This document shows positions 1-64,000 of a DNA stretch of 64,000 nt, piece by piece (position 1 is the first letter of the stretch; each line of letters begins with the position of its first letter). A model generated the notes under the pieces. That model made no database searches and was not told where the DNA came from. It worked only from the letters and a program-made list of their open reading frames with translations. A program made the translations under genes and the position numbers. This DNA is from a virus: IMG/VR virus record IMGVR_UViG_3300037141_000236, positions 1 through 64,000 of that record; one strand, written 5' to 3'.

Positions 1-147
1 CTTGCAGCAATTTCTAAGGACTTTGCAAAAGCAGGAGTACAAGCTACACCTGACCAAATCGAAGCTGAACTTATCAAGAGAACAGGCGCGGCAAAAGCAG
101 CACAAGCAAACAAGACGTATTCAGGAACAGCTTCTTATCACAAATAA
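1..147 (+). CDS. C-terminal end of an unidentified protein (partial)
   Basis: An open frame enters from the left edge and stops at 145-147, giving the last 48 residues of a protein rich in Ala, Lys and Gln that ends in TASYHK. It lies directly upstream of the prohead protease. In T4 that place is held by small prohead core proteins (gp67/gp68), so a virion or core role is possible, but nothing in the visible residues proves it. A hairpin terminator follows. Confidence 0.6.
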   Translation, partial: LAAISKDFAKAGVQATPDQIEAELIKRTGAAKAAQANKTYSGTASYHK

Positions 148-174
148 GGAAATTCAAGAATCTCATCAATATTT

Positions 175-202
175 AAAAGCAAGTAGCAATACTTGCTTTT
201 TT
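175..202 (+). terminator. Rho-independent terminator
   Basis: A 10-bp perfect stem (175-184 with 191-200), 6-nt loop, runs into a T tract. It sits after the partial upstream gene and just before the protease start at 215. Confidence 0.7.
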
Positions 203-214
203 ATTTATATCAAA

Positions 215-985
215 ATGAACAGAACTAAAGAAAGATTACTCCTAGACGAATCTAAATTAGACTATCGTAAAAGACCGAATGCCAAAGCTCAAGTCTTCCT
301 TATGGAAGTAGAGGGTGGCGCGTCTTATATAGAAAGAGCTAAGGCCGATCCAAACCTACCTATATATTGTGTGGGAATCATACAATCAGGTGATAAGCCT
401 AATAGAAACGGTAGAATTTACCCTTTTGAATATCTAAAGAGGGAATGTATTCGTTATATGGAAAACGAAGTAAAGAATGGAACTTCATATGGTGAATTGG
501 ACCATCCTGAAAATTCTACCTCTCCAGCTTTATCAAATGCATCCCACACAATCGAAGAAATTTGGTTTAAAGGGACAGACGTTTGGGCAAAGATCAAAAT
601 ATTAAATGCTTTCATGCCAGACAGAGCGCCAGGTAAAATGGCAAGAGGCTTTCTATTGAATGGAAAAGCAGTTGGTATTTCATCAAGAGCTTTGGGATCA
701 TTAGAAGAAGATTCTACAAGTGATTACGATGTTGTAGCAGAAGACTTAGAAATGATATGTTGGGATTTAGTTTCCAATGCATCGAACTATGGTTCAGAAA
801 GCATGAAAATGGTAACTGAAGGTAAAAAATCTAAAATGTTAACAGAATCACAATGTTTCGGACCAAGCTGTGGTATTGCATCAAAGCCTAAATTGTTCCA
901 AGAGCTAACAGAATCAGAGAAGACTTACGTTAATTTGATAGGTGTTGAAAAGTTTTTGCAGATACAAGCAAGACATAAGGGTTAA
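215..985 (+). CDS. Prohead core protease, T4 gp21-like
   Basis: Serine protease that matures the prohead by cutting scaffold and capsid proteins. The 256-residue product carries the family hallmarks: a GELDHP block with the putative catalytic His near residue 97 and a GISSRA block with the putative Ser at 156/157, followed by DLEM and a conserved SNASNYGS segment. The open frame extends upstream, but that part lies in another gene's frame and a terminator, so the ATG at 215 is chosen. The order protease-scaffold-capsid matches T4 genes 21-22-23. Confidence 0.88.
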   Translation: MNRTKERLLLDESKLDYRKRPNAKAQVFLMEVEGGASYIERAKADPNLPIYCVGIIQSGDKPNRNGRIYPFEYLKRECIRYMENEVKNGTSYGELDHPENSTSPALSNASHTIEEIWFKGTDVWAKIKILNAFMPDRAPGKMARGFLLNGKAVGISSRALGSLEEDSTSDYDVVAEDLEMICWDLVSNASNYGSESMKMVTEGKKSKMLTESQCFGPSCGIASKPKLFQELTESEKTYVNLIGVEKFLQIQARHKG

Positions 986-1010
986 AAAACAATGAATTTT
1001 CAAACACGCG

Positions 1011-1020
1011 TATATTTAAT
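1011..1020 (+). promoter_or_regulatory. Late promoter candidate (TATATTTAAT)
   Basis: TATATTTAAT box 28 nt before the scaffold start. The same box recurs before many late genes in this window. Confidence 0.5.
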
Positions 1021-1047
1021 AATAATCAATTACAAATAAACAAATAA

Positions 1048-2808
1048 ATGGCTAAAATTAACAAAAACAAAACACATGACGTATTTTCCGGTGTTAAATA
1101 CGTTGACAGGTTGTTAAATGAAGCTGCCGGAATCAAGAGTCAGCCCAAGAAGAAACTTTCATTTGAAGAAAAAATGAAACTTAAACTTAAAGAAGGTGCG
1201 CTTGACGAAACAGCTGAAATGACAGAAGATGAGTTGAAGGAATACAACTATCAACATCCTTATAACTATAACTACGATGGAAACAACGAGTATTTAGGTG
1301 AAGATGAAATGGAAGAAGATTTCATGGATCCTCTAGCTGCCTCAGAAATGGGTGTAGAAGGTGGTCTTGAAGGACGCGAAGATGATATGTTCGACGACGA
1401 AATGGGCGATGAACTAGGACATGATGAATTTGGTCTTGAACCAGAAGCACAACGCATGGCAACACATGACATGGAAGGTGAATTTGGATTAGAAGAACCA
1501 GAAGAACATGAGCATGAATCAGAATTTGATTTTACAGAAGATGCAGAACTTATGGAAGCATTACTTTCAGAAGCAGATCCAGCATTAGATGCTCCAGACG
1601 ACACAACAATTACTCCAGGCATGGAAACAGGCGCACCAGCAATGGGAGCCCCTGCAACAATGGGTGCAGAAGTAGGTGCTGAAGACGGTGTTGCTCCACT
1701 AGAAGCTACTCCAACAGAAGGTGAACCAGAAATGGGCGCTGACATGGGAGCTGATATGGGTGCAGACATGGGTGGTGCACCAATGGGCGGAGGCGCTTCT
1801 CCGATGGGTGCTGCTCCAGCAGGAATGGAAGAACTAGGAATGGATATGGCTTCAACTCCAGTAAACGAGCCAGAAGATATCGATCAATTAATTGCTGATC
1901 TAGTAAAAGGAACAGGGCATGAAAGCGAAGAGCAACCAGCTATGTTCGGAGAAGGTAAAGAAAAAGATCTTGAAGAGAACGAATTAAAAGATTTAGGTTA
2001 CACTGATTTAAAAGACCAAGACCTCGTTGGCAAAGTAAAAATGGAATCAAAAGAAACAAAAGAAAAAGAAGCTGCAGCTAAGAAAAAAGAAGCAGAAGCT
2101 AAAAAGAAAGAAGCCGACAAGAAGGAAGCTGAAAAGAAAGCCGACAAGAAGAAAGAAGTAAAAGAAGGTGAAATCAAAATGACAAAGCTTGGTGATGAAG
2201 ATATCACAGGTAATGTTAAAGGAGCTACATCAGGTGAAGAAGTTCATCACAAAGGTGAAGGCGAATTTATTTCTCCAGAAGGACATGCATTCGAAAAGCT
2301 AGGTGCTGAAACAGTTGACTCTAATAAAGTTAAAGACACAAAAGCAACAGCAATCAATGTAGGCCAGTCTCCAAAGTTTGATGCTCTTAAGAAAGAGAAC
2401 GAACAAAAGACACAAGCTCTTTATACTCTTGCAGAGAAAGTAATTACATATGAAGATGAAATCGCGAACCTTAAGTTCAAAAATTTCAAACTTGAGAAAG
2501 TAAATTCTATTCTTGCTCTTCTACCTGAATTGAAACTTGCAACACGTGAAAAACTTGTTAGTAAGTTCGGAGAAGCTAAAACTTATGCTGAAGCTAAGAA
2601 GCTTTACACAGAAGTAGCTGAAATGGTAAAAGATCACAAGCGTGGTTCAATCAACGAAGCTGTTACAAGCCGTAATAAGAGTACAAAATACTTCGGAGAA
2701 GGAGTAGAAGGATTCCAAGAAGGAGAATCAGACGATAAAGAAACAGCACGTAGAAATCTCTTAATGGGATTAAAAGGTTATGACGATGCCTATGGTGTTT
2801 ATGAATAA
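1048..2808 (+). CDS. Prohead core scaffold protein, gp22-like by position
   Basis: Product of 586 residues, strongly acidic in the first 300 positions, with a Met/Gly/Ala-rich stretch that includes a tandem MGAD repeat (about 229-242), then a Lys/Glu/Ala-rich probable long helix (about 333-375) and a mixed helical C-terminus. It lies between protease and major capsid genes, as gp22 does in T4. Eight sites fit the T4 prohead-protease rule [LIF]-x-E|[AG]: after E25, E49, E175, E302, E509, E537, E551 and E558. This suggests it is chopped up during maturation. The assignment rests on position, composition and these sites, not on sequence similarity. Confidence 0.78.
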   Translation: MAKINKNKTHDVFSGVKYVDRLLNEAAGIKSQPKKKLSFEEKMKLKLKEGALDETAEMTEDELKEYNYQHPYNYNYDGNNEYLGEDEMEEDFMDPLAASEMGVEGGLEGREDDMFDDEMGDELGHDEFGLEPEAQRMATHDMEGEFGLEEPEEHEHESEFDFTEDAELMEALLSEADPALDAPDDTTITPGMETGAPAMGAPATMGAEVGAEDGVAPLEATPTEGEPEMGADMGADMGADMGGAPMGGGASPMGAAPAGMEELGMDMASTPVNEPEDIDQLIADLVKGTGHESEEQPAMFGEGKEKDLEENELKDLGYTDLKDQDLVGKVKMESKETKEKEAAAKKKEAEAKKKEADKKEAEKKADKKKEVKEGEIKMTKLGDEDITGNVKGATSGEEVHHKGEGEFISPEGHAFEKLGAETVDSNKVKDTKATAINVGQSPKFDALKKENEQKTQALYTLAEKVITYEDEIANLKFKNFKLEKVNSILALLPELKLATREKLVSKFGEAKTYAEAKKLYTEVAEMVKDHKRGSINEAVTSRNKSTKYFGEGVEGFQEGESDDKETARRNLLMGLKGYDDAYGVYE

Positions 2809-2824
2809 TTCATCTAATAATAAC

Positions 2825-2854
2825 AAAAGAGAGGCTACTAGTAGCCTCTCTTTT
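2825..2854 (+). terminator. Rho-independent terminator after scaffold gene
   Basis: Near-perfect inverted repeat AGAGAGGCT/AGCCTCTCT with a short loop and a T run. It separates the scaffold gene from the HNH gene. Confidence 0.8.
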
Positions 2855-2865
2855 AATTTATAAAA

Positions 2866-3372
2866 ATGCGTAACAAAGAAAAACAAAAAGCAAGTCAAAA
2901 ATTATATTATCTAAAAAACAAAGAAAAACGTAAAGAAGCATCTAAACAATATTATATACAAAATCAGGAGATTCAGAAAATTAGTCAAAAATATAATAGA
3001 TCTATAAATAAAGAAAATAGAAGACAATACAATAATATATATTTTAGAAAAAGAAAACAAAAAGATTCTTTATTTAAACTTAAATGTGATCTCCGTTGTT
3101 CTTTAAACCATATCTTTCAAAAATTATTTTTAAAGAAAAATAAAAAGACTGTAGAAATATTAGGATGTTCTTTTGAGGAATTTAAAATTCATTTAGAAAA
3201 ACAATTTGATAGTAATATGAATTGGAATAATAGGGGCAGTTATTGGGAAATTGACCATATTAAACCTATTTCATTAGCTAAATCTGAACAAGAAGTAATT
3301 GAATTAAATCACTATACTAATCTACAACCTTTAAGTAAAATCGAGAATAGAAAAAAAAGCAATCACTTTTAG
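2866..3372 (+). CDS. HNH homing endonuclease
   Basis: Product of 168 residues. The N-terminal third is a repetitive Lys-rich array of NKEK/YY units, a DNA-binding-like region seen in phage HNH proteins. The C-terminal part is a complete HNH nuclease: WEIDHIKPIS, a spacer, then HYTNLQPLSKIENRKKS. It lies alone between scaffold and major capsid genes behind a terminator, a typical free-standing homing endonuclease site. It is more AT-rich than the flanking genes, which fits transfer. Confidence 0.88.
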   Translation: MRNKEKQKASQKLYYLKNKEKRKEASKQYYIQNQEIQKISQKYNRSINKENRRQYNNIYFRKRKQKDSLFKLKCDLRCSLNHIFQKLFLKKNKKTVEILGCSFEEFKIHLEKQFDSNMNWNNRGSYWEIDHIKPISLAKSEQEVIELNHYTNLQPLSKIENRKKSNHF

Positions 3373-3402
3373 GTACAAAATAATAGAATTTACAATATCG
3401 CC

Positions 3403-3412
3403 TATATTTAAA
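3403..3412 (+). promoter_or_regulatory. Late promoter candidate (TATATTTAAA)
   Basis: TATATTTAAA box about 40 nt before the major capsid start. Confidence 0.5.
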
Positions 3413-3453
3413 AATAAAAATACCAAAGTACAAGTAATACAATTAATAACAAA

Positions 3454-5217
3454 ATGAAAAATTTAAAAGAAAATACAAAGTCTTACGAACTTGGTCGTCT
3501 TCTTGAACGTTCAGAAATGGCAAAACGCCAAACGATCGTTGAAGCATGGAAAGGTTCAGGGTACCTATACGGTCTTAAAGGTCGTGATCTAGGTAACATG
3601 GCTACTTTGGCAGAAAACCAAAAGCGTCAGATCCTAAGGGAAAACAATACAACAGCTGATATGGCAGTGTTTGATACTATCGCTATTCCGATGATTCGTC
3701 GTCAGAACGCTTTGATGGTTTCTCCTAACCTTATTTCTGTTCAACCATTGTCATACCCTAACGGTATCGCATTCTTCCTTGACTATAAAGTATCTAATAC
3801 TAAAAAGCCTATCGCTTCTACGTATTTGAGAAATGGTCTTCCAGTTGCAACTTCTCCTACAGCAGTGGGTGGTGGTCAAGTAGCTGATGACTTCTCAGGA
3901 AACACTTTCGAATCTACATCAGGTTACGATCGTCACTACAACAACCAAGGATATGACAACTCAAAAGGTCGTGTAATTGCACGTGGTTGGAATCCTGCAA
4001 CAAGTAACTTCAATAACACTTCAATCGGTGGTGTTGACGATACAGCTAACGCAGCTTCTTTCTCTACAGCAGTAGTTAACATGGGTGGAGCAGGTGTAAT
4101 TAATATTAACGTTGTTGATTTCGACTTGACAGCAATTGGTGGTATCACTATGGATCAAGCAGCTTCAATCGCTGTTTACGATGCAACAGGAGTACTTTTA
4201 CAAGGTCGTGATTACTTCGTTCAACGTGTAATCCAAAACTACACTGACTTTATCATGTCAACAGGACGTACAGGTGGAGGTTTAACAGATACAGAAGCAG
4301 GACCAGCATCAACTGGAAATGGAATTTCTGGACCTGGTCAAGCTAACAAAGTATTAAGACTTAGAATCATCCCAACAGTAGACGGTCTAGGAGCTGTTAA
4401 CTTGAGACTTTCTTTCTCTCAATATTTGAACTTGGAACTTTACCCAGCGTTCTCATCTGAATTGAAACTTGAAATTAAATCAGTTCCAATCCAAACACAA
4501 ATTCACAAGATGAAAACAGCTTGGACTGTAGAATTAGCACAAGATTTGATGGCATACCATGCTATTGACGCTGAAGCTGAATTGACACAGTTACTTGCTG
4601 AAGAAGTAGCGGCTGAAAAAGACCGTCTTATCATCCGTGAGTTAATTAACCTTGCAGGTCACTTCGAAGTATGGAACGCTGACTTTGCAAATTCAATCGA
4701 CCCTAACCCAGCAAACACAGTATTCCGTGGAACTGAATCAACTTACAACCAGACTTTATTGCTTGCAGTAAACAGAGCTGATGGTAAGATCCGTAAGTCT
4801 ACGAAAAGAGGTGGTGCTAACTGGATGTTGATCTCTTCAGAAGGAGCAGCTAAGTTGGTAAACCTTGATACTTTCAAACCTTCAGACTTAAACGAAGAAG
4901 GAACGAAGTTCGCAGCAGGTGTAGAAAGAATCGGAACAGTTAACCAAAAATACACTGTGTATGTAGATCCACACCTTCCAGCCGAAGTTTGTTTACTAGG
5001 TCGTAAAGGTACAAGTTTCTTCGATACAGGATATGTATACTGTCCTTACATTGAATATATGTTGTCTCCAGTTGTTCTTGAACAACAAGACTTCAACCCA
5101 AGACGTCAAATCGCGTCTCGTTTCGGAACACAAATGTTGAACAACAAGTTCTACGCTGTGGTTTGGATGAAGGGTATCGAACAATTTACGGTGTTTCAGG
5201 ATAGCACTACAAACTAA
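3454..5217 (+). CDS. Major capsid protein, T4 gp23-like
   Basis: Forms the hexamers of the phage head. The 587-residue product shows the gp23-type layout: a basic N-terminus, PMIRRQNALM followed by a VQPLSYPNG segment, a DAEAELTQLLAEEVAAEKDR helix, and a C-terminal YVDPHLP...GYVYCPYIEY core with PRRQIASRFG. One site, I28-V29-E30|A31, fits the prohead-protease rule and may be the maturation cut; this is inference. It lies downstream of protease and scaffold genes, with its own late-type promoter and a strong terminator. Confidence 0.92.
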   Translation: MKNLKENTKSYELGRLLERSEMAKRQTIVEAWKGSGYLYGLKGRDLGNMATLAENQKRQILRENNTTADMAVFDTIAIPMIRRQNALMVSPNLISVQPLSYPNGIAFFLDYKVSNTKKPIASTYLRNGLPVATSPTAVGGGQVADDFSGNTFESTSGYDRHYNNQGYDNSKGRVIARGWNPATSNFNNTSIGGVDDTANAASFSTAVVNMGGAGVININVVDFDLTAIGGITMDQAASIAVYDATGVLLQGRDYFVQRVIQNYTDFIMSTGRTGGGLTDTEAGPASTGNGISGPGQANKVLRLRIIPTVDGLGAVNLRLSFSQYLNLELYPAFSSELKLEIKSVPIQTQIHKMKTAWTVELAQDLMAYHAIDAEAELTQLLAEEVAAEKDRLIIRELINLAGHFEVWNADFANSIDPNPANTVFRGTESTYNQTLLLAVNRADGKIRKSTKRGGANWMLISSEGAAKLVNLDTFKPSDLNEEGTKFAAGVERIGTVNQKYTVYVDPHLPAEVCLLGRKGTSFFDTGYVYCPYIEYMLSPVVLEQQDFNPRRQIASRFGTQMLNNKFYAVVWMKGIEQFTVFQDSTTN

Positions 5218-5240
5218 ACATTAGTAATCTATAAAATAAG

Positions 5241-5268
5241 AAACCCTCTAGAAATAGAGGGTTTTTTT
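5241..5268. terminator. Bidirectional terminator between convergent genes
   Basis: Perfect 10-bp stem AAACCCTCTA/TAGAGGGTTT with a GAAA tetraloop and a T run. It lies between the capsid gene (+) and the minus-strand block, and the flanking A/T runs let it act both ways. Confidence 0.85.
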
Positions 5269-5272
5269 ATGC

Positions 5273-5500
5273 TTAAACAATTTTGATTTCTATTTCTCGT
5301 ACTTCGAAGTTTTCAGGAACTTCTTTACAATACAACGACAAATATGTTTTAGTTTCGGGCCAATCTAAAACTTGTTGCGCACGATCTTTACAATGATAAC
5401 CTGTGGCATTATCAATTTTGGGTCTTAACTCCACACCATCTTTTAATCTTCCAGTAGAAAGAAAGAAAAGGTCTTTGGTTTTATGTTTGATTACATACAT
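5273..5500 (-). CDS. Hypothetical protein, 75 aa
   Basis: I do not recognise this protein. It is soluble, mixed charge, with an N-terminal beta-like MYVIKHKTKDLFFLS and a GYHCKDRAQQVLDW segment. It is the last gene of the minus-strand accessory run, 3 nt after its upstream neighbour, so co-transcription is likely. Confidence 0.6.
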   Translation of the reverse strand: MYVIKHKTKDLFFLSTGRLKDGVELRPKIDNATGYHCKDRAQQVLDWPETKTYLSLYCKEVPENFEVREIEIKIV

Positions 5501-5503
5501 AGT

Positions 5504-5695
5504 TTATGCTTTAAAGTCTTCGATATCGTAGTTGCGCAGGTCTCTGAATTGTAATACATACTCAAAATCAAAGGCCATGTCTTTGAACAAATAGGAGGAT
5601 TCATATTTCTTCATGACCTCCACGTTGGCTTTCTCCCCTGGAAATTGCGGTGTTAAAATGTATTTAAAGCCTACAAGTAATGAGTTAGCATCCAT
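5504..5695 (-). CDS. Hypothetical protein, 63 aa
   Basis: Not recognised. Small, slightly acidic, no membrane segment. It sits tightly between two minus-strand genes (3-nt and 2-nt gaps), which supports it being a real gene of the same transcript as the membrane peptidase. Confidence 0.55.
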   Translation of the reverse strand: MDANSLLVGFKYILTPQFPGEKANVEVMKKYESSYLFKDMAFDFEYVLQFRDLRNYDIEDFKA

Positions 5696-5697
5696 AA

Positions 5698-6381
5698 TTA
5701 GTTGTTTTGGATTTTACGTTTGAGATCCGCAATGCTTTGGTCGAAGGCTGTGTCTGAATTAAAAGCTTCTGCTTGTTTTTGATGCTCAGCTTTTAATGCA
5801 CTTGCCTTCGTTTTTAATGTGGCAAATAAAGCTCTTGGGTCTTCCTTAAACTTTCTACAAAATTCTTCCTGGGATATTCCACATTCCTTTTCTGCAAAGG
5901 CGGCAATTTCACGTAACCTAGTACTTTCATTTTCATGTCTGTGCATATACCAACACTTAGCAACGGATTCTAAATCTTCATTACTAGGTTTAAAATTACT
6001 GAAGAATAGAAGAATATAAAGAACTACATATAGATTATAAGGGTTAGGCATCCAAAACGTGCTTGCGAATAAAGCCATGGTTGCAATCATAGGACTAAGG
6101 CCCACAATGACTCCGTGCCAATATCTCCTTGGTGACATACCAAAAGAAAAACACGTTTTAAGGGTAAGCTTACCATCTCGTCTGGCAGGCTTTAAAAAAC
6201 AACGCTCACCAAAATTCCACTTTGCGCCGAAGAGCAAAATGAAAAAGAGGTGAGAGAGTTCATGGAATATAATGGCAGGTATTCCAATGTAAGCAGTAAT
6301 AATGTTGACCGTATTTAAAACCCTATCCAAGGGACTCGCGTTAAGCCGAATATACTTACGGAGCATTCTTAATTTCCTCAT
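5698..6381 (-). CDS. Membrane zinc metallopeptidase-like protein (HELSH)
   Basis: A 227-residue integral membrane protein. A hydrophobic segment contains HELSH (about residues 41-45), an HExxH zinc site, followed by at least two more hydrophobic stretches; FSNFKPSNED further on resembles the third-ligand region of M50/DUF3267-type membrane zincins. The last 80 residues form a charged helical tail. If active it would cut proteins in or near the membrane. The substrate is unknown. Confidence 0.7.
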   Translation of the reverse strand: MRKLRMLRKYIRLNASPLDRVLNTVNIITAYIGIPAIIFHELSHLFFILLFGAKWNFGERCFLKPARRDGKLTLKTCFSFGMSPRRYWHGVIVGLSPMIATMALFASTFWMPNPYNLYVVLYILLFFSNFKPSNEDLESVAKCWYMHRHENESTRLREIAAFAEKECGISQEEFCRKFKEDPRALFATLKTKASALKAEHQKQAEAFNSDTAFDQSIADLKRKIQNN

Positions 6382-6387
6382 GTACGC

Positions 6388-6696
6388 TTATTTTTTTGGT
6401 TCGTGATTCTCGCAGGCATCCCAACCTTCATCATGTGCTTGGAAGATTAGAAGGTTAACAGCAACATTCAAAGGTCTCACTTCGTATTTCTCAAAATCAA
6501 TTAAAGCCTCTTTGAACTTTTCAGCTTCTTTCGGATCCAAGAAAGCCAAGTCACCTTCAAATTTACCAGGAGCTTCTTTTTTAATGACCACAAACAGTTG
6601 GCCAAGTTTGAATCCAGGAGCGTTGTTGCTTTTCTTTAAAGAAAAGTAAAGGAGAAAAGCAAGTCCGAAAAATACAGCAGGAATGAAATAATACAT
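6388..6696 (-). CDS. Small protein with one N-terminal membrane anchor, 102 aa
   Basis: Residues 2-19 form one strongly hydrophobic segment followed by Lys residues, so the protein is probably anchored with a soluble acidic domain (KEAEKFKEALIDFEKYEV). The function is not recognised. It lies 6 nt upstream of the membrane peptidase gene, and the pair may act together at the membrane. Confidence 0.6.
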   Translation of the reverse strand: MYYFIPAVFFGLAFLLYFSLKKSNNAPGFKLGQLFVVIKKEAPGKFEGDLAFLDPKEAEKFKEALIDFEKYEVRPLNVAVNLLIFQAHDEGWDACENHEPKK

Positions 6697-6737
6697 GGGC
6701 GTTGAGTTTTAATAATGTTTAAATTTACGGGTTTATT

Positions 6738-7208
6738 TTAATGTTCTGCCATCAAAGCACGGATTTGATGGTTCTTTGCGTACACAGCTTCCATCGCTTG
6801 ATCCTCTTTGGCTTTGAGGTCTGCTTTCTTTGCAGGGTCATTTTCAATGAGACGTGCTGTACGGTATTCACGAACCGGTCCGAGAAGCTTTTGTTCCTCT
6901 TCATACATTTCGAGAATCCTTTCACGATTGTCAACGTCGATATGTTTCGAACGTTCTGCTTTTGGTGCGGCACCCTTTGTTTCAATCCAGCATTTCTGGA
7001 AGAAGGCACCTGAGACTTCTGGATTTGCTTTGTCGGTATGGTAAGCCACCATAGCTTTCTTCATGTCAGCCTCAGTATTCTTTTCCAGGAATTCCAGGAT
7101 GAATGCTTTCTTGGTTTTCTTTGCACCTGTTTCGTCAACGAGTGCTGGCGTAGCAATTTTTGCTTTCGCGGGAGCAGACTGAACTGCTTTCTTTGCTTTC
7201 TTTTTCAT
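6738..7208 (-). CDS. Hypothetical protein with basic Lys/Ala-rich N-terminus, 156 aa
   Basis: The first 20 residues are Lys/Ala-rich, resembling nucleic-acid-binding tails. The rest is helical and charged (AFILEFLEKNTEADMKKAM; then ERILEMYEEEQKLLGPVREY). No known domain is recognised. Several long frames overlap this gene on both strands, but this one has the coherent composition and a start in A-rich context. Confidence 0.6.
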   Translation of the reverse strand: MKKKAKKAVQSAPAKAKIATPALVDETGAKKTKKAFILEFLEKNTEADMKKAMVAYHTDKANPEVSGAFFQKCWIETKGAAPKAERSKHIDVDNRERILEMYEEEQKLLGPVREYRTARLIENDPAKKADLKAKEDQAMEAVYAKNHQIRALMAEH

Positions 7209-7211
7209 GTT

Positions 7212-7403
7212 TTATTTGTTTAGGGTTAACTTAAGTTGATTTTCTGCATCCTTCCATCTCTTTTTACTACACTCTGGTCCTATACCACTGAGCACACTTT
7301 CAGGTACTGTAAGTTTCCTTCCACAAGTTCCTTCATGCCAAACCTCAACATCTCTTGGAATTTGATTACGTTCCAAAAATCCTAAAAATGCAAAATAACG
7401 AGT
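7212..7403 (-). pseudogene. Remnant of a DUF6011-type protein
   Basis: This minus frame reads RYFAFLGFLERNQIPRDVEV, then WHEGTCGRKLTVPESV and GIGPEC, the signature of DUF6011 zinc-ribbon proteins (CGRxLTxPxSxxxGIGPxC). It has no start codon: an in-frame stop at 7404-7406 cuts it off just where a plus-strand homing-endonuclease remnant begins. The usual paired Cys of the first zinc knuckle (CxxCGR) is reduced to one Cys. I read it as a gene whose 5' end was lost on insertion of the mobile gene. Confidence 0.6.
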
Positions 7404-7570
7404 TTATTGTATATAATTTAGGAAAATTTTGCTTAAATCATTCCTTATCAAAGGAAATCCTACGCAGAAATATAAATAAAGGGAAAATATTACAACCAAC
7501 TAATAAAAAAGACCAGGATAGGCAACGACTGAAAAGTAAAAATACGATAGGCTGGGAAATAAAAGAATAG
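7388..7570 (+). pseudogene. C-terminal remnant of a homing endonuclease (NUMOD-like)
   Basis: The 60-residue reading frame is a lone DNA-binding tail: FIVYNLGKFCLNHSLS followed by basic residues and a final NTIGWEI, the pattern of the C-terminal NUMOD helix-turn-helix units of phage HNH and GIY-YIG endonucleases. No nuclease domain precedes it. It is plus-strand within a minus-strand operon, wedged between a macrodomain gene and the broken DUF6011 gene. Confidence 0.6.
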
Positions 7571-8080
7571 TTAATCGTTTGGTTTTCCTACATAACCAGG
7601 AGCAGTAACGTCAATGAAATCATATACAGTAACATCAATTCCTTTATCCACCAATTCTTCTTTTATTATCTGTTCAATGATAGCCCAAGACCCACCTGCA
7701 AGATTTGCTCCAAACTTAGGGCAATGCACGGAGCACTTATGTTCTATGCAGTAAGCGAGAACCGACTTTAAACCGCTTCTAATTGCGTCATACCGTATAG
7801 GAGGCCCCTCTTTGGACCACCCCATTCCATGTTGACCTATAAGATTGGCAATCACCATGTCTTTTTCGACAGGAACCATCTGCACTTCGCCCAGATTGAA
7901 ATTGGGACCCTCTTTAGCCCACTTGCGATACGCGGCAGCTGGTTGAGGCCACTTATTGGAGACAGCAACAACGAAGCCACTTCCCCAACCACCCAAGTCA
8001 TTACAACAATGGACGATTACTTTCTTCCCTTCGCCAACAGGCTCAAGAGCATTTCCGACAACCATAGTTAGTTTTGCCAT
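7571..8080 (-). CDS. Macrodomain protein (Poa1p/ADP-ribose-phosphatase-like)
   Basis: A 169-residue single macrodomain. Family features include an N-terminal VVGNALEPVG, the HCCNDLGGWGSGFVVAVS ligand-binding loop, GEVQMVPVEKDMVIANLIGQ, an RYDAIRSGL helix and HCPKFGANLAGGSW near the end. Such domains bind ADP-ribose and some remove the phosphate from ADP-ribose-1''-phosphate or take ADP-ribose off proteins. A role in countering NAD-based host defence or recycling NAD derivatives is inference. Its start overlaps the end of the upstream gene (TAATG). Confidence 0.85.
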   Translation of the reverse strand: MAKLTMVVGNALEPVGEGKKVIVHCCNDLGGWGSGFVVAVSNKWPQPAAAYRKWAKEGPNFNLGEVQMVPVEKDMVIANLIGQHGMGWSKEGPPIRYDAIRSGLKSVLAYCIEHKCSVHCPKFGANLAGGSWAIIEQIIKEELVDKGIDVTVYDFIDVTAPGYVGKPND

Positions 8081-8307
8081 TAGCTTATGTTTTTATCATT
8101 GTGTTCTCCCATTGATAATATGATTGAATCCACAACTGGGAAGGTAACCACAACAGGGCAATTGTTTGTTTGATGTACACCGCCTTTTGTAAATTTGAAT
8201 ACACCCACAAATGTCCAATAGGTCCCATATACGTTGATGTCGTACTTTTGACATATGATTTCAAACATATCTGTGCCCCGAAAAATTATGTACTTATATT
8301 TTTTCAT
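8080..8307 (-). CDS. Hypothetical protein, 75 aa
   Basis: Not recognised. It looks beta-rich (KYKYIIFRG, NVYGTYWTFVGVFKF) with no signal or membrane segment. The end overlaps the macrodomain start by one base, indicating translational coupling. Confidence 0.6.
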   Translation of the reverse strand: MKKYKYIIFRGTDMFEIICQKYDINVYGTYWTFVGVFKFTKGGVHQTNNCPVVVTFPVVDSIILSMGEHNDKNIS

Positions 8308-8323
8308 GGTTTAAAATTAAGTA

Positions 8324-8578
8324 TTAATCCTTTTGACCAAAAATTTCTTTGTGAATATCAGCGAGCACACTGTCAGGAATTTCCTTCTCCGACTTGGCCA
8401 GCATATAAATCTTCATCAGTACATCATCAACACTTTTAATCATTTGAACAATATGCGCAGCTTGTGATGATTGACTTTCATCAAGTTGGAATGCTTGTGA
8501 TTTGGACAGAGCATCTCTTTGCTTGATTAAAGATTCAAGCCAAGCTTTCACAATTGTATCTGCCAAATTACTTTCCAT
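8324..8578 (-). CDS. Hypothetical helical protein, 84 aa
   Basis: The frame is open to 8626, but the ATG at 8576-8578 (MESNLADTIVKAWLES) overlaps the upstream gene's stop and is the likely start. The protein is helical and Gln/Ser/Lys rich and ends ADIHKEIFGQKD, close to the recurring KEI-type C-terminal tail found elsewhere in this window. No function is recognised. Confidence 0.55.
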   Translation of the reverse strand: MESNLADTIVKAWLESLIKQRDALSKSQAFQLDESQSSQAAHIVQMIKSVDDVLMKIYMLAKSEKEIPDSVLADIHKEIFGQKD

Positions 8579-8756
8579 TGGTAGGTCTGGCAGGGCCACA
8601 ATGATCGTGATCCGAAATAACATCAACGGCTTCGATCGTTTTTATTTCAACGTTTGAGCAAGGTGTGCAAATAATCCCTTCGCGCAAAACTGAAACGTGA
8701 GGGATAATAATGCTTTTTCCACAAGCTGGACATTTATCGGAGACGTGTGTGATCAT
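8568..8756 (-). CDS. Small zinc-ribbon protein, 62 aa
   Basis: CPACGK near the N-terminus and CTPCS about 20 residues later form a four-Cys zinc ribbon, with a His/Asp-rich tail. It is the first gene after the 8785-8810 hairpin on the minus strand. Probably binds nucleic acid or protein; no specific function can be given. Confidence 0.6.
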   Translation of the reverse strand: MITHVSDKCPACGKSIIIPHVSVLREGIICTPCSNVEIKTIEAVDVISDHDHCGPARPTNGK

Positions 8757-8784
8757 TTGATTGAGTATTAAGTGGTTGATAAAT

Positions 8785-8810
8785 AAAGGGAGGAAAACAT
8801 CCTCCCTTTT
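8785..8810. terminator. Hairpin terminator, probably for the minus-strand gene at 8830-9375
   Basis: AAAGGGAGGA/TCCTCCCTTT stem with a 5-nt loop and T-rich flanks on both strands. Confidence 0.75.
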
Positions 8811-8829
8811 AATTAGTCAGATTTCGGTC

Positions 8830-9375
8830 TTACTTGATGATGTAATGGTTACCGTTCATTTTGATTTCGCAAATGTTGGCCAGGTTGTAATCCATGATGA
8901 AGATTTCCTTCTCAACACCCTGGTGCTCCTTGTTGCTGGATTTCTCTTTCAGGTACAAAGCGATATCTTCTTTTTTGATCGGCAATCCATCACAAAAGAA
9001 TTCTTCCGATTGTGGTTTCCCGTTAGGCTTAGCTTCCAGGTACACGTTTCCTTTATGTTCAATGAGCGGAGTATTTTTACCGTCCACTTGAATTCGCTGA
9101 CCCCATTTACGGGCATGTGGTACAAAGGCTTCAGGAGCTTCCTCATCTTCCCCGGCTTCGCGCTTTCGCTGATTGTTAACAGCATTGGCGTAGATGAAGT
9201 TGATGTTCACGTTTTGGACCTTTCTCTTTTTCAGACGGCCATAATAAGGATTTCCTCCTTTATTCATTGAAGGCTCGGTCAAAGTGATCAGAGTAGTCAT
9301 CATTGAAGTTTGAACTCTTCCAAGCATAATTTGCAATGCGAGCAAGGTGATTTCGATTGGTGTGCGATTTTCCAT
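8830..9375 (-). CDS. Conserved phage protein of unknown function, 181 aa
   Basis: Layout: N-terminal helix, NKGGNPYYGRLKKRKVQNV, YANAVNNQRKREAGE, HARKWGQRI, then LIEHKGNVYLEAKPNGKPQS. I recall this pattern from hypothetical proteins of several large phages, without a known role. The basic NPYYGR...NNQRKREG part suggests nucleic-acid contact. A TATCTTTA promoter-like box lies upstream on the minus strand (9416-9423). Confidence 0.65.
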   Translation of the reverse strand: MENRTPIEITLLALQIMLGRVQTSMMTTLITLTEPSMNKGGNPYYGRLKKRKVQNVNINFIYANAVNNQRKREAGEDEEAPEAFVPHARKWGQRIQVDGKNTPLIEHKGNVYLEAKPNGKPQSEEFFCDGLPIKKEDIALYLKEKSSNKEHQGVEKEIFIMDYNLANICEIKMNGNHYIIK

Positions 9376-9415
9376 TTGTGGTTTGTTTTTGGTTGTTTGT
9401 TTCTTTCTTATAACA

Positions 9416-9423
9416 TAAAGATA
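9416..9423 (-). promoter_or_regulatory. Early promoter candidate (-7 box TATCTTTA)
   Basis: On the minus strand, TATCTTTA lies 41 nt before the start at 9375; it resembles the Bacteroidetes TAnnTTTG element. Confidence 0.35.
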
Positions 9424-9459
9424 CGGCGTAATAGGTTACCATCCTACTAAAAACACAAG

Positions 9460-9500
9460 AAAAACACATTATTCTGTAACTGCTTGATAATCAACAAGTT
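9460..9500 (-). terminator. Weak hairpin after the DUF2786 gene
   Basis: An imperfect inverted repeat (TGTAAC..CTTG/CAAG..TTACA) lies just past the stop at 9505. The T tract is poor, so termination is uncertain. Confidence 0.3.
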
Positions 9501-9504
9501 ACAT

Positions 9505-10221
9505 TTATATACTATATGCTTGATAATACTGTTTGAATCGAGTTAAATTATTCGCTGATCCCATCACAGAGAAATCGCATTCAAATTTTGTTGCCGTCTT
9601 ACTGAAAAACCCTGTTTTCCATTCGCATTCTTTCGTATTGATAAATTCAACTTGGCAACGCGCTCTGTCAGCCAGCTCATGAATGAAAACTTCAGGATGA
9701 AATTTACACTTGAAGCTATTTTTGTAACGATACACTTTTATTTCTTCGTATGAAGAACTGGAATAACTCTTTTTGTGTCGGTTACCTTCTCGTTTCATTT
9801 CAGCCCACTGACGGAATAAATGATCCATGCTTGGATCACCACCTGTGGCTGCTTTGAACTTTCTTAAAAGCTCTTCTACATCCATATCTTCCGCATCTTC
9901 AAAATAGCCATCGCGGTTACTAGTCCTTCCATATCGCGGATCATCATAATATGGGCCATCCTTTTCAGTTTGGTAGGCTTTCTTTTGTTGGCGAGTATGT
10001 TCCCGCATGGCTTCTTCCGGACTATTATAAGACTTATATTCAGGTTTTGGTGGAGCTGGTTCGTTTAGTTCCGAAGTGGTAATAGAATACTTGGTGATCA
10101 TCTCTTGGGCTTTACGAGAAGCTGTTTCTGCAGCACCTTTATTACCAAGCTTACTTTCACTGGCAGATAAAGCACGCATTTTACGTACCTTATCGATTTT
10201 GTCACTCCGTTCTTTGTCCAT
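9505..10221 (-). CDS. DUF2786-domain protein, 238 aa
   Basis: The N-terminal 45 residues (IDKVRKMRALSASESKLGNK, then AETASRKAQEMITKYSI) match the DUF2786 pattern found in many phage and bacterial proteins. A Lys/Asp/Gly-rich linker follows, then a beta-rich C-terminal domain. The molecular role is unknown. The TATCTTTA box at 10226-10233 leaves almost no leader before its ATG. Confidence 0.7.
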   Translation of the reverse strand: MDKERSDKIDKVRKMRALSASESKLGNKGAAETASRKAQEMITKYSITTSELNEPAPPKPEYKSYNSPEEAMREHTRQQKKAYQTEKDGPYYDDPRYGRTSNRDGYFEDAEDMDVEELLRKFKAATGGDPSMDHLFRQWAEMKREGNRHKKSYSSSSYEEIKVYRYKNSFKCKFHPEVFIHELADRARCQVEFINTKECEWKTGFFSKTATKFECDFSVMGSANNLTRFKQYYQAYSI

Positions 10222-10225
10222 TTTG

Positions 10226-10233
10226 TAAAGATA
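10226..10233 (-). promoter_or_regulatory. Promoter-like TATCTTTA box abutting a start codon
   Basis: On the minus strand, TATATCTTTAC ends only 4 nt from the ATG at 10221. If it is a -7 box the transcript would be leaderless or nearly so. Confidence 0.35.
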
Positions 10234-10293
10234 TAGACAAACCGGTTAAGTTTTAACCTTTCAGTTAGTATTTATAGGAAATAACGTAACGTA

Positions 10294-10434
10294 ATGGATA
10301 AAGAAACTAAATTAAAGCTAGCTTTGCTTAGACAAAAGGTTGAGAAGTTAACCGGGAAAAAGGTTAAATTCATAAAAGAATCAAAATCCGACGGCTGTGG
10401 TTGCGGCTGTGGATGCAACGGAAAGAAAAAATAA
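10294..10434 (+). CDS. Cys/Gly-repeat microprotein with TGKK motif, 46 aa
   Basis: Too short for usual ORF lists. The N-terminal half is a charged helix ending RQKVEKLTGKKVKFI, a member of the recurring L-x-x-[ITV]-T-G-[RK]-K-V motif of this window. The C-terminal part is GCGCGCGCNG, four Cys alternating with Gly, a likely metal- or thiol-binding tail. It is divergent from the DUF2786 gene and preceded by a TATTTATA box. The function is unknown. Confidence 0.6.
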   Translation: MDKETKLKLALLRQKVEKLTGKKVKFIKESKSDGCGCGCGCNGKKK

Positions 10435-10584
10435 TTACTTCTTCCGTTTAATATAAGAATGGGCTCGTCTAAACATCGAGCCTATTTGCTGTGTAAGAGC
10501 GTTGTCGTTAAGGATAGATAAAAAGTTCAAGTGTGCGTCATGATCGGCGCATAATCCAAAGACGTGTAAGATTTCGTGGTACAT
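10435..10584 (-). CDS. HExxHxxG microprotein, 49 aa
   Basis: Starts MYHEILHVFGLCADHDAH, so within 15 residues it holds HExxHxxG plus nearby Asp/His, resembling a metzincin-type zinc site, then only a short basic helix. It begins two bases after the helicase stop codon, which supports translation on the same transcript. It is too small for a complete known peptidase: it may be a fragment or a small metal-binding protein. It is convergent and abutting with the Cys/Gly microprotein. Confidence 0.5.
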   Translation of the reverse strand: MYHEILHVFGLCADHDAHLNFLSILNDNALTQQIGSMFRRAHSYIKRKK

Positions 10585-10586
10585 AA

Positions 10587-13187
10587 TTAATATTTGTTTT
10601 GTTTAAGCTTATTGTAAATTTCTTTAATCATACTCTCTTTTCCAAAGCTATCTATTTCTTTACCTTCGATGGCCTGGTCGATATTATACATCTTCACCTT
10701 CAAGGCTTCGAACATTATACTATCAATTGAGTTATCATATATAGGATACCAAATATTAACCAATTCAGTTTGACCTATTCTATATAACCTATCTTCAGCT
10801 TGACGCATTACTGCAGGACTCCAAGATAAGTCATTCATTATAGCCACAGTTGCTCTTGTCAATGTTAATCCAAATGAAGCAATTGCCAGATTACAAACTA
10901 ATACAGAAGGACCTTTCACGGATTGAAATAAGTCAACACGTCTTTGTCTTTCATGAATATCTAATCGACAATCTAAAGTAAGACATTCAGCTCCAAATTC
11001 TTTTTGGAATGTATCAATGACATCAATATAGTTTGTAAAGATAACGACCTTCTTGTTTTGTTCTAAAGCATTCCTTACTAATTCAGCAGTAGAACCATCT
11101 TTAGCTTTCTGTAAGGCTGTAAATTTCCTTAATACAGCAAGTTCAACAAATGCTTCTCCAAATTCAGATAGTTGTTTACCATAGTCTTCAGCAAGAGGAT
11201 CTAAACTGTCTTCGTATTTCTTCTCGTAATAGATTTCAACAGCACATTCATATTCTTTAAGTGTTCTTGCATCTAACTCCAAATACATTGGGGTTCTTAC
11301 TTTTGGAGGCAAGTCTAACACTTCTTCCTTTTTCCTCCTTAGAATAATGTTTTGTGTCTTATAATGTAATTCTTTAAGGTTAGAGGCTCCATTGTAATCA
11401 TAACCCCATTGAGTAAGTTGTCCTCCGCAGTTTTTAGAACAAAACCCATAAGCAATATAATTTCCTAAAGAAGTAGTTAAAGTATATACGGTGTGTATTC
11501 CTTTTAAGGGGATAATTTTTATAATTTTAGGTTTATCTGAAAGAAATGTATGGTTTGCCTTAGTGATAAAACTCCACAATTTCCTGGTTAATGCAGGTTT
11601 ACATAAATCAAAAAACCGCAAAGTTTCTTTTTTTGTACCTAGAATTCTTATTATTTCAATGGGATTTCTAAATTTAGATATTTGTGTTCTTATAGAATAT
11701 TCAAATCCTAAAAACTTAATACCTTTACAAATTAAATTTGTTGTTTCTGTATTAATTATTTTACTTTGCGAGAATGTATCATTACAACCTTCGGCGTCAT
11801 AAATCCCTGCCATAAATCCCCGCCAACCATCAATGTTTTGCGCAAATGGACGTGTGAAGAAACCCCAAGATTCGTTAATATCATTATGTGATAAGTTAAT
11901 AATTGAATTTCTTTTGTTTATATTTATGTGATATGTAAACTTAAAATAATCTAAGTATTTTTTTATTCTTTCTATTATTTCTTGATCATTTGATGCAAAA
12001 CTAATTTGTTGCCGCACCAAAATTGCTTTGGATGTGTTTATTGTTTTGTGCGGATATTCTTTATATTCATATTTCCTGCTCATATGCCCATCACCCCTGA
12101 TTGCACCAGATAAATAACCGAACATATAATCCTCAGTTTCTTCTAAAGAAAACTGTGTTGCATAAACATAAGAAAGGGGATTTCCTATCATGGGTGTTTC
12201 ATAAGTATTTGTCTTATGGTTTAACCATCTATGATCTGGTGTACATATTATTTCTGTTTTGTCTGATAAAATAATTTTTTGTAGAGAAGATTGTTTTTGC
12301 ATAGTACCTAAAACCTCTGCTATGGCTAATTCATTGTTAAATCCGATACCATCTTTTTTAAACCAACCAACTACACGATCTCCTGTTTTTACGTTTTTTA
12401 TTAATTTCTCCGACAAATCACTCATTAAAATCGGAGCTTCTCCAGGCAAACAATATTGCTGGCCAAATACTTGTTTGTTCTTTCCTAAATCGTGTTTACA
12501 AACTTTCAATAGATTATAGAAGTCGATTGGCTTATTAGCAATTGGAGTTCCAGTTAATAACCAAACTCTTTTAGATTTATTAGCTATCTTACCGAAAGCT
12601 TTACTTCTTTGGCTTTGCATATTTTTAATCATATGCGCCTCATCAGCAATAACTAGTTCAAACTTCTCTTTAATAATCTTCTCTTGGAATTTCTTAAGTA
12701 CATCGTAATTGACAATCGTGAAACGTCTAGGCTCCCATGTCTTATTAATGACAGCTACATCAGAACAGAATGGAATAATTTCTTTTGCCCAATTTAGTTT
12801 AAGAGAAGCAGGGCATACAATAAGTATTCTACTTGCGTTCAATTCTAAAGCAGCTACGATTGCTTGTAATGATTTACCCAAACCCATATCATCTCCAAGG
12901 ATAGCTTTATCTTTATTCAAAAGCCAATTGATTCCCAATCTTTGAAATGGATAAGGAGCTCTGAAGTTATATCTATCCCAATCAATCTTAAACTCTTTGA
13001 TCTTATCTTGAACGATTGTCTTATCATCAGTTTTGATGGCATGAGTCATTAAGAACTTCTTTCCCAAAGTAATTTGAGTGAAAGAAAGCTCTTCGCCTTT
13101 AATAACAAGCTCTTGTAAGGACTTAAGATAAACATTATCTCCAGTGTAATCTTTTAATCTTGTACAAAGTTCTTTATAGTTTGTCAT
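10587..13187 (-). CDS. SNF2-type DNA helicase interrupted by an intein
   Basis: Superfamily 2 ATPase of the SNF2/SMARCAL1-like type, presumed to translocate on DNA in replication, repair or transcription. The 866-residue precursor has Walker A DDMGLGKS (about 99-106), DEAH at 182-185, motif III LLTGTP (210-215) and the C-terminal motif WSPAVMRQAEDRLYRIGQ. A 341-residue intein (246-586) sits between QQY and CGGQ, leaving a helicase of about 525 residues after splicing. The start overlaps the macrodomain stop (ATGA). Confidence 0.92.
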   Translation of the reverse strand: MTNYKELCTRLKDYTGDNVYLKSLQELVIKGEELSFTQITLGKKFLMTHAIKTDDKTIVQDKIKEFKIDWDRYNFRAPYPFQRLGINWLLNKDKAILGDDMGLGKSLQAIVAALELNASRILIVCPASLKLNWAKEIIPFCSDVAVINKTWEPRRFTIVNYDVLKKFQEKIIKEKFELVIADEAHMIKNMQSQRSKAFGKIANKSKRVWLLTGTPIANKPIDFYNLLKVCKHDLGKNKQVFGQQYCLPGEAPILMSDLSEKLIKNVKTGDRVVGWFKKDGIGFNNELAIAEVLGTMQKQSSLQKIILSDKTEIICTPDHRWLNHKTNTYETPMIGNPLSYVYATQFSLEETEDYMFGYLSGAIRGDGHMSRKYEYKEYPHKTINTSKAILVRQQISFASNDQEIIERIKKYLDYFKFTYHININKRNSIINLSHNDINESWGFFTRPFAQNIDGWRGFMAGIYDAEGCNDTFSQSKIINTETTNLICKGIKFLGFEYSIRTQISKFRNPIEIIRILGTKKETLRFFDLCKPALTRKLWSFITKANHTFLSDKPKIIKIIPLKGIHTVYTLTTSLGNYIAYGFCSKNCGGQLTQWGYDYNGASNLKELHYKTQNIILRRKKEEVLDLPPKVRTPMYLELDARTLKEYECAVEIYYEKKYEDSLDPLAEDYGKQLSEFGEAFVELAVLRKFTALQKAKDGSTAELVRNALEQNKKVVIFTNYIDVIDTFQKEFGAECLTLDCRLDIHERQRRVDLFQSVKGPSVLVCNLAIASFGLTLTRATVAIMNDLSWSPAVMRQAEDRLYRIGQTELVNIWYPIYDNSIDSIMFEALKVKMYNIDQAIEGKEIDSFGKESMIKEIYNKLKQNKY
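11430..12452 (-). mobile_element. Intein with LAGLIDADG-type homing endonuclease
   Basis: Residues 246-586 of the helicase precursor. It begins CLPGEAPILMSDLSEKLIKN (Hint block A, Cys1), has TPDHRW (block B, TxxH), two LAGLIDADG-like helices (YLSGAIRGDGHM and FMAGIYDAEGCN), and ends YTLTTSLGNYIAYGFCSKN followed by Cys+1. The penultimate residue is Lys rather than the usual His. Insertion is downstream of motif III in the helicase core. Confidence 0.9.
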
Positions 13188-13813
13188 GCTCCAAATAGTT
13201 TACTGTAAAGCCTATCTCCAAAAGAAATAAACTCAGATGAAAAAAGGTCTTTATATAAATCGTATTCTTTTTCTGTATTACAAACGATCTTAACTTCTTT
13301 AATATTATAGTTTTCAGCGTTCGTAATTAATGATCTGATAAAGTGTTTGATTGTCTTGTCAGGCGTTTCGCCACAAATGAATGTAGGAAAAGGCGTTAAA
13401 GCAATTTTACGCATAGTTAAATGTGTACGAGAATATTCATTCACCAAAGCTAATGCATAATTAACGGTAGAAAGAAATAAGTTAGCTTGATTTTCTTTTT
13501 CTTCTTTGATTCTATAATTAGGCACAACACAATGAATGATATTCTTGGCTGGAAGCATTCCAGCAGATGTTATAACGGCTTCTCCCACCTGTAATACTTT
13601 CACCCCTGTATGATCAGGCTTACCAAAACGAGCTAATGCTCCTTGGCATTCTTTACTGATACTAGATCCGGCTTCATTATGGATTTCCATAAATGTCTTA
13701 TCACCCTTATCTAATTCGGGAACAGTCCAGTTAAATAACATATCAGTCTTTTCAGACTTGACTGGGCTTTTGGTAACTATGAAGAAGACTCCTCCTATTT
13801 TGTATTTGAACAT
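13184..13813 (-). CDS. Second macrodomain protein, 209 aa
   Basis: The central part shows a macrodomain core: DKTFMEIHNEAGSSI, then GEAVITSAGMLPAKNIIHCV and a C-terminal KTIKHFIRSLITNAENYNI helix with IKEVKIV strand. The first strands look degenerate compared with the gene at 7571-8080, so ligand preference may differ. It is the first gene of the helicase transcript and overlaps it by 4 nt. ADP-ribose or a nucleotide derivative is the expected ligand by family; the actual role is unknown. Confidence 0.75.
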   Translation of the reverse strand: MFKYKIGGVFFIVTKSPVKSEKTDMLFNWTVPELDKGDKTFMEIHNEAGSSISKECQGALARFGKPDHTGVKVLQVGEAVITSAGMLPAKNIIHCVVPNYRIKEEKENQANLFLSTVNYALALVNEYSRTHLTMRKIALTPFPTFICGETPDKTIKHFIRSLITNAENYNIKEVKIVCNTEKEYDLYKDLFSSEFISFGDRLYSKLFGA

Positions 13814-13880
13814 TATGTTTATTTAGTGCAGAATTATACTTAAATTTAGTAATTAATAGAGACATTCTCAATCTTCATAT

Positions 13881-14795
13881 ATGAAACACATTCTATTGAT
13901 CTTATTCGCTTTTATAGGTTTAAACATGTTTGCACAGACTTGTAAAAATTACTATATTCCCGATTCTTTAATACATAAAGGTAAAGCTATGATCCCTAAC
14001 ATCTTGGGTGGCACGTGCTCAAGCCCTGATGGGGTTGTTATGCAAATCCTTGCAGCTCCTGGAAGTTATAACGACTTATTTGATGGAGGATATTGTTATG
14101 CAATCGGCCCCACGAAGAATTTCACCATGTGTTTTACATTTACAGCCCCGGGACCAGACATAGATATCAATTCAGGTTATGAATCTTCCGGATGTAATTC
14201 AACAAACTTTAACTCAATTGATTTATATACTTGTGATCCAGCATGTACTTTCGTAGGCTCAGGTACAAGCTTTGTGGGTTTAACCACAGGCCAGTGTTAT
14301 ACCTGGTGTTTAACAGGGCATTGTGGAGGACCAGGACCAGGCTTCGATGAAGTATGTCCGTATTTCATAGATCAAACACCATTACCCATCACATTACTTT
14401 ATTTTAAAGGGTATTACAAAGATAAACTTATATATCTTGCTTGGGCTTCAGCAACTGAAACAAATAACAATTATTATAGCCTTGATAGAAGTATAGATGG
14501 TTTAATATGGACTCACTTGTTAAATATTACCGGTGAAGGAACAACAACTGAAACACAATATTATAGAGCAATTGATTCAAACCCTGTGATAGGCACTGAT
14601 TATTATAGATTAACACAAGTAGACTTCAACGGAACATCCGTTTCTTATACACCAATCGCGGTTAATGTACCATACTTCCAAAAAAAAATAATTAAGATCA
14701 CAAATGAGCTTGGACAAGAGATTACTTCAACCACCAAAGGCTTTTTCGTTATCTTTTATGATAACGGTACCATATCCAAAGGGTACAAATATTAA
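13881..14795 (+). CDS. Secreted Bacteroidetes-type cargo protein with T9SS-like C-terminal domain
   Basis: A 304-residue protein with a clear signal peptide (MKHILLILFAFIGLNMFAQ), a Cys/Gly-rich N-terminal domain, and a C-terminal part typical of Bacteroidetes type IX secretion substrates: LPITLLYFKGYY, LAWASATETNNNYYSLDRS, DYYRLTQVDFNG, ending ITNELGQEI...GFFVIFYDNG...KGYKY. By family this directs export and surface attachment in the host. No phage family with this architecture is known to me. It sits between phage accessory and neck genes, so it looks like captured cargo that may alter the host surface. Confidence 0.8.
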   Translation: MKHILLILFAFIGLNMFAQTCKNYYIPDSLIHKGKAMIPNILGGTCSSPDGVVMQILAAPGSYNDLFDGGYCYAIGPTKNFTMCFTFTAPGPDIDINSGYESSGCNSTNFNSIDLYTCDPACTFVGSGTSFVGLTTGQCYTWCLTGHCGGPGPGFDEVCPYFIDQTPLPITLLYFKGYYKDKLIYLAWASATETNNNYYSLDRSIDGLIWTHLLNITGEGTTTETQYYRAIDSNPVIGTDYYRLTQVDFNGTSVSYTPIAVNVPYFQKKIIKITNELGQEITSTTKGFFVIFYDNGTISKGYKY

Positions 14796-14827
14796 TTCCT
14801 TCCCTCTCCAATAAACCATTCGTAAGC

Positions 14828-14837
14828 AATATTTATA
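14828..14837 (+). promoter_or_regulatory. Late promoter candidate (AATATTTATA)
   Basis: AATATTTATA lies 15 nt before the duplicated neck-gene start at 14853. It may have been the neck gene's own promoter before the homing gene inserted. Confidence 0.4.
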
Positions 14838-14852
14838 CTAAATACTGCGCGA

Positions 14853-15620
14853 ATGCTATTGGATATGAGTGACGATGAAATTATCATTTATAAAACGACA
14901 AATCTTATTACTGGTAAAATTTATGTTGGAAAACATACTACTGGTAAGAAAAACTATCTGGGTTCGGGTAAGTGGCTTAAACGTTCTGTAAAGAAATATG
15001 GAAGACATAATTTTAAAAGAGAAGTGTTAGAAACTTGTACTTCGCTGGAAGAATTAGATATTCGGGAAATTTATTGGATAGCACAATTAGACGCTAGAAA
15101 CCCCAAAATAGGTTATAATTTGAATAAAGGTGGTCTAGGAAATAGTAGTGAAGATGTGTCAGGAAGAAAAAACCCTATGTACAATAAAAAGCATAAAGAA
15201 AGTTCTAAAAAATTAATGTCTTTAAAACGTATAGGAAAATCTAATATTATAAAGGGCAAAACTTGGGATGAAGTATATGGTTTTGAAAAGGCCAATAAAA
15301 TAAGAAAAAAATGCAGTAAGAAAAGAATAGGCGTTTCTCTAAACTTATCTCCTGAAGCATTAGTTTTAAAAAAGATACAGGGCGAGATTTTAGGCAAAAG
15401 AATCAGAACTCTTAAAGAAAGAGAATTTCTTTCTAAATTAAAGACAAAGTATCAAGTAGAACAAATAGATATTTTAACAGGTAATATCATTTACGTCTGG
15501 CCAAGCGCGAATGAAATAGCGAAACAATTAAAGATTTCTTCACGCGCTATAAGACGTTGTTGCATAGGTAAAGCACATACTACTTACAATTATAAATGGC
15601 GATATAAAATTATAGATTAA
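14853..15620 (+). CDS. GIY-YIG homing endonuclease fused to a copy of the neck-gene start
   Basis: A 255-residue enzyme. GIY-YIG nuclease: IIIYKTTNLITGKIYVGKHT, YLGSGKWLKRSVKKYGRHNF, REIYWIAQLD, GYNLNKGG; then a NUMOD3-like NPMYNKKHKES, a GKTWDEVYGFEKA module also seen in the gene at 51449, and a C-terminal helix-turn-helix (SANEIAKQLKISSRAIRRCC). The first ten residues (MLLDMSDDEI) nearly repeat the start of the next gene (MLLDMTQGEL) with different codons, so it appears to have inserted at the 5' end of the neck gene. Confidence 0.9.
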   Translation: MLLDMSDDEIIIYKTTNLITGKIYVGKHTTGKKNYLGSGKWLKRSVKKYGRHNFKREVLETCTSLEELDIREIYWIAQLDARNPKIGYNLNKGGLGNSSEDVSGRKNPMYNKKHKESSKKLMSLKRIGKSNIIKGKTWDEVYGFEKANKIRKKCSKKRIGVSLNLSPEALVLKKIQGEILGKRIRTLKEREFLSKLKTKYQVEQIDILTGNIIYVWPSANEIAKQLKISSRAIRRCCIGKAHTTYNYKWRYKIID

Positions 15621-16732
15621 TGTTGTTAGATATGACGCAAGGAGAATTAAGCGAATTGTTGGAGCTGGTACAAACTTTATTGGGTGGAGAAGACGTTGAC
15701 GTTGATATCACCGAAAAAGAAATCAGAATTCTGGCTCGAAGAGCATTAAAAGACTATCTTTATGAAATTGCGCAATGGACAATTAGAAATCAATTCTCCA
15801 ATGTGGTAGGATCATCATCTACAATAGACTTTACTAATAAGTTTGTTATGGATAATGAAATGATCGCTCAGCGTATTTCTGACTGGTTTGCATCCATGCA
15901 AAGAGTTGGTGGTAAAATCCCTTGGAAAAAAGATTATATTGTTTTAGAATCTCTAAGACAAGTATATGACCTATCAACAGAATCATCTGTTCCTTATATT
16001 GCAGGTACTCGTAGAATACACAGAGTAATGTGGTATGGAGCTCCAGAGGTATTTGGTTCAGCCACAGTTGCAGGAGACTTAACAAACACAAACTTATTCT
16101 CTTTCGGTCAATCCGGATTATCTTATGGTAATTCTCCTTTGATGATGTTGGGTAATTTATTCGACGTTATCTTATTAGCTCAAGCTTTAGAATCTAGAAA
16201 CAAAGTATTAAGAAGTGAATTCTTTTATAATCTTTCTGGAGATATGTTAGAAGTAACGCCTACACCTGGAAGACCTTCTGCAGGGAGTTTCCAATCTGGC
16301 GCAAGAGTTTACTATTATTACTTTGATGAATCCGATCCATCCTTCTTAGGTCTTACGACACAAGATGCAACAAATACATTAATTGCTAATCCCACTCAAG
16401 TTAAAATTACAAATCTTCCATATTCTAATATGAATGATATGTCAAAGAGTTGGATTGACAATTATACATTAGCACTAGCTAAATACACACAAGCAGCTAA
16501 ATGGAGAAGAGTAAGAACAATTGCTTCTCCCAATTCAGAATATCAAGTTGAGTTTGACTATGCGTCTTTAATAGATGAATCAAAAGCACAGATAGAAGAC
16601 TTGAGACAAAGACTACAAGATGATCTATTGAAATATCTTGATAGTTTCACCATGATGGAAAACAAAGCAACTCTCACAGAGAATGCTGCGAAGATTAACA
16701 AATACAGTCCTAGAAAATTTTTTATAGGCTAG
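15620..16732 (+). CDS. Neck protein, T4 gp13-like
   Basis: A 370-residue protein. The C-terminal half (KSWIDNYTLALAKYTQAAKW, followed by IASPNSEYQVEFDYASLIDE and a long helix) matches the pattern of gp13-type head-completion proteins. It opens the neck-tail run gp13-gp14-gp15-gp18-gp19. It starts in a TAATG overlap with the upstream homing endonuclease, whose first codons mirror its own, so its translation now depends on coupling or on a restored start. Confidence 0.75.
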   Translation: MLLDMTQGELSELLELVQTLLGGEDVDVDITEKEIRILARRALKDYLYEIAQWTIRNQFSNVVGSSSTIDFTNKFVMDNEMIAQRISDWFASMQRVGGKIPWKKDYIVLESLRQVYDLSTESSVPYIAGTRRIHRVMWYGAPEVFGSATVAGDLTNTNLFSFGQSGLSYGNSPLMMLGNLFDVILLAQALESRNKVLRSEFFYNLSGDMLEVTPTPGRPSAGSFQSGARVYYYYFDESDPSFLGLTTQDATNTLIANPTQVKITNLPYSNMNDMSKSWIDNYTLALAKYTQAAKWRRVRTIASPNSEYQVEFDYASLIDESKAQIEDLRQRLQDDLLKYLDSFTMMENKATLTENAAKINKYSPRKFFIG

Positions 16733-16757
16733 CTCGGCTAATTAATAAATTTTAACC

Positions 16758-16767
16758 ATATTTAAAA
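16758..16767 (+). promoter_or_regulatory. Late promoter candidate (ATATTTAAAA)
   Basis: The box lies 9 nt before the ATG at 16777, giving a very short leader. Confidence 0.4.
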
Positions 16768-16776
16768 GAAACAAAT

Positions 16777-17649
16777 ATGGAAATGAAAACAACATTTATT
16801 TACGCATTAATTGATCCTAGAACTAAACAACCAAAGTACATAGGAAAAGCTAATAAACCAGAAAAACGCTTATACGAACATTTAAGGTGTAAAGGTTGTA
16901 ATAAAAAAACAAATTGGATAAAGAAATTAAAATCTTTAGAGCTAAAACCAACATTGGAAATACTTGATGAAATTCCATTTAGTGAATGGGAATTTTGGGA
17001 AATGCATTATATTAGTTTGTATAAATCTTGGGGATTCAATTTAGTGAATGGAACAAAAGGTGGAGAAGGTGCAGATGAAATTATGGCTATGAAAATAGCA
17101 CAATCTTTAAAAGGTCATAAACAAAGTCAATCTAGCATTAATAAGAGATTAGCGAGTCGCCGAAAACGACAAGAGAAAACAGGATCTTGGTCAAAACCGG
17201 GCACATATGAAAAGATAAAAGCTGTAAGAGAAAAGAATAATAGTTATAAATCTATTTGGACGTCTGAATTAAAAGCGAAGCAATCTAATAGTATTAAAGA
17301 AGCTTATAAAAAAGGCACTAAAGTATTAAGTGGAGGAGTATTAACACCTAAATTAGGAAAACTAAATGGTGTATCGCGTTCCGTTGTACAATATGATTTA
17401 AGAGGCAATAAGATTAGAGAATGGGAAAGCGCAAAACAAGCAGGAGAAAGTTTAGGGTTATTTGGTAGAGGTTGTGGAAGTGCCATTATCTCATGTTGTA
17501 AATTAAAAGGATTATCGTCAAAAGGATTTATCTGGTTATATAAAGAATCAGAAGTAACACCACGAGAGGTGATAAAGAAAATAGAAGAACGTAAAGAATT
17601 TGTGAAACAAAATATGAGAGCGAAACAAAGTTTAAGGTGGAATGCATAA
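16777..17649 (+). CDS. GIY-YIG homing endonuclease
   Basis: A 290-residue enzyme. The N-terminal nuclease has FIYALIDPRTKQPKYIGKA, KRLYEHLRC, WEFWEMHYISLYKSWGFNLV and NGTKGGEG. A basic NUMOD3-type region follows (SLKGHKQSQSSINKRLASRR), and the C-terminus is a NUMOD1-type unit (VVQYDLRGNKIREWESAKQA). It lies between neck genes and overlaps the next gene by 8 nt. Confidence 0.9.
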   Translation: MEMKTTFIYALIDPRTKQPKYIGKANKPEKRLYEHLRCKGCNKKTNWIKKLKSLELKPTLEILDEIPFSEWEFWEMHYISLYKSWGFNLVNGTKGGEGADEIMAMKIAQSLKGHKQSQSSINKRLASRRKRQEKTGSWSKPGTYEKIKAVREKNNSYKSIWTSELKAKQSNSIKEAYKKGTKVLSGGVLTPKLGKLNGVSRSVVQYDLRGNKIREWESAKQAGESLGLFGRGCGSAIISCCKLKGLSSKGFIWLYKESEVTPREVIKKIEERKEFVKQNMRAKQSLRWNA

Positions 17650-18157
17650 TCAATTCTTAGAATCTATTATTAGAAGAATCTGTGAAGAGCCTGAAATTAC
17701 GACAGCTCCTAATTTAGATGTTCCTTATAATAAGAAAAAAGGGTATCACGAAATTAATAATGAGGACTTTGCTCTTCGTTATGATATAGTGGGAAATTCT
17801 TTACAATTAATGTGGATCCGTAATAAAACCAATAGGATTAAAGGGATTGATATATTTAAACAACTAGTTAAGTATGCGCAATCTATTAATATGGATGATA
17901 TCTATGGCTGGTGGGTTGATGGTACAATTGATAAGGTTCCTGCCACAGGGTATTACATTGGAATGAAATGGGGCTTTATGGCAGTAGATGGAATCAAGTT
18001 TGTAAATAAACAATTGAAAACAAATTATCCGGATATGGCAGCTGCACATGCAGACCCTAATTTTTTACCCATGTGGAAAGCAAAAGGAAGAAACTTCACA
18101 GGTGAATTCGATCTTAAGCCAGGATCATTGTCTCTACAAATACTAAGTAAACTATAA
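17642..18157 (+). CDS. Unknown neck-region protein, possible GNAT-like fold, 171 aa
   Basis: Lies between gp13-like and gp14-like genes and overlaps the latter by one base. The N-terminus (NQFLESIIRRICEEPEI) resembles the short N-terminal helix shared by several late proteins here. The middle (IKGIDIFKQLVKYAQSINMD, then YYIGMKWGF) faintly recalls an acetyltransferase core, but the acetyl-CoA loop is not clear. A virion role is suggested by position only. Confidence 0.55.
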   Translation: MHNQFLESIIRRICEEPEITTAPNLDVPYNKKKGYHEINNEDFALRYDIVGNSLQLMWIRNKTNRIKGIDIFKQLVKYAQSINMDDIYGWWVDGTIDKVPATGYYIGMKWGFMAVDGIKFVNKQLKTNYPDMAAAHADPNFLPMWKAKGRNFTGEFDLKPGSLSLQILSKL

Positions 18158-18735
18158 TGGCTGATACAGCTAAAGAAAGTGGTTCGGGTAAGGCGTTTTA
18201 TGGAGATAAGACTTCTAATTATTTAAAGAAGGTATCTCGCGAGTCTGTTGAAAAGCATACTAATACTTCTGTATTGTTCTTTGCAGTGGATTACGAACGT
18301 TCTAAGAGGAACTTCTATGGTGAACTTATTATTCGTGTTTGGACAAACCCAATCGGAATAGAAGTTAAAGGAGTTATCCAATTAGATGAAGGTACAGACG
18401 TTGTAGTTGAAGACATTCCTAATAAAATCATACAATTGAATTTCAGTTGTTATATTGCTCATTTAAGAGAGCTGGGAATAGATCCTCAGATAGGGGATTA
18501 CTTCTCAACTAAGAATAGAATCTATATGATTCACAATAAGACAATTTTAGATGCCAACGAAACTGCCATCATGACAGATAGAGAAGCATTATACATAAAA
18601 TATGACTGTGTACAAGCGGACGACGAGCAATTGGTTCCTCCAGGCTCTTACGATGGAGCTCCTCTGGGAACGAAGAACGAAATTACAGGACAACAACAAT
18701 ATGATACTGGCACTCCACAGAGTCCAAAACAATAA
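18157..18735 (+). CDS. Neck protein, T4 gp14-like by position and pattern
   Basis: A 192-residue protein with a beta-rich core: VDYERSKRNFYGELIIRV, LGIDPQIGDYFSTKNRIYMI, and a low-complexity Gly/Gln/Pro tail. The position between gp13-like and gp15-like genes and the GDYF..KNR segment suggest the head-tail connector protein gp14. TAATG overlaps at both ends show tight coupling. Confidence 0.6.
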   Translation: MADTAKESGSGKAFYGDKTSNYLKKVSRESVEKHTNTSVLFFAVDYERSKRNFYGELIIRVWTNPIGIEVKGVIQLDEGTDVVVEDIPNKIIQLNFSCYIAHLRELGIDPQIGDYFSTKNRIYMIHNKTILDANETAIMTDREALYIKYDCVQADDEQLVPPGSYDGAPLGTKNEITGQQQYDTGTPQSPKQ

Positions 18736-19544
18736 TGTCATTAAGAAAACGTACGAAGCTTGAATTTCCACAAGTTGTTTCCACATATAATCAAACGAAT
18801 CCTTTAAATCCGTCTCATTTTGTAGATGCGAATACAGATTTCTTTCTTCGCCCCATCACTTTAGAGAATATTGACCAAGCTGTATTTGAAGCATTACATA
18901 GGAAGTTCACAGTGGCTCAAAAACCATTGAATCTTATTCCTTTGGACGCTGAATTAGCTTCTATGCGCTTTCAGAACCCACAATCGTTTGATACTTTAAA
19001 GCAATATTTGAATTTACCATATTTTACAATGTGGAGAACTCAAATGCAACAAATTGTAAGGTCGTCAAATACGAATAGGCCTACAATATATGTCGTACCA
19101 ACGCATAAACCACAAGGAACAGTGTATACAGAATACATTATGCCTCCGCCACCAATGATTAAACTCTCTTATACGTTCAAATTTGTAACGACATACAGAG
19201 AATATTTAAACGAATTAGAACAACAATTCTTAGAATACTTTAAAAACAAGAGAAACGTCATTGTTATGGATAATGAACGTTTTGAAATCATGCCGAACGA
19301 ACAATTCATACTTGGGGCTTTAGATACAGTAGATCGTGAAGGGGCGACAGGACAGACTTTATATGTAGTAACATATGAATTACAAGTTATAGCTTATACA
19401 AGAGATATTACTCAAATTCTTAAAAGAGAACGCCCAAACCTATTAAACGTTAGGTTGTCTGAGCGATCAGGCGAACAGTTAGATACATTAAGCCAAACAG
19501 TAACGAGACTTCCAACAACAGGGATTGACGATAAGATTCTTTAA
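18735..19544 (+). CDS. Tail completion/sheath stabiliser, T4 gp15-like
   Basis: A 269-residue protein immediately upstream of the tail sheath. The core has PPPMIKLSYTFKFVTTYREY followed by a helix and NVIVMDNERFEIMPNEQF and a strand (YVVTYELQVIAYTRDI), which fits the gp15 fold family at the tail terminus. The role is inferred from pattern and gene order. Confidence 0.65.
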   Translation: MSLRKRTKLEFPQVVSTYNQTNPLNPSHFVDANTDFFLRPITLENIDQAVFEALHRKFTVAQKPLNLIPLDAELASMRFQNPQSFDTLKQYLNLPYFTMWRTQMQQIVRSSNTNRPTIYVVPTHKPQGTVYTEYIMPPPPMIKLSYTFKFVTTYREYLNELEQQFLEYFKNKRNVIVMDNERFEIMPNEQFILGALDTVDREGATGQTLYVVTYELQVIAYTRDITQILKRERPNLLNVRLSERSGEQLDTLSQTVTRLPTTGIDDKIL

Positions 19545-19579
19545 ATTACCCTAGTAGAGTCTTTTTTTAAAATTACTCG

Positions 19580-19588
19580 ATATTTAAA
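19580..19588 (+). promoter_or_regulatory. Late promoter candidate (ATATTTAAA)
   Basis: The box lies 34 nt before the sheath start at 19623. Confidence 0.45.
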
Positions 19589-19622
19589 AACATAAACACA
19601 AACACTATAAAATATTAAATTG

Positions 19623-22430
19623 ATGGCAGTTGCAGCAGTTACAAATAAAAGTACTGGTATCTATTTCCGCGAAATAGATCTTACGATTATCACACAAGCA
19701 GTGGGTACTTTCGCAGGAGCCATGCTTGGTCTTACAGAAAAAGGCCCAGCTTTCCAGATTATGGCTTCTACTACATTCAGTGAAAGAATAGCTAGAATGG
19801 GTAATTTGAATCCAGAATTTCCTAGTTCTTACTATGCTCGTGAATTCTTAGCACAAGCTACGAATTATAAAGAAGTTAGAATATTGGGTCTTGAAGGATA
19901 TAACGAAGAAGCTTCAGAGGGTGGAACAGATAAAGCATTTGCAATACAATATGCTGTTATCGGTGCATCTACAAGACTTCCTGTGGGTGTTGGCCCTTTC
20001 ACTGCTCCAGTTATTGCGAGCCTTGAATCAGTTGCAGCTATTTTGAAGCCAAGAAGAACAACATTCACACAATTCGCAGCTGTAGATTATGTTACAATCG
20101 GAACTATTACACAAAGAGATGGCATCACAATTGCCGCTACAGATGATTTGTTTTCATTAACAATCAATTATGTATCTCCTCTTGTAAATTTACCTTTAAC
20201 AGTTCCTTGTTCATTAAGACCAAGCGCTCCCGAATATATTGGTACTGTATTTGGTACTGATCCAAGAGACGCATCACAAGTGGTAGGAAGAACTTCTCCA
20301 TTGTGGGTTGATTTTGTTTATGATTCTTTAACAAGAAAAGTAGCCCCAATCAATTCTACACCAGCAGCTTATTTCTATCCTGGAACGACAACACCAGCTT
20401 TACAATTCTTAAACATATTGCAAGGCGATATCACAGTACAAACTGGCTTCTCATATCCTGCTGAAGCTTTATCTTCAGTAACAATTGGAGCTTCAACAGT
20501 TGCATTCGCAGTTCTGCCAGCTTCTATTGTAAACGGAACACCAATCATATTCAGTTCAACAGGTATCACTGTAACTAACATTGTAGGTTTAACATCATTA
20601 GATGGAACGACTTTCTATGCGGGTGCAGTTGTAGCAGGTGTATCTTGCCAAGTATATTCTGACGCAGCTCTAACATTACCAGTAGCTACTTCAGGTGTAT
20701 TCGTTGCAGGTACAATTCAACAAGTATTCATGCCAACATGGGAAACAGAAGTAATGACATTGGGAGGTTCGCTAGTAAATGAACAAATCCCTTTCCAAAC
20801 TCCTATTACTCCTTGGTTTGTATCTGACGCTGATATGGCAGGTAACACACAAAGATTATTTAGAATCTGGAGCATTTCCGATGGAGATAATGCTAATACA
20901 GAAATCAAATTAGAAATCGCCAATATCAATCCTGATGGGAATCTTGGATTTGGTTCTTTTGATATTCTAGTTAGATTATTTGGAGACAGAGACGATCAAC
21001 AAAAACAAATCGTAGAAGCTTATACAAATTTATCATTGAATCCGAAGTCAGTAAATTATATTGCTAGACGTATTGGAGATGGTGAAATTTTCCCATTACA
21101 ATCAAGATATATCTTTGTAGAAATTGAAAGTGCAAATACAGTACCTACTACAGCTTTACCTTATGGTGTAGAAGGATATGTAGACACAACAGGTCTTGCA
21201 TTCCCTGATGTAGTTTGGACAACAGAATTTGACTTTAATAAGTCATTGTCTAAACAAGAATTAGGTCTTGCAAACAATCAAACAAATGCATTTGCAACTC
21301 TTACAGGGGCTTATTTGTCCTTTAAGAATGTAAATAACTTGGCAGCAGCCACAGGAAAAGGATTCCACTTGAATCCTTTGAACAATGGCTTGATCAGCAC
21401 AGCTAAATTTGCATTAGTTAATCAAAATATTTATCAAGTTAATCCTCCATCTAATACAAATCCAATATCAGGACAAGTGAAAACACAACGTTCTGGTTAT
21501 GTAGTTGCAATGGCAGGTGGATTTAATGCATTTAATAAGTATAACGAAAGAGATTGGGGTACAGTAACATCTGCAGACTATGCAGCATTACAACAAGGTA
21601 TCGACATTCTTGCAGACTTTGAAAGCTTACCTGCTGACTTTTCAGTATTGGTAACTCCAGACTTAAACTTTGAAGACCATGCATCAGCTGCAGAAGCTGT
21701 ATTAGAAATGGTAAGCATTGTAAGAGGTGATGCTTTATATATTCCTGACTTTAGATATGATGTTGATGCAATCCCAGCGAATGCATCATTATCATTAGGA
21801 TCATCACAAATGAATTCTAACTTCGTGGCAGTTTATTTCCCACACGTACAGATTTCTGATGATGTAAACAATACAAACGTATGGTTGCCACCATCTATCA
21901 TTGCTTTAGCAACAATAGCTGCAACAGCAACTAACGAACAAGTATGGCAACCACCAGCAGGTTCTTTAAGAACTGTAACTGATAACTTGGTAAGAACAAG
22001 AAAGAGAATGAGACTTGCAGACAGAGAAATCTTGAAAGCAGCAAGTATCAACCCCATCACTGAATTCCCAGGATCAGGTTTTGAAATCACTGAATCTAGA
22101 ACAACACAATCGTTCTTATCAGCGTTATCATTCGTACACAATAGATTATTACTTGGTTATGCTAAGAAAGCATTAAGCCAAATCTTAAGACCGTTATTAC
22201 AACAATTGAATTCTGTTAACTTACAGAACTCATTTATCAATACAGTTACGCCTGTATTCGATAGAATCAAAAAGCTAAATGGATTAGAAACATTCACAGT
22301 GGCTATCGATACTTCGAATCCTGATAGAACAACATTGAATGGTGTAATCACAATCGTACCTTTGTATCCTGTAGAAAGAATCATCGTAGATTTCGTACTA
22401 GAGAACGGAACATTGAATTTCAACCAATAA
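19623..22430 (+). CDS. Contractile tail sheath protein, gp18-like
   Basis: A 935-residue protein, longer than T4 gp18 (659), with a large Ser/Thr/Ala-rich insert in the first half that probably forms extra surface domains. The N-terminus (TGIYFREIDLTIITQAVGTF) and the C-terminal region (PAGSLRTVTDNLVRTRKRMR, ADREILKAASINPI, SFLSALSFVHNRLLLGYAKK and a final beta strand) are typical of sheath subunits. The ATG at 19623 is chosen over the TTG at 19620. Confidence 0.88.
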   Translation: MAVAAVTNKSTGIYFREIDLTIITQAVGTFAGAMLGLTEKGPAFQIMASTTFSERIARMGNLNPEFPSSYYAREFLAQATNYKEVRILGLEGYNEEASEGGTDKAFAIQYAVIGASTRLPVGVGPFTAPVIASLESVAAILKPRRTTFTQFAAVDYVTIGTITQRDGITIAATDDLFSLTINYVSPLVNLPLTVPCSLRPSAPEYIGTVFGTDPRDASQVVGRTSPLWVDFVYDSLTRKVAPINSTPAAYFYPGTTTPALQFLNILQGDITVQTGFSYPAEALSSVTIGASTVAFAVLPASIVNGTPIIFSSTGITVTNIVGLTSLDGTTFYAGAVVAGVSCQVYSDAALTLPVATSGVFVAGTIQQVFMPTWETEVMTLGGSLVNEQIPFQTPITPWFVSDADMAGNTQRLFRIWSISDGDNANTEIKLEIANINPDGNLGFGSFDILVRLFGDRDDQQKQIVEAYTNLSLNPKSVNYIARRIGDGEIFPLQSRYIFVEIESANTVPTTALPYGVEGYVDTTGLAFPDVVWTTEFDFNKSLSKQELGLANNQTNAFATLTGAYLSFKNVNNLAAATGKGFHLNPLNNGLISTAKFALVNQNIYQVNPPSNTNPISGQVKTQRSGYVVAMAGGFNAFNKYNERDWGTVTSADYAALQQGIDILADFESLPADFSVLVTPDLNFEDHASAAEAVLEMVSIVRGDALYIPDFRYDVDAIPANASLSLGSSQMNSNFVAVYFPHVQISDDVNNTNVWLPPSIIALATIAATATNEQVWQPPAGSLRTVTDNLVRTRKRMRLADREILKAASINPITEFPGSGFEITESRTTQSFLSALSFVHNRLLLGYAKKALSQILRPLLQQLNSVNLQNSFINTVTPVFDRIKKLNGLETFTVAIDTSNPDRTTLNGVITIVPLYPVERIIVDFVLENGTLNFNQ

Positions 22431-22435
22431 GCTGA

Positions 22436-22738
22436 ATGAAGAAAAGCCCTAGAGTAGAAGAATTGGTTGAGGCCATGATTAAAGAATCATCTGCTGAATT
22501 AAATGAAGCCGGCACAGTAGCTGGAGCTTCAGAAGATAAGTCGGGGGAAGCTTTTGGCCTATTAGATGATGCAAGAAAGTCTTTACAAGATGCTCAGGCA
22601 AATATTTATATGAAGATGCCTTCAATTTATCAACAATTATATAAGGATCAACTAGCAACAATTTATAATCACGCTCACAATGCAATCGCAGAAGTCCAAA
22701 AATTGGCCAAGCGCATGCATGAGGAATTGCAGAAGTAA
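22436..22738 (+). CDS. Small late protein with prohead-protease sites, 100 aa
   Basis: Starts RVEELVEAMIKESSAELNEA. L10-V-E12|A13 and L22-N-E24|A25 both fit the prohead-protease rule, and the initial 12 residues resemble a T4 capsid-targeting peptide in size and cut position. The remainder is helical (DDARKSLQDAQANIYMKMP). It lies between sheath and tube genes. I infer a possible internal or core protein; the function is not known. Confidence 0.6.
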   Translation: MKKSPRVEELVEAMIKESSAELNEAGTVAGASEDKSGEAFGLLDDARKSLQDAQANIYMKMPSIYQQLYKDQLATIYNHAHNAIAEVQKLAKRMHEELQK

Positions 22739-22740
22739 AG

Positions 22741-22812
22741 ATGGAAAGAGAATTGTATAAAGGGAAGAAACGTGTATTTGACATGCTAACCGGGAAACAT
22801 TTATATATTTAA
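22741..22812 (+). CDS. Possible 23-aa microprotein
   Basis: ATG two bases after the previous stop; the product MERELYKGKKRVFDMLTGKH plus three residues has an LTGK segment. The late promoter box of the next gene lies inside its end. It may be chance. Confidence 0.25.
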   Translation: MERELYKGKKRVFDMLTGKHLYI

Positions 22813-22813
22813 A
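22805..22813 (+). promoter_or_regulatory. Late promoter candidate (ATATTTAAA)
   Basis: TATATATTTAAA ends 4-5 nt before the ATG at 22818, so the leader would be minimal. Confidence 0.4.
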
Positions 22814-22817
22814 GACA

Positions 22818-23537
22818 ATGAAAAACAAAATAGAAGAAACTAAGGCTCTATTAGAAAAAGTATCAGGACGTAAAGTTTCTCTTGTAGAGAAATTTGCTGA
22901 ACCTGCCAAAATTGATAAAGACAAGAAAGGCATGTTTAAAGGCGATAACGAATCTGAATTGAAATCAGAACTTTCTACTCTTAAAAAAAAGAAAGACCAT
23001 TCTGAAGCTGATACTAAAAGAATCAGAGAAATCGAATTTGCAATCAGAGCTAAATCTGGTTGGGGTAAGGTTGAATCTGTAGTTAAAGAAGCTAAAGACG
23101 ATAAGAAAGTGGAAAAGAAAGAGAAAGAATCTCCTAAGGAGAAGAAAGTAGATAAAGCTACTGATGTTGCAGCTAACGTAGCTCCAGCATCTGTTGAAAA
23201 GACAGTTGCAGGTATCATTCCTCCAGTTGCCATTGCACAAATCCAAAGCTTTATGGACGAAACTCTTGCAGATATCAATGAAGGTCTTATGGAACTTCAA
23301 ACAATGAAGATCGACGCCAACACAATTGCATCGGGAGATGACTATTATGAAAAAGCTGAAGAACTTCAAGACGAGATTAAACAAATCGCTCGTATGGCCA
23401 CATTCGTAAAGAATACAATCATTGCTAAGAAGTTTGATGCTACATTATTAGATAAGATCATTTCTTATAAGAATAGCGCACCTGCTCCAGCAATGCCAGA
23501 AGCACCAATTGCAGGATCTGTTGAGCCTATCATGTAA
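22818..23537 (+). CDS. Charged late protein with N-terminal SGRK motif, 239 aa
   Basis: Begins KIEETKALLEKVSGRKVSLV, one of the recurring L-x-x-[ITV]-[TS]-G-[RK]-K-V motifs. A very Lys/Glu-rich middle (about 55-115) follows, then a helical C-terminal domain (AIAQIQSFMDETLADINEG, EKAEELQDEIKQIARM) and a Pro/Ala tail. Its place between sheath and tube suggests a virion or assembly protein. No known family is recognised. Confidence 0.65.
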   Translation: MKNKIEETKALLEKVSGRKVSLVEKFAEPAKIDKDKKGMFKGDNESELKSELSTLKKKKDHSEADTKRIREIEFAIRAKSGWGKVESVVKEAKDDKKVEKKEKESPKEKKVDKATDVAANVAPASVEKTVAGIIPPVAIAQIQSFMDETLADINEGLMELQTMKIDANTIASGDDYYEKAEELQDEIKQIARMATFVKNTIIAKKFDATLLDKIISYKNSAPAPAMPEAPIAGSVEPIM

Positions 23538-23632
23538 TGCACATGCTTCTCATAGAAATTGTAAAACATTTCTTTTTCTATGCAATAGATAAAGCAATTG
23601 AATACAAAAGAAAAGTGAAAAAGAAAAAATAA
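23537..23632 (+). CDS. Possible 31-aa basic microprotein
   Basis: TAATG-coupled to the preceding gene. The sequence starts MHMLLIEIVKHFFFYAIDKA and ends in a Lys-rich tail, so it is amphipathic with a basic end. It is real only if the coupling is used. Confidence 0.35.
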   Translation: MHMLLIEIVKHFFFYAIDKAIEYKRKVKKKK

Positions 23633-23651
23633 AAACGAGATTTGGGGATTT

Positions 23652-23669
23652 ATATTTAATAGAAATAAC
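23652..23669 (+). promoter_or_regulatory. Late promoter candidate in an 18-nt block repeated at 24271
   Basis: ATATTTAATAGAAATAAC before the tail tube gene is identical to the block before the homing gene at 24303. Confidence 0.5.
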
Positions 23670-23686
23670 CAAACCACATTAAACCA

Positions 23687-24223
23687 ATGATGAACCTTAA
23701 TCTAATCAAATCCATGAAAACCGGTCTTGTTAACTCAGGACAGATGTTTTCTACGCTTCCGAACCAGTTCGAAGTGATTCGTAAAGACTTATGGTCTATC
23801 GAATTTCCAGTGGCTATGAATATTCCTGAGACATTACAAGTATCTGCATCACGTCCTAAAATGACTAATGAAAGCAAAGAAGTAATGTTCAAGAATCTTT
23901 CTACTTTCTACAAAGGAAAGACGAAGATGGAAGCCATTACTATTGTTTTCAGAGATGCTATTGGAACTTCAGTGTTTCAAAAGCTTCTACAATGGCAGAG
24001 ACAACATACTGACTTTGCTACAGGTAAAGGCGGATATGCAGGAACATATAAAAAGACATTAACTCTTAATATGGAAGCTCCAGACGGAACAGTAATTCAA
24101 AAATTCTATCTATATGGATGTTTCATCACTGAATTCGATGGTGGAGAAATAAATATGGAAGATGACTCAATCGCACAGATAAGTCTAACCATTCAAATGG
24201 ATTCTTTTGACCAGGCGTTCTAG
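23687..24223 (+). CDS. Tail tube protein, gp19-like
   Basis: A 178-residue protein downstream of the sheath gene. It has the tube-subunit layout: N-terminal helix, LWSIEFPVAMNIPETLQVS, KGKTKMEAITIVFRDAIGTS, a central helix QKLLQWQRQHTD, and C-terminal strands (YLYGCFITEFDGGEINMEDD, then QISLTIQMDSF). It polymerises into the inner tube of the contractile tail. The stop codon merges into an 11-G run. Confidence 0.85.
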   Translation: MMNLNLIKSMKTGLVNSGQMFSTLPNQFEVIRKDLWSIEFPVAMNIPETLQVSASRPKMTNESKEVMFKNLSTFYKGKTKMEAITIVFRDAIGTSVFQKLLQWQRQHTDFATGKGGYAGTYKKTLTLNMEAPDGTVIQKFYLYGCFITEFDGGEINMEDDSIAQISLTIQMDSFDQAF

Positions 24224-24233
24224 GGGGGGGGGG
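24223..24233. repeat. Homopolymer of 11 G
   Basis: Eleven consecutive G (the first is the last base of the tube gene's TAG) in an AT-rich genome. No coding frame crosses it. Confidence 0.85.
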
Positions 24234-24270
24234 ATCTAAACATTCTTTTTGAAATTCATAAAAGTTTTCC

Positions 24271-24288
24271 ATATTTAATAGAAATAAC
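24271..24288 (+). promoter_or_regulatory. Late promoter candidate, second copy of the 18-nt block
   Basis: Same 18 nt as 23652-23669, 14 nt before the ATG at 24303. Confidence 0.45.
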
Positions 24289-24302
24289 AAACTATTAAAA
24301 TA

Positions 24303-25133
24303 ATGGAAAACTTTTTTATTTGTAAAACTTGTGGAACACAGTCTGGAGGAATAAAACAATTAATACATCATAATTGGTTTAAACACAGAATAAATGCGTC
24401 AGAAACGGTTCTAGAATATGTTTATGATAATGTCATTCCACAATGCCAATGTGGTTGTGGTGAAGCTATGAAGTACTTCCCAACCCTTAAAGATTACGCT
24501 AAATGGAAAGCTGGGCATAAAGCAAAGGTTGAAAATTTTGGGAACAAAGAAGGATATAAAAAATCAAAAGAAACTCGCCAACTGTTATCAGAACAAGGAT
24601 TATTAAAGAATTCCGTGGAAACACGTAAAAAGAAGTCAATAGCTCGTCAAGGTGATAAAAACCCAATGTTTGGTAAAACGCACACAGATAAAGTTAAACA
24701 TGAACTTGGTAATAAAACTAAAGAAAATTGGTTGATTCCTGAATATCGCAATAATATAACAACAAAGTTAATAAGAGGATCAGCAGGCGAGTTAGCAGAT
24801 CATCAAACTGAATTATTAAAACTTGCTCACGAAAATTCTAATAATGTAGGTACTCACATTTATCTCCTACAATGGGAAGAAACAAATTTATATAAAATAG
24901 GTTACACAACAAATTCTCCATATCATCGTCTTGTACAAATACAACGTGGCGCACCATTTAAAATATCTTTAAAAAGTTCTTTTAAAACAATCGCAGGTGT
25001 TAAACTAGAGTCAAAATTACACAAGTTTTTTGAACAAAAACATAAAACAGGAGAATGGTTTGAGCTAGATCAATCCGATGTTGATAGTTTTGTTGATATT
25101 TGTGAAGCTTTTGAAAAGGCCTTGGCTGTATAA
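24303..25133 (+). CDS. Homing endonuclease with zinc finger, NUMOD3 and T5orf172-type GIY-YIG domain
   Basis: A 276-residue protein. The N-terminus has an FICKTCG...HHNWFKH zinc finger and a CQCGCGE cluster. The middle holds a NUMOD3 unit (GDKNPMFGKTHTDKVK). The C-terminal 85 residues are a T5orf172/MUG113-type GIY-YIG domain: HIYLLQWEETNLYKIGYTTN, RLVQIQRGAP, ESKLHKFFEQKHKTGEWFEL. The order, nuclease last, is the reverse of most GIY-YIG homing genes. It sits between the tail tube gene and accessory genes. Confidence 0.82.
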   Translation: MENFFICKTCGTQSGGIKQLIHHNWFKHRINASETVLEYVYDNVIPQCQCGCGEAMKYFPTLKDYAKWKAGHKAKVENFGNKEGYKKSKETRQLLSEQGLLKNSVETRKKKSIARQGDKNPMFGKTHTDKVKHELGNKTKENWLIPEYRNNITTKLIRGSAGELADHQTELLKLAHENSNNVGTHIYLLQWEETNLYKIGYTTNSPYHRLVQIQRGAPFKISLKSSFKTIAGVKLESKLHKFFEQKHKTGEWFELDQSDVDSFVDICEAFEKALAV

Positions 25134-25154
25134 CGTAAAACTAATATTAATCAG

Positions 25155-25180
25155 ACCGGAAGTAATCTTCCGGTTTTTTT
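25155..25180 (+). terminator. Rho-independent terminator
   Basis: ACCGGAAG/CTTCCGGT stem, TAAT loop, seven T. It follows the homing gene. Confidence 0.85.
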
Positions 25181-25183
25181 ATC

Positions 25184-25193
25184 ATATTTAATT
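25184..25193 (+). promoter_or_regulatory. Late promoter candidate (ATATTTAATT)
   Basis: The box lies directly after the terminator and 35 nt before the ATG at 25229. Confidence 0.45.
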
Positions 25194-25228
25194 AAACAAT
25201 CCGCGTGGATATCTAAAACCAGACCAAG

Positions 25229-25684
25229 ATGACCAGAGTAATCAAATCCCTTCTTCTAATCGCGTTTATGGCTCTAATACCATTAAGTGTTAGCTCACAT
25301 GAATCCAGAGATACAATAAAACCAAAGATAACGCAAATGATGGCTTTGAACACTGAAGCCTCAAGTGCTTTTGAATTAGCATTGCAAGACGCCATTCTTA
25401 AAGGTGATATGAATCTGATGCATTCTTTTATTCTTCCCACCGTAGATTTCGTTATTAAAGCTAAAGGCGAAGTGAATACTGTTAAAGTTTCAGATAAAGA
25501 TGCTTTGAATGGATTACAATTTGTATTAGCCCATCTACCAGCATGTACTTTAACAATCAGTTCAGCACAAGACGGTGGAAATATAATTTACATCTTAGAG
25601 TTTGATAAAAAGGATGGCAAAGCACCACTAGTGTGGGCGCTTTATACAAAGTACGGACAAATATTTAAAATATACGTAGGCTAA
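25229..25684 (+). CDS. Exported protein, NTF2/DUF4783-like, 151 aa
   Basis: Signal peptide MTRVIKSLLLIAFMALIPLS, then a compact alpha+beta domain: ALQDAILKGDMNLMHSFILP, SDKDALNGLQFVLAHLP, and beta strands to the end (YTKYGQIFKIYVG). This order resembles the NTF2-like DUF4783 proteins of Bacteroidetes, but the match is by eye and weak. It is probably periplasmic. It overlaps the next gene by one base. Confidence 0.6.
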   Translation: MTRVIKSLLLIAFMALIPLSVSSHESRDTIKPKITQMMALNTEASSAFELALQDAILKGDMNLMHSFILPTVDFVIKAKGEVNTVKVSDKDALNGLQFVLAHLPACTLTISSAQDGGNIIYILEFDKKDGKAPLVWALYTKYGQIFKIYVG

Positions 25685-26004
25685 TGGCAGCAGGAGATCC
25701 AGGAGGAGCACCTTTAAACCCAAATGATTTCACGAATGGAGATCATAGTTGGAAGAATTGGGTAAGAGTAATGTGGGGTGCCCGTTACTTACAGTTATTT
25801 GCAATTGGGTTTGCTCTATTGATAGCTCAATTGTTTAATTTAGGTTGGTGTTATGATGCGTATTCTAATGCAGCCGACGATGGAGTCTTAGCCATAATGT
25901 TAACTAGTGTTGGAATGTTTATTCCATTGACAATATGTTGTGTAATAGCTTATAAAGGTTTTTATCAATTTTGGCAAGATCAAACACATGGTATCTCTAG
26001 ATAA
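25684..26004 (+). CDS. Two-TM membrane protein, 106 aa
   Basis: An N-terminal Gly/Pro-rich soluble part is followed by two hydrophobic segments, about residues 35-55 and 68-90, with a short polar C-terminus (WQDQTHGISR). Size and topology would fit a holin, but nothing more supports that. It is coupled to genes on both sides. Confidence 0.6.
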   Translation: MAAGDPGGAPLNPNDFTNGDHSWKNWVRVMWGARYLQLFAIGFALLIAQLFNLGWCYDAYSNAADDGVLAIMLTSVGMFIPLTICCVIAYKGFYQFWQDQTHGISR

Positions 26005-26506
26005 AGAAGACTTTAAGTCTTGGAAAATAAAGAAAGGACATCACTATTGTTCGAACCTATTAAGGTTGAGTTTGTATTTAAAGCAAATCAGGCTCTCTTA
26101 CGATGTTATATTCCAAGATTCTTGTGCGTATACTATGGCTTATCCGCATAATTTGGATATTAATAAACTATTTGGCTTGTCATACGGGTATCACCATCAT
26201 AATTCAATCAGATTTGGGTGGCATTCTAATAATGGCATTCAAATATTTGCATATTATTATGTAGACGGAATAAGAAAAGAAGAATGGATGTGTACTTTGA
26301 AAACAGGGGTACAATATAAGATGACAATTATTCGACAATCTGATAAGTATTCACTAGTTATAACAGGACCAGATAATCTTTTGAAGCAAAAGATAGTGAA
26401 TCATGGATTGAATATGGTAAATTATGGTTATGAGCTTTTCCCTTATTTCGGTGGAACTCAAAAATGTCCGCAGGACATGATAATTTTAATGCATAAGAAT
26501 GAATAA
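25988..26506 (+). CDS. Conserved beta-rich protein, 172 aa
   Basis: Key segments are KGHHYCSNLLRLS, KLFGLSYGYHHHNSIRFGWH, IFAYYYVDG and YGYELFPYFGG. I recall this pattern from hypothetical proteins of Bacteroidetes and their phages, without a known activity. The repeated aromatic strands suggest a beta-sandwich, possibly sugar-binding; this is inference. Confidence 0.6.
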   Translation: MVSLDKEDFKSWKIKKGHHYCSNLLRLSLYLKQIRLSYDVIFQDSCAYTMAYPHNLDINKLFGLSYGYHHHNSIRFGWHSNNGIQIFAYYYVDGIRKEEWMCTLKTGVQYKMTIIRQSDKYSLVITGPDNLLKQKIVNHGLNMVNYGYELFPYFGGTQKCPQDMIILMHKNE

Positions 26507-26936
26507 ACAAGAAAGAACACAACAGTTGATAGAAAGCATGCTTAAAGAAGTGAGGCTTCCGACTGGCTATTTTCTTGTCACCACGACATTTCAATTACCT
26601 TCCGCAGATAAAGAATGGGAAACCGTTTTCAACCAAGGAGAGACAATCAAGTTAGATCCTTCTTCTAAGAGCATCCAAACGCTAAATAAGATAGATGGAA
26701 GATGGGCAGCTAAAGACATTTCTTTATTGGATCTTATGCAACCCCAACAATATAGAATATTCCAACAAGGTGTAAGGAAAATGAATCCTGAAGAAGTACA
26801 AACTTTGACAGGAAAATCTGCTGCACCAGTAACTCCAGAGCTAGAATTCACCACAACTGTAAGAGGTATGGCGAAACGTATAAGAGATTATAAGTTAGAT
26901 CCCGGAACAAAAATCAAAATCACTGTTATTAAGTAA
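26499..26936 (+). CDS. Late protein with N-terminal QLIESMLKE helix, 145 aa
   Basis: The first 18 residues (MNKQERTQQLIESMLKEV) match the short N-terminal helix of the genes at 22436 and 30499. The rest is alpha+beta with an EEVQTLTGKSAAP segment. It overlaps the next gene by one base (TAATG). Probably virion or assembly related by company; no family is recognised. Confidence 0.6.
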   Translation: MNKQERTQQLIESMLKEVRLPTGYFLVTTTFQLPSADKEWETVFNQGETIKLDPSSKSIQTLNKIDGRWAAKDISLLDLMQPQQYRIFQQGVRKMNPEEVQTLTGKSAAPVTPELEFTTTVRGMAKRIRDYKLDPGTKIKITVIK

Positions 26937-28138
26937 TGAAAGTCGATTTGAAGGTAGGAGATGTGATTCTTACAGGTAAGTGGAAGAATAAGAAAGTAAC
27001 TGTAAAAGAGTTTGGCACCAATGAATTAGGCCAACCCACAGTAAATGGAAAGCCTATGCTTAATTTTCGCATAGCTCGTTTAATGCCTGAAAAAGAAGAT
27101 TTAAAAGAATTATGGGTTCCGAATCTTGAATATCTTATAAAACAATATGGGTTAACAGGCCCAGGTCCTTTATTAAAATTTAAAGATGATCCACATGAAT
27201 ACGTATTGAAAAACGTATCTCCTGATAGAAAAAGTGTATTTGTTACCTTAAACCATCAACAAACATATAGAAAGCCTTTAAATAAGTTAGAAAAAGTTAA
27301 CAGAAAATATGTTGGTTGGTTTTCTATACCGCTTATTTATGAATCATCTACATATTTAAAAGAAATGGGAGAAGAAGACAAATATGTTCCAAGACCTGAC
27401 GAAAAAGCTTTAGAGCTTATGAGACAGAGACAGGCTGCAACACAAGGCGGGCCCATTGAACAAAAGTTCATGATGGAACTGGCAAGCAAACTTCGTTTTG
27501 CTTTCTCAGATTTTTTAGATACCATGAATCAATACGGAATAAGTAAGACGAATCCTCAATTTGAAGCTGAATTCAAAGTAAAGTATCCAGCTTCTATGGA
27601 TATGCAACTCAAAGGGTTATATTATAAATTCACACAAGGCGGATCAGATCTATTAAAAGGAATGTCCTTTGAACAATTGATAGCCATTGTATTAAAAGAA
27701 GTACAAGCACACACTGCTAACGATTTTTATATTCATTTAAAAGATATTGTAACTAATATCACAAAACAAGTTATAGGCACATTAAAAAAAGAATCAATGA
27801 CTGAGGGTAAGGATCTAAAAGTTCAATTGTTAATTGAACAAATCATGGGAGAAGCTAAAGCAAAATTAAAACTTGCTCCGGCACCAATTCAAGAACAAAC
27901 TTTAGAAGAATATAAAGATCCATATGCTCCTGATTCAAAGGATGAAATGCGTATAAGCGATATCCTTACAAAAGCAAGAGGAAGTAAAGGGATGGCTATA
28001 CAATTAGCACAGCGTATGGCGTTTGCAATTACTGATGTTGCAAAAGCTTATAGAAGATTTAGAGCAGCAGAAGATATGAATGCACATCAAATAGCTCACG
28101 TGTTTTATAAAAGATACAGAGATTTAGGAGGTAAATAA
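26936..28138 (+). CDS. Conserved phage protein, 400 aa, unknown function
   Basis: The N-terminus is a small SH3-like unit (LKVGDVILTGKWKNKKVTVK, INGKPMLNF-type segment VNGKPMLNFRIARLMP) that I recall from other large phages. A beta-rich region follows, then a long helical part with AFSDFLDTMNQYGISKTNP and QLLIEQIMGEAKAKLKL, ending in a basic helix (HVFYKRYRDLGGK). Its place in the tail region suggests a structural or assembly role. Confidence 0.6.
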   Translation: MKVDLKVGDVILTGKWKNKKVTVKEFGTNELGQPTVNGKPMLNFRIARLMPEKEDLKELWVPNLEYLIKQYGLTGPGPLLKFKDDPHEYVLKNVSPDRKSVFVTLNHQQTYRKPLNKLEKVNRKYVGWFSIPLIYESSTYLKEMGEEDKYVPRPDEKALELMRQRQAATQGGPIEQKFMMELASKLRFAFSDFLDTMNQYGISKTNPQFEAEFKVKYPASMDMQLKGLYYKFTQGGSDLLKGMSFEQLIAIVLKEVQAHTANDFYIHLKDIVTNITKQVIGTLKKESMTEGKDLKVQLLIEQIMGEAKAKLKLAPAPIQEQTLEEYKDPYAPDSKDEMRISDILTKARGSKGMAIQLAQRMAFAITDVAKAYRRFRAAEDMNAHQIAHVFYKRYRDLGGK

Positions 28139-29094
28139 TGGACAAAGATAAACTAAACGAAGCTGCAGCTCCAGAAGTGGAAGCGCAGTTATCACAATTA
28201 CAAGCAGCACATGACCTTCGTAAAGCCGAAATGGAAGACGATGAGTTGTGGTCTGCTATGGGTAGAGGCGCAAAGATGAGTTACATTGCAAAATTGAAAG
28301 CCCAAGAAGACAAGATTGAACGTCTTAAAAATCGTTTAGCTCGTTTGAAAATGGAGCCTGCAGTTGTAGAAGAAGAGGGTGGCAAGATGGAAGATTACAT
28401 TGAAGGTCAAAAAGATCCTGAATGTGATATTGAATCAGAAGTCATTGCTTCAACAGAAACTCCAGGACAATCAGAAAAGGACATTGCTCAGAAGGCAGTA
28501 CAACTTCGTAGGTCTATGGAAGGTATCATCAATAACATTGAGGATCTTGTTTTAAACAATGATAACCTAGAACCACATACTATTTCTGGAATTACAGAAA
28601 TTTTAGCCAAATTTAAAGAAATCAAAGATGCATTGGAACATGCACCTGTTGTAGTAGAACCTGCAGTGATTACTATTACTGACGATATTGAGCCTGAAAC
28701 AGCTCCAGAACCTCCACGTGAAGACGATCGTTATTTGTTGAAAGGCAAATATGATGAATTAAAGGAATTTGATAATGGAGTCGAAGTTGAATTCTCAGGG
28801 GATGCGATTGCCAAAGTTGTAAGAACTCGTTTCAAAGTAGAAGATGAAGAAAATGGAATGATGGTTATATCTGTTCCTAATGCTTACCAATCTTCTAAGC
28901 TATCAGAACCATCTTATAAGATCATTATATATTATGGAGATAACCGTTTGGGAGTCTATTCAGAATATAATGATGAAGATGGCAACCGAACAGCTGAGAA
29001 AGTTGAAAAGGAAATTCTAAGTCTATTGCACGATAAATCAACAAACGGTATGAGAACCACAATCGGAGATAACGGAGCATATATGCAAAACTAA
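28138..29094 (+). CDS. Acidic coiled-coil protein, 318 aa
   Basis: Begins MDKDKLNEAAAPEVEAQLSQ, with an L6-N-E8|A9 prohead-protease-type site. A helical region (KLKAQEDKIERLKNRLARLK) follows, then an acidic linker (EPETAPEPPRED) and a beta-rich C-terminus. Unknown function. It is coupled to the previous gene through TAATG. Confidence 0.6.
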   Translation: MDKDKLNEAAAPEVEAQLSQLQAAHDLRKAEMEDDELWSAMGRGAKMSYIAKLKAQEDKIERLKNRLARLKMEPAVVEEEGGKMEDYIEGQKDPECDIESEVIASTETPGQSEKDIAQKAVQLRRSMEGIINNIEDLVLNNDNLEPHTISGITEILAKFKEIKDALEHAPVVVEPAVITITDDIEPETAPEPPREDDRYLLKGKYDELKEFDNGVEVEFSGDAIAKVVRTRFKVEDEENGMMVISVPNAYQSSKLSEPSYKIIIYYGDNRLGVYSEYNDEDGNRTAEKVEKEILSLLHDKSTNGMRTTIGDNGAYMQN

Positions 29095-29098
29095 TAAC

Positions 29099-29287
29099 AT
29101 GACTATTTACTTAGTACAACATTATAAACCAGTAGATCATTATGGTGGAGAACCTGCTTTTAAAACCATAAACGAAAGTGATAATTTTAAAAAAGATTAT
29201 TGTAAAGAAAAAGGTATTAAACTATTAGAAATTACATACAAAGATTATAAGAATATCAAAGAAATATTAACCAATACTTTATTATGA
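29099..29287 (+). CDS. Fragment of a Vsr/EDxHD-type homing endonuclease
   Basis: The C-terminal half (YCKEKGIKLLEITY followed by NIKEIL) is the typical end of Vsr-like EDxHD homing nucleases, but the catalytic part is absent. At 62 residues it is far too short for an active enzyme. It overlaps a GIY-YIG-type gene by 4 nt, so two homing elements may have landed at one site. Confidence 0.5.
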   Translation: MTIYLVQHYKPVDHYGGEPAFKTINESDNFKKDYCKEKGIKLLEITYKDYKNIKEILTNTLL

Positions 29288-29655
29288 ACGTATATTTATT
29301 AAGAGCGGGTACGACTAATTTCTATAAAATAGGTGTTTCTAAAAATACAGAAACACGGGTAAATCAGTTACAAACAGGGCATAACGAAACCCTTTTAATA
29401 GTTCACCAATTCAAAACAAAACACGATTATCAATTAGAAGGTTATTTACATAGACGTTTTACTGATAAGAATGTACAATTAGAATGGTTTGAATTAGATA
29501 AGACAGATGTAGATGGATTCCTAACAGCTTGTGCTCAAGGAGAATCAAATTTTGACATCGTATTATCAGAAAACACATACGTACAAGACAAGAATGCTTC
29601 CAGAACACGAAAAAGAAATAGTTACAAAGGGACTGGTTTTACACAGGACTACTGA
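29284..29655 (+). CDS. T5orf172/MUG113-type GIY-YIG protein
   Basis: A 123-residue protein: VYLLRAGTTNFYKIGVSKN, RVNQLQTGHNE, LEGYLHRRFTDKNVQLEWFE, then a polar tail that overlaps the next gene by 62 nt. This is the stand-alone GIY-YIG variant also found at the C-terminus of the protein at 24303. Probably a homing nuclease; it lacks a separate DNA-binding domain. Confidence 0.75.
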   Translation: MNVYLLRAGTTNFYKIGVSKNTETRVNQLQTGHNETLLIVHQFKTKHDYQLEGYLHRRFTDKNVQLEWFELDKTDVDGFLTACAQGESNFDIVLSENTYVQDKNASRTRKRNSYKGTGFTQDY

Positions 29656-30112
29656 AGGACTATACGCTTATCAGATTGAGAAGCAGGTTGGTAATGTAGT
29701 TCATTTAGATCACGCGAAGAATAACTCTTTCAAGATTATTCGTATTCGCTTGGCCAACCCACACATTCTAGCTCACACAAGCATACTACCTGCAACAGCA
29801 CCTACAGAATTACCAATCAATTCAACAGATACTCCTTTGTTTGCAAAGACAAAGAATATGAAGACGTTAAGTGATTTATTATCTTTGTTATCTAAAGAAG
29901 AATATAAGCCTTTATTTATCCCAATTAAGAAGGTCCATAAGAACGTAAGTCATTTTGATGCAAGCTCAATGCAAGACGATGATCCATCACAACCATCCCC
30001 ATCTGATTATGGAGTAGATGCAGGGAATGTTTATCAAGAGAATGCTCTACAGGTAATGTATCTGAAGAAAAGGTTAGAAGAGATTACAAATCGAAAAATA
30101 AGGTTAATATAA
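29594..30112 (+). CDS. Late protein ending in the TNRKI motif, 172 aa
   Basis: The frame is open from 29531, but the ATG at 29594 (MLPEHEKEIVTKGLVLHRTT) is preferred because the extra N-terminus lies in the overlapping nuclease. The last residues, YLKKRLEEITNRKIRLI, are a C-terminal copy of the recurring L-x-x-[ITV]-T-[GN]-R-K-[IV] motif. No known domain is recognised. Confidence 0.6.
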   Translation: MLPEHEKEIVTKGLVLHRTTEGLYAYQIEKQVGNVVHLDHAKNNSFKIIRIRLANPHILAHTSILPATAPTELPINSTDTPLFAKTKNMKTLSDLLSLLSKEEYKPLFIPIKKVHKNVSHFDASSMQDDDPSQPSPSDYGVDAGNVYQENALQVMYLKKRLEEITNRKIRLI

Positions 30113-30135
30113 AAGGCTCCAATTGGAGCCTTTTT
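30111..30135. terminator. Bidirectional terminator
   Basis: AAAAGGCTCC/GGAGCCTTTT with an AATT loop, between convergent genes. Confidence 0.85.
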
Positions 30136-30154
30136 AGTTTGTATCTGTTTATCT

Positions 30155-30499
30155 TTAGTGGAAAATTTTATCTTTGAAAGCTATTATCAAACCTACAAGA
30201 ATTTGAGCAATTACCCAAACAGTTGTAGAAACTGTCTTGAAATGTTGTAACGCTTTAACTTCATCTCTAAGGTCTTTCATATCGGTAGGAGATAATACTT
30301 CATCAATGTCTTTTTTCCATTGCTTTAGTTCTCCGACAGTAGTTTGTTGGTTCTTTATAACCGCAAGTTCTTCTTTAACGTCGGACAATTCCTTTTGTAT
30401 CTTCTCGTAATTCAGGTTTAAACGCTCTAATTCTTTGAGAATGTGTTGACTCCACTCTTCCCATGTTAACCCAGTATCATTGCTTTTCATCTCTGCCAT
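30155..30499 (-). CDS. Coiled-coil protein with C-terminal membrane anchor (XhlA-like layout), 114 aa
   Basis: The first 85 residues are helical and charged (LERLNLNYEKIQKELSDVKE), and residues about 93-108 form one membrane segment (WVIAQILVGLIIAF) followed by KDKIFH. The layout resembles XhlA-type lysis accessory proteins and similar phage membrane proteins. A lysis role is possible but not shown. Coupled to the gene upstream by TAATG. Confidence 0.6.
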   Translation of the reverse strand: MAEMKSNDTGLTWEEWSQHILKELERLNLNYEKIQKELSDVKEELAVIKNQQTTVGELKQWKKDIDEVLSPTDMKDLRDEVKALQHFKTVSTTVWVIAQILVGLIIAFKDKIFH

Positions 30500-31026
30500 T
30501 ATCCCTCTTTGTGAAACTGTGTGATATTCTTAAAGTCATTGAAATCTTGTACGATATGACCGCTCATCTTGATTAATCCATTAGATAATACTAATATGTT
30601 AATCATTTGTTGAGACTCAGGACTAAAATAACCGAAACGAATAGATCCATTTGGTGCTTCTTGCCCTTCTCCTATTTGTATTTGTAATTGGGTTGCCCAA
30701 TTTTGTAAATTATACACTGCAATCTCTTGTTGTGTTTGCTTTACATCATTTTTACCTTCTTCGTCAGCAATCTGATCGCCTTTAGGCATTGGTTCTTCGA
30801 CTGGTGTTTCTTCTCCTGCCTCTTGAATCTTATCAACAACGTTGATGTTTGATTTCTGAGCGATTTTAGATATCTGGTCAGGGTTAGCTTTGGCTAGGTC
30901 AGCCATAGTTAATTTAATTGCCGGAGGAGCTAATTCATGTAAGGCGACCAAGTCGGTCTCTATCCTACTAATAGCTTCGTCAATGAGACGTTGTATTCTT
31001 TCTTTTCTTCTATTCTTATAAGACAT
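30499..31026 (-). CDS. Probable virion-associated protein, 175 aa
   Basis: Starts NRRKERIQRLIDEAISRIET, which matches the short N-terminal helix seen in other late proteins and carries I15-D-E17|A18, a prohead-protease-type site. It has an Ala/Lys-rich middle, an acidic linker and a beta-rich end (GSIRFGYFSPESQQM). A late-type promoter box lies upstream on the minus strand. Function unknown. Confidence 0.6.
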   Translation of the reverse strand: MSYKNRRKERIQRLIDEAISRIETDLVALHELAPPAIKLTMADLAKANPDQISKIAQKSNINVVDKIQEAGEETPVEEPMPKGDQIADEEGKNDVKQTQQEIAVYNLQNWATQLQIQIGEGQEAPNGSIRFGYFSPESQQMINILVLSNGLIKMSGHIVQDFNDFKNITQFHKEG

Positions 31027-31047
31027 TAGCCTGGTGACCAGTTATAA

Positions 31048-31057
31048 CATTAAATAT
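31048..31057 (-). promoter_or_regulatory. Late promoter candidate on the minus strand (ATATTTAATG)
   Basis: It lies 22 nt before the minus-strand start at 31026, with the same core as the plus-strand late boxes. Confidence 0.45.
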
Positions 31058-31133
31058 GACCCTAAATCCAAAAAAGGGAGGTTCGTAAGAATAAAGCTGG
31101 TAAATTTACTATACAAACCAAAAAACATATAAT

Positions 31134-31403
31134 ATGTCATCAGCAAAACTGTCTCTCGACCAGAAACTCGAAAATAAGCTTAAAACGGGAGTTGTTTGTT
31201 TCACTTTTCGCAAGAAAGATGGAACCATCCGTTACGCCGCAGGAACACAGGACCTTTCCATTGTACCTGTTGAAAAGCATCCAAAGAAAACCGGCAACCT
31301 GGGAACAGCGACCAACATTTCTTATTACGATTTTTGTAAGGCCAACTTCCGGTCTCTCAAACGTTCTGAAGTAATTCGGATTAATTCGACAGTTACGAAG
31401 TAA
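31134..31403 (+). CDS. DUF2693-like SH3-fold protein, 89 aa
   Basis: Contains VVCFTFRKKDGTIRYAAGTQ and NISYYDFCKANFRSLKR, the pattern of DUF2693/SH3-like small proteins frequent in Bacteroidetes and their phages. Probably DNA- or protein-binding. It is followed by a strong terminator. Confidence 0.7.
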   Translation: MSSAKLSLDQKLENKLKTGVVCFTFRKKDGTIRYAAGTQDLSIVPVEKHPKKTGNLGTATNISYYDFCKANFRSLKRSEVIRINSTVTK

Positions 31404-31445
31404 AGAAAATCCCGGAGTAATATCCTGGCTATCTGCCGCGTCCAG

Positions 31446-31473
31446 ACCCCATCCTCATAGATGGGGTTTTTTT
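31446..31473 (+). terminator. Rho-independent terminator
   Basis: ACCCCATC/GATGGGGT stem with a 6-nt loop and seven T. Confidence 0.85.
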
Positions 31474-31490
31474 ATTATTATCGAGATAAC

Positions 31491-31521
31491 TTGATATTGG
31501 TTAACCGATTTTATATTTTTA
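31491..31521 (+). promoter_or_regulatory. Promoter candidate TTG-N20-TATTTTTA before folE
   Basis: Spacing and boxes resemble the Bacteroidetes TTTG/TAnnTTTG type. The ATG is 21 nt downstream. Confidence 0.4.
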
Positions 31522-31542
31522 AGTGAATCCAAAAACTTAAAA

Positions 31543-32196
31543 ATGAAAATTGAAACTAAAAGTGACTTGATCGTTTGCAATGGAAACCTTCCATTAACAG
31601 ATGCCGAGAAACAAAAAATGATTGAGGAAGCAGCCTACCATTATGGCCAATTCCTAACCTCCCTTAAATTTGATTGGGAGAATGATGTGAATGCAAGCGA
31701 TACTCCAAGACGAGTAGCTAAGTCATTCGTAAATGATCTCATCGCAGGATGTTATGCCAACACTCCTAAAATCACTACATTTGCAAATACCGGTGAACAA
31801 GCTTATGACGGAATGGTATTTGAAGGTAACATAGATTTAAAATCTATGTGTGCACACCATCATTTAAGTTTTATGGGAAAAGCACACATTGCTTATATCC
31901 CAGCGCCTAATAGTGAAATTGTAGGACTTTCAAAGTTAAATCGAATTGTGGAACATTTCGCCCGCAGACCACAGATCCAAGAAAATCTTACAATGCAAAT
32001 TCATGATTTTATTAACAAGACTTGTAAAGGTAATTTAGGCGTTGCTGTAATGTTAGAAGCAAACCATTTATGTGCCTGCGTAAGAGGAGTTAAACATAAT
32101 GCAACAATGGTAACATCCAAATTATCAGGTGTCTTCATGGACAATGGGAACTTGGCAAGAGGAGAATTTTATGAATTTGTAAAACGAATGAAATAA
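31543..32196 (+). CDS. folE: GTP cyclohydrolase I (FolE)
   Basis: Converts GTP to dihydroneopterin triphosphate, first step of folate and of 7-deazaguanine synthesis. The 217-residue protein has the type I hallmarks: zinc ligands in SMCAHHH (Cys103, His106) and HLCACVRGV (Cys177), plus FARRPQIQENLT. Phages with this enzyme often make modified guanine for their DNA, but no QueD/QueE/QueC partner is in the window. It precedes a metallopeptidase and a nuclease gene on the same strand. Confidence 0.93.
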   Translation: MKIETKSDLIVCNGNLPLTDAEKQKMIEEAAYHYGQFLTSLKFDWENDVNASDTPRRVAKSFVNDLIAGCYANTPKITTFANTGEQAYDGMVFEGNIDLKSMCAHHHLSFMGKAHIAYIPAPNSEIVGLSKLNRIVEHFARRPQIQENLTMQIHDFINKTCKGNLGVAVMLEANHLCACVRGVKHNATMVTSKLSGVFMDNGNLARGEFYEFVKRMK

Positions 32197-32204
32197 GAAA
32201 TACA

Positions 32205-32747
32205 ATGGCAACTAAAGACGAAGGAATATTAGATGTAGTCTCTACAGGAGACGTTCTAACAAAGAGATACGGGTTTGAACATAAAGAAGTACCACTCGCC
32301 AATTGGCCGGCTGCTACCCAAAAGTTCCTACTTGCTGATGAAGTTTCTGAGATTGGTAGATTTATTATTACCAAATTTAAGAAAGAGCTGTCAGGCATTA
32401 ACATTGGCTATGTCTTCAAACAGAAGGCAGGAAAGAAAGGCGAAGGTAGAATTTTAGGCCAAGCGAAAGCAGAATCTGAACTACAAAGAACTCTTCACGG
32501 ACTAGACGCATTGATCCTAATTGGATTCGATACCTGGTCTCAAATGAATTGGGATGAGAAGCTAAGACTAGTACATCATGAATTATGTCATATTGGCTTC
32601 ACTCCGGACGGAAGTGATGTAAGTACAATTGATCATGAAGTAGAAGAATTTTCAGAAGTAATGCAACATTGGGGTCCCGGCACTGACGCCCAAGTAAATC
32701 TTATAAGTGCTTATCAATCATTTTCTAAACTAAACGGAGGAAAATAA
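32205..32747 (+). CDS. Putative phage metallopeptidase, 180 aa
   Basis: The core LRLVHHELCHIGFTPDGSDV carries an HExxH zinc site, followed by STIDHEVEEFSEVMQHWG, which supplies a possible third ligand. This fits the small phage metallopeptidase family seen in many large phages. The substrate is unknown; the first half (IGRFIITKFKKELSGINIGY) fits the family as well. Confidence 0.75.
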   Translation: MATKDEGILDVVSTGDVLTKRYGFEHKEVPLANWPAATQKFLLADEVSEIGRFIITKFKKELSGINIGYVFKQKAGKKGEGRILGQAKAESELQRTLHGLDALILIGFDTWSQMNWDEKLRLVHHELCHIGFTPDGSDVSTIDHEVEEFSEVMQHWGPGTDAQVNLISAYQSFSKLNGGK

Positions 32748-32748
32748 C

Positions 32749-33579
32749 ATGAGAGATTACATATCTTTTTCCACATACCGCTTATTTTCTTCTTGCGCCT
32801 TTAAATATCATTTACTTAAAGACCTTAACTACGCAGAAGGATCAAATGAATTTCTTATTTTTGGGACAGCAATTCATGCTACCATTGAGGATATAGTAAA
32901 CAAAAAACATAGTCATATTTTATATGAAGGACTTTTAAAAAAACATTTAGCCGCAGGAGGAGGAGAAGTATTTGCAAATTCGTATTTCGGCAAGAAAATG
33001 TTACCAGAAGGTGTAGCAATTCTAAAAGAGTTGGATATTCTTAATAGATATAAAGGTTGGGAAATCGTGGGATCCGAAATAGAAATGTATGAACCTCTTT
33101 TCGAAGAGACTAATCAAATAATTTATTTTAAAGGAATTATTGACCTTGTTTTAAAACAAGGTGATAAATATATAATTATTGACTTTAAAACAGCTATGAA
33201 GCCTTGGGACATTGAAAAGAAGAAGGAAGATAAAGGATTCTTTGGGCAGCTGGCATTATACAAACACTTCTTCGCAGTAAAGAATGGAATTGATCCAAAG
33301 AACATCAGTACTAGATTTGTGGCTTTGGCAAGAGTTCCAATCAACATACAACAATACGAAATTAATATTAGCCAAGAATTCAGCGATGATATCCTTGCAG
33401 ACATAAAACGTGTAGCTAAAGAAATAGGTACATCAACAGTGGGAATAGCACCCAAAGCAAAACATAGTGGAAGAGCAGATGCAAGTTATACTTGTAACTA
33501 TTGTCCTTTCAAAGCTATGTGTACAAATCAAGTAAACCAGGTTGTTTTACCAAAAGAAGAAACCATTAAAAATGATTAG
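32749..33579 (+). CDS. RecB/Cas4-like PD-(D/E)XK nuclease
   Basis: A 276-residue exonuclease-like protein. N-terminal ISFSTYRLFSSCAFKYHL and FGTAIHATIED, then FKGIIDLVL and KYIIIDFKTA (the D...D-x-K catalytic core), GQLALYKHFF, and a C-terminal CNYCPFKAMC. With Cys16 this gives the four-Cys pattern of an iron-sulfur cluster found in Cas4/AddB-type nucleases. Probably acts in phage DNA processing or recombination. It overlaps the next gene by 8 nt. Confidence 0.82.
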   Translation: MRDYISFSTYRLFSSCAFKYHLLKDLNYAEGSNEFLIFGTAIHATIEDIVNKKHSHILYEGLLKKHLAAGGGEVFANSYFGKKMLPEGVAILKELDILNRYKGWEIVGSEIEMYEPLFEETNQIIYFKGIIDLVLKQGDKYIIIDFKTAMKPWDIEKKKEDKGFFGQLALYKHFFAVKNGIDPKNISTRFVALARVPINIQQYEINISQEFSDDILADIKRVAKEIGTSTVGIAPKAKHSGRADASYTCNYCPFKAMCTNQVNQVVLPKEETIKND

Positions 33580-34228
33580 ACCACGTGTCGGAATAGTGTT
33601 AGACTATAGTCTAAGAATTCCAGAATTCAAAGATATGTATTTGAAATTAAAAGAACAGATACTGGTAGGCATGAGCGGCGCAGCCAATCTCCAACAAGAA
33701 GATTTAATAGATCAGAACAGTTATTGGAATAAAGCAGTCAAAGAGAATCCAGCCATCATAGACTTCTATTCTAAACAAATTCCCCCCACAAGTAACTCCG
33801 GTAAAGACTTTGATATTACATTGAAGAAGTACTTTATGACTAATGAGCACAGACTTAAATTCTTAGAAGAATGGTCTTATGCTTTGTATGGTCAAGGGGC
33901 AATCAACAATAAGTCTGATGTGAATGTAATCAATACAGCACAATCTAAACTATGTGATATTGTGTTGATCGACAGATGTACTCATACAAGGAAGATACCA
34001 AACACATTCGCATTCTTATCTCGTGCCGGCTTATTTGTAAAGCAAGTGGTTTTTACTAATACAGAAGACGAGATAAATGAATTAAAGAAAGGATTGATCA
34101 GTTGTTATGACCCTTTTGAAGATCCAAGTATGATTATTGAAGTGGGAGGCAAATACAGCACACCATCAAAGAGTTTAATGGATTGGTTCATGAAAGTCGA
34201 AAAGCAGATAAAAGACAAAGTGAAGTAA
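33572..34228 (+). CDS. Hypothetical protein, 218 aa
   Basis: The ATG at 33572 (MIRPRVGIVLDYSLRIPEF) is preferred to one 30 nt upstream. The initial VGIVLDYS and KLCDIVLIDRCTHTRKIPNT segments suggest an alpha/beta nucleotide- or sugar-related fold, but no family can be named. It lies between the nuclease and the glycosyltransferase genes. Confidence 0.55.
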   Translation: MIRPRVGIVLDYSLRIPEFKDMYLKLKEQILVGMSGAANLQQEDLIDQNSYWNKAVKENPAIIDFYSKQIPPTSNSGKDFDITLKKYFMTNEHRLKFLEEWSYALYGQGAINNKSDVNVINTAQSKLCDIVLIDRCTHTRKIPNTFAFLSRAGLFVKQVVFTNTEDEINELKKGLISCYDPFEDPSMIIEVGGKYSTPSKSLMDWFMKVEKQIKDKVK

Positions 34229-34281
34229 TTCTTTGTTGGGAGCAAAAGATTTATTAGATTTAATGAAATAGAAATTATACA

Positions 34282-35565
34282 ATGAGCATAGAACGTAAAA
34301 TTAAAAGAGCAGCAAAGAAATCTGATTTTCAAAAAGCTTTAGATGACGGTGCCAAACAACAAAGAGATGCAGGTCTTTCTCTTGAGCAACGTAAAGAAGA
34401 ACGCTATGAGAAATTAGAGAAGATTTTTTCTCAGTTGGGAGATCGTAAAAATAGGTATTTGTTTTACGCACCCGACATTCCTTTCCCATGTTCTACTGTT
34501 AAAGTAATATACGAACATGCCTACTACTTGAATCAAATGGGGTTCAATGCAATTATCCTTCATGAAGTAAAAGGATTTCGCCCGAACTGGATTCAAAAAC
34601 CAGAACTACTTAAAGAAGCAAAGATCATTTATCTATCTGAGAAAAAGAAATCAGGTGGATATTCTAAGCCATCATTTGCTTTCTCTCCAACAGATACAAT
34701 CATTATTCCAGAAGGTTTCTGGACTGTGATGACAGGCTTCGCAGAAACAAAGACATTACACAAAGTTGTTATGGCTTTTGGTTATGGAGGATTTGCAACA
34801 GCAGAACCTGGAGCGAACTGGGCATCATTAGGATTTACAGATGTACTTTGTGTTTCAGAACAGTTGAAAGAAGACTATTCTAAACTATGGCCAAACCTTA
34901 CTTATCATGTGGTAGGTTATGATATTGATAGAGAATTATTTTCTCCTGTGGATGCGAATCTTATAAAGCCTGAAATTGCTTTATCTTGTCGTAGCAGAGA
35001 GGACGCACAATCCCTTATCAATATCTTCTACAGCAAGTATCCTTTCTTAGATATGTTCCAATTCAAGATTCTAAAGAAGATGGATACAAACGAATATGCA
35101 GAGTCACTAAGAACTAGTGCAGCAATGGTATTCGTAGATGAGAAGGCAGGGCATCCTGCTCCTCCATTAGAAGCGATTGCTTGTGGTGTAACAACTATTG
35201 GAGTATTCGGAAGAGGAATGGAACACCTTGTAGATCAAGAAGGATTTGTATGGCTTCCCTCAAACGATCCATTTATGATTGTGGAAGCAGTAGCGGAATT
35301 TTGTGTTAACTGGCTTGAGAACAATGTAAGACCAATCGAAGATAAAGCGATCCTTGATAAGTATCACACGGATGTAGTAAAGACAAAGCTTCTAAATGTA
35401 TATGAAGAACTACAAATGAATAAGATCAAGTTATTCACTGCTGTTAAACAAGCGGTAGACGAGTCAAAATTGGATACAGCAATAGATACAATGCCAATCG
35501 ATTTCAAGGCAGACGAAGTAAAAACAGTAGCCGAAGTAATTGCGGAAATAAACGAAACAAAATAA
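34282..35565 (+). CDS. GT4-like glycosyltransferase, 427 aa
   Basis: A charged N-terminal helix precedes a GT-B fold: RYLFYAPDIPFPCSTVKVIY, DTIIIPEG, VLCVSEQLKEDYSKLW, and a C-terminal half with GHPAPPLEAIACGVTTIGVF (the donor-binding E-x7-E-like region) and WLPSND. It may modify phage DNA bases, virion proteins or the host surface. The tail (KADEVKTVAEVIAEINETK) is acidic and looks open-ended; see findings. Confidence 0.75.
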   Translation: MSIERKIKRAAKKSDFQKALDDGAKQQRDAGLSLEQRKEERYEKLEKIFSQLGDRKNRYLFYAPDIPFPCSTVKVIYEHAYYLNQMGFNAIILHEVKGFRPNWIQKPELLKEAKIIYLSEKKKSGGYSKPSFAFSPTDTIIIPEGFWTVMTGFAETKTLHKVVMAFGYGGFATAEPGANWASLGFTDVLCVSEQLKEDYSKLWPNLTYHVVGYDIDRELFSPVDANLIKPEIALSCRSREDAQSLINIFYSKYPFLDMFQFKILKKMDTNEYAESLRTSAAMVFVDEKAGHPAPPLEAIACGVTTIGVFGRGMEHLVDQEGFVWLPSNDPFMIVEAVAEFCVNWLENNVRPIEDKAILDKYHTDVVKTKLLNVYEELQMNKIKLFTAVKQAVDESKLDTAIDTMPIDFKADEVKTVAEVIAEINETK

Positions 35566-35665
35566 TGAAACCATTAACATAATCCCAGCAGAACCAGAGC
35601 CTGAAAAGGAATGGTACGAAAAGAAGTAAGTTGATTATAATAACGGTTATAACGAGATTTAATAA

Positions 35666-35887
35666 ATGGCAGTAATACAACAAGTAAGAACAGCACCCAC
35701 AAATTGGGTAATTGATTTTACAAAAATCGCAGCGATGTCTGCAACATATGAAGATATGGTTGCAATTAACGAAGCTTGCAAAATTGTAATGGGAATCAGA
35801 GGCAATACAATGTCTCAAGGGGAAGCATTAGCTTTTCATTCTCTAATTCATTTGGGAGTATTAACAAAGGAACCAATAAAAGAATAA
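35666..35887 (+). CDS. Hypothetical protein, 73 aa
   Basis: Helical, with MSATYEDMVAINEACKIVMG and MSQGEALAFHSLIHLG. Not recognised. An AGATTTAATA box lies close upstream, and the gene starts the run that leads to the late sigma factor and baseplate genes. Between 35566 and 35665 no other start-bearing gene is seen. Confidence 0.55.
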   Translation: MAVIQQVRTAPTNWVIDFTKIAAMSATYEDMVAINEACKIVMGIRGNTMSQGEALAFHSLIHLGVLTKEPIKE

Positions 35888-35888
35888 T

Positions 35889-36188
35889 ATGATAACTCAT
35901 AATTCGGATATAGACACTTTAGAAATCCCTACAAATTATACGTTTCAAAACAAACTTATATATTTGGCGATACATGAAGTTCTAAAACCATATATCCATG
36001 AATCTTGGACTGAGAATACAATCATTACATTAAAGCAAGAATTATCCGGTAGACTTATAGAAACTTTTAAACTTCCATTTACAAAGATAGAAGTTACGAA
36101 GAACGGCAATGAAATAAAAGGGCATATAGAATACACCGGAGGCAATCCTTTAGAATTTATCTTATCAAACAAACACAATGAAAATTAA
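35889..36188 (+). CDS. Hypothetical protein, 99 aa
   Basis: Alpha+beta protein (NKLIYLAIHEVLKPYIHESW, IKGHIEYTGGNPLEFIL). Starts one base after the previous stop and overlaps the next gene by 11 nt. Position suggests a baseplate-module gene; no family is recognised. Confidence 0.55.
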   Translation: MITHNSDIDTLEIPTNYTFQNKLIYLAIHEVLKPYIHESWTENTIITLKQELSGRLIETFKLPFTKIEVTKNGNEIKGHIEYTGGNPLEFILSNKHNEN

Positions 36189-36843
36189 TTATATCGTTAC
36201 CACAACCTCTACAATTGAAGTATCAGAAGAAACTAGACAATCTATTGAACGCAATCTACAACCTGGAGATACTTATAACGTTGCCATATTCAATGATACT
36301 ATTAACGAAGAGACTTCTTTAAATCAGATAATTTCTACATTAGGAGACGATGGATATATTGTACTTGTTAACGATGGAAGTATTGTAAGGGAATTTGCTT
36401 CAGACATTTACGCTAAGTATGCGGATCTAGGAACTGATGATAAAGGCCCAATGGAAGTAATTAAACTTCCCATTGTAGAGCTTTGCACTCCCGTTGAAAA
36501 AGCAGCTCCTCATTTTAAAGGATTCCTCAATGCTTCAATCTGGAAACCATACTTTGCAGAAAACGTAGGAGAACTTGATTTAACGTTGGCAACACGTGGA
36601 ATCGACTTACTTCTTTATGGAGCCTTGATTCCTACAGTAATCGCAAAGAAACACGCATTCAATACAACATTAAAATATTATTCCTTCTTTGAATTCTTGA
36701 GCCGTCTTATTCGCGCTGACATTCCCGTTCTAGGGATCCCGAAAATAACTTTGAAATGTATCAAAGATTACGAACTCAAGGATGTGCCGCAAGAAGAAAA
36801 ACTTTTGCACTTTAGAGCAGCACAAGCCTCTCAATCAGCTTAA
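36178..36843 (+). CDS. Hypothetical protein, possibly GT-A-like, 221 aa
   Basis: IVTTTSTIEVSEETRQSIER and LGDDGYIVLVNDGSIVREFA resemble the start and the nucleotide-binding loop of GT-A type sugar transferases, but a DxD site is not clear. The second half is helical (KYYSFFEFLSRLIRAD). Coupled by TAATG to the next gene. Confidence 0.5.
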   Translation: MKINYIVTTTSTIEVSEETRQSIERNLQPGDTYNVAIFNDTINEETSLNQIISTLGDDGYIVLVNDGSIVREFASDIYAKYADLGTDDKGPMEVIKLPIVELCTPVEKAAPHFKGFLNASIWKPYFAENVGELDLTLATRGIDLLLYGALIPTVIAKKHAFNTTLKYYSFFEFLSRLIRADIPVLGIPKITLKCIKDYELKDVPQEEKLLHFRAAQASQSA

Positions 36844-37418
36844 TGCTCCCAAGAAGATCCAAGCCGAAGTTTAAACTTCCTTCGGTACACAGTAAAAAGA
36901 TAGGCCCTCCACCTCCGTTTGTCCCAGAGGAAGAGAAAACGCTTGAACAAATGTTGCCATCAAAAGACTTGGCAGCACTTAATAAAGCGTTGGAACAAAT
37001 CCGTTCCGAAATATTCCATACAGAATCTACAGGCGAAGAGATAATTAATCCATCAGGAACATTATCTTATTCATTAACCATCGATGGCAGTGTCCATTTC
37101 GATCCAGGACAAGTATCCAACGTTAAGATGAATGTTGAAACTAAAGGTGGTTTCGGTAATCCTGCAGCCCGAGAGGCATGTGTTGTGAATATTACAATGC
37201 ATACTGATCTCGAGGGAGCAGAAGCAATCAAAGAGATATTCAATAACTATATGACTGCAGGTGTACACCAATATACTGTACGTTTATATAAAGGAATCAT
37301 ATTATTCAGATCAATACAATTATACGACGCAAGAATAACTAACTACTTCACAGAAATAGATCCTGCCGGGAATGTCACAATCAATATTACGCTTCAGCCA
37401 GGCTTTTGGCACATCTAA
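36843..37418 (+). CDS. Probable structural protein, 191 aa
   Basis: Pro-rich basic N-terminus (IGPPPPFVPEEEK), a helix, then a beta-rich domain (GTLSYSLTIDGSVHFDPGQV, VRLYKGIILFRSIQLYD, NVTINITLQPGFW). This looks like a tail or baseplate beta domain. No specific family is recognised. Confidence 0.55.
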   Translation: MLPRRSKPKFKLPSVHSKKIGPPPPFVPEEEKTLEQMLPSKDLAALNKALEQIRSEIFHTESTGEEIINPSGTLSYSLTIDGSVHFDPGQVSNVKMNVETKGGFGNPAAREACVVNITMHTDLEGAEAIKEIFNNYMTAGVHQYTVRLYKGIILFRSIQLYDARITNYFTEIDPAGNVTINITLQPGFWHI

Positions 37419-37427
37419 TACGAATTA

Positions 37428-38225
37428 ATGCATGCGAATCAAAACGAAAATAAAGAAGTAAAGGTTGAAGTTGAGGTGAAAGTTCCTGCAAAACGCGGAA
37501 GGAAACCAAAACCTGGCTCAGTTAACCCAAAAAGTTACTTTGCCGAAGTACAAGAACAAGCTATCAAAGATTATTTGAGTGGCAATCTTTCAACTGCTCA
37601 GAAGAATAAAGTCTTTGAGACAATTATTGATCCTTGCTTAAAGAAACTTGTGGATGGTGTCATGACCATGCCTATGTTTCAAAAGATTATAGGTATTAAT
37701 AGAGATCAATTAAAGGAAGACGCATACTACCACGTAATATTCCAACTAGATAAGTTCAATCCTAATAAAATAGGTAAGTCAGGCGATCCTGTAAGAGCTT
37801 ATTCCTACCTGGGAACAGTTGTAAAACACTATATTCTTGGCTTAAAGATCCAAAATGATGGATACATCGCCAAACATGGTGGAGTTCTTGATGTGGATGA
37901 AATTGGCGAACATATCCCCGACAACAGACGTAATCCAGAAGAGTTTGAAGAACTTAAAAAGGGTCTTGTAGCACAGTTAGAGAAGACTGTGGAAACAAAA
38001 CGTCTTAATAAAAACGACCTAATCGTTGGAAACACACTAAAATATATGCTTTCCAACTGGCATAGGCTCGAATTCCAAAGTAAAAATGAGTTTGTAAGGC
38101 TTCTGTGCCATTATACTCAATTGAATCCACCAGTAGTGGCACGTAGTCTAAAGAAATATAAGTCTTTGGTATATGATATGCTAGTCCAACCAAAAGGTAA
38201 ATCTAAGAAGAAACAGAAGAAGTAA
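37428..38225 (+). CDS. Late sigma factor, T4 gp55-like
   Basis: A 265-residue protein with basic N- and C-terminal tails (AKRGRKPKPG; KGKSKKKQKK). The core follows the gp55/sigma-2 pattern: QAIKDYLSGNLSTAQKNKVF, LKEDAYYHVIFQLDKFNPNK and VRAYSYLGTVVKHYILGLKI, the last two corresponding to the core-binding and -10-binding helices. It would redirect host RNA polymerase to late promoters, plausibly the ATATTTAA boxes here. It is encoded within the late baseplate cluster. Confidence 0.78.
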   Translation: MHANQNENKEVKVEVEVKVPAKRGRKPKPGSVNPKSYFAEVQEQAIKDYLSGNLSTAQKNKVFETIIDPCLKKLVDGVMTMPMFQKIIGINRDQLKEDAYYHVIFQLDKFNPNKIGKSGDPVRAYSYLGTVVKHYILGLKIQNDGYIAKHGGVLDVDEIGEHIPDNRRNPEEFEELKKGLVAQLEKTVETKRLNKNDLIVGNTLKYMLSNWHRLEFQSKNEFVRLLCHYTQLNPPVVARSLKKYKSLVYDMLVQPKGKSKKKQKK

Positions 38226-38253
38226 CTTCCTATTTATTATTAAACCATAATAA

Positions 38254-38601
38254 ATGATAAAAAAGAGAGAAGATGTACAAGTTTCATCGTCTGGATTAGA
38301 AACACTTTTAAATAAAATATTAGAAGCATGCGAAGCAGACATAGAAGAAACAGAACAAAACATAGCCTTTTACAAGTCACAAGTAATGAATGACGTCAAT
38401 GGAAAGGAAATGTACGGAACGTATCTAAATGATGCTTTAAAAATTAAAGGACAAGCGAGAGATAGATATATTAAAATCATTAATATATGGAAAGATCGTG
38501 TTAAGGTTAAAGAAATCTTGGAAAAGGCTTCTGGAACTGATGAAAGCCCTGAGAATTTACTTAAAGCTATTGACGAATTTTTTGAAACTGAACAGGACTA
38601 A
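38254..38601 (+). CDS. Hypothetical helical protein, 115 aa
   Basis: All-helical, acidic (GLETLLNKILEACEADIEET, RDRYIKIINIWKDRVKVKEI). A TATTTATT box precedes it. Sits between late sigma factor and baseplate genes and is coupled to the next small gene by TAATG. Function unknown. Confidence 0.6.
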   Translation: MIKKREDVQVSSSGLETLLNKILEACEADIEETEQNIAFYKSQVMNDVNGKEMYGTYLNDALKIKGQARDRYIKIINIWKDRVKVKEILEKASGTDESPENLLKAIDEFFETEQD

Positions 38602-38777
38602 TGGATAATCAATTTTCAACAATCACAGAAGAAGAATTAAGACAACGAGTATCTCGCTTAGCTTCACAAGCCGCAGGAGTGAGACAGAATGTTTTAAAAG
38701 AATGCGACAACCTTGAGAATCTTTATAAGGAGATTCTTAAGTTAAGAAAAGAAATGGCTGACAGAGTCAAAGGATAA
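38601..38777 (+). CDS. Small helical protein, 58 aa
   Basis: Missed by a 60-residue cutoff. Starts MDNQFSTITEEELRQRVSRL and continues as a charged helix to EMADRVKG. TAATG overlaps at both ends place it firmly in the baseplate transcript. Possibly a small coiled-coil chaperone or baseplate part; not recognised. Confidence 0.65.
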   Translation: MDNQFSTITEEELRQRVSRLASQAAGVRQNVLKECDNLENLYKEILKLRKEMADRVKG

Positions 38778-39709
38778 TGGAACCAAATAGGATAACCTCC
38801 GGTAGGCCGAAAGACTTACTTAAAACAAAAATGACGGATCTTACCATCAACCACGAAAACTCGGGGCTTGGTAGGACTTTCTTTTTGGGTCAGGTTATTG
38901 ATTCGAAAGATCCATCAAATGCAAATAGATTAAGAATTCGTATTCCTTTATTAGATAATCCTTTTTATGTAGATGACTCAGGTAACTTAACTACAACATC
39001 TGGACACGATAAACTTCCATGGTGCATTTCTGCTCATGGAAGAATGATTGACACTCCTGAAAATAATAGCGTAGTACTCGTAGCTTTATTCGATCCGGCG
39101 AATCCAATGATGGGAAGAGTATGGTTCAGCGCAGTGCCTGAGCTATCAGCAACAGATATCTTTGATCAAACTCGTTTACAGCCAGAACAAGATTCTGGAG
39201 CTTGGAAGAATGCGGAGACATCCATTAATACAAAATATGGTAATACCCCAACTGTTGCAGGCCGACCAGCTTTACAAAGTAAAGCAAGGCAAACTAATCC
39301 TAGCGTGGGAATAAGAGGTAAAGATAATAACAAACTACTATTTGAAACGGGCAAAACTACACTTATACAGAACCAAGGAGTGAATAACAAGACCACTTTA
39401 ATTGAAATGACAGATAATTTAATGGTTATGAGTCAGCAATTGAGTATTCTATCAAGTCAATCTAATAAAAGACTTCATCCTGTGTTGGGTGATCCTTTAT
39501 TTACCTTCATGAGAAGTCAATTGGATCTATTGAATCAAATTGTTATTTTATTAAACACTTCTCCAGGCATCGGTAATAATGGGTATGCAGTTGCACCAGC
39601 AGTAACAGCACCGAATATACAGGCAGCGTATCAGAAGCTTACAGCAGACTTTGATATATTGAAACAATTGGGAGAAGGACAAGCTAAGAATATAACCATC
39701 TCAGCATAA
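38777..39709 (+). CDS. Baseplate hub protein, gp5 OB-fold-like
   Basis: A 310-residue protein. FFLGQVIDSKDPSNANRLRI, LPWCISAHGRM and VVLVALFDPANPMMGRVWFS form an OB-fold like the N-terminal domain of T4 gp5 and related hub/spike proteins. No lysozyme domain is present. The C-terminal 100 residues are helical (LMVMSQQLSILSSQSN). Upstream of gp25- and gp6-like genes, as expected for a baseplate module. Confidence 0.78.
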   Translation: MEPNRITSGRPKDLLKTKMTDLTINHENSGLGRTFFLGQVIDSKDPSNANRLRIRIPLLDNPFYVDDSGNLTTTSGHDKLPWCISAHGRMIDTPENNSVVLVALFDPANPMMGRVWFSAVPELSATDIFDQTRLQPEQDSGAWKNAETSINTKYGNTPTVAGRPALQSKARQTNPSVGIRGKDNNKLLFETGKTTLIQNQGVNNKTTLIEMTDNLMVMSQQLSILSSQSNKRLHPVLGDPLFTFMRSQLDLLNQIVILLNTSPGIGNNGYAVAPAVTAPNIQAAYQKLTADFDILKQLGEGQAKNITISA

Positions 39710-40053
39710 TGTTAAGACAGACAGGAATAGAGAATAGATTGATTACATTGGCGTCTCAGATAACACAGTTATTGACGCCGGGAATCCCTTTGTCTGATAA
39801 AGCTAGAGAGATTGCTAGACTTAATGCCATTGCAACGACAGAAACGAAAGATTCAGGATTTGTACCGGTAACTTTTGGCAATACGTTTATCTTCCCACAC
39901 AATTTAGGTTATACGCCGAGTGTAACTTTGATTGTAGGATTCAGACAGCCATCAGATTTCCCTTACATTTCAGCAATAGATGATAATACTGTCACAGTAA
40001 CGTGTGCATCGAATAATATTAATCCAACATTAATAAGAGTAATCTGTCATTAA
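39709..40053 (+). CDS. Baseplate/fibre-like small protein, 114 aa
   Basis: An N-terminal helix is followed by a beta domain: VPVTFGNTFIFPHNLGYTPS, VTLIVGF, NTVTVTCASNN. The FPHNLGYTP pattern recurs in C-terminal domains of phage tail fibres and spikes. Located between gp5- and gp25-like genes; probably a tail-tip part. Confidence 0.6.
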   Translation: MLRQTGIENRLITLASQITQLLTPGIPLSDKAREIARLNAIATTETKDSGFVPVTFGNTFIFPHNLGYTPSVTLIVGFRQPSDFPYISAIDDNTVTVTCASNNINPTLIRVICH

Positions 40054-40428
40054 ATGGCTAAACCTAGTGCTTCGCTTCATTTTCCTTTTACAGAGGATCT
40101 CAATACGCACTCTTTATCAAGGGCGACGACTCCTAATGATGCGATACAAAGCGCAATAACCGCGTTTTTACTAACGGAGAAGGGCCAACGTAGAGGTAAT
40201 GCGATTGGGAGCTTTCTCCCCACATTACAACACCAATTAATTCCTTCATCTGCTTTACCAGGATTTGCAGATGAACTACAATCAGAGCTACAACAACAAT
40301 TTCCTGGAATCATATTTAATGATATTACATTAACACAAAATTTAGATGATCAAGTTGCTAATTTAGAAGTATCAATTACGTTTTCAACTCCCATCACCGA
40401 TGTCACCCAATTTTCGATAATCATATAA
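40054..40428 (+). CDS. Baseplate wedge protein, gp25-like
   Basis: A 124-residue protein with the gp25/lysozyme-like baseplate fold: LHFPFTEDLNTHSLSRATTP, NDAIQSAITAFLLTEKGQRR, and terminal strands ANLEVSITFSTPI. It joins the sheath to the wedge. TAATG overlap with the gp6-like gene. Confidence 0.85.
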   Translation: MAKPSASLHFPFTEDLNTHSLSRATTPNDAIQSAITAFLLTEKGQRRGNAIGSFLPTLQHQLIPSSALPGFADELQSELQQQFPGIIFNDITLTQNLDDQVANLEVSITFSTPITDVTQFSIII

Positions 40429-42632
40429 TGGCAACAGTATCAACTAATCCAACGGTAGCAACTCCTTCTTCTACAGCAGGAACTCAAATTAACTATTTGA
40501 GTCGTGACTTTAATTCTATCCGTGCGGATTTAATAAACTGGAGTAAGTTATACCATCCTGACAAATTTATCTTTATAAACGACGCCACGCCTGATATGAT
40601 GTATCTAGAAATGGTTGCATTCGTGGGAGATATGCTTTCTTTCTATACAGATAAAACATTTAACGAATCATTCTTATCAACAGCTCAAGCTGCAGAATCA
40701 ATTACTCGCATTGCCAAAGACCTGGGATTCTTTGAAACAGGTTCTACTCCTGCACAAACACAAGTAACACTTACATTAACTGTTCCTTTTGTTACAATTA
40801 GTGGAGTTGTACAGCCAGACCCTGATTATTTAGTATCTATTAAATCAGGGATGGCTTTGCAATCAGATAGTGGAGTAAGTTTTGAAGTATTAGAAGAAGT
40901 TAACTTTGCAGACCAATTTAATAGAAATGTTATTCCTAATTTGGATGGTAATAATCTAATTATAAATTTCACCATAACTAAAACAGCTGTGGCGATTGCA
41001 GGACAAACGAAAATACAACGTTTCTTTGTATCCAATAACTTAGCAAAACCTTTCTTAGTTGTTACAATGGACGATCAAGACATTACACAAATTGTAAGTA
41101 TCTTGAATGTCCCCACAAATACATTCGTTGCTCCAATAGATGATGACTTCAATGATCCTAATAAGACTTGGACAGAAGTAAGAGCTCTTTCTGATTCCAC
41201 AGCATTTTTACCTTTAAGTCCGACAACAGTATCGACACAAGCTTTAGCTAGTTTCATTACTCCTGCAGTTCAACAAGGGGTTGATACTCCTATATCTAAA
41301 AGATTTATTGTTCGTAGAGATGTGAACGATATTGTTTCCTTAACATTTGGATCAAGCAGCACGTCATTTGCGTCATTTAACAATATGATTCAGACCGCGG
41401 TGGATCCAAACACTGTTTCTTTCAACCAAGTATTAAATAATACTTCTTTGGGAGAGATTCCTTTACCTAATTCAACCTTATTCATTAAGTATAGAGTAGG
41501 TGGTGGTGAACAAACGAATATTATTACAGGACAATTGAATACAATAGTTGCAAAGAACTTCTTTCCAGCAAGCCCTACTGCAAACTTAACAATCTTACAA
41601 CAAGTAAGAAATTCATTATCTGTAGCCAATTTAATTCCGGCACTTGGTGGTAAAGACGTACCTTCAAGTGAAGAGATAAGAGTTACTGCTGGAAAAGTAT
41701 TCGCAGCACAAGACAGAGCTGTTACTTATGAAGACGTTAAAGCTATTCTAAGTACAATGCCTCCAGAATTTGGAAGGCCATTTAGAATTTCATATGAAGA
41801 AATGAAACCTATGGTGGCTAACTTCCAACAAGTAGAAAATGGTGTTAACACCTTGATGGCAAATCTATTAGCTGATCCAACAGCAATTGGTAGGCAATTG
41901 ATTGCACAACAAATATCCAGCTTCATGGCAAATCTAAGAACAGGAACAGCTATGATTGGAGCAAGTAACGTTGTATCTACATTGGATGCTGTATCGTTAC
42001 AATTACTGGGCCAACTTCCAACATTATGGATTGGAGAAAAAGCAAGGTTATATGTATTAGGTATCGATGAATCAGGGCAATTACTTACAGCGTTCAAAGA
42101 TCCTACAAGTGGATTATTTATATCTCCAAATCAATTATTAAAACAAAACATACAACAGTTTCTTATTTCTAAAAGAGTAATAGGAGATTGGATTGATGTT
42201 GTGGATGCAAGAGTAGTAAACTTTCAAGTAGAATTTACAGTATTAACAGACAAGAAGAATAAACAACAAGTGTTAGTTGACTGTTTAAATAAGTTAAGAG
42301 ATTATTTCAATTCAAATAATTGGAACATCAATCAGCCTATTATGATAGCAAATGTCGTTACTGCTCTTCAGGAAATTAATGGAGTAGTCAATGTCGTTGA
42401 CATTAGCTTTTATAACATATTTGGGTTAGGAAATGCGAGTCAAGACCCTGTCAGTGGCAGAGTTTATCAACCGGTTGAAAGTGGAAGATATAGAAACAAT
42501 AGCCCTATACCAGCTTCTGTTGCAAATAATAGGTATCTTATGATGCCCGTGAATAACATAATTGTTTCTTACCCAGATCAGCAGTTCGAAATCCGATTTC
42601 CGGAAAGTGACCTCATAGCCAAAGCTTTATAG
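40428..42632 (+). CDS. Baseplate wedge protein, gp6-like (baseplate J family)
   Basis: A 734-residue protein. The N-terminus INYLSRDFNSIRADLINWSK, MMYLEMVAFVGDMLSFYTDK and AESITRIAKDLGF is typical of gp6/J-type wedge proteins; the C-terminal third (KNKQQVLVDCLNKLRDYFNS and ALQEINGVVNVVDISFYNI) matches the J-family core. It forms the inner baseplate ring. Confidence 0.88.
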   Translation: MATVSTNPTVATPSSTAGTQINYLSRDFNSIRADLINWSKLYHPDKFIFINDATPDMMYLEMVAFVGDMLSFYTDKTFNESFLSTAQAAESITRIAKDLGFFETGSTPAQTQVTLTLTVPFVTISGVVQPDPDYLVSIKSGMALQSDSGVSFEVLEEVNFADQFNRNVIPNLDGNNLIINFTITKTAVAIAGQTKIQRFFVSNNLAKPFLVVTMDDQDITQIVSILNVPTNTFVAPIDDDFNDPNKTWTEVRALSDSTAFLPLSPTTVSTQALASFITPAVQQGVDTPISKRFIVRRDVNDIVSLTFGSSSTSFASFNNMIQTAVDPNTVSFNQVLNNTSLGEIPLPNSTLFIKYRVGGGEQTNIITGQLNTIVAKNFFPASPTANLTILQQVRNSLSVANLIPALGGKDVPSSEEIRVTAGKVFAAQDRAVTYEDVKAILSTMPPEFGRPFRISYEEMKPMVANFQQVENGVNTLMANLLADPTAIGRQLIAQQISSFMANLRTGTAMIGASNVVSTLDAVSLQLLGQLPTLWIGEKARLYVLGIDESGQLLTAFKDPTSGLFISPNQLLKQNIQQFLISKRVIGDWIDVVDARVVNFQVEFTVLTDKKNKQQVLVDCLNKLRDYFNSNNWNINQPIMIANVVTALQEINGVVNVVDISFYNIFGLGNASQDPVSGRVYQPVESGRYRNNSPIPASVANNRYLMMPVNNIIVSYPDQQFEIRFPESDLIAKAL

Positions 42633-42703
42633 AAATAATAGTACTAAATTATAAAGGTATCATTGCAAAGGCACTGTAATTGTAACTTCCTTTTATTTTA
42701 TTG

Positions 42704-42713
42704 ATATTTAATA
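42704..42713 (+). promoter_or_regulatory. Late promoter candidate (ATATTTAATA)
   Basis: The box lies 21 nt before the PhoH start. Confidence 0.45.
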
Positions 42714-42734
42714 AGAACAGCATATTAATCTAAA

Positions 42735-43460
42735 ATGAGTAAAGCAAATAATAAAGCTAAACCCAAATATATCCGTGAAGAGGACGTTGCACGTGAATTT
42801 CTAAGTATTAATAAAGAACTAAAACTTACTGATAAACAGAAGCAATTAGTTAAACAGATTGAGCAAGACAAGATTGTTATTGTTACTGGCCCCGCCGGAA
42901 CGTCAAAAACGTGGGTCTCTTGTTACTCCAGCATACAATTACTAAAGAAGAATAAGATTTCTAAGATTATTCTTTGTAAACCTACCGTTATTACATCAGG
43001 CTCTGTGGATCTTGGAGCTCTTCCTGGAGAATTATCTGACAAAATTGGGCCATTTGCTGAAAGTTTCTATCAAAATTTCAGTGAGATCATCCCTGCACAT
43101 GATTTAAAATCATTAATAGAATCTAAAGCTATTGAATTTGTACCTGTGCAGTTTATGCGTGGATATACTTTTAAGAAAAACACAATAGTGTTAGTGGATG
43201 AATTCCAAAATTTTCATTTTAACGAATTATATACTATCGTTACAAGATTAGGTAAGGATTCTAAAATTGTCTTTGCGGGAGATGCTACACAAAATGACAT
43301 TAAATTAAAGTATTTAGCGGTAGCTAAATTTCAAAAGCTTTTGGAAGATTTACCTGGAATTTCTAATTTTGAGTTTGATCGTTCTGATAATATGCGTGAT
43401 CCTTTATTGGTTGAAATCACGGATCGTTACGAAAAAATGAACGATGATGAAAAAAAGTAA
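42735..43460 (+). CDS. phoH: PhoH-like ATPase
   Basis: A 241-residue P-loop ATPase. Walker A GPAGTSKT (52-59), CKPTVITSGSVDLGALPGEL, Walker B IVLVDEFQN (151-159), and sensor FAGDATQND. PhoH proteins are common in large phages and are thought to be RNA/DNA helicase-like ATPases, possibly with RNase partner activity; the exact role is unsettled. Confidence 0.9.
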   Translation: MSKANNKAKPKYIREEDVAREFLSINKELKLTDKQKQLVKQIEQDKIVIVTGPAGTSKTWVSCYSSIQLLKKNKISKIILCKPTVITSGSVDLGALPGELSDKIGPFAESFYQNFSEIIPAHDLKSLIESKAIEFVPVQFMRGYTFKKNTIVLVDEFQNFHFNELYTIVTRLGKDSKIVFAGDATQNDIKLKYLAVAKFQKLLEDLPGISNFEFDRSDNMRDPLLVEITDRYEKMNDDEKK

Positions 43461-43641
43461 AACAGACAGAAAACATACAAAAGAGTCTGTTGGGCAAATT
43501 GTGAAAAATTATACTCATATGGAAGATTTAATTAGAGAACAAGCAGGCTGTTATCAACATTGTCTAAAAAACAAAAAGACTGATCTTTTAAAGGGTTTAA
43601 AATACAAATTAGAAAGATCAAACGGTCGAATTAAGAATTAA
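43444..43641 (+). CDS. Hypothetical basic protein, 65 aa
   Basis: Overlaps the phoH end by 17 nt. Lys/His rich with one central helix (HMEDLIREQAGCYQHCLKNK). Not recognised; the basic charge suggests nucleic-acid binding. Confidence 0.5.
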   Translation: MMKKSKTDRKHTKESVGQIVKNYTHMEDLIREQAGCYQHCLKNKKTDLLKGLKYKLERSNGRIKN

Positions 43642-43659
43642 TAGGTATTTATAGAAGTA

Positions 43660-44307
43660 ATGCTACTACAAGAAGCCACATACCAAGATAACATTGATCA
43701 ATTGAATAAAGTATTAGCTTACTTATTCAATCATCAGCAGATGTCTTATATCCAAAAACAAACTTGGGATAAGATATTGAAAGAGCCTGATCTTGTTACA
43801 AAGTATCAAAAGCTTATGACCTTCTATAATGATAAGAAGAATAAGTTTCCTGATGCAAGAGAGATTCTTAAGAAATCAGCTCCAGAGATAAAGCCTGCCG
43901 GTGCTAAAGCAGAGCCTCTTTCTCCAGCCGGTGGAATTTCTCCTGAACGTATGGAACAACAGATTAAATATTACAATTATGCCATTCGTACATTGAGAGA
44001 CAATAAGCAAATGTCTAACGAACAATGGAGACAATATGTTGGAATAGGTAAAGAAGCTAAAGACCAAGAGGGTTTATTGCTTGCATTAAGTCAATTCTAT
44101 AAAAACAATAAGTTTCCAAAAGCTAGTGACGTTGTAAAGCAAGCGCAAGCAGCATATCAACAAAAAGCCAATGCCGCCAAAGCATCAACTGGTGCAGTCG
44201 CTACCGGGTTAGACACATCTAAATTCTCGCCAGAGAAACAAAAGATAATTGACTCATATATAAATTACCTTCAACAGATCACGGGTCGCAAAGTTGTATT
44301 TCAATAA
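43660..44307 (+). CDS. Duplicated-domain late protein ending in the TGRKV motif, 215 aa
   Basis: Two copies of a helical unit of about 55 residues can be aligned: LNHQQ/DNKQM, then QKQTWDKIL/SNEQWRQYV and YNDKKNKFPDAREILKKSAP against YKNNKFPKASDVVKQAQA. The N-terminus MLLQEATY carries an L-x-E|A prohead-protease-type site. The end, YINYLQQITGRKVVFQ, is the recurring TGRK motif. A TATTTATA box precedes it. Probably packaged or assembly-related; inference. Confidence 0.65.
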   Translation: MLLQEATYQDNIDQLNKVLAYLFNHQQMSYIQKQTWDKILKEPDLVTKYQKLMTFYNDKKNKFPDAREILKKSAPEIKPAGAKAEPLSPAGGISPERMEQQIKYYNYAIRTLRDNKQMSNEQWRQYVGIGKEAKDQEGLLLALSQFYKNNKFPKASDVVKQAQAAYQQKANAAKASTGAVATGLDTSKFSPEKQKIIDSYINYLQQITGRKVVFQ

Positions 44308-45024
44308 ATGAGAGAATCATATTGTGTTTATTTTCACATTAACCCTATTAAACAAGAAGTATTTTATGTAGGTATTGGAAATTCCAAAAGACCTTACAAA
44401 AAACAAGGTCGTTCTAAATTATGGGTAAACACTGTGAATAAGTATAGTCATGATATTATCATTATTCATAAAAATCTTTCTTGGTCCGAAGCAAGTCAGT
44501 TGGAAATACAATATATTAAACAAATAGGTCGTAAAGATTTAGGTAAAGGTTCTTTAGTAAACCTATCCTCAGGTGGTGAAGGTGCTATTGGTGTTAAGCG
44601 TTCTGACGAACAAAAACAAAAAATTCGTTTAAAACTAACAGGATATAAACACTCTAAAGAAGCATGTGAAAACATGGGCAAGTCTCGCTTAGGTAAACTG
44701 CGTCCGCACAAAGAAGAAACAAAACGTAAAATAGGTTTAGCTCATGTAGGAAAGAAACTTACTCAAGAACATAAAGATAATATTCGAACTGCTCGAACCG
44801 GTTGGGTTTATTCAGAAGAATCAAAACAAAAGATAAGCCAATCTAAAATGGGTCACACTACGTCTTTCGAAGCTAAAGCCAAAATGCGCGCAGCAAAGTT
44901 GGGTATTAAGAATGGCCCACATTCAGAAGAAACTAAACGAAAAATGTCATTAGCCAAAATAGAAGGCTATAAAAGAAGAAAACTTTTAAAGGAATTAACA
45001 GAACAGAAGGTCACATTTGCTTAA
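44308..45024 (+). CDS. GIY-YIG homing endonuclease with NUMOD3 repeats
   Basis: A 238-residue enzyme: CVYFHINPIKQEVFYVGIGN, RPYKKQGRSKLW, EASQLEIQYIKQIGR, NLSSGGEG, then about five NUMOD3 units of the pattern SEEtKrKisxAkxGx (for example HKEETKRKIGLAHVGKKLT). Starts immediately after the previous stop codon. Confidence 0.9.
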   Translation: MRESYCVYFHINPIKQEVFYVGIGNSKRPYKKQGRSKLWVNTVNKYSHDIIIIHKNLSWSEASQLEIQYIKQIGRKDLGKGSLVNLSSGGEGAIGVKRSDEQKQKIRLKLTGYKHSKEACENMGKSRLGKLRPHKEETKRKIGLAHVGKKLTQEHKDNIRTARTGWVYSEESKQKISQSKMGHTTSFEAKAKMRAAKLGIKNGPHSEETKRKMSLAKIEGYKRRKLLKELTEQKVTFA

Positions 45025-45043
45025 ATAATACAAATTAATACGG

Positions 45044-45082
45044 TAACCATCTAAACATAAAAGTTAGGATGGTTATTTTTTT
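45044..45082 (+). terminator. Rho-independent terminator
   Basis: TAACCATC..TAA pairs with TTA..GATGGTTA across a 9-nt loop, followed by seven T. It separates the late cluster from the accessory run. Confidence 0.7.
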
Positions 45083-45098
45083 GTTTGTACTTTTAGGC

Positions 45099-45350
45099 AT
45101 GGCAACTGAGCAACGCATATCTTCTGGACAAATACCTGAAATGATACCATTTCTTGGTGCCCGAGTCTCCGTGCTTAATAAAAAAGGCGAAACGATCTGT
45201 GGCGAACTACAATTTGTAGGAATTCTTCCCTTGATTCCTGAGTGGGGCTTGGTATGTACCATAAGTCGTTTGCCTGGTGTGGAAATAAACAGCCTGGCTG
45301 ACATAACATTATTAGATAAAGAATGGACCTGTAAAACCGAAACAACATGA
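45099..45350 (+). CDS. Hypothetical protein, 83 aa
   Basis: The frame opens at 45069 inside the terminator, so the ATG at 45099 (MATEQRISSGQIPEMIPFLG) is chosen. Beta-rich (ARVSVLNKKGETICGELQFV). First gene of a long, tightly overlapping accessory run; ATGA overlap with the next gene. Function unknown. Confidence 0.6.
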   Translation: MATEQRISSGQIPEMIPFLGARVSVLNKKGETICGELQFVGILPLIPEWGLVCTISRLPGVEINSLADITLLDKEWTCKTETT

Positions 45351-45535
45351 TCGCACTCTGTATGATTTTGTATCTTTCTGGAATAGTTATTATACAAGCT
45401 GCATTCTTAGCTTATCTTTTCCGAAACTATGGAGTTACTGAACGGTTACCTTGGCCTCTACGTTTGGTAGCACTGCTTTCATTTCTTTCACTGATTGCAA
45501 GCTTCTATTTTGTATTTCAAAACCATTTAAAATGA
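45347..45535 (+). CDS. Two-TM small membrane protein, 62 aa
   Basis: Hydrophobic segments at about 2-24 and 39-57 separated by RNYGVTERLPWP. ATGA overlaps on both sides. Not recognised. Confidence 0.6.
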   Translation: MIALCMILYLSGIVIIQAAFLAYLFRNYGVTERLPWPLRLVALLSFLSLIASFYFVFQNHLK

Positions 45536-45774
45536 GTGCACGATTCACAAAAACAGTTCCTGAGTTTGTTTATATGGAAGCAGTTGGTTCCGGATGGTTT
45601 GCTGGACTTTATGTACATCCCAAAGCAGGAAGAAAAATGAGAAAATTCCAATTGGTTGAAGTGCCAATGGATCCTCCAAAAACTAAAAAACCCAAAAAGA
45701 AGAAAGCTCCTTCTAAAGGAAACCCCATGCGATACGATAGGGTTCTGTTCACTGCGAAAGATCTGTATAAGTAA
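45532..45774 (+). CDS. Hypothetical basic protein, 80 aa
   Basis: Start at 45532 (MSARFTKTVPEFVYMEAVGS) overlaps the previous stop. Lys/Pro-rich centre (PPKTKKPKKKKAPSKG). Unknown function, possibly nucleic-acid binding. Confidence 0.6.
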   Translation: MSARFTKTVPEFVYMEAVGSGWFAGLYVHPKAGRKMRKFQLVEVPMDPPKTKKPKKKKAPSKGNPMRYDRVLFTAKDLYK

Positions 45775-45789
45775 CACCCCCATATTAAT

Positions 45790-47016
45790 ATGATACACTT
45801 TAAGGTTGATAAGAAAGCTGAGGCGGTTACTTTCAGAACAACTTTGAAATTTGAAAGTTGGTTTCTCACTCTGCAAGTAACAAAGCTCCTCTATTATAAT
45901 AATGAAGCTACACTCGGAGAACAAGACTTCGAGACGGTTTTCTATTGGCCGGAATCTAAATACAGAGATCACGGTTATCTTAAACAATGGATACTCGACA
46001 ATAACTACCTTTATCAATCTGGCAAGAATTACGAAGTACAATTCGAAGCTGTGATGGTTGAAAAAGATCGTAATCATAAGCACATTGTAAGAGTCTTTAA
46101 CGAATCCGATTGGGAGAACTATTGGGAAGTTCTTGTTCCTCCATGTGATTCAGGTACTCGTTTAGATTATCTCGTAGAAGAGGGAAAATCATTCAGATAT
46201 CGTTACAATTGTACTGAAGGACAATACGAAGGAATCCCTTTGAGAATCATTGATGGTGAAATACAAGACTATCCTTATGTTCCTATACGTCAAGGGTTTT
46301 TCGATTGGGTGAGAGAAACTAAGGAAGAGATTCCAGTAGTTGAGGCGGAGCCAAGTTTATTCTATCCATTTACATTAAGGCCTGATGGGTTTTATTTTGC
46401 TGGAGACTTCTTATATAGTAAGGCAGCATTTAATGGTGCAGAGTACTACAACCCTGTAAGAAGACTATTCCCCATTCCTGAGACAAGCCTCTGGACAATA
46501 GTTAAAGGCTGGGCTCCTCCTGCTGAACCAAAGAAGAAAAAGAAGGAAAAGAAAACTGAGCTTACTCCAAGGCAAAAGAACCTTATTAAGGAACTGAAAG
46601 AGTTTATCATTCCCGGTGGAACGCCTGCTGACTACGAAGAGCGTATGGCTGCAGTATCTCCTTATACAATCATTTGGAATTTATTTGTACACAAGCCCGA
46701 ACATGAATACTCAGGAAACGATTATAAAACAATCTTCAACCACCTTACCGGAATTGTCGAGAAAGACAAACCTGCAATCGTTTTACCATTTGAAGAGACG
46801 AAGTTTTACTATACGCGATCTGAACGAACTGATATCGACACGCGGTTCCAAATCATAAAGATTGAAAAGAAAGCCAACGGAGAGATTTGGAGAATACAAG
46901 GATTCCATGCTGATAAGAAGTGCATTGACCATTCTGATAAAAATTATTTTAATCCTGGAGGCAAAGAAGTTTTATTCCCAATAGAACCCACAGACCTAAT
47001 CCCAGAAACAAAATGA
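45790..47016 (+). CDS. Hypothetical protein, 408 aa
   Basis: Beta-rich in the first half with a repeated WE/YPF aromatic pattern, a Lys-rich hinge (EPKKKKKEKKTELTPRQKNL near 255-275) and a second alpha+beta domain. Two domains joined by a basic linker are evident; neither is recognised. ATGA overlap with the next gene. Confidence 0.6.
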   Translation: MIHFKVDKKAEAVTFRTTLKFESWFLTLQVTKLLYYNNEATLGEQDFETVFYWPESKYRDHGYLKQWILDNNYLYQSGKNYEVQFEAVMVEKDRNHKHIVRVFNESDWENYWEVLVPPCDSGTRLDYLVEEGKSFRYRYNCTEGQYEGIPLRIIDGEIQDYPYVPIRQGFFDWVRETKEEIPVVEAEPSLFYPFTLRPDGFYFAGDFLYSKAAFNGAEYYNPVRRLFPIPETSLWTIVKGWAPPAEPKKKKKEKKTELTPRQKNLIKELKEFIIPGGTPADYEERMAAVSPYTIIWNLFVHKPEHEYSGNDYKTIFNHLTGIVEKDKPAIVLPFEETKFYYTRSERTDIDTRFQIIKIEKKANGEIWRIQGFHADKKCIDHSDKNYFNPGGKEVLFPIEPTDLIPETK

Positions 47017-47201
47017 ATCGACATCCTGCTTTAGAAGTCTTATTGGCTTCAGACCGAATGATTGAGAAAATTGACGAAGCATTAAACATTTTAAAACCAA
47101 ACACATATGGCATCGGTGACAATGAAACAAACAGACTTTATTCTCAAACAAGCAGTACAACTCAAAGGGACAAAGTTTTGGGGCAAAGTAAGAATGATTG
47201 A
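47013..47201 (+). CDS. Possible small protein, 62 aa
   Basis: ATGA-coupled to the preceding gene. The N-terminal half (ALEVLLASDRMIEKIDEALN) looks like a genuine helix, but the second half overlaps the next gene out of frame and looks like noise. It may be a real gene with a lost stop, or a chance frame. Confidence 0.4.
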   Translation: MNRHPALEVLLASDRMIEKIDEALNILKPNTYGIGDNETNRLYSQTSSTTQRDKVLGQSKND

Positions 47202-48036
47202 AACAGATCCCGAGACAGGAGAACAAACTCGTATTTATGTGCAACTTCTTTCTTCAAAGAGGGATCACCATGAAGCTTCTGGATTTAAAACAGAGAGGTT
47301 TGACTACCAACTTGTTCCATGCCTGTTTGATGAAATAGAAGACAGGGCTGCTTCTAATAATGACATTTTCTCTTTAATATCAAGAGGAGACCTGGCAAAG
47401 ATCAAAACGCTCAAACTTAAAAACCTTGACAGGCAACCTATGGGCCGAGCCATAGGTCATCACGGTGCGATTGGCTGGGCTCTTGCTGTCGGAACCATTG
47501 AAGTGATTCAGTACCTTCTGGAATATTCTCCGAAACTAAGACATTCAGCAGGTTGGCTTAACTATCTTTATAATAGGCAAGCGACAACAACACAAGCTGA
47601 GTACCTTTTGATTTATGATCTTCTTTTAAAACATTACCCCAATCAATTGGTAAACTCCCAGGTGGTTCGCAATATGCAATATCAGGAAGATAAATATTTC
47701 GCGATAATACCAATGTATCTTAAACAAGAAGGTGTGGCAGCACGCAATGTAAAAGGATACCAAAACTTACTTGTCCACGCTTTACGTTCCGGAGCTTATA
47801 AAATAGCACAACATTTGATTGTGAATGGGTTTGATTTATACCAAACCATTGATTTTTTAAAACATGAATCTTTTCGCACACATGGTAATCCCGATCGAAC
47901 CCAATTAGATGGTGTTCGAGAGATATTGAAAAGTCGTGGCCATGCAAGCACAGCTATTGAGGATCTTATTAAGTTCGCCAAGGATCCAGAACGTTGGGAA
48001 GCGAATGAAGTAATCAAACAAGAAATCGGGTTATGA
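47107..48036 (+). CDS. Ankyrin-like repeat protein, 309 aa
   Basis: Contains helical pairs of ankyrin type: GAIGWALAVGTIEVIQYLLE and NLLVHALRSGAYKIAQHLIV with further degenerate units, so a protein-binding role is likely. Start could also be the ATG at 47122. It ends FAKDPERWEANEVIKQEIGL, a copy of the recurring C-terminal tail; its TTATGA supplies the next start codon. Confidence 0.7.
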   Translation: MASVTMKQTDFILKQAVQLKGTKFWGKVRMIETDPETGEQTRIYVQLLSSKRDHHEASGFKTERFDYQLVPCLFDEIEDRAASNNDIFSLISRGDLAKIKTLKLKNLDRQPMGRAIGHHGAIGWALAVGTIEVIQYLLEYSPKLRHSAGWLNYLYNRQATTTQAEYLLIYDLLLKHYPNQLVNSQVVRNMQYQEDKYFAIIPMYLKQEGVAARNVKGYQNLLVHALRSGAYKIAQHLIVNGFDLYQTIDFLKHESFRTHGNPDRTQLDGVREILKSRGHASTAIEDLIKFAKDPERWEANEVIKQEIGL

Positions 48037-48398
48037 AAACCATAGAAGAAGACTTTTGTGTTCTCTTGCCTGAAGATCGGGAAGAAAACAAAATTGTATT
48101 CTTGCGTATTGAACTTCTTCTTTTAGATAATGGCTATCAATGGCCGGGATCTCAAATATTTGATTATAAAAAGACCTTCAGATACCTGCCGCGAGCAACA
48201 AAGTTTACAGTTCGAAAAGAGGAGCGCGGTAAATTTATAAGGTATTCAACATTTCCTCATGCAGAAGGGTTCTGTATATCTCCTGATATATTAATTGATT
48301 ACTTTGAAAACGATGGTTTATATCCACCTGCGTTACAAAGAGCATACGATTGGATTCACATGGAAATTTACCCTGATCCAATAACCCTAGCGTGCTAA
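48033..48398 (+). CDS. Hypothetical protein, 121 aa
   Basis: Alpha+beta, with ENKIVFLRIELLLLDNGYQW and RAYDWIHMEIYPDP. Coupled to the ankyrin-like gene by ATGA. Not recognised. A host-type promoter follows. Confidence 0.6.
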   Translation: MKTIEEDFCVLLPEDREENKIVFLRIELLLLDNGYQWPGSQIFDYKKTFRYLPRATKFTVRKEERGKFIRYSTFPHAEGFCISPDILIDYFENDGLYPPALQRAYDWIHMEIYPDPITLAC

Positions 48399-48415
48399 CA
48401 TTCTCAACAATAAGG

Positions 48416-48446
48416 TTTATCCGTTAACAATCTTTCTATATCTTTA
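48416..48446 (+). promoter_or_regulatory. Early/host-type promoter candidate TTTA-N19-TATCTTTA
   Basis: The boxes match the Bacteroidetes TTTG-N19-TAnnTTTG scheme at all but two positions. ATG is 20 nt downstream. Confidence 0.5.
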
Positions 48447-48466
48447 CGGTATCAATAACAACGCCC

Positions 48467-49846
48467 ATGAGAATTAATCCTTATTTTGCCGACACAAGAC
48501 ATGCAGCCATCTTTAAAGATGGTGAAGAACTCAACCGGTGTAATATGAAAAATGGTCTTGAAATTATGGCACCGGTGGGTGCATCCCTTTATTTTGGGGA
48601 AATAATTGACTGTTGGGATAGTGTAACCATCACTTGCTCATTCATTGGATTATCAGGTTCCCGAGCGATCCCATGTGAAAATCTTCGAATAATACCAGGT
48701 AGCATTCATGCATATAAGCCAGAAGATTTTAAACACGGTCAAAAGTTTACCGCAAAATATAAGGGCCAGAGAATTGTCGGAGCCGTTTCAATTTCCGGAG
48801 GAGAAATCTACTTATGTCAAAACGTAGAGAACGGCAAATACACCAAGGAAAAATTTGGTTTTGATTTTTCTTATGTGATTTACGATGGGTGTGGATCAAT
48901 AGATCCTTCCGGTCTCTTTACCGAATTAGTTTTCAGCGACGGGTGGGGATTCGATTACGAAGCAAAAATAAATCCCATTACGTTTGAGCCGGTTACAGAT
49001 GAATGGGTTGAAATGACTGGTGGTGATATCACATTGGGCAAAACAGTTAAGCATATTTATGGAGGAACTGGGATTATCACGCGATTAGATTCCCGTATTA
49101 TCGGAATTAAATGGGAAAATCACTCCTATGATTCAGAATATACTTCAAAGATAATATTCAAAAATCTCTTAACGAAGAAAGACAATTCAATGTCAGAACT
49201 CACCACACGCTTAAATGAAGAAGCAGTATTGCGAAAAATACCGTTAAATGATGAGACTCAGGTCAATGCAGACAATGTTCACGAAGGTGAATCAGTAAGA
49301 ATATATTCTCATTCTGATGGTGGAAAACTATTAGGTGTAGGAACCATAAAGACACGCAGTGGAGTCTGGGGCGCAACTGTTGACCGTCTTGGGGCAGTAA
49401 GCTATACTAGCTATTGCTGCCTCCGCAGACTTGATTACAAAGAATGCTCCCCTTTATTTAAAGACCATCTTAAAATAAATCTTAATGTATTTCACATTAG
49501 TGGTTTGAAAGGAATCATCACAGGTTTTTCTCGCACGGCTGAATCGTCAAAAATGAAAATCTACATAAAATGGGAAAAGACGGAAGATAATTCGCATAAT
49601 TCCGAACCCGTTAAGTATTCTGAACTCTTACTTCCCCAACTTTATTTCAAATCTAACCAAACACAAACCATAAAACCAAACACAAATGAAAAACGCGAGC
49701 ACAAAAGTATTGAAGTATGTCGACCGGTTGCAACAATCACAAGCGGACAAAGACGCCCAGGAAACACAGTTTCAGGCAGAGGAAGCAAAACAACAATTAG
49801 CAGGGGACATCAACGCCACAAAGCGATCGATAGCGCAGCATGGTAA
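48467..49846 (+). CDS. Hypothetical repeat protein, 459 aa, with probable read-through tail
   Basis: Beta-rich protein with repeated SH3-like units; GGTGIITRLDSRIIGIKWEN and SGLKGIITGFSRTAESSKMK-IYIKWE are two clear copies. After LPQLYFKSN the reading frame runs on for about 60 residues out of frame over the next gene, with a composition unlike the rest, so the original stop was probably lost near 49670. The role is unknown. Confidence 0.6.
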   Translation: MRINPYFADTRHAAIFKDGEELNRCNMKNGLEIMAPVGASLYFGEIIDCWDSVTITCSFIGLSGSRAIPCENLRIIPGSIHAYKPEDFKHGQKFTAKYKGQRIVGAVSISGGEIYLCQNVENGKYTKEKFGFDFSYVIYDGCGSIDPSGLFTELVFSDGWGFDYEAKINPITFEPVTDEWVEMTGGDITLGKTVKHIYGGTGIITRLDSRIIGIKWENHSYDSEYTSKIIFKNLLTKKDNSMSELTTRLNEEAVLRKIPLNDETQVNADNVHEGESVRIYSHSDGGKLLGVGTIKTRSGVWGATVDRLGAVSYTSYCCLRRLDYKECSPLFKDHLKINLNVFHISGLKGIITGFSRTAESSKMKIYIKWEKTEDNSHNSEPVKYSELLLPQLYFKSNQTQTIKPNTNEKREHKSIEVCRPVATITSGQRRPGNTVSGRGSKTTISRGHQRHKAIDSAAW

Positions 49847-49973
49847 GCTCCTTGCAAAACAAACCAGCATGTATCCTTTTGACCCACAAGCTATCATTTC
49901 TCTCCAGGTAAAACTTGAAGGTCTGGAAGACGGTTTGAAACGTCTCGAAGCCCTGCACGCAGAATTGTTCTAG
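49686..49973 (+). CDS. Coiled-coil protein, 95 aa
   Basis: Start in an A-rich context typical of this genome. Entirely helical with heptads (QSQADKDAQETQFQAEEAKQ; LQVKLEGLEDGLKRLEALHA). Overlaps the upstream frame by 161 nt, and this frame has the better protein character. Function unknown. Confidence 0.65.
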   Translation: MKNASTKVLKYVDRLQQSQADKDAQETQFQAEEAKQQLAGDINATKRSIAQHGKLLAKQTSMYPFDPQAIISLQVKLEGLEDGLKRLEALHAELF

Positions 49974-49996
49974 GAACAATCTTCACTGTATTAAAG

Positions 49997-50026
49997 AACC
50001 CTTGATAAATCAATCAAGGGTTTTTT
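49997..50026 (+). terminator. Rho-independent terminator
   Basis: AACCCTTGAT/ATCAAGGGTT stem, 6-nt loop, T run. Confidence 0.85.
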
Positions 50027-50043
50027 AATTGTTGAGAAGTTGG

Positions 50044-50051
50044 TATCTTTA
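50044..50051 (+). promoter_or_regulatory. Early promoter candidate (-7 box TATCTTTA)
   Basis: Located just after a terminator and only 4 nt before an ATG, predicting a leaderless or very short-leader transcript. Confidence 0.4.
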
Positions 50052-50055
50052 TAAT

Positions 50056-50267
50056 ATGAAAAACTCTAAAACGTTAGAATTCGAAAAATCATTGCCGATA
50101 GTTTCGATAAAGTAATTACTGACCCTGAGACTATCGGGCGAAGAGAAGAAATTATTGAAAAGACGTTAAAGGTCATTTTGAATATAGCACATTCAAGCAT
50201 GGGGCTTGAGGGTGAAGATCCTGATCTTGAAGATGATATGTTTTTATCCTTATTGAACGGACTATGA
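50056..50267 (+). pseudogene. Frameshifted small gene (about 70 aa if restored)
   Basis: From ATG 50056 the frame reads MKNSKTLEFEK and then stops after 19 codons. A -1 shift in the GAAAAAT run near 50090 restores IIADSFDKVITDPETIGRRE and continues to LEDDMFLSLLNGL with a TGA at 50265 that overlaps the next ATG. Either one A has been lost (mutation or sequencing error) or a programmed -1 frameshift is used. Confidence 0.55.
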
Positions 50268-50587
50268 GCTGGGGAGATGATGGCGAACCAATGGAAGACT
50301 TTTCAAGTTTTGTCCCTAATCCTTTGGAAGAGATAAACGAAAAGTTGAGAACGGATGCCGCTGTCCTGAAAAGGGCTATATGGTCTCTTGGCCAAAAGAT
50401 TGTGGAACTTGAAGACGCTGTGATAAAAAGGGATCAGTATCTAAAAGAAGCGAAGGCATGTACAGATAAGCAGTATGTAGAAATAATACAATTAAGAGAA
50501 ATGCTTGCAGAATTAACAGGAGATGGCCTTTCTGCAGCCGAACACAAAATTAAAAAAGAAATCAATGCGTCCAATAAAGATAATTAA
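50264..50587 (+). CDS. Coiled-coil protein, 107 aa
   Basis: An acidic N-terminus precedes a long helix (LKRAIWSLGQKIVELEDAVI, YVEIIQLREMLAEL). Near the end HKIKKEINASN resembles the recurring KKEI tail. ATGA overlap with the frameshifted gene. Function unknown. Confidence 0.6.
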   Translation: MSWGDDGEPMEDFSSFVPNPLEEINEKLRTDAAVLKRAIWSLGQKIVELEDAVIKRDQYLKEAKACTDKQYVEIIQLREMLAELTGDGLSAAEHKIKKEINASNKDN

Positions 50588-50936
50588 AGTCGGTCACATG
50601 AAGCATCCGGGTAAAGAGGAAGAGCTACCCTCATCGTACAATCAGCTTGATAATTTTCTAAAAATGAATTCCACCACTGCATCTGAACTTAAAATGCAAG
50701 AAGTATTAATTGGGTGGGATATCGCACATCCGCCTTTAAGTATTCAAAGCATGTCTCCAGATGACATTGGCAAAACAGTTGCTTATCTTCCCAAACGCTC
50801 TTCACTTATTGAATCAGTGAAAGCTTCTGAAGGCGGAATTATTACTGCTTACAATGATACTTATGTTTTTGTACGTTTTGGAAGAGGGTCCATTGGAAGT
50901 AGTCAAGCTTGTAATCCCGAAGATTTACGTTACTAA
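50565..50936 (+). CDS. Hypothetical protein, 123 aa
   Basis: ATG 50565 chosen over an upstream in-frame start inside the previous gene. It has a small beta domain (GKTVAYLPKRSSLIESVKAS, GGIITAYNDTYVFVRFGRGS) that resembles SH3-like units in the protein at 48467. Not recognised. Confidence 0.55.
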   Translation: MRPIKIIKVGHMKHPGKEEELPSSYNQLDNFLKMNSTTASELKMQEVLIGWDIAHPPLSIQSMSPDDIGKTVAYLPKRSSLIESVKASEGGIITAYNDTYVFVRFGRGSIGSSQACNPEDLRY

Positions 50937-50969
50937 TGTTAGGAAGATTCCCCAAGCTTTTTGTATTTA

Positions 50970-51452
50970 ATGATAATGAAAGAGATTGAGTTTAGTTGCA
51001 TTATGGTTGGTTTCGACCTTCCTAACTTCCAGGAGTTTACTGAAAAATTTATACACCCTGAAGATGTGCTTAAATTAGAGGAGACCCCCCACGTAACAAT
51101 TTGTTTTGGACTTTCTCCAAACATCTCCTTAGACGAAGTAAAATCGCTATTATTGCCGCTTAAAGACATCTACATTACTTCTTCTGAGATTAACGAATTC
51201 ATACAAGATGGTTTTGAAGTTGTTAAATTCGCAGTCAGTGCTCCGCTCCTAGAACAAATGAATGATGTGATGACATCAACCCTTGATTACACCAAAGTAA
51301 ATCCAGGTAGATATAAGCCACACCTTACGATTTCGTATGTTAAACCCGGAACGGCACTTTCATACAAGCGCACTATCCAACCATTGATTTTAAAACCCGT
51401 TAACTACATTTTTAGTCGTCCGAACGGTGAAACCATTTATTTTACAATATGA
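50970..51452 (+). CDS. 2H phosphoesterase-like protein
   Basis: Two HxTx motifs at the expected spacing, PHVTICFG and PHLTISYV, define the 2H (LigT/AKAP7-like) fold. Such enzymes cut 2',5' or cyclic phosphodiesters; phage members can act on 2',5'-oligoadenylates, cyclic nucleotides or tRNA ends. An anti-defence role (against cyclic-oligonucleotide signalling) is a reasonable inference. Start could also be 50976. Confidence 0.8.
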   Translation: MIMKEIEFSCIMVGFDLPNFQEFTEKFIHPEDVLKLEETPHVTICFGLSPNISLDEVKSLLLPLKDIYITSSEINEFIQDGFEVVKFAVSAPLLEQMNDVMTSTLDYTKVNPGRYKPHLTISYVKPGTALSYKRTIQPLILKPVNYIFSRPNGETIYFTI

Positions 51453-52156
51453 TAGAATATTTTAAACTCTGCCCAACTTGTAGTGAGAAAATCACATATA
51501 AAAGCGCCCAAGTTTTGAAAGAATCAGTTGCTAATAATCGAAATTGTCGCAAGTGTTTTAGAAAAGTTCCAGGATTCGTTGAAAAATTATCAAAAGGTTG
51601 GTTTCAGAAAGGGCATAGGCCTTCTACTGCTGATAATAGAAAAGGTAAATCTTGGGAAGAAATCTATGGTGTAGAAAAAGCGAAAGAAATAAAACTAAAA
51701 CGTTCACAAAAGAAACAACCAATTACTTCAAATATCCAAAGAAGTATAGCGTGTAAAAACGCAGGTTGTGGAACTTCCAATAAAGGGCGAAAATGTTCCG
51801 AAGAAAACAAAAAAGCATCCAGGCTTTTAATGGTAGAACGTTTAAAAGCTACTCACCAAAATTTTCACCCACCTTATAATAAACTTGCTTGCGAACATTT
51901 CAATAAACTCATGATAGAAGAAGGTATTCACATACAACATGCTTTAAATGGTGGTGAATATCATATTAAAGAGTTAGGATATTGGATTGATGGTTATGAT
52001 AAAACAAACAATATTGTTTATGAGTTTGATGAAAAGACTCATTTTAAAGTGGATGGCGTTTTAAAAGAGAAAGATATTAAACGTCAAAAAGAAATTGAAG
52101 ACTTCTTAAAATGTAAATTTATTCGAATTAAGTGGACAGATATCCAAACCCTGTAA
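51449..52156 (+). CDS. Homing endonuclease, zinc finger plus Vsr/EDxHD-like nuclease
   Basis: A 235-residue protein. Zinc finger C8-x2-C11...C33-x2-C36, a GKSWEEIYGVEKA module shared with the GIY-YIG enzyme at 14853, NUMOD3-like GCGTSNKGRKCSEENKK, and a C-terminal nuclease: YWIDGYDKTNNIVYEFDEKT followed by KEKDIKRQKEIEDFLKC. Overlaps the 2H gene by 4 nt. Confidence 0.75.
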   Translation: MIEYFKLCPTCSEKITYKSAQVLKESVANNRNCRKCFRKVPGFVEKLSKGWFQKGHRPSTADNRKGKSWEEIYGVEKAKEIKLKRSQKKQPITSNIQRSIACKNAGCGTSNKGRKCSEENKKASRLLMVERLKATHQNFHPPYNKLACEHFNKLMIEEGIHIQHALNGGEYHIKELGYWIDGYDKTNNIVYEFDEKTHFKVDGVLKEKDIKRQKEIEDFLKCKFIRIKWTDIQTL

Positions 52157-52219
52157 GCCCTTCTTAATTTGATTTCCTGTTGGTTGATTACCAAATTTCT
52201 CATAAACAAGTAATCAATC

Positions 52220-52672
52220 ATGACTTCCTACACAAATATACGTTGCCAAACATATTATGGCTCAAGTCCAGTTTTTTCAGCAAACTATGGTGAAGTGGTT
52301 CTTAACTGCATTCATTTCATAGATCCGGGAACAAATGCAATTAAATGGGTTGTAACGTATGCAACACCGTATGTTGAGCCTGCATATGCAGCACCACATT
52401 CTACTGTGACAGTGCAACCTGAGCCTTATCAAGCACAAACAGTTTCAAGTATGATCTATTACCAAACAGAACTTTACAAGGAACAAAACATGAATGCAGC
52501 GATGAGACGTTTCTTACAAGTGAAAGGTTTGGAAGAAGACTTCAATAGACTTTTTGCAGATGAACAAGTTAGAAAAGAAATGGCCTCCGCTGTGAAGTTA
52601 ACCTTAGATGCCCAACCGTTACCAGAGGAAGCACTTTCTGGTTATGCAGCGACCGGTAGTTCTACAAAATAA
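52220..52672 (+). CDS. Hypothetical protein, 150 aa
   Basis: A beta-rich N-terminal half (TYYGSSPVFSANYGEVVLN) with an Ala/Pro/Tyr linker, then a helical half (MNAAMRRFLQVKGLEEDFNR). No family recognised. Confidence 0.6.
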   Translation: MTSYTNIRCQTYYGSSPVFSANYGEVVLNCIHFIDPGTNAIKWVVTYATPYVEPAYAAPHSTVTVQPEPYQAQTVSSMIYYQTELYKEQNMNAAMRRFLQVKGLEEDFNRLFADEQVRKEMASAVKLTLDAQPLPEEALSGYAATGSSTK

Positions 52673-52711
52673 ACCTTATAAATCAAATTAGTATCCTTAA
52701 ATTTATATATT

Positions 52712-53131
52712 ATGGCAGTGAAAGTAAAGAAAGAACCTCTTAAACTAGGTGAAGATATCGAATGGGGCAAAGGGAAAAACAATTTTCAAACAACGGTAAT
52801 TGGTTTCTTCCAACCACCTTTAGGGTCGTATGCTTACAGGACACCTCCAAAGAGAATCTTAATTGAACTACCTGAAAGTAAAGTTCAACGTTTTAAAAAC
52901 GCGTATAACCCCATTTACACTGGTAAGCAGTTAAAAATAATGTATAAAAACAAACAAGATCAAATTAAAATGCATCTTGTGGAAGATATAAAACATTATG
53001 CAGTGGCAAATCCAACAGGGTTAAGACGCTTGGATCCTTTTATGCAAGCGCAAAGAGCAATCTTAAATGAAATTTATGTTGGAAGACACACAAGTCCTTC
53101 CGGCGTTTTAATAAGACAAGTTAAAAAATAA
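52712..53131 (+). CDS. Hypothetical basic protein, 139 aa
   Basis: Lys/Arg-rich with GIEWGKGKNNF-type beta segments (actual: EDIEWGKGKNNFQTTVIGFF) and NPIYTGKQLKIMYKNKQDQI. Likely nucleic-acid-associated by charge. Not recognised. A TATATT box lies just upstream. Confidence 0.6.
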   Translation: MAVKVKKEPLKLGEDIEWGKGKNNFQTTVIGFFQPPLGSYAYRTPPKRILIELPESKVQRFKNAYNPIYTGKQLKIMYKNKQDQIKMHLVEDIKHYAVANPTGLRRLDPFMQAQRAILNEIYVGRHTSPSGVLIRQVKK

Positions 53132-53133
53132 AT

Positions 53134-53400
53134 ATGAGACACGTGAAACTAACACCACTGGCCGTAACAATTTCAAAGGTATCAGCAATGAAGAAAGGCA
53201 CAGGAGCATTCCCTGCCAAACTAAAAGCTCCCAAGCCACTTGATCCTGCTGTTGAGAAGGCTTTAAAAGAACGTCTTGCTGCTTTGACAGGAAAAACAGT
53301 TGCTGCCATCGACGAGACAAAACGTAAAGAAAGAGTAAAGAAAGGTTACGGCAGTCTTGAAGAAGCAATGAAACAAATGAAACAAGACATAAAGAAATAA
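53134..53400 (+). CDS. Small basic protein with internal TGKT motif, 88 aa
   Basis: The centre reads ALKERLAALTGKTVAAIDET, a variant of the recurring motif, with a basic C-terminal helix (SLEEAMKQMKQDIKK). Two bases separate it from the previous gene. Function unknown. Confidence 0.55.
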   Translation: MRHVKLTPLAVTISKVSAMKKGTGAFPAKLKAPKPLDPAVEKALKERLAALTGKTVAAIDETKRKERVKKGYGSLEEAMKQMKQDIKK

Positions 53401-53402
53401 TT

Positions 53403-54086
53403 ATGGCTTACGTTGGATATAAAACACCGCTTCCTTCACCAATGCCTCCACCTCCAGCAAGACCTAAATCTTCTATGGGATCTCTTGGACCATTATCACC
53501 TCATCGCATGCCTGCAGCTGAAAAATCATTATTATGGCAAATACAAGGTATGCATGATGAAATGGATTGGGAATTTCCCACAACCATTCAAATGTTATGG
53601 CTTGTAAATACAAGAGCCTTTGTGGTGGCTAATTATCATTCTAGCCAATGGCCTTCATGGATGCTTGAAGTAACTCCAACCGAACCACCAAGAGACCCAA
53701 ATGATGATGGAGGCTTAGCAGAAGCAACAAGAGCCGCGGGAGTACAAGTGGGTGTTCTTATGTCTGACCCCATAATAAATTCATATCCCGGCTTATTAAC
53801 CCCTACTGAACTCACTCAGCCTTTAGATAGAGAAACAGAAGATGCTAAAGTTAAATGGAATGCTGCAAAGTTACAAAACTTAAATGCATTACGAATGGGT
53901 AATAAATTCAAAGTAGATGATGAAGGAAACGTTCGTTTTGATGCGGGTGTTGACTATTACCAACGTGCTGCCATTCGGGAGCTTATAGAAGAATTTGGCG
54001 CGATTCCTGAAGATCACGTTGACTTCAAACCCCAGCGCAAAAATACCTGGAAAGAGAGGTTCCTTAAATGGATAAAGGAAAAATGA
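53403..54086 (+). CDS. Hypothetical protein with Pro-rich N-terminus, 227 aa
   Basis: Begins with a Pro stretch (TPLPSPMPPPPARP). An alpha+beta domain follows with MHDEMDWEFPTTIQMLWLVN, then a helical part and a basic end (WKERFLKWIKEK). Not recognised; perhaps virion-associated, since a late box follows. Confidence 0.55.
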   Translation: MAYVGYKTPLPSPMPPPPARPKSSMGSLGPLSPHRMPAAEKSLLWQIQGMHDEMDWEFPTTIQMLWLVNTRAFVVANYHSSQWPSWMLEVTPTEPPRDPNDDGGLAEATRAAGVQVGVLMSDPIINSYPGLLTPTELTQPLDRETEDAKVKWNAAKLQNLNALRMGNKFKVDDEGNVRFDAGVDYYQRAAIRELIEEFGAIPEDHVDFKPQRKNTWKERFLKWIKEK

Positions 54087-54098
54087 TATAATTTCACC

Positions 54099-54108
54099 AT
54101 ATTTAATG
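54099..54108 (+). promoter_or_regulatory. Late promoter candidate (ATATTTAATG)
   Basis: The box lies 26 nt before the H1-like gene and is identical to the box at 31048-31057 (minus strand). Confidence 0.45.
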
Positions 54109-54134
54109 TATAACAAACTAAATTATATATTAAA

Positions 54135-54314
54135 ATGGAATCATTCAATTCAATTAAAGTACTAGTAGAAGGCGTTCAAGCGGACATTGACAAATTCGAA
54201 GCAGGTAACAAAGCAGCAGGAACTCGAGTAAGGGCAGCAATGCAACAAATCAAAGCTCTTTGCAAAGATGTACGTAACGATGTACAAGCAGTAAAGAAAG
54301 CACCTAAATCATAA
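54135..54314 (+). CDS. Histone H1/Hc1-like small DNA-binding protein, 59 aa
   Basis: Below the usual ORF cutoff. FEAGNKAAGTRVRAAMQQIK followed by ALCKDVRNDVQAVKK matches the Hc1/H1-like proteins common in Bacteroidetes (NKAAGTRxRKAxxxLxKLxKExR pattern). It should coat or bridge DNA. L10-V-E12|G13 fits the prohead-protease rule after a 12-residue leader, so it could be packaged with the genome; this is inference. It has its own late-type promoter. Confidence 0.75.
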   Translation: MESFNSIKVLVEGVQADIDKFEAGNKAAGTRVRAAMQQIKALCKDVRNDVQAVKKAPKS

Positions 54315-54317
54315 ACC

Positions 54318-54533
54318 ATGGAAACAAATTTCAAAACAGTAACAGAAATAATTGCTGACAAAGATAATTGCAATTGTCCGTTGGAATTAAGTGTGATACC
54401 TAATTATATGGGTATTAATTTGTGTTCTGTGGAAGCAGTCAGTTGGCAAAAGCAAAGCGATGGTCAATTAACACAATTGACTATATACTTTACTCCTGCA
54501 GAAAAAGACACACCAATAACCGAAGTGCCATGA
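54318..54533 (+). CDS. Hypothetical protein, 71 aa
   Basis: Beta-rich with CNCPLELSVIPNYMGI. Three bases after the H1-like gene, coupled to the next by ATGA. Unknown. Confidence 0.55.
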   Translation: METNFKTVTEIIADKDNCNCPLELSVIPNYMGINLCSVEAVSWQKQSDGQLTQLTIYFTPAEKDTPITEVP

Positions 54534-54769
54534 AAAAGAAGTATAAGTACAGACTCAAAGAAACAATTCGCAAAGCTGGTATCTCCGAAGATATATTTTG
54601 GTGTGCACAGTTTATTGATGAAGAAGATTTTGAGAAATATGGAAAGGATGACATGTTTTGGTCTACCATCTCCAATTTTCTTGATCCGACTTCAAAAGAA
54701 GAAGCTTTGAAAGATATTGAACGACATAAAAATCAAGAAGAACCTGTGATCAAATACCACGAAGCATGA
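54530..54769 (+). CDS. Hypothetical protein, 79 aa
   Basis: Start at 54530 overlaps the previous stop. Charged helical protein (MKKKYKYRLKETIRKAGISE; SKEEALKDIERHKNQEEP). Not recognised. Confidence 0.6.
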   Translation: MKKKYKYRLKETIRKAGISEDIFWCAQFIDEEDFEKYGKDDMFWSTISNFLDPTSKEEALKDIERHKNQEEPVIKYHEA

Positions 54770-54912
54770 AATATTTCTTCAGATCATTAAAAGTTATTCC
54801 TTGGGGAATAATAAACATATGTTCGATACTTTGGCACTTTGATACGAATCATTGTGTTTCATTTAATACATTGTATAATGAAATTTTAAAACCTGGTCCA
54901 AGGTATAGGTAA
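54766..54912 (+). CDS. Small protein with hydrophobic N-terminus, 48 aa
   Basis: ATGA-coupled. The first 25 residues (KYFFRSLKVIPWGIINICSI) could form a membrane segment, then HFDTNHCVSFNTLYNE and a basic tail. Real by coupling; function unknown. Confidence 0.5.
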   Translation: MKYFFRSLKVIPWGIINICSILWHFDTNHCVSFNTLYNEILKPGPRYR

Positions 54913-54980
54913 TTGAAGGAGAAAGGGATGTGATCGCTTACAACGGCTTCTGCATCCCTTATCTTTTCAACCAAGGTTTA

Positions 54981-55012
54981 TTTGTCAAACAGGTTGACTG
55001 TTTGTAACTTTA
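54981..55012 (+). promoter_or_regulatory. Strong host-type promoter candidate TTTG-N20-TAACTTTA
   Basis: Both boxes fit the Bacteroidetes consensus, with one mismatch in the -7 box. An inverted repeat CAAACAG-GTTGA-CTGTTTG (54986-55004) fills the spacer and could be an operator. It drives the RpoD-like sigma gene. Confidence 0.6.
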
Positions 55013-55042
55013 GCGTAATTAATATTAACTAACTAGTTGATT

Positions 55043-55906
55043 ATGAAACAGATAAGAGTGGGATCGGATACGATCATCAGCAGGGATATAAACCTGGAAC
55101 GCTATTTAAAAGACATTCGAAAGATGCCTACAATGAATTACACTGAAGAAAGGTTAGTAATCATCGAAGCACAGAAAGGAGACCAAGCCGCTTTCGAAAA
55201 ACTTATTACTGCCAACTTACGATTCGTTGTAAGCTGTGCAAAGGAATATCAATATCCAGGAATTGAGATCATCGATCTTATTCAGGCTGGCAATGTTGGA
55301 CTTATGGAAGCGATAACCAAATTCGATCTTACCAAAGAAATCAAATTTATCTCTTATGCAGTATGGTGGATTAAAAACTCCATCATTGAATTTTTAAGAG
55401 AGAATACAAAGGCAATTCGTTTACCTTACAACCAACAAAACGAAATCCAACGTTATTTCAAAGAGAAGGATAAATTAGAGAAACAATATGAGACGACTCT
55501 CAACGCCGATCAGGTGGGGCAGTTGACTGATACTGATATCGATGTTGATTATATCCGTCAAGCTCTGTTGTGTAATTCACATGCACAATCAATGAATGAC
55601 CCAATTGGAGGAGGAGATGGTGGAGAAATTGGTATTGTTGAAGACCTAATTTCAGATCCTCACGCTAACTTTCTTGACGGCTATGATCACGCTTTCAGGA
55701 GACAGCAAGTGAGTCGTGCGTTAGGAAAGCTTTCACCAATACAAAAACAAATCATCGTCCTTTCCTTTGGGTTGGAAGATTCAATCAGTCGTTCAAACGA
55801 AGACATTGCAGAACAATTAAAACTAACTGCAGAAAGAATCCGACAAATCAAAAACCAAGCTGTTGCTAAACTTGGTACCCTTGATTACCTTTCCATTTGT
55901 AGGTAA
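55043..55906 (+). CDS. RpoD-like sigma-70 factor
   Basis: A 287-residue sigma factor with regions 1.2 (INLERYLKDIRKMPTMNYTE), 2 (NLRFVVSCAKEYQYPGIEII, KFISYAVWWIKNSIIEFLRE), 3 and 4 (LSPIQKQIIVLSFGLEDSIS, then EDIAEQLKLTAERIRQIKNQ). It would bind host core polymerase and read host-like promoters; the start at 55043 is chosen. The host-type promoter in front suggests early expression and possible autoregulation. Full-length group 2-type sigma factors are uncommon in T4-like phages. Confidence 0.92.
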   Translation: MKQIRVGSDTIISRDINLERYLKDIRKMPTMNYTEERLVIIEAQKGDQAAFEKLITANLRFVVSCAKEYQYPGIEIIDLIQAGNVGLMEAITKFDLTKEIKFISYAVWWIKNSIIEFLRENTKAIRLPYNQQNEIQRYFKEKDKLEKQYETTLNADQVGQLTDTDIDVDYIRQALLCNSHAQSMNDPIGGGDGGEIGIVEDLISDPHANFLDGYDHAFRRQQVSRALGKLSPIQKQIIVLSFGLEDSISRSNEDIAEQLKLTAERIRQIKNQAVAKLGTLDYLSICR

Positions 55907-55929
55907 TATAAGAACATAAAATTAACGGT

Positions 55930-55964
55930 CAAAAGGGTTACTTGACGGTAACCCTTTTGCTTTT
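55930..55964 (+). terminator. Rho-independent terminator after the sigma gene
   Basis: Twelve-bp stem CAAAAGGGTTAC/GTAACCCTTTTG, 6-nt loop, then CTTTT. Confidence 0.8.
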
Positions 55965-55999
55965 CCGGTCGTATATTTAGACAAACAATCAAACCACTT

Positions 56000-56923
56000 A
56001 TGAGACAAACAAAAACCACAACCCAAGTTGCCCGTGATGACAAGTACTTAAAGTTCCTGATGGCGCTTTATTTAAAGATCAGTAAAGGTTATACCCGAAT
56101 TTCGATTTCTGCCTTATGTGTAGAACATAAGGTTGATTCCGTTGTTGTACAAGCCGTCCTTGATTTGGGCTGGGTGAACAAAATGGCCAACACAATGCAA
56201 TACTATTGGAGAGGTCCAATTCCAATCGAAGCAATGGCCGAACAAGTCCAATCAAAAATCACCGCGATAAAGAATACAAAGACTGTGAATGAGAGGTTTA
56301 AATCAACTCCACTCAGTGCAACCGGCAAACCGCTTATTCCCGTTGTTAAATCAACAGAGCCACAAAAAGTATTGAAGGGTGCCATTCCAAGGTATCTTGA
56401 TTTCCTTGAAGCTCTTTACTTTTTGACAGCCGAAGGTAAAACCGACATCACCATAAGTAAAATAACAGCTGAGCATAAAGTAGGCTCTTCTATTCCCGGT
56501 GCGTTGATAAAGCTTAATATTATTTCCAAAGAAAAAGACGAGACATATAAAGGCCAAGGTCGGAAAGTGCTTTGGTCCTGGATTGGCGGGATTCCTGATG
56601 CAACGATGGCAGAACTCGTATTGAAGACAAACAATGCAGAAATCGTATCGCAAAGTGCAAATGCAAAAAATAAGGTTATAAAGATTGCTCCTGGTATTCC
56701 CGAAAGATTCCATCACATACTAAAGAAAGATCCCAGCGTACCTGAAATCAAAGTGGCGATCATACCAACTCCTCCTGTTGTTATTCCTGCGAAAGAATGG
56801 AATGTAAAAGTAACGCCAAGCCTTTCTGATAAAGAAAAAGCTTTGAAAAGAGAAATTGCTTTGAAACTTTTGGATCTTGGCGAATTCGAACGTGCAAACA
56901 AAATGTTAGACGAACTTCTGTAA
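56000..56923 (+). CDS. Duplicated winged-helix-like protein, 307 aa
   Basis: Two copies of a roughly 75-residue unit: KYLKFLMALYLKISKGYTRI...ALCVEHKVDS...W.GPIP and RYLDFLEALYFLTAEGKTDI...KITAEHKVGS...W.GGIPDATMAELV. The order helix, helix, strand-like W suggests a winged-helix DNA-binding fold. A C-terminal helix (LKREIALKLLDLGEFERANK) follows. It lies right after the sigma gene; a regulatory role is inference. Confidence 0.6.
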   Translation: MRQTKTTTQVARDDKYLKFLMALYLKISKGYTRISISALCVEHKVDSVVVQAVLDLGWVNKMANTMQYYWRGPIPIEAMAEQVQSKITAIKNTKTVNERFKSTPLSATGKPLIPVVKSTEPQKVLKGAIPRYLDFLEALYFLTAEGKTDITISKITAEHKVGSSIPGALIKLNIISKEKDETYKGQGRKVLWSWIGGIPDATMAELVLKTNNAEIVSQSANAKNKVIKIAPGIPERFHHILKKDPSVPEIKVAIIPTPPVVIPAKEWNVKVTPSLSDKEKALKREIALKLLDLGEFERANKMLDELL

Positions 56924-56941
56924 ACCCTAAAACTTTATTAT

Positions 56942-57124
56942 ATGAGAGGTAAGATTGATCCTATGGAACAATACTTAGAAAAGAGGTTAAAGGATTTTGG
57001 AATTGTTTGCCCATCACCGAGAGGAAAGAAAAACGAAATGCTTTTCGAAGTTCCGAAGACTGAAGCAGAATGTGAAGATTTAATTCGTATATTATTAATC
57101 GCTCGTAGAGAGTTTAACAATTGA
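56942..57124 (+). CDS. Hypothetical protein, 60 aa
   Basis: Charged small protein (MEQYLEKRLKDFGIVCPSPR, then EAECEDLIRILLIARREF). Not recognised. Confidence 0.5.
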   Translation: MRGKIDPMEQYLEKRLKDFGIVCPSPRGKKNEMLFEVPKTEAECEDLIRILLIARREFNN

Positions 57125-57127
57125 TTT

Positions 57128-57232
57128 ATGGCACGATTACAAAACCTAAAGCGCTGGTTAAGCAATAACTTAACCTTCTTCACAACGAACGGGAACAAAC
57201 AACACCGAATTTCTCCAAGGTATATTCGCTAA
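57128..57232 (+). CDS. Basic microprotein, 34 aa
   Basis: Starts MARLQNLKRWLSNNLTFFTT and ends basic. Three bases after the previous gene. Short but in a coupled context; possibly real. Confidence 0.4.
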   Translation: MARLQNLKRWLSNNLTFFTTNGNKQHRISPRYIR

Positions 57233-57238
57233 TTTTAG

Positions 57239-57246
57239 TAAATTTA
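57239..57246 (+). promoter_or_regulatory. Promoter-like TAAATTTA box abutting a start codon
   Basis: Ends 4 nt before the ATG at 57251, as in the other short-leader cases. Confidence 0.3.
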
Positions 57247-57250
57247 CCTT

Positions 57251-57460
57251 ATGAAACGATCGGACTATTTCTTTTTCGCTATTATGTTGACTTCAATGTT
57301 AACAGCAATGTACTTTATGCTATGGAGCGTAATGCCGTTCTGGATGCAATTCTGGTGGGTGTCTTTACTCCCATTAGTTATTATCAAAGTTTTCTTCCCA
57401 AATACCAAAGCAGGTAAATGGTTATTGTCTGACCCTTTTAATAAACCCAAAACAAAATGA
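57251..57460 (+). CDS. Two-TM small membrane protein, 69 aa
   Basis: Hydrophobic spans at about 6-27 and 30-49 with a polar C-terminus (KAGKWLLSDPFNKPKTK). First gene of a cluster of small membrane proteins; ATGA overlap with the next. Function unknown. Confidence 0.6.
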   Translation: MKRSDYFFFAIMLTSMLTAMYFMLWSVMPFWMQFWWVSLLPLVIIKVFFPNTKAGKWLLSDPFNKPKTK

Positions 57461-57660
57461 CAAACGCACAACAACTCGGTTACGATTACTTCTACCACTA
57501 CAACGAATATTCGAAAAAGTGGTTTTGTATTCACAAAGACAGCCTTAACAACTACACTGAAAGAAACCCCAAGCAGCCAATGAATTGGAAAGATGGATCC
57601 TCAGTTGAAGATGCTGCAGCGCATATGCTTACTGTTCTTCACACTGTAACTGCTGAATAA
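57457..57660 (+). CDS. Hypothetical protein, 67 aa
   Basis: Soluble, aromatic-rich (YDYFYHYNEYSKKWFCIHKD). Located inside the membrane-protein cluster with overlap upstream and zero spacing downstream. Not recognised. Confidence 0.55.
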   Translation: MTNAQQLGYDYFYHYNEYSKKWFCIHKDSLNNYTERNPKQPMNWKDGSSVEDAAAHMLTVLHTVTAE

Positions 57661-57915
57661 ATGATCATTTCATTTCTCTTTGGTTTGTTTGTTTCTCTTG
57701 CTGGGGTTATTGTTTATGCAGTGACCACAAGCGATAGTGAATCACAATCCATAAAAGCATTGGAAGGTGAAAGAGATCGTTTAAAAGGTTCGCAGCAACA
57801 TATGTTTGAAATGTGCGAAGACTTCAAAGAGTGTAATCAGGAATTGAAAGTCGAAAACGAAAAATTAAAAGTTAACGACCCGTATGAGAAAATGCGGAAA
57901 GAATGTGGGCTATGA
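57661..57915 (+). CDS. Single-TM coiled-coil protein with EKMRKECGL tail, 84 aa
   Basis: An N-terminal membrane segment (2-21) precedes a periplasm- or cytoplasm-facing coiled coil (IKALEGERDRLKGSQQHMFE) and the tail NDPYEKMRKECGL, close to the tail of the next protein. The topology would fit a spanin-like or scaffold protein; the role is unknown. CTATGA gives the next start. Confidence 0.6.
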   Translation: MIISFLFGLFVSLAGVIVYAVTTSDSESQSIKALEGERDRLKGSQQHMFEMCEDFKECNQELKVENEKLKVNDPYEKMRKECGL

Positions 57916-58412
57916 TTTTACTTATCTGTTCTATTATTTGGGGTATCATCGGGTTAATCATGTCAATAGTATTTGTTGCTGACAGCGACAATACGGATGA
58001 TCACAATGCCCTTGAGTGTTTTCTTATCTTCCTGTGTATTACTGCTTTTGGGATTCCTTTATTAGCAGCAGCTGGTATTCACAATATATGGATGCAGTTT
58101 AATAAGAAATCCTATAAGAAAGAAAAAGCATTAGCTGTAAAGATCATTGATGACATGCAAAAGAAGATTGATGAATTGGAACGTGAAAAAGAAGAAGATG
58201 ATAACTGTATTAAACGAATGGCTCGTGAATATCAGGATCTGAATACTGCTTACAAAAAGCTCATTCACGACGATCCCATAGAAAAGATGCGCAGAGAGAT
58301 TGGTTTGGGCATTGAACCTGAAGAAGAAAAACTTACAGTAAGACCAGCAATAAAATTCACCAAGAAACGTAAAAAGAAACCAGTGTCTACTGGTTCTTCA
58401 TCAACATTTTAA
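57912..58412 (+). CDS. Two-TM coiled-coil protein with internal EKMRREIGL motif, 166 aa
   Basis: ATG 57912 overlaps the previous stop. Membrane spans at about 2-24 and 38-58, a coiled coil (IIDDMQKKIDELEREKEEDD), then DDPIEKMRREIGL and a basic tail (KFTKKRKKKP). It is a longer paralogue-like relative of the preceding protein. Function unknown. Confidence 0.6.
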   Translation: MILLICSIIWGIIGLIMSIVFVADSDNTDDHNALECFLIFLCITAFGIPLLAAAGIHNIWMQFNKKSYKKEKALAVKIIDDMQKKIDELEREKEEDDNCIKRMAREYQDLNTAYKKLIHDDPIEKMRREIGLGIEPEEEKLTVRPAIKFTKKRKKKPVSTGSSSTF

Positions 58413-58415
58413 ACA

Positions 58416-58613
58416 ATGGTACTACTTCTCTTCATATACGGCTTTATAGGGTTCCTCTTTTGGTTCGCCGGAATGTTCCTTCATAAGGGATTAATAGCAT
58501 CTTCCTCTGCAAATAAGATTGCTTTCTTAATTTTCTGTATTATTCTTTGGTTGCCTCTATTATGTTTCGCTTTATACCGTAAAATTAAAAACCATGAAGG
58601 ACCTCATTCTTAG
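58416..58613 (+). CDS. Two-TM small membrane protein, 65 aa
   Basis: Hydrophobic spans at about 2-21 and 33-53, with a short charged end. Overlaps the next gene by 20 nt. Confidence 0.6.
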   Translation: MVLLLFIYGFIGFLFWFAGMFLHKGLIASSSANKIAFLIFCIILWLPLLCFALYRKIKNHEGPHS

Positions 58614-59043
58614 AAGCTACCAAATTGCCCATTTACGTAAATGGGATAAACTTTATATTGCTGTCGACATTCATGACGTTACTCTAGAAGCGAATTACTC
58701 GAAGGGAATACCAACTACCTTCCTAAGTAACGCCAAAGAGGTTCTCCAACGTCTAACGCAAAGAAAAGACGCTGTATTAATACTTTATACCTGTTCCTTC
58801 CCTGCCGAAATTGAACAATACTTAGAATTCTTTAAATCTCACGGTATTGAATTCAAACACGTCAATGAAAACCCCGACGCACCAAACACAGCCTTCGGTT
58901 GTTTTGATAAGAAGTTCTATTACAACATTCTTATTGAAGACAAAGCCGGATTCAATCACGTAAAAGATTGGGCTGAAATTGATGAAGCTTTGAATGAGAT
59001 TGACAAAGCTAGTGTGGATCTCGCACTGAACGCTCCGAGATAA
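58594..59043 (+). CDS. HAD-like phosphatase, 149 aa
   Basis: Motif I YIAVDIHDVT (Asp nucleophile), motif II LILYTCS, and motif III/IV NILIEDKAGF fit the haloacid dehalogenase phosphatase fold in a compact phage form. Possible substrates include nucleotides or nucleic-acid ends. It ends the membrane cluster. Confidence 0.72.
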   Translation: MKDLILRSYQIAHLRKWDKLYIAVDIHDVTLEANYSKGIPTTFLSNAKEVLQRLTQRKDAVLILYTCSFPAEIEQYLEFFKSHGIEFKHVNENPDAPNTAFGCFDKKFYYNILIEDKAGFNHVKDWAEIDEALNEIDKASVDLALNAPR

Positions 59044-59101
59044 ACCTTTAGAATCAACCTTCTACTCCCTTATTACCCTTCTTTTTAATAAAAACGTTTA
59101 C

Positions 59102-59109
59102 TATTTTTA
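59102..59109 (+). promoter_or_regulatory. Early promoter candidate (-7 box TATTTTTA)
   Basis: TAnnTTTA box 22 nt before the lipoprotein gene, with a TTTT at N16 upstream. Confidence 0.35.
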
Positions 59110-59131
59110 GATTCTAAACCAATCTAATTAT

Positions 59132-59314
59132 ATGAAACATTTATTATCCCGTAACCTTCTTCTCGTATCTGCAATGGTTCTCCTTTGCATAACCATCAAC
59201 TCTTGTGGTTGTGGTTGTTCGGATAAGAAAGCTGCATTAGTTATTGTATCAGATACAACAGCTACAGCTGATACAACCGCAATTATCGTTACCACTTCAG
59301 ATTCTATAAAATAA
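59132..59314 (+). CDS. Small lipoprotein, 60 aa
   Basis: A Lys/Arg N-terminus and hydrophobic segment lead to a lipobox ITINSC, followed by GCGCSDKK and a Thr/Asp-rich end. Lipid attachment to the first Cys would place it in the host envelope, for example for superinfection exclusion; that role is inference. Four bases from the next gene. Confidence 0.7.
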   Translation: MKHLLSRNLLLVSAMVLLCITINSCGCGCSDKKAALVIVSDTTATADTTAIIVTTSDSIK

Positions 59315-59318
59315 AATT

Positions 59319-59666
59319 ATGGCAAAGAAAAACAAAGTTAAAGCTATTGAGTTTGGCGACAAAAGTAAACCTAAACGTTTTACAATCGTCTGTGGGCCTT
59401 TTGATCTTGAACATGTCACTGACGGGACACCTTGTGTTTGTAAACAATGTGGTGCAAAATTATGGATAAGTGATTCATCCTTGCTTGCCGTTGCCGAAAA
59501 AGACCCTGACATAACAATGGAAAATTTACGTGTGCTTTGTGTTCCGTGTGGGCAAGAAGTCGTAAAGAAAGAAAACATTCAGAAAGCCAATCTAACAGCT
59601 CAGCAATTGGAAGAATTGGAAAGGTTCATGAAAGAAAAACCGAAGACTCAAAATGGAGAATTATAA
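59319..59666 (+). CDS. Zinc-ribbon protein, 115 aa
   Basis: CVCKQCG and LCVPCG, 46 residues apart, form a four-Cys zinc site; the C-terminal helix (TAQQLEELERFMKEKPK) follows. Probably binds nucleic acid or protein. Overlaps the next gene by 14 nt. Confidence 0.65.
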   Translation: MAKKNKVKAIEFGDKSKPKRFTIVCGPFDLEHVTDGTPCVCKQCGAKLWISDSSLLAVAEKDPDITMENLRVLCVPCGQEVVKKENIQKANLTAQQLEELERFMKEKPKTQNGEL

Positions 59667-60165
59667 GGAGTGGACTTATATGGATAAGAGTGGTTGGAAT
59701 AGAGGGCCTTGGGATAAAGAACCTGACAAAGCAATTTGGATTGACCCCACGACTGGTTATCATGTTTCCATTGTAAGGACACATACCGGAGCTTTGTGTG
59801 GTTATGTGATGGTACCGAAGTCACACAAAATGTATAAGAAAGCTTACGATGACGTTCCTTATGAATGTCACGGCGGATTAACTTTCGGTAGAGAAAAGGA
59901 ACAAGACAAAGTTCCAAATCAAACAATACAATATATGCCGATGAAACGACTTTCATCACCTAAGAAAATGAAAGTGTTTGGTTTCGATTGCGCACACTAT
60001 GGAGACTTGTCTCCCGGAATGGCTTTAAACTTTGGCAATAGAGAAGAGACATACAAAGATTGGGTTTATGTAAAGAATGAAGTAGAACAGTTGGCGTTAC
60101 AGTTTTGGGGTGACGATGATACAGCTGGCGCAATTAACAAAATAAAACAAGAGATTGGGTTATGA
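59653..60165 (+). CDS. Conserved phage protein (GYVMVPKSH / HGGLTF / GFDCAH), 170 aa
   Basis: HTGALCGYVMVPKSHKMYKK, YECHGGLTFGRE and VFGFDCAHYGD are signature segments of a widespread phage family of unknown function. The conserved His, Cys and Asp residues suggest an enzyme or metal site. It ends INKIKQEIGL, the recurring tail, with TTATGA giving the next start. Confidence 0.72.
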   Translation: MENYKEWTYMDKSGWNRGPWDKEPDKAIWIDPTTGYHVSIVRTHTGALCGYVMVPKSHKMYKKAYDDVPYECHGGLTFGREKEQDKVPNQTIQYMPMKRLSSPKKMKVFGFDCAHYGDLSPGMALNFGNREETYKDWVYVKNEVEQLALQFWGDDDTAGAINKIKQEIGL

Positions 60166-60935
60166 GCAGATTCAACATAGGTAATATGGCGCGTTTAAAA
60201 TCCCCATCAAGTCTTTTGAAAGATGGTTGGGTTAAAGATGCTCTTGGAGGGTATAGTCATCCAAGCTATTGTTTGACAATTAATTCATCGATGGCAGGGG
60301 AACTGGTATATGCTCGTCTTGCATTGATTTCAAGAATTGACGATAAGCATGTTGAATTTTCGAATATTGGATACACTTGGCCTTTACGTGTAATGGAGAA
60401 CTGGGAGGAAATTGGTTTGTCAGAAGAGGAACCAGAAGTAATCATTGAAGAACACCCTGCTAAAGTACATATCACCGCCAGCGTTCTAACTGAACAATCA
60501 GCTTTAGCAGAGATATTCTTTACAGACTTTCTTGGGAAACTCGATCCAATACAAAAGATAAGAGCAGCTAAGGTTCTCATTTCTGAATTTGAACCTCACA
60601 ATCCCATCCTGCAAAAGCTTTGTGGCGATACAGAAATATTTAATTCTAAAGACGTCCCAAGAGGAGCCTGGATGAATAATTCCAGAGCCGTCGATACTGG
60701 GCCTTACGTTGTAGCATGTCAGAGAATGGGAAGCAGACTTACTTTTGTTAAGCTTGTTATGAACAAAACAGGTCTTGGGTTGAAAGAAGCAAAGGATGTT
60801 GTGGACAATTTGCTTTCGCCTTCTACTCATACAGTTGTTGCCTACAATCTTTCTCTTGATTGGGCAAATGAATGGGTGGCAGATATCAATTATGAGTGTC
60901 CCGATGCAAATGCCCAGGTGGGAATTTTAATTTAA
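60162..60935 (+). CDS. Protein with bL12 C-terminal-domain-like segment, 257 aa
   Basis: Residues 192-217 (RLTFVKLVMNKTGLGLKEAK, then DVVDNLL) closely follow the translation-factor-binding helix of ribosomal protein bL12 (KIxVIKxVRExTGLGLKEAKxLVE). The N-terminal region and the middle helices are unlike ribosomal proteins. It could contact translation factors; this is inference. Coupled to the previous gene. Confidence 0.6.
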   Translation: MSRFNIGNMARLKSPSSLLKDGWVKDALGGYSHPSYCLTINSSMAGELVYARLALISRIDDKHVEFSNIGYTWPLRVMENWEEIGLSEEEPEVIIEEHPAKVHITASVLTEQSALAEIFFTDFLGKLDPIQKIRAAKVLISEFEPHNPILQKLCGDTEIFNSKDVPRGAWMNNSRAVDTGPYVVACQRMGSRLTFVKLVMNKTGLGLKEAKDVVDNLLSPSTHTVVAYNLSLDWANEWVADINYECPDANAQVGILI

Positions 60936-60957
60936 ACTAACCTTCTGAGAGCTTAAT

Positions 60958-60992
60958 TTTGTAGGCGAATGTTATTTTTACCTTTACCTTTA
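60958..60992 (+). promoter_or_regulatory. Host-type promoter candidate TTTG-N17-TACCTTTA
   Basis: TTTG at 60958-60961 and two overlapping TACCTTTA boxes (60979-60986, 60985-60992), about 30-45 nt before the AAA+ ATPase gene. Confidence 0.5.
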
Positions 60993-61023
60993 TACAAACA
61001 TTAAATCTAACAACCTTCCCAAT

Positions 61024-62157
61024 ATGTCAAATAAGTCAAATTTAAAAGGAGCTAAGAGCATTGCGCAAAAACTTGCAGTTCTTAAAACAAACGAAGAAAA
61101 AGCTGAAGCTGCAGGACAAAAACTTGCTGACAAACCAGATGTAGAACAAATCTGGGTTGAAACAGGCAGCCAATACTTCCGCAGAGAAATCGGCCGTCAC
61201 TTCAAACAACTTGATAACGCTGTATATACAGTGGAAATCACACAGATGGGCGAATTCTATTTAGAACGTCAAGAAGAACGTTTTGATTTTCCTTACAAAG
61301 TTTACGGCCTGGAAAGCAAATTGATCCAACGTACTTTAAAGACTTATAAAGCTACAACCGGCAATATGGGTCTTCTATTGAACGGTATCAAAGGAACAGG
61401 TAAAACTGTCACTTCAAAGATCCTGGCCAACGAATTGAATATGCCTGTCATTCTTATTTCCAAATACATTCCTGGTGCCCACTTCTTCCTGAATACCATT
61501 GAGCAGGATGTTACCATCTTCATCGATGAATACGAAAAGGTTTACGAAGAAGATTCTGAAATGCTTGCAATCATGGATGGAGCATTAAACTCCGAGCATA
61601 GACGCGTATTCTTATTGACCACAAATAAACTATATGTCAATGAGAATCTGTTGCAACGCCCAAGTCGTATTCGTTACTTAAAGACCTTCCAGGACTTGAC
61701 TCCCGAAATCACCGAAGAGATTGTTGATGATTGTTTGATTCACAAACAATTCAAAACAGAGGTTTTAAAGTTCATCGCGAATTTAGAGATCATTACTGTT
61801 GACATTGTGAAAGCAGTTGTGAGTGAAGTAAACATTCACGAAGAGCCGCCATTGAATTTCAAGGATGTATTCAATGTGAAGAAGATCACTGGCAAGTATG
61901 ATGTATCCATTGTGGACCTTACCGGTGTGTCCATTCCATTTAAAAAGAATGTAACCATCAATCCAAGAAACTTTGACGATGCCGAACAATATATCGGTTA
62001 TAACTTCATGGTTGGTAACGAACACTTGGGAAGAATTACAGAAGTGTTGGATACTCATACGATCAAGATCCAACCTGCCAAAAAGAAATCGAAAGAGATT
62101 ACTGTTAAATTTGAAAGTGCAGATTCCATTCACAAAAATTACGCATTTGCGTTTTAA
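61024..62157 (+). CDS. AAA+ ATPase, 377 aa
   Basis: Walker A GIKGTGKT (121-128), Walker B VTIFIDEYEK, sensor 1 FLLTTNK and an arginine-finger-like RPSRIRY. The N-terminal 100 residues and the C-terminal 100 residues (SIPFKKNVTINPRNFDDAEQ; beta-rich) flank the ATPase. I recall this architecture from large phages without a fixed role. Driven by a host-type promoter, so probably early or middle. Confidence 0.8.
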   Translation: MSNKSNLKGAKSIAQKLAVLKTNEEKAEAAGQKLADKPDVEQIWVETGSQYFRREIGRHFKQLDNAVYTVEITQMGEFYLERQEERFDFPYKVYGLESKLIQRTLKTYKATTGNMGLLLNGIKGTGKTVTSKILANELNMPVILISKYIPGAHFFLNTIEQDVTIFIDEYEKVYEEDSEMLAIMDGALNSEHRRVFLLTTNKLYVNENLLQRPSRIRYLKTFQDLTPEITEEIVDDCLIHKQFKTEVLKFIANLEIITVDIVKAVVSEVNIHEEPPLNFKDVFNVKKITGKYDVSIVDLTGVSIPFKKNVTINPRNFDDAEQYIGYNFMVGNEHLGRITEVLDTHTIKIQPAKKKSKEITVKFESADSIHKNYAFAF

Positions 62158-62159
62158 CA

Positions 62160-62483
62160 ATGGGACCTTTCGAATGGATAGCACCGAAGGCTTATAATCG
62201 CTGGAGAACCTTTCGTTTAAAGCGTTATAAGAGGAAGAAAGTAAAGGAGATGAAACTCATCCCGGAGCAGCTTTACCATATTAAATTCAAAGTAAAGATT
62301 GGAGATAAAGTAAGTCCCCAGTTATGCGGCGAGTATGATATTGTAATTCCTGCGACCGGGATTTACTTTGCTAAAATAAAGCTACAAGATCATTTAGAAA
62401 GAATGATTTCTGCGGAAGTAATAGAGTTTGATATAGTTCAAGATTCCTCTGAATCTTCTTCGGATTCATCTTCTTCAATGTAA
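62160..62483 (+). CDS. Hypothetical protein with Ser/Asp-rich tail, 107 aa
   Basis: A basic N-terminus (NRWRTFRLKRYKRKKVKEMK) precedes a beta-rich middle and a SSESSSDSSSSM tail. A minus-strand frame covers the tail. Not recognised. Confidence 0.55.
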   Translation: MGPFEWIAPKAYNRWRTFRLKRYKRKKVKEMKLIPEQLYHIKFKVKIGDKVSPQLCGEYDIVIPATGIYFAKIKLQDHLERMISAEVIEFDIVQDSSESSSDSSSSM

Positions 62484-62560
62484 TCCACATCATCGCGACG
62501 TTCCACAAGGCTTTGTATACTGCAGGCAATGATAAGTAAAAATAAAACAAGTGCTCCCAT
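62438..62560 (-). CDS. Possible 40-aa membrane/acidic microprotein on the opposite strand
   Basis: Reads MGALVLFLLIIACSIQSLVE followed by an acidic tail. It would fill the otherwise gene-free 62484-62578 gap, but it is the only minus-strand candidate in a long plus-strand run. Confidence 0.25.
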   Translation of the reverse strand: MGALVLFLLIIACSIQSLVERRDDVDYIEEDESEEDSEES

Positions 62561-62578
62561 TACATATAAATATTTTAA

Positions 62579-62794
62579 ATGAGAACGAATTGTTTAATAT
62601 GGTCTGTGAAGTATCGAATAAACAACCCCGGTAGTAAATTGAAAGCCGAATGGGATAGTAAGCTATGTTGGTTTCACTATTATGTTATTGATGGCGAATT
62701 TGAGATACATTGTGAGCAGAGATACGAAGGCCGTTGGACACCATTGTTTGTGCCAAAAATAAGAAAAGTCAAATTAAGAAAGAAAAACAAATGA
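62579..62794 (+). CDS. Hypothetical protein, 71 aa
   Basis: Aromatic-rich beta protein (KLCWFHYYVIDGEFEIHCEQ) with a basic end (KIRKVKLRKKNK). An ATATTTTAA box abuts the start. ATGA overlap with the next gene. Unknown. Confidence 0.55.
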   Translation: MRTNCLIWSVKYRINNPGSKLKAEWDSKLCWFHYYVIDGEFEIHCEQRYEGRWTPLFVPKIRKVKLRKKNK

Positions 62795-63006
62795 AATTCC
62801 CCGAAGATAAAATTATTGCTGAAGTAACCATGACAGCCAAAGAAGACGAACATGGTAATAAGCAAACTGTTTCTTTCACAACTGATAAGGTTTCTTTGTT
62901 AGACATTGATAAAGGAACCATTGTGTTAAACATTGTGGGCGATGAAGGAGTTAACATAACTGTTAAATTCACTAAACCGATGGAGGATGAAGTAGAACAT
63001 GTTTAA
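62791..63006 (+). CDS. Hypothetical protein, 71 aa
   Basis: Start at 62791 (MKFPEDKIIAEVTMTAKEDE) overlaps the previous stop. Predicted all-beta (NITVKFTKPMEDEVEHV). Unknown. Confidence 0.55.
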   Translation: MKFPEDKIIAEVTMTAKEDEHGNKQTVSFTTDKVSLLDIDKGTIVLNIVGDEGVNITVKFTKPMEDEVEHV

Positions 63007-63241
63007 TCTCGGTGATATTGTCGTGCGAATTGATAACAGCCATCACGGAATGAGTATTGGAATGATTTCCCGTATTGTTGGTTTTGAACGAGATCAACTT
63101 AGATTACACGATTTCAATCCAGATACTTCTCATATGCCTGAAAACTTTAGACACGCAACAGATGAAGAAGCATTCGATTATCGACAAAAACATTACACAA
63201 GTACAAAATTACAAATCATGAAAGAAGTTTATGGGGAATGA
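62999..63241 (+). CDS. Hypothetical protein with MKEVYGE tail, 80 aa
   Basis: An SH3-like opening (FNLGDIVVRIDNSHHGMSIG) is followed by HATDEEAFDYRQKHY. It ends LQIMKEVYGE, a variant of the recurring tail; the ATG of the next gene lies inside its TATGGGG codons. Confidence 0.6.
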   Translation: MFNLGDIVVRIDNSHHGMSIGMISRIVGFERDQLRLHDFNPDTSHMPENFRHATDEEAFDYRQKHYTSTKLQIMKEVYGE

Positions 63242-63479
63242 ATATGATGAAGTGATGAAAGCAATGATTGTAACGTTTGCTACTCGCTTAAAAGAAAACC
63301 CCGACGAAGTGATAGTAATTGAATCGTTCATCATTGAAGAAGGATTGAAATACTTTACTGAAACGGAACAATACGAGTTATGTCAGCTTTTATTAAACTT
63401 CACAAAGGATCACCCTGAGAAGGTTATTTTGATGACAAAGAAACAATTTTTCGAAGACGACAAATGGGAAACGATATAA
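63231..63479 (+). CDS. Hypothetical acidic protein, 82 aa
   Basis: Helical (YDEVMKAMIVTFATRLKENP, TEQYELCQLLLNFTKDHPEK). Overlaps both neighbours. Not recognised. Confidence 0.55.
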   Translation: MGNEYDEVMKAMIVTFATRLKENPDEVIVIESFIIEEGLKYFTETEQYELCQLLLNFTKDHPEKVILMTKKQFFEDDKWETI

Positions 63480-63880
63480 AATATAAATCCGGAGATCGTG
63501 TAACAGTTAAGTTGGAAGGTATTCCAGAGTTCGAAGCAAAGATCATGGCAAAAGAACAATGGAACGCTGATCAGCATGAAAAGAATCTTAATTGGTTCCT
63601 TTCCCTTGCCGGTGTTAAACCATCAATTAAAAAATTGATTGGGATATTACAAGATGACGATGATAATGGTGATCGTGATTTTACAATTTGGAAACCACAA
63701 GATTATGATTGTATTGATGATATCGTTTGGGATTCTTTTGTGGGCACACCGCCGTTCTTCAGAAGACAACATTACTTATGGACACTTGAAAAATATTTCA
63801 GACCATCATCCGGTATTATCGCAGAGGAATATAAGATAAAAAAAGAGATTTATGGCGAAGGTACCAGACTTAAATTATAA
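63464..63880 (+). CDS. Hypothetical protein with KIKKEIYGEG tail, 138 aa
   Basis: An SH3-like opening (KYKSGDRVTVKLEGIPEFEA) similar in type to its neighbours precedes an acidic loop (LQDDDDNGDRDF) and the tail EEYKIKKEIYGEGTRLKL. The start of the next gene lies within TATGGCG of that tail. Confidence 0.6.
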   Translation: MGNDIKYKSGDRVTVKLEGIPEFEAKIMAKEQWNADQHEKNLNWFLSLAGVKPSIKKLIGILQDDDDNGDRDFTIWKPQDYDCIDDIVWDSFVGTPPFFRRQHYLWTLEKYFRPSSGIIAEEYKIKKEIYGEGTRLKL

Positions 63881-64000
63881 TTTCAAAGCAGGTGATATTG
63901 TAAGTATCACCCTACCCAGTATTGAAACATTTGAATCTCGCATTGTGGGATTAGATAATCAATGGGCTACAATTGGTTCTCCTTGGTATTGCGAAATACC
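63852..64000 (+). CDS. Hypothetical protein, partial at right edge
   Basis: Starts MAKVPDLNYNFKAGDIVSIT and reads 49 residues to the window end. The FKAGDIVSITLPSIETFESR segment parallels the opening of the two SH3-like proteins just upstream, suggesting a tandem family. Confidence 0.55.
   Translation, partial: MAKVPDLNYNFKAGDIVSITLPSIETFESRIVGLDNQWATIGSPWYCEI

What the first reader, a model, noticed from the sequence alone, without database searches (positions are those of the whole stretch)
13881..14795. Phage-borne secreted protein with a type IX secretion-like C-terminal domain
A signal peptide plus a C-terminal domain in the style of Bacteroidetes T9SS type A substrates lies in the middle of phage accessory and neck genes. 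A phage using the host T9SS to display or export its own protein would be remarkable: it could change the surface to block superinfection, alter adhesion or gliding, or affect the host's surroundings.
Basis: partly seen in the sequence, partly recalled or inferred. Interest (0 to 1): 0.75.

Follow-up and report, generated by a model that had tools for sequence, protein, structure and literature searches.

The report
Phage protein with shortened T9SS-like tail
A T4-like virus of Bacteroidota bacteria carries a gene for a secreted protein whose ending looks like a shortened version of the bacterial export tag for the type IX secretion system; the same short tag recurs in dozens of other phages and is missed by every standard annotation model, so phages may routinely use this bacterial exporter unnoticed.

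Summary
The ORF (13881-14795, 304 aa) is real. It has a Bacteroidota-type signal peptide (MKHILLILFAFIGLNMFA|Q), a Cys-rich beta domain, a fibronectin-III-like module and a 40-aa tail. It lies in a T4-like myovirus. The tail still looks like a cut-down type A sorting domain: it keeps counterparts of motifs B (IIKITNELGQEI), D (GFFVIFY) and E (terminal Lys) and lacks strands 1-2 (PNP). As a profile it aligns to full CTDs far above shuffles, but with gaps; the window's tail alone is only weakly similar.

The tail is not peculiar to this gene. In a scan ranked on the FnIII module alone, 53 of 66 viral proteins end in the short tail, versus about 33 of 205 modules in the best-matching bacterial family. 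Some Flavobacteriales genomes carry 4-12 copies on different proteins. A close relative (capsid protein 84% identical) keeps the gene in place, but at only 38% identity.

Best reading: a phage surface protein exported by the host T9SS through a short, uncatalogued type A-like signal. Phage T9SS cargo has precedent (Cryophage, 2020); the short tag and conserved locus appear new. Export is inferred, not shown.

The parts
13881..14795 (+). complete CDS, 304 aa: signal peptide + Cys-rich beta domain + FnIII-like module + short T9SS-like tail
   Evidence: full-length homologues L183/L292, L288, L289, L050/L291, L293
13881..13934 (+). putative Sec signal peptide (aa 1-18), Gln at +1
   Evidence: sequence; enrichment of such N-termini in the family versus neighbouring ORFs
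13935..14375 (+). N-terminal beta-rich domain with 11 Cys (aa 19-165), motif GSC/TC-SPDG ... YTWCLT ... CPYF
   Evidence: alignment A7; five other phage members; AF2 pLDDT about 75-90 for aa 80-160, under 55 for aa 15-60; no informative Pfam hit
14376..14672 (+). fibronectin-III-like module (LPITLLYF ... YYRLTQVDFNG), the module that precedes T9SS type A CTDs in bacterial relatives
   Evidence: hhalign P 6.7e-54 to the bacterial module; AF2 pLDDT over 90; Foldseek FnIII-like hits
14673..14792 (+). short C-terminal tail (aa 265-304), proposed shortened type A-like T9SS signal
   Evidence: alignment A6, 44-position model
14688..14723 (+). motif B / L-beta3-beta4-like stretch IIKITNELGQEI; Gly278 invariant in the family
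   Evidence: aligns to bacterial CTD profile; importance of this motif in RgpB from PMC11285876
14739..14759 (+). motif D-like stretch GFFVIFY (GxYxV counterpart); Gly 98% conserved
   Evidence: column frequencies; colinear in the gapped hhalign alignment but not significant on its own
14766..14792 (+). motif E-like end, conserved Lys300 (91% K, 7% R)
   Evidence: column frequencies; conserved CTD Lys contacts PorV in PMC10994853
13184..13813 (-). divergent 209-aa gene, same neighbour in relative L183 (42% identity)
10587..13187 (-). SNF2-type DNA helicase with intein-like insertion (aa about 247-581), same neighbour in L183 without the insertion
14853..15620 (+). homing endonuclease inserted between the gene and the neck gene (absent from L183)
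   Evidence: phrog_314 2.3e-39; L183 layout
15620..16732 (+). putative neck / head-tail adaptor protein, 71% identical in L183
   Evidence: phrog_211 1.9e-5
3454..5217 (+). gp23-like major head protein; in about 20 distinct relatives it lies 1-3 kb upstream of the homologous gene
   Evidence: phrog_138 3.6e-54

Best explanation
The gene encodes a phage cargo protein for the host's type IX secretion system. The N-terminal signal peptide sends it through Sec to the periplasm, where its Cys-rich domain can form disulfides. The C-terminal FnIII module plus a shortened type A-like CTD (motifs B, D and E kept; motif A and the first two strands lost) is then recognised by PorV/SprA and carries the protein across the outer membrane, to the cell surface or medium. 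The gene sits with head/neck genes and, in a close relative, behind a late-promoter-like motif, so it is probably made late. The most likely use is to occupy or alter the infected cell's surface (receptor masking or exclusion of competing or returning phage). Shown here: gene, signal-peptide-like N-terminus, module homology, recurrence and conservation of the short tail, conserved locus, fast divergence. Inferred: export, recognition by PorV/SprA, surface function (the last at about 0.25).
For: Module is the pre-CTD module of Bacteroidota; full-tail bacterial relatives score TIGR04183 in 53 of 54 cases, and their profile hits solved T9SS CTD structures such as 8glk, 8glj, mirolase and (weakly) gingipain. 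Short-tail profile vs bacterial CTD profile: score 19.7, P 3.6e-4, against 60 column shuffles with mean 8.8, sd 1.7, max 15.8; 39.5% of 152 short tails score over 6 bits on a CTD HMM vs 1.05% of shuffled and 0% of reversed tails. Bridging tails L233, L194, L107. Tail length is bimodal, none of 76-89 aa; virus 53 short / 13 long vs bacteria 12 / 81 (Fisher P 4e-18) and vs the best-matching bacterial family 33 of 205. The tag is multi-copy (4-12) on different 300-2100-aa proteins in six Flavobacteriales-type genomes that have SprA. Signal peptides enriched. Synteny with L183, gene 38% vs MCP 84% and neck 71% identical. Literature: last 22 residues of HBP35 CTD suffice (PMC5445135); L-beta3-beta4 and C-terminal motifs needed (PMC11285876); B, D, E modelled to contact PorV (PMC10202324); conserved Lys contacts PorV (PMC10994853).
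Against: No curated T9SS model scores the tail. The window's own tail scores only 7.6 bits on the local CTD HMM and is not significant in a pairwise test against one solved CTD. The second half of the tail is not independently significant. AF2 gives a FnIII domain plus three short strands, not a seven-strand CTD, and Foldseek found no CTD match. SprA is present in 291 of 299 genomes of the order, so co-occurrence carries no information. Published work holds that the CTD fold matters, so half a fold may not be enough. Host not known.
Confidence: 0.6

Rival explanations
1. The protein is Sec-exported but stops in the periplasm or outer membrane; the short tail is only the structural end of the FnIII module (an extra beta-hairpin), a relic of a degraded CTD with no sorting role.
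For: AF2 predicts the tail as short strands with high confidence next to the FnIII domain; no curated T9SS model scores it; some phage tails are shorter still and lack the terminal Lys region (L238, L213, L229).
Against: Relics should decay, yet Gly278 is invariant, Asn275 96%, Gln279 91%, Gly287 98%, Gly296 95% and terminal Lys 91% across phages and bacteria. The tail sits at the extreme C-terminus of many different proteins, the mark of a sorting tag.
Confidence: 0.2
2. It is a virion decoration or fibre-like protein (as T4 Hoc, an Ig-type head protein): the FnIII module is displayed on the capsid or neck, and location next to MCP and neck genes reflects this.
For: Adjacent to head/neck genes in the window and L183, and within 1-3 kb of a gp23-like MCP in about 20 distinct relatives; FnIII-like structure with viral FnIII/tail matches.
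Against: Signal-peptide-like N-terminus with the Bacteroidota Gln+1 site in most members versus few neighbouring ORFs; 11 Cys in the N-domain; closest cellular architecture is secreted T9SS cargo.
Confidence: 0.15
3. A recently captured host gene of no use to the phage (or an assembly or binning artefact).
For: Module and tail are also common in Flavobacteriales.
Against: Syntenic full-length orthologue in L183 with MCP at 84%; six full-length members in different phages; intact ORF.
Confidence: 0.05

Closest known systems
T9SS type A cargo (TIGR04183 / PF18962, Por_Secre_tail)
   Same: Signal peptide; same pre-CTD FnIII-like module; colinear motifs B, D-like and E-like at the C-terminus
   Different: Tail about 40 aa instead of about 75-80; no PNP/motif A and strands 1-2; no score with the curated models
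Cryophage T9SS-labelled cargo (PMC7468147)
   Same: Phage-encoded protein thought to use the host T9SS; variable gene
   Different: Cryophage cargos (endoglucanase, GH39, PA14) carry recognised type A domains; here the tail is short and unrecognised, and the gene is at a conserved place in the head/neck region
crAss-like phage T9SS sorting-domain proteins near BACON genes (PMC6949934)
   Same: T9SS-type sorting domains on a phage genome, near head genes
   Different: Recognised full domains; different N-terminal domains; crAss-like rather than T4-like phage
T9SS type C CTD (NF033708, ChiA) and type B (TIGR04131)
   Same: Alternative, non-type-A T9SS signals
   Different: No profile hit in any short-tail member
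T4 Hoc and other Ig-like phage head proteins
   Same: Ig/FnIII-like fold, gene near capsid genes
   Different: Signal peptide and Cys-rich secreted-type architecture here; relation recalled, not tested by sequence

Membership tests
T9SS type A cargo (TIGR04183/PF18962) | N-terminal Sec signal peptide | tested here: met
   Sequence heuristic with neighbour control; no dedicated predictor run
T9SS type A cargo (TIGR04183/PF18962) | C-terminal domain scoring above the curated cut-off | tested here: not met
   positive control 53 of 54
T9SS type A cargo (TIGR04183/PF18962) | Motif A / PNP start and strands beta1-beta2 | tested here: not met
   Tail is 61-75 aa from YYRL versus a median of 106, no PNP-type motif
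T9SS type A cargo (TIGR04183/PF18962) | Motifs B, D and E | tested here: inconclusive
   B aligns above all shuffles; D and E are colinear but not significant alone; family-wide HMM score well above shuffles
T9SS type A cargo (TIGR04183/PF18962) | Export depends on SprA/PorV | not testable with these tools
   Needs a secretion assay
T9SS type A cargo (TIGR04183/PF18962) | Host encodes a T9SS | tested here: inconclusive
   Host unknown; bacteria with the same tail have SprA, but so does nearly the whole order
T9SS type C (NF033708) or type B (TIGR04131) cargo | Profile match | tested here: not met
Phage-borne T9SS cargo (Cryophage type) | Gene lies on a phage genome | tested here: met
   gp23-like MCP, prohead protease, sheath, baseplate, sigma factor in the window; synteny in L183
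Phage-borne T9SS cargo (Cryophage type) | Recognised type A domain | tested here: not met
   no TIGR04183 anywhere in the record G000
Hoc-like head decoration protein | No signal peptide (assembled in the cytoplasm) | tested here: not met
   Signal-peptide-like N-terminus
Hoc-like head decoration protein | Present on virions | not testable with these tools
   Needs virion proteomics

The most novel reading that the evidence does not exclude
Bacteroidota phages carry their own widespread class of secretion cargo marked by a minimal T9SS signal (motifs B, D and E only), a sorting-signal type not in TIGR04183, TIGR04131, NF033708 or Pfam, shared with a minority of Flavobacteriales proteins; phages use it late in infection to remodel the host surface through the T9SS.
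Probability: 0.4. Interest if true: 0.82.

Novelty: new variant of a known kind. Interest (0 to 1): 0.6.

Why it matters
If right, a whole class of phage-encoded surface or secreted proteins in Bacteroidota phages has gone unannotated because the curated models need a full-length CTD. It would also give a natural minimal T9SS signal (about 40 residues), which bears directly on the open question of what SprA/PorV actually recognises, and a route by which phages could reshape the surface of gliding, polymer-degrading bacteria during infection.

Tried and rejected
Full-length TIGR04183 / PF18962 / NF033708 / TIGR04131 membership: rejected by profile. Pfam RelB hit to the N-domain (E 0.01-0.05, below cut-off): chance. 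PHROG: no family. PDB sequence search with the window protein or the viral profile: nothing for the tail, only a weak FnIII-type hit. Close-relative scan with the single protein found nothing. Structure: FnIII only; no CTD match. Pairwise test of the window tail against one solved CTD: not significant. SprA co-occurrence in the order: not informative, 291 of 299 positive. Cultured phages: among 50,697 records only four uncultured huge phages have the module; Flavobacterium phage immuto, which has the most similar cultured MCP with a Bacteroidota host, shows no annotated equivalent beside its MCP.

Full report
The thing itself. ORF 13881-14795 (+, 304 aa) is intact and single-copy in an 88,947-bp IMG/VR virus record. 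Reading from the N-terminus: a signal-peptide-like stretch MKHILLILFAFIGLNMFA|Q; a 147-aa region with 11 Cys; the segment LPITLLYF...YYRLTQVDFNG, predicted with high confidence as a fibronectin-III-like domain (AF2 pLDDT about 93); and a 40-residue tail, YFQKKIIKITNELGQEITSTTKGFFVIFYDNGTISKGYKY.

Is there a T9SS domain? By curated models, no: NCBIfam, Pfam and PHROGs give nothing. With 58 other distinct viral short-tail proteins added (alignment A2), TIGR04183 hits 0 of 59 and PF18962 is not among the matches. The control works: 53 of 54 bacterial proteins with the same FnIII module but a full-length tail hit TIGR04183.

What the tail is. The FnIII module is the one that stands directly before type A CTDs in Bacteroidota (hhalign P 6.7e-54). 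The short tail replaces the CTD at that point. Its profile aligns to the bacterial CTD profile at the stretch 'IIKITNELGQEI' (score 19.7, P 3.6e-4; 60 column shuffles reach at most 15.8, mean 8.8, sd 1.7), and with cheap gaps the rest follows in order to the C-terminus, although the second half is not significant alone. On an HMM of bacterial CTDs, 39.5% of 152 related short tails exceed 6 bits, against 1.05% of composition-matched shuffles and none of the reversed tails; these tails are not independent. Intermediate tails exist, such as L233 (YDINGRYLG...GIFLIK...KKIIH), L194 (YDLTG...PGMYIQ...KKIIIQ) and L107/L098 (GVYL/GIYL). The conserved points are Asn275, Gly278 (invariant), Gln279, Gly287, Gly296 and Lys300. 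They match the places of motif B (loop beta3-beta4), motif D and motif E of type A CTDs. The literature says that the loop beta3-beta4 motif and the C-terminal motif are needed in P. gingivalis (PMC11285876), that the last 22 residues of one CTD suffice there (PMC5445135), that motifs B, D and E are modelled to touch PorV (PMC10202324), and that a conserved CTD lysine hydrogen-bonds PorV in the cryo-EM translocon (PMC10994853). Mapping these onto the short tail is my inference. For the window's own tail the evidence taken alone is weak: 7.6 bits, and a pairwise test against one solved CTD is not significant.

How widespread. A scan of viral contigs with the whole C-terminal region returned 214 relatives; of the best 80, 78 of 79 closed ORFs have the short tail. 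Because that ranking favours the query's own tail, I repeated the scan with an alignment of the FnIII module only, headed by a bacterial sequence: of 66 distinct closed viral ORFs, 53 are short (<=75 aa from YYRL to stop), 13 long (>=90) and none between. Bacterial loci give 12 short and 81 long (Fisher P 4e-18). Host lineage is a confounder, so I looked inside the bacterial family that contains tag-rich genomes: about 33 short tails among 205 modules in 21 genomes (two searches combined), and 5 of 29 in a direct reading of loci. The phage excess remains (Fisher P 2e-21 and 8e-9). In bacteria the tag is multi-copy (4-12 per genome) on otherwise different proteins of 300-2100 aa in six genomes, all with SprA; it occurs in 43 of 80 genomes of the family and 133 of 299 of the order. 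Only the query genome itself matched among 297 genomes drawn across the phylum; how that draw is spread over orders is not told, so I do not lean on it. SprA is in 291 of 299 genomes of the order, so co-occurrence proves nothing.

Phage context. The window holds a prohead protease (215-982), a gp23-like major head protein (3454-5217), neck, sheath, baseplate wedge and a sigma factor: a T4-like myovirus. Twenty of 42 virus records with the short tail also match the large-terminase family (several of these are weak, the window's own included), and 8 of 42 additionally encode a separate protein with a full TIGR04183 domain. About 20 distinct relatives have a gp23-like head protein 1-3 kb upstream on the same strand. 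L183, on a 19-kb contig, is a close relative with the same order helicase(-) / 209-aa gene(-) / this gene(+) / neck(+), without the window's homing endonuclease; its head protein is 84% identical, neck 71%, but this protein only 38%. The gene is thus a stable resident that diverges fast, as expected for something facing the host. Further contigs give full-length homologues including the N-domain, six members in all with the window. In L183 the gene has ATATTTAA 34 nt upstream, a motif found before structural genes of the window (17 on + versus 4 on -); the window gene lacks an exact copy.

Host. The nearest cultured head protein with a Bacteroidota host is that of Flavobacterium phage immuto (34%), and the huge phages LR745206, LR756502 and LR756504 that also carry the module match in size the 634-642-kb genomes predicted to replicate in Bacteroidetes (PMC7162821). 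With the Gln+1 signal peptides, a Flavobacteriales host is likely but not shown.

Mechanism offered. Sec export, disulfide formation in the periplasm, T9SS recognition of the short tail, display or release, probably late. Confidence about 0.6 for T9SS export; the surface role (receptor masking or exclusion) is a guess at about 0.25. The chief rival is a periplasmic or outer-membrane protein whose tail is only structural; the next is a virion decoration protein.

Novelty. Phage-borne T9SS cargo was already proposed for Cryophage (PMC7468147) and sorting domains were noted in crAss-like phages (PMC6949934). What I did not find in the libraries or papers searched is the short tag itself, its dominance in phage copies of this module, and the conserved head/neck locus.

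Limits. Signal peptides were called by a simple pattern, not a trained predictor. Collection scans keep the best 80 loci only. Viral contigs may be fragments. Metagenome sampling favours aquatic hosts.

Noticed in passing
window 10587-13187 (-): SNF2-type helicase carries an intein-like insertion (aa about 247-581) that is missing from the orthologous helicase in L183.
   Followed up: partly
window 14853-15620, 16777-17649, 44308-45024: Several homing-endonuclease-like genes (GIY-YIG type) interrupt the structural gene block; the one at 14853 is absent from the close relative L183. The one at 44308 is named from its sequence only.
   Followed up: partly
window 169, 1012, 3404, 16758, 19580, 22805, 23652, 24271, 25184, 25661, 42704 (+): ATATTTAA 13-50 nt upstream of structural and other late-type genes, 17 on the + strand against 4 on the - strand: a candidate late promoter of this T4-like phage, which also encodes a sigma factor (55043-55906).
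   Followed up: partly
virus records G001, G008, G013, G014, G019, G036, G038, G040: Besides the short-tail protein these phages encode separate proteins with a full-length TIGR04183 T9SS domain.
   Followed up: no
L089 (JAJFLM010000005.1): Contig filed under a Deltaproteobacteria MAG carries the Bacteroidota-type short-tail protein while the genome has no SprA: probably a misbinned or phage contig.
   Followed up: no
L213, L229, L238: Viral proteins with even shorter tails that stop soon after the motif-B-like stretch, so either the terminal motif is dispensable in some or these are decaying.
   Followed up: no
L002 4697-6375 (LR745206): The huge-phage relative is split over two frames (424 + 145 aa), by a frameshift or an assembly error.
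   Followed up: partly
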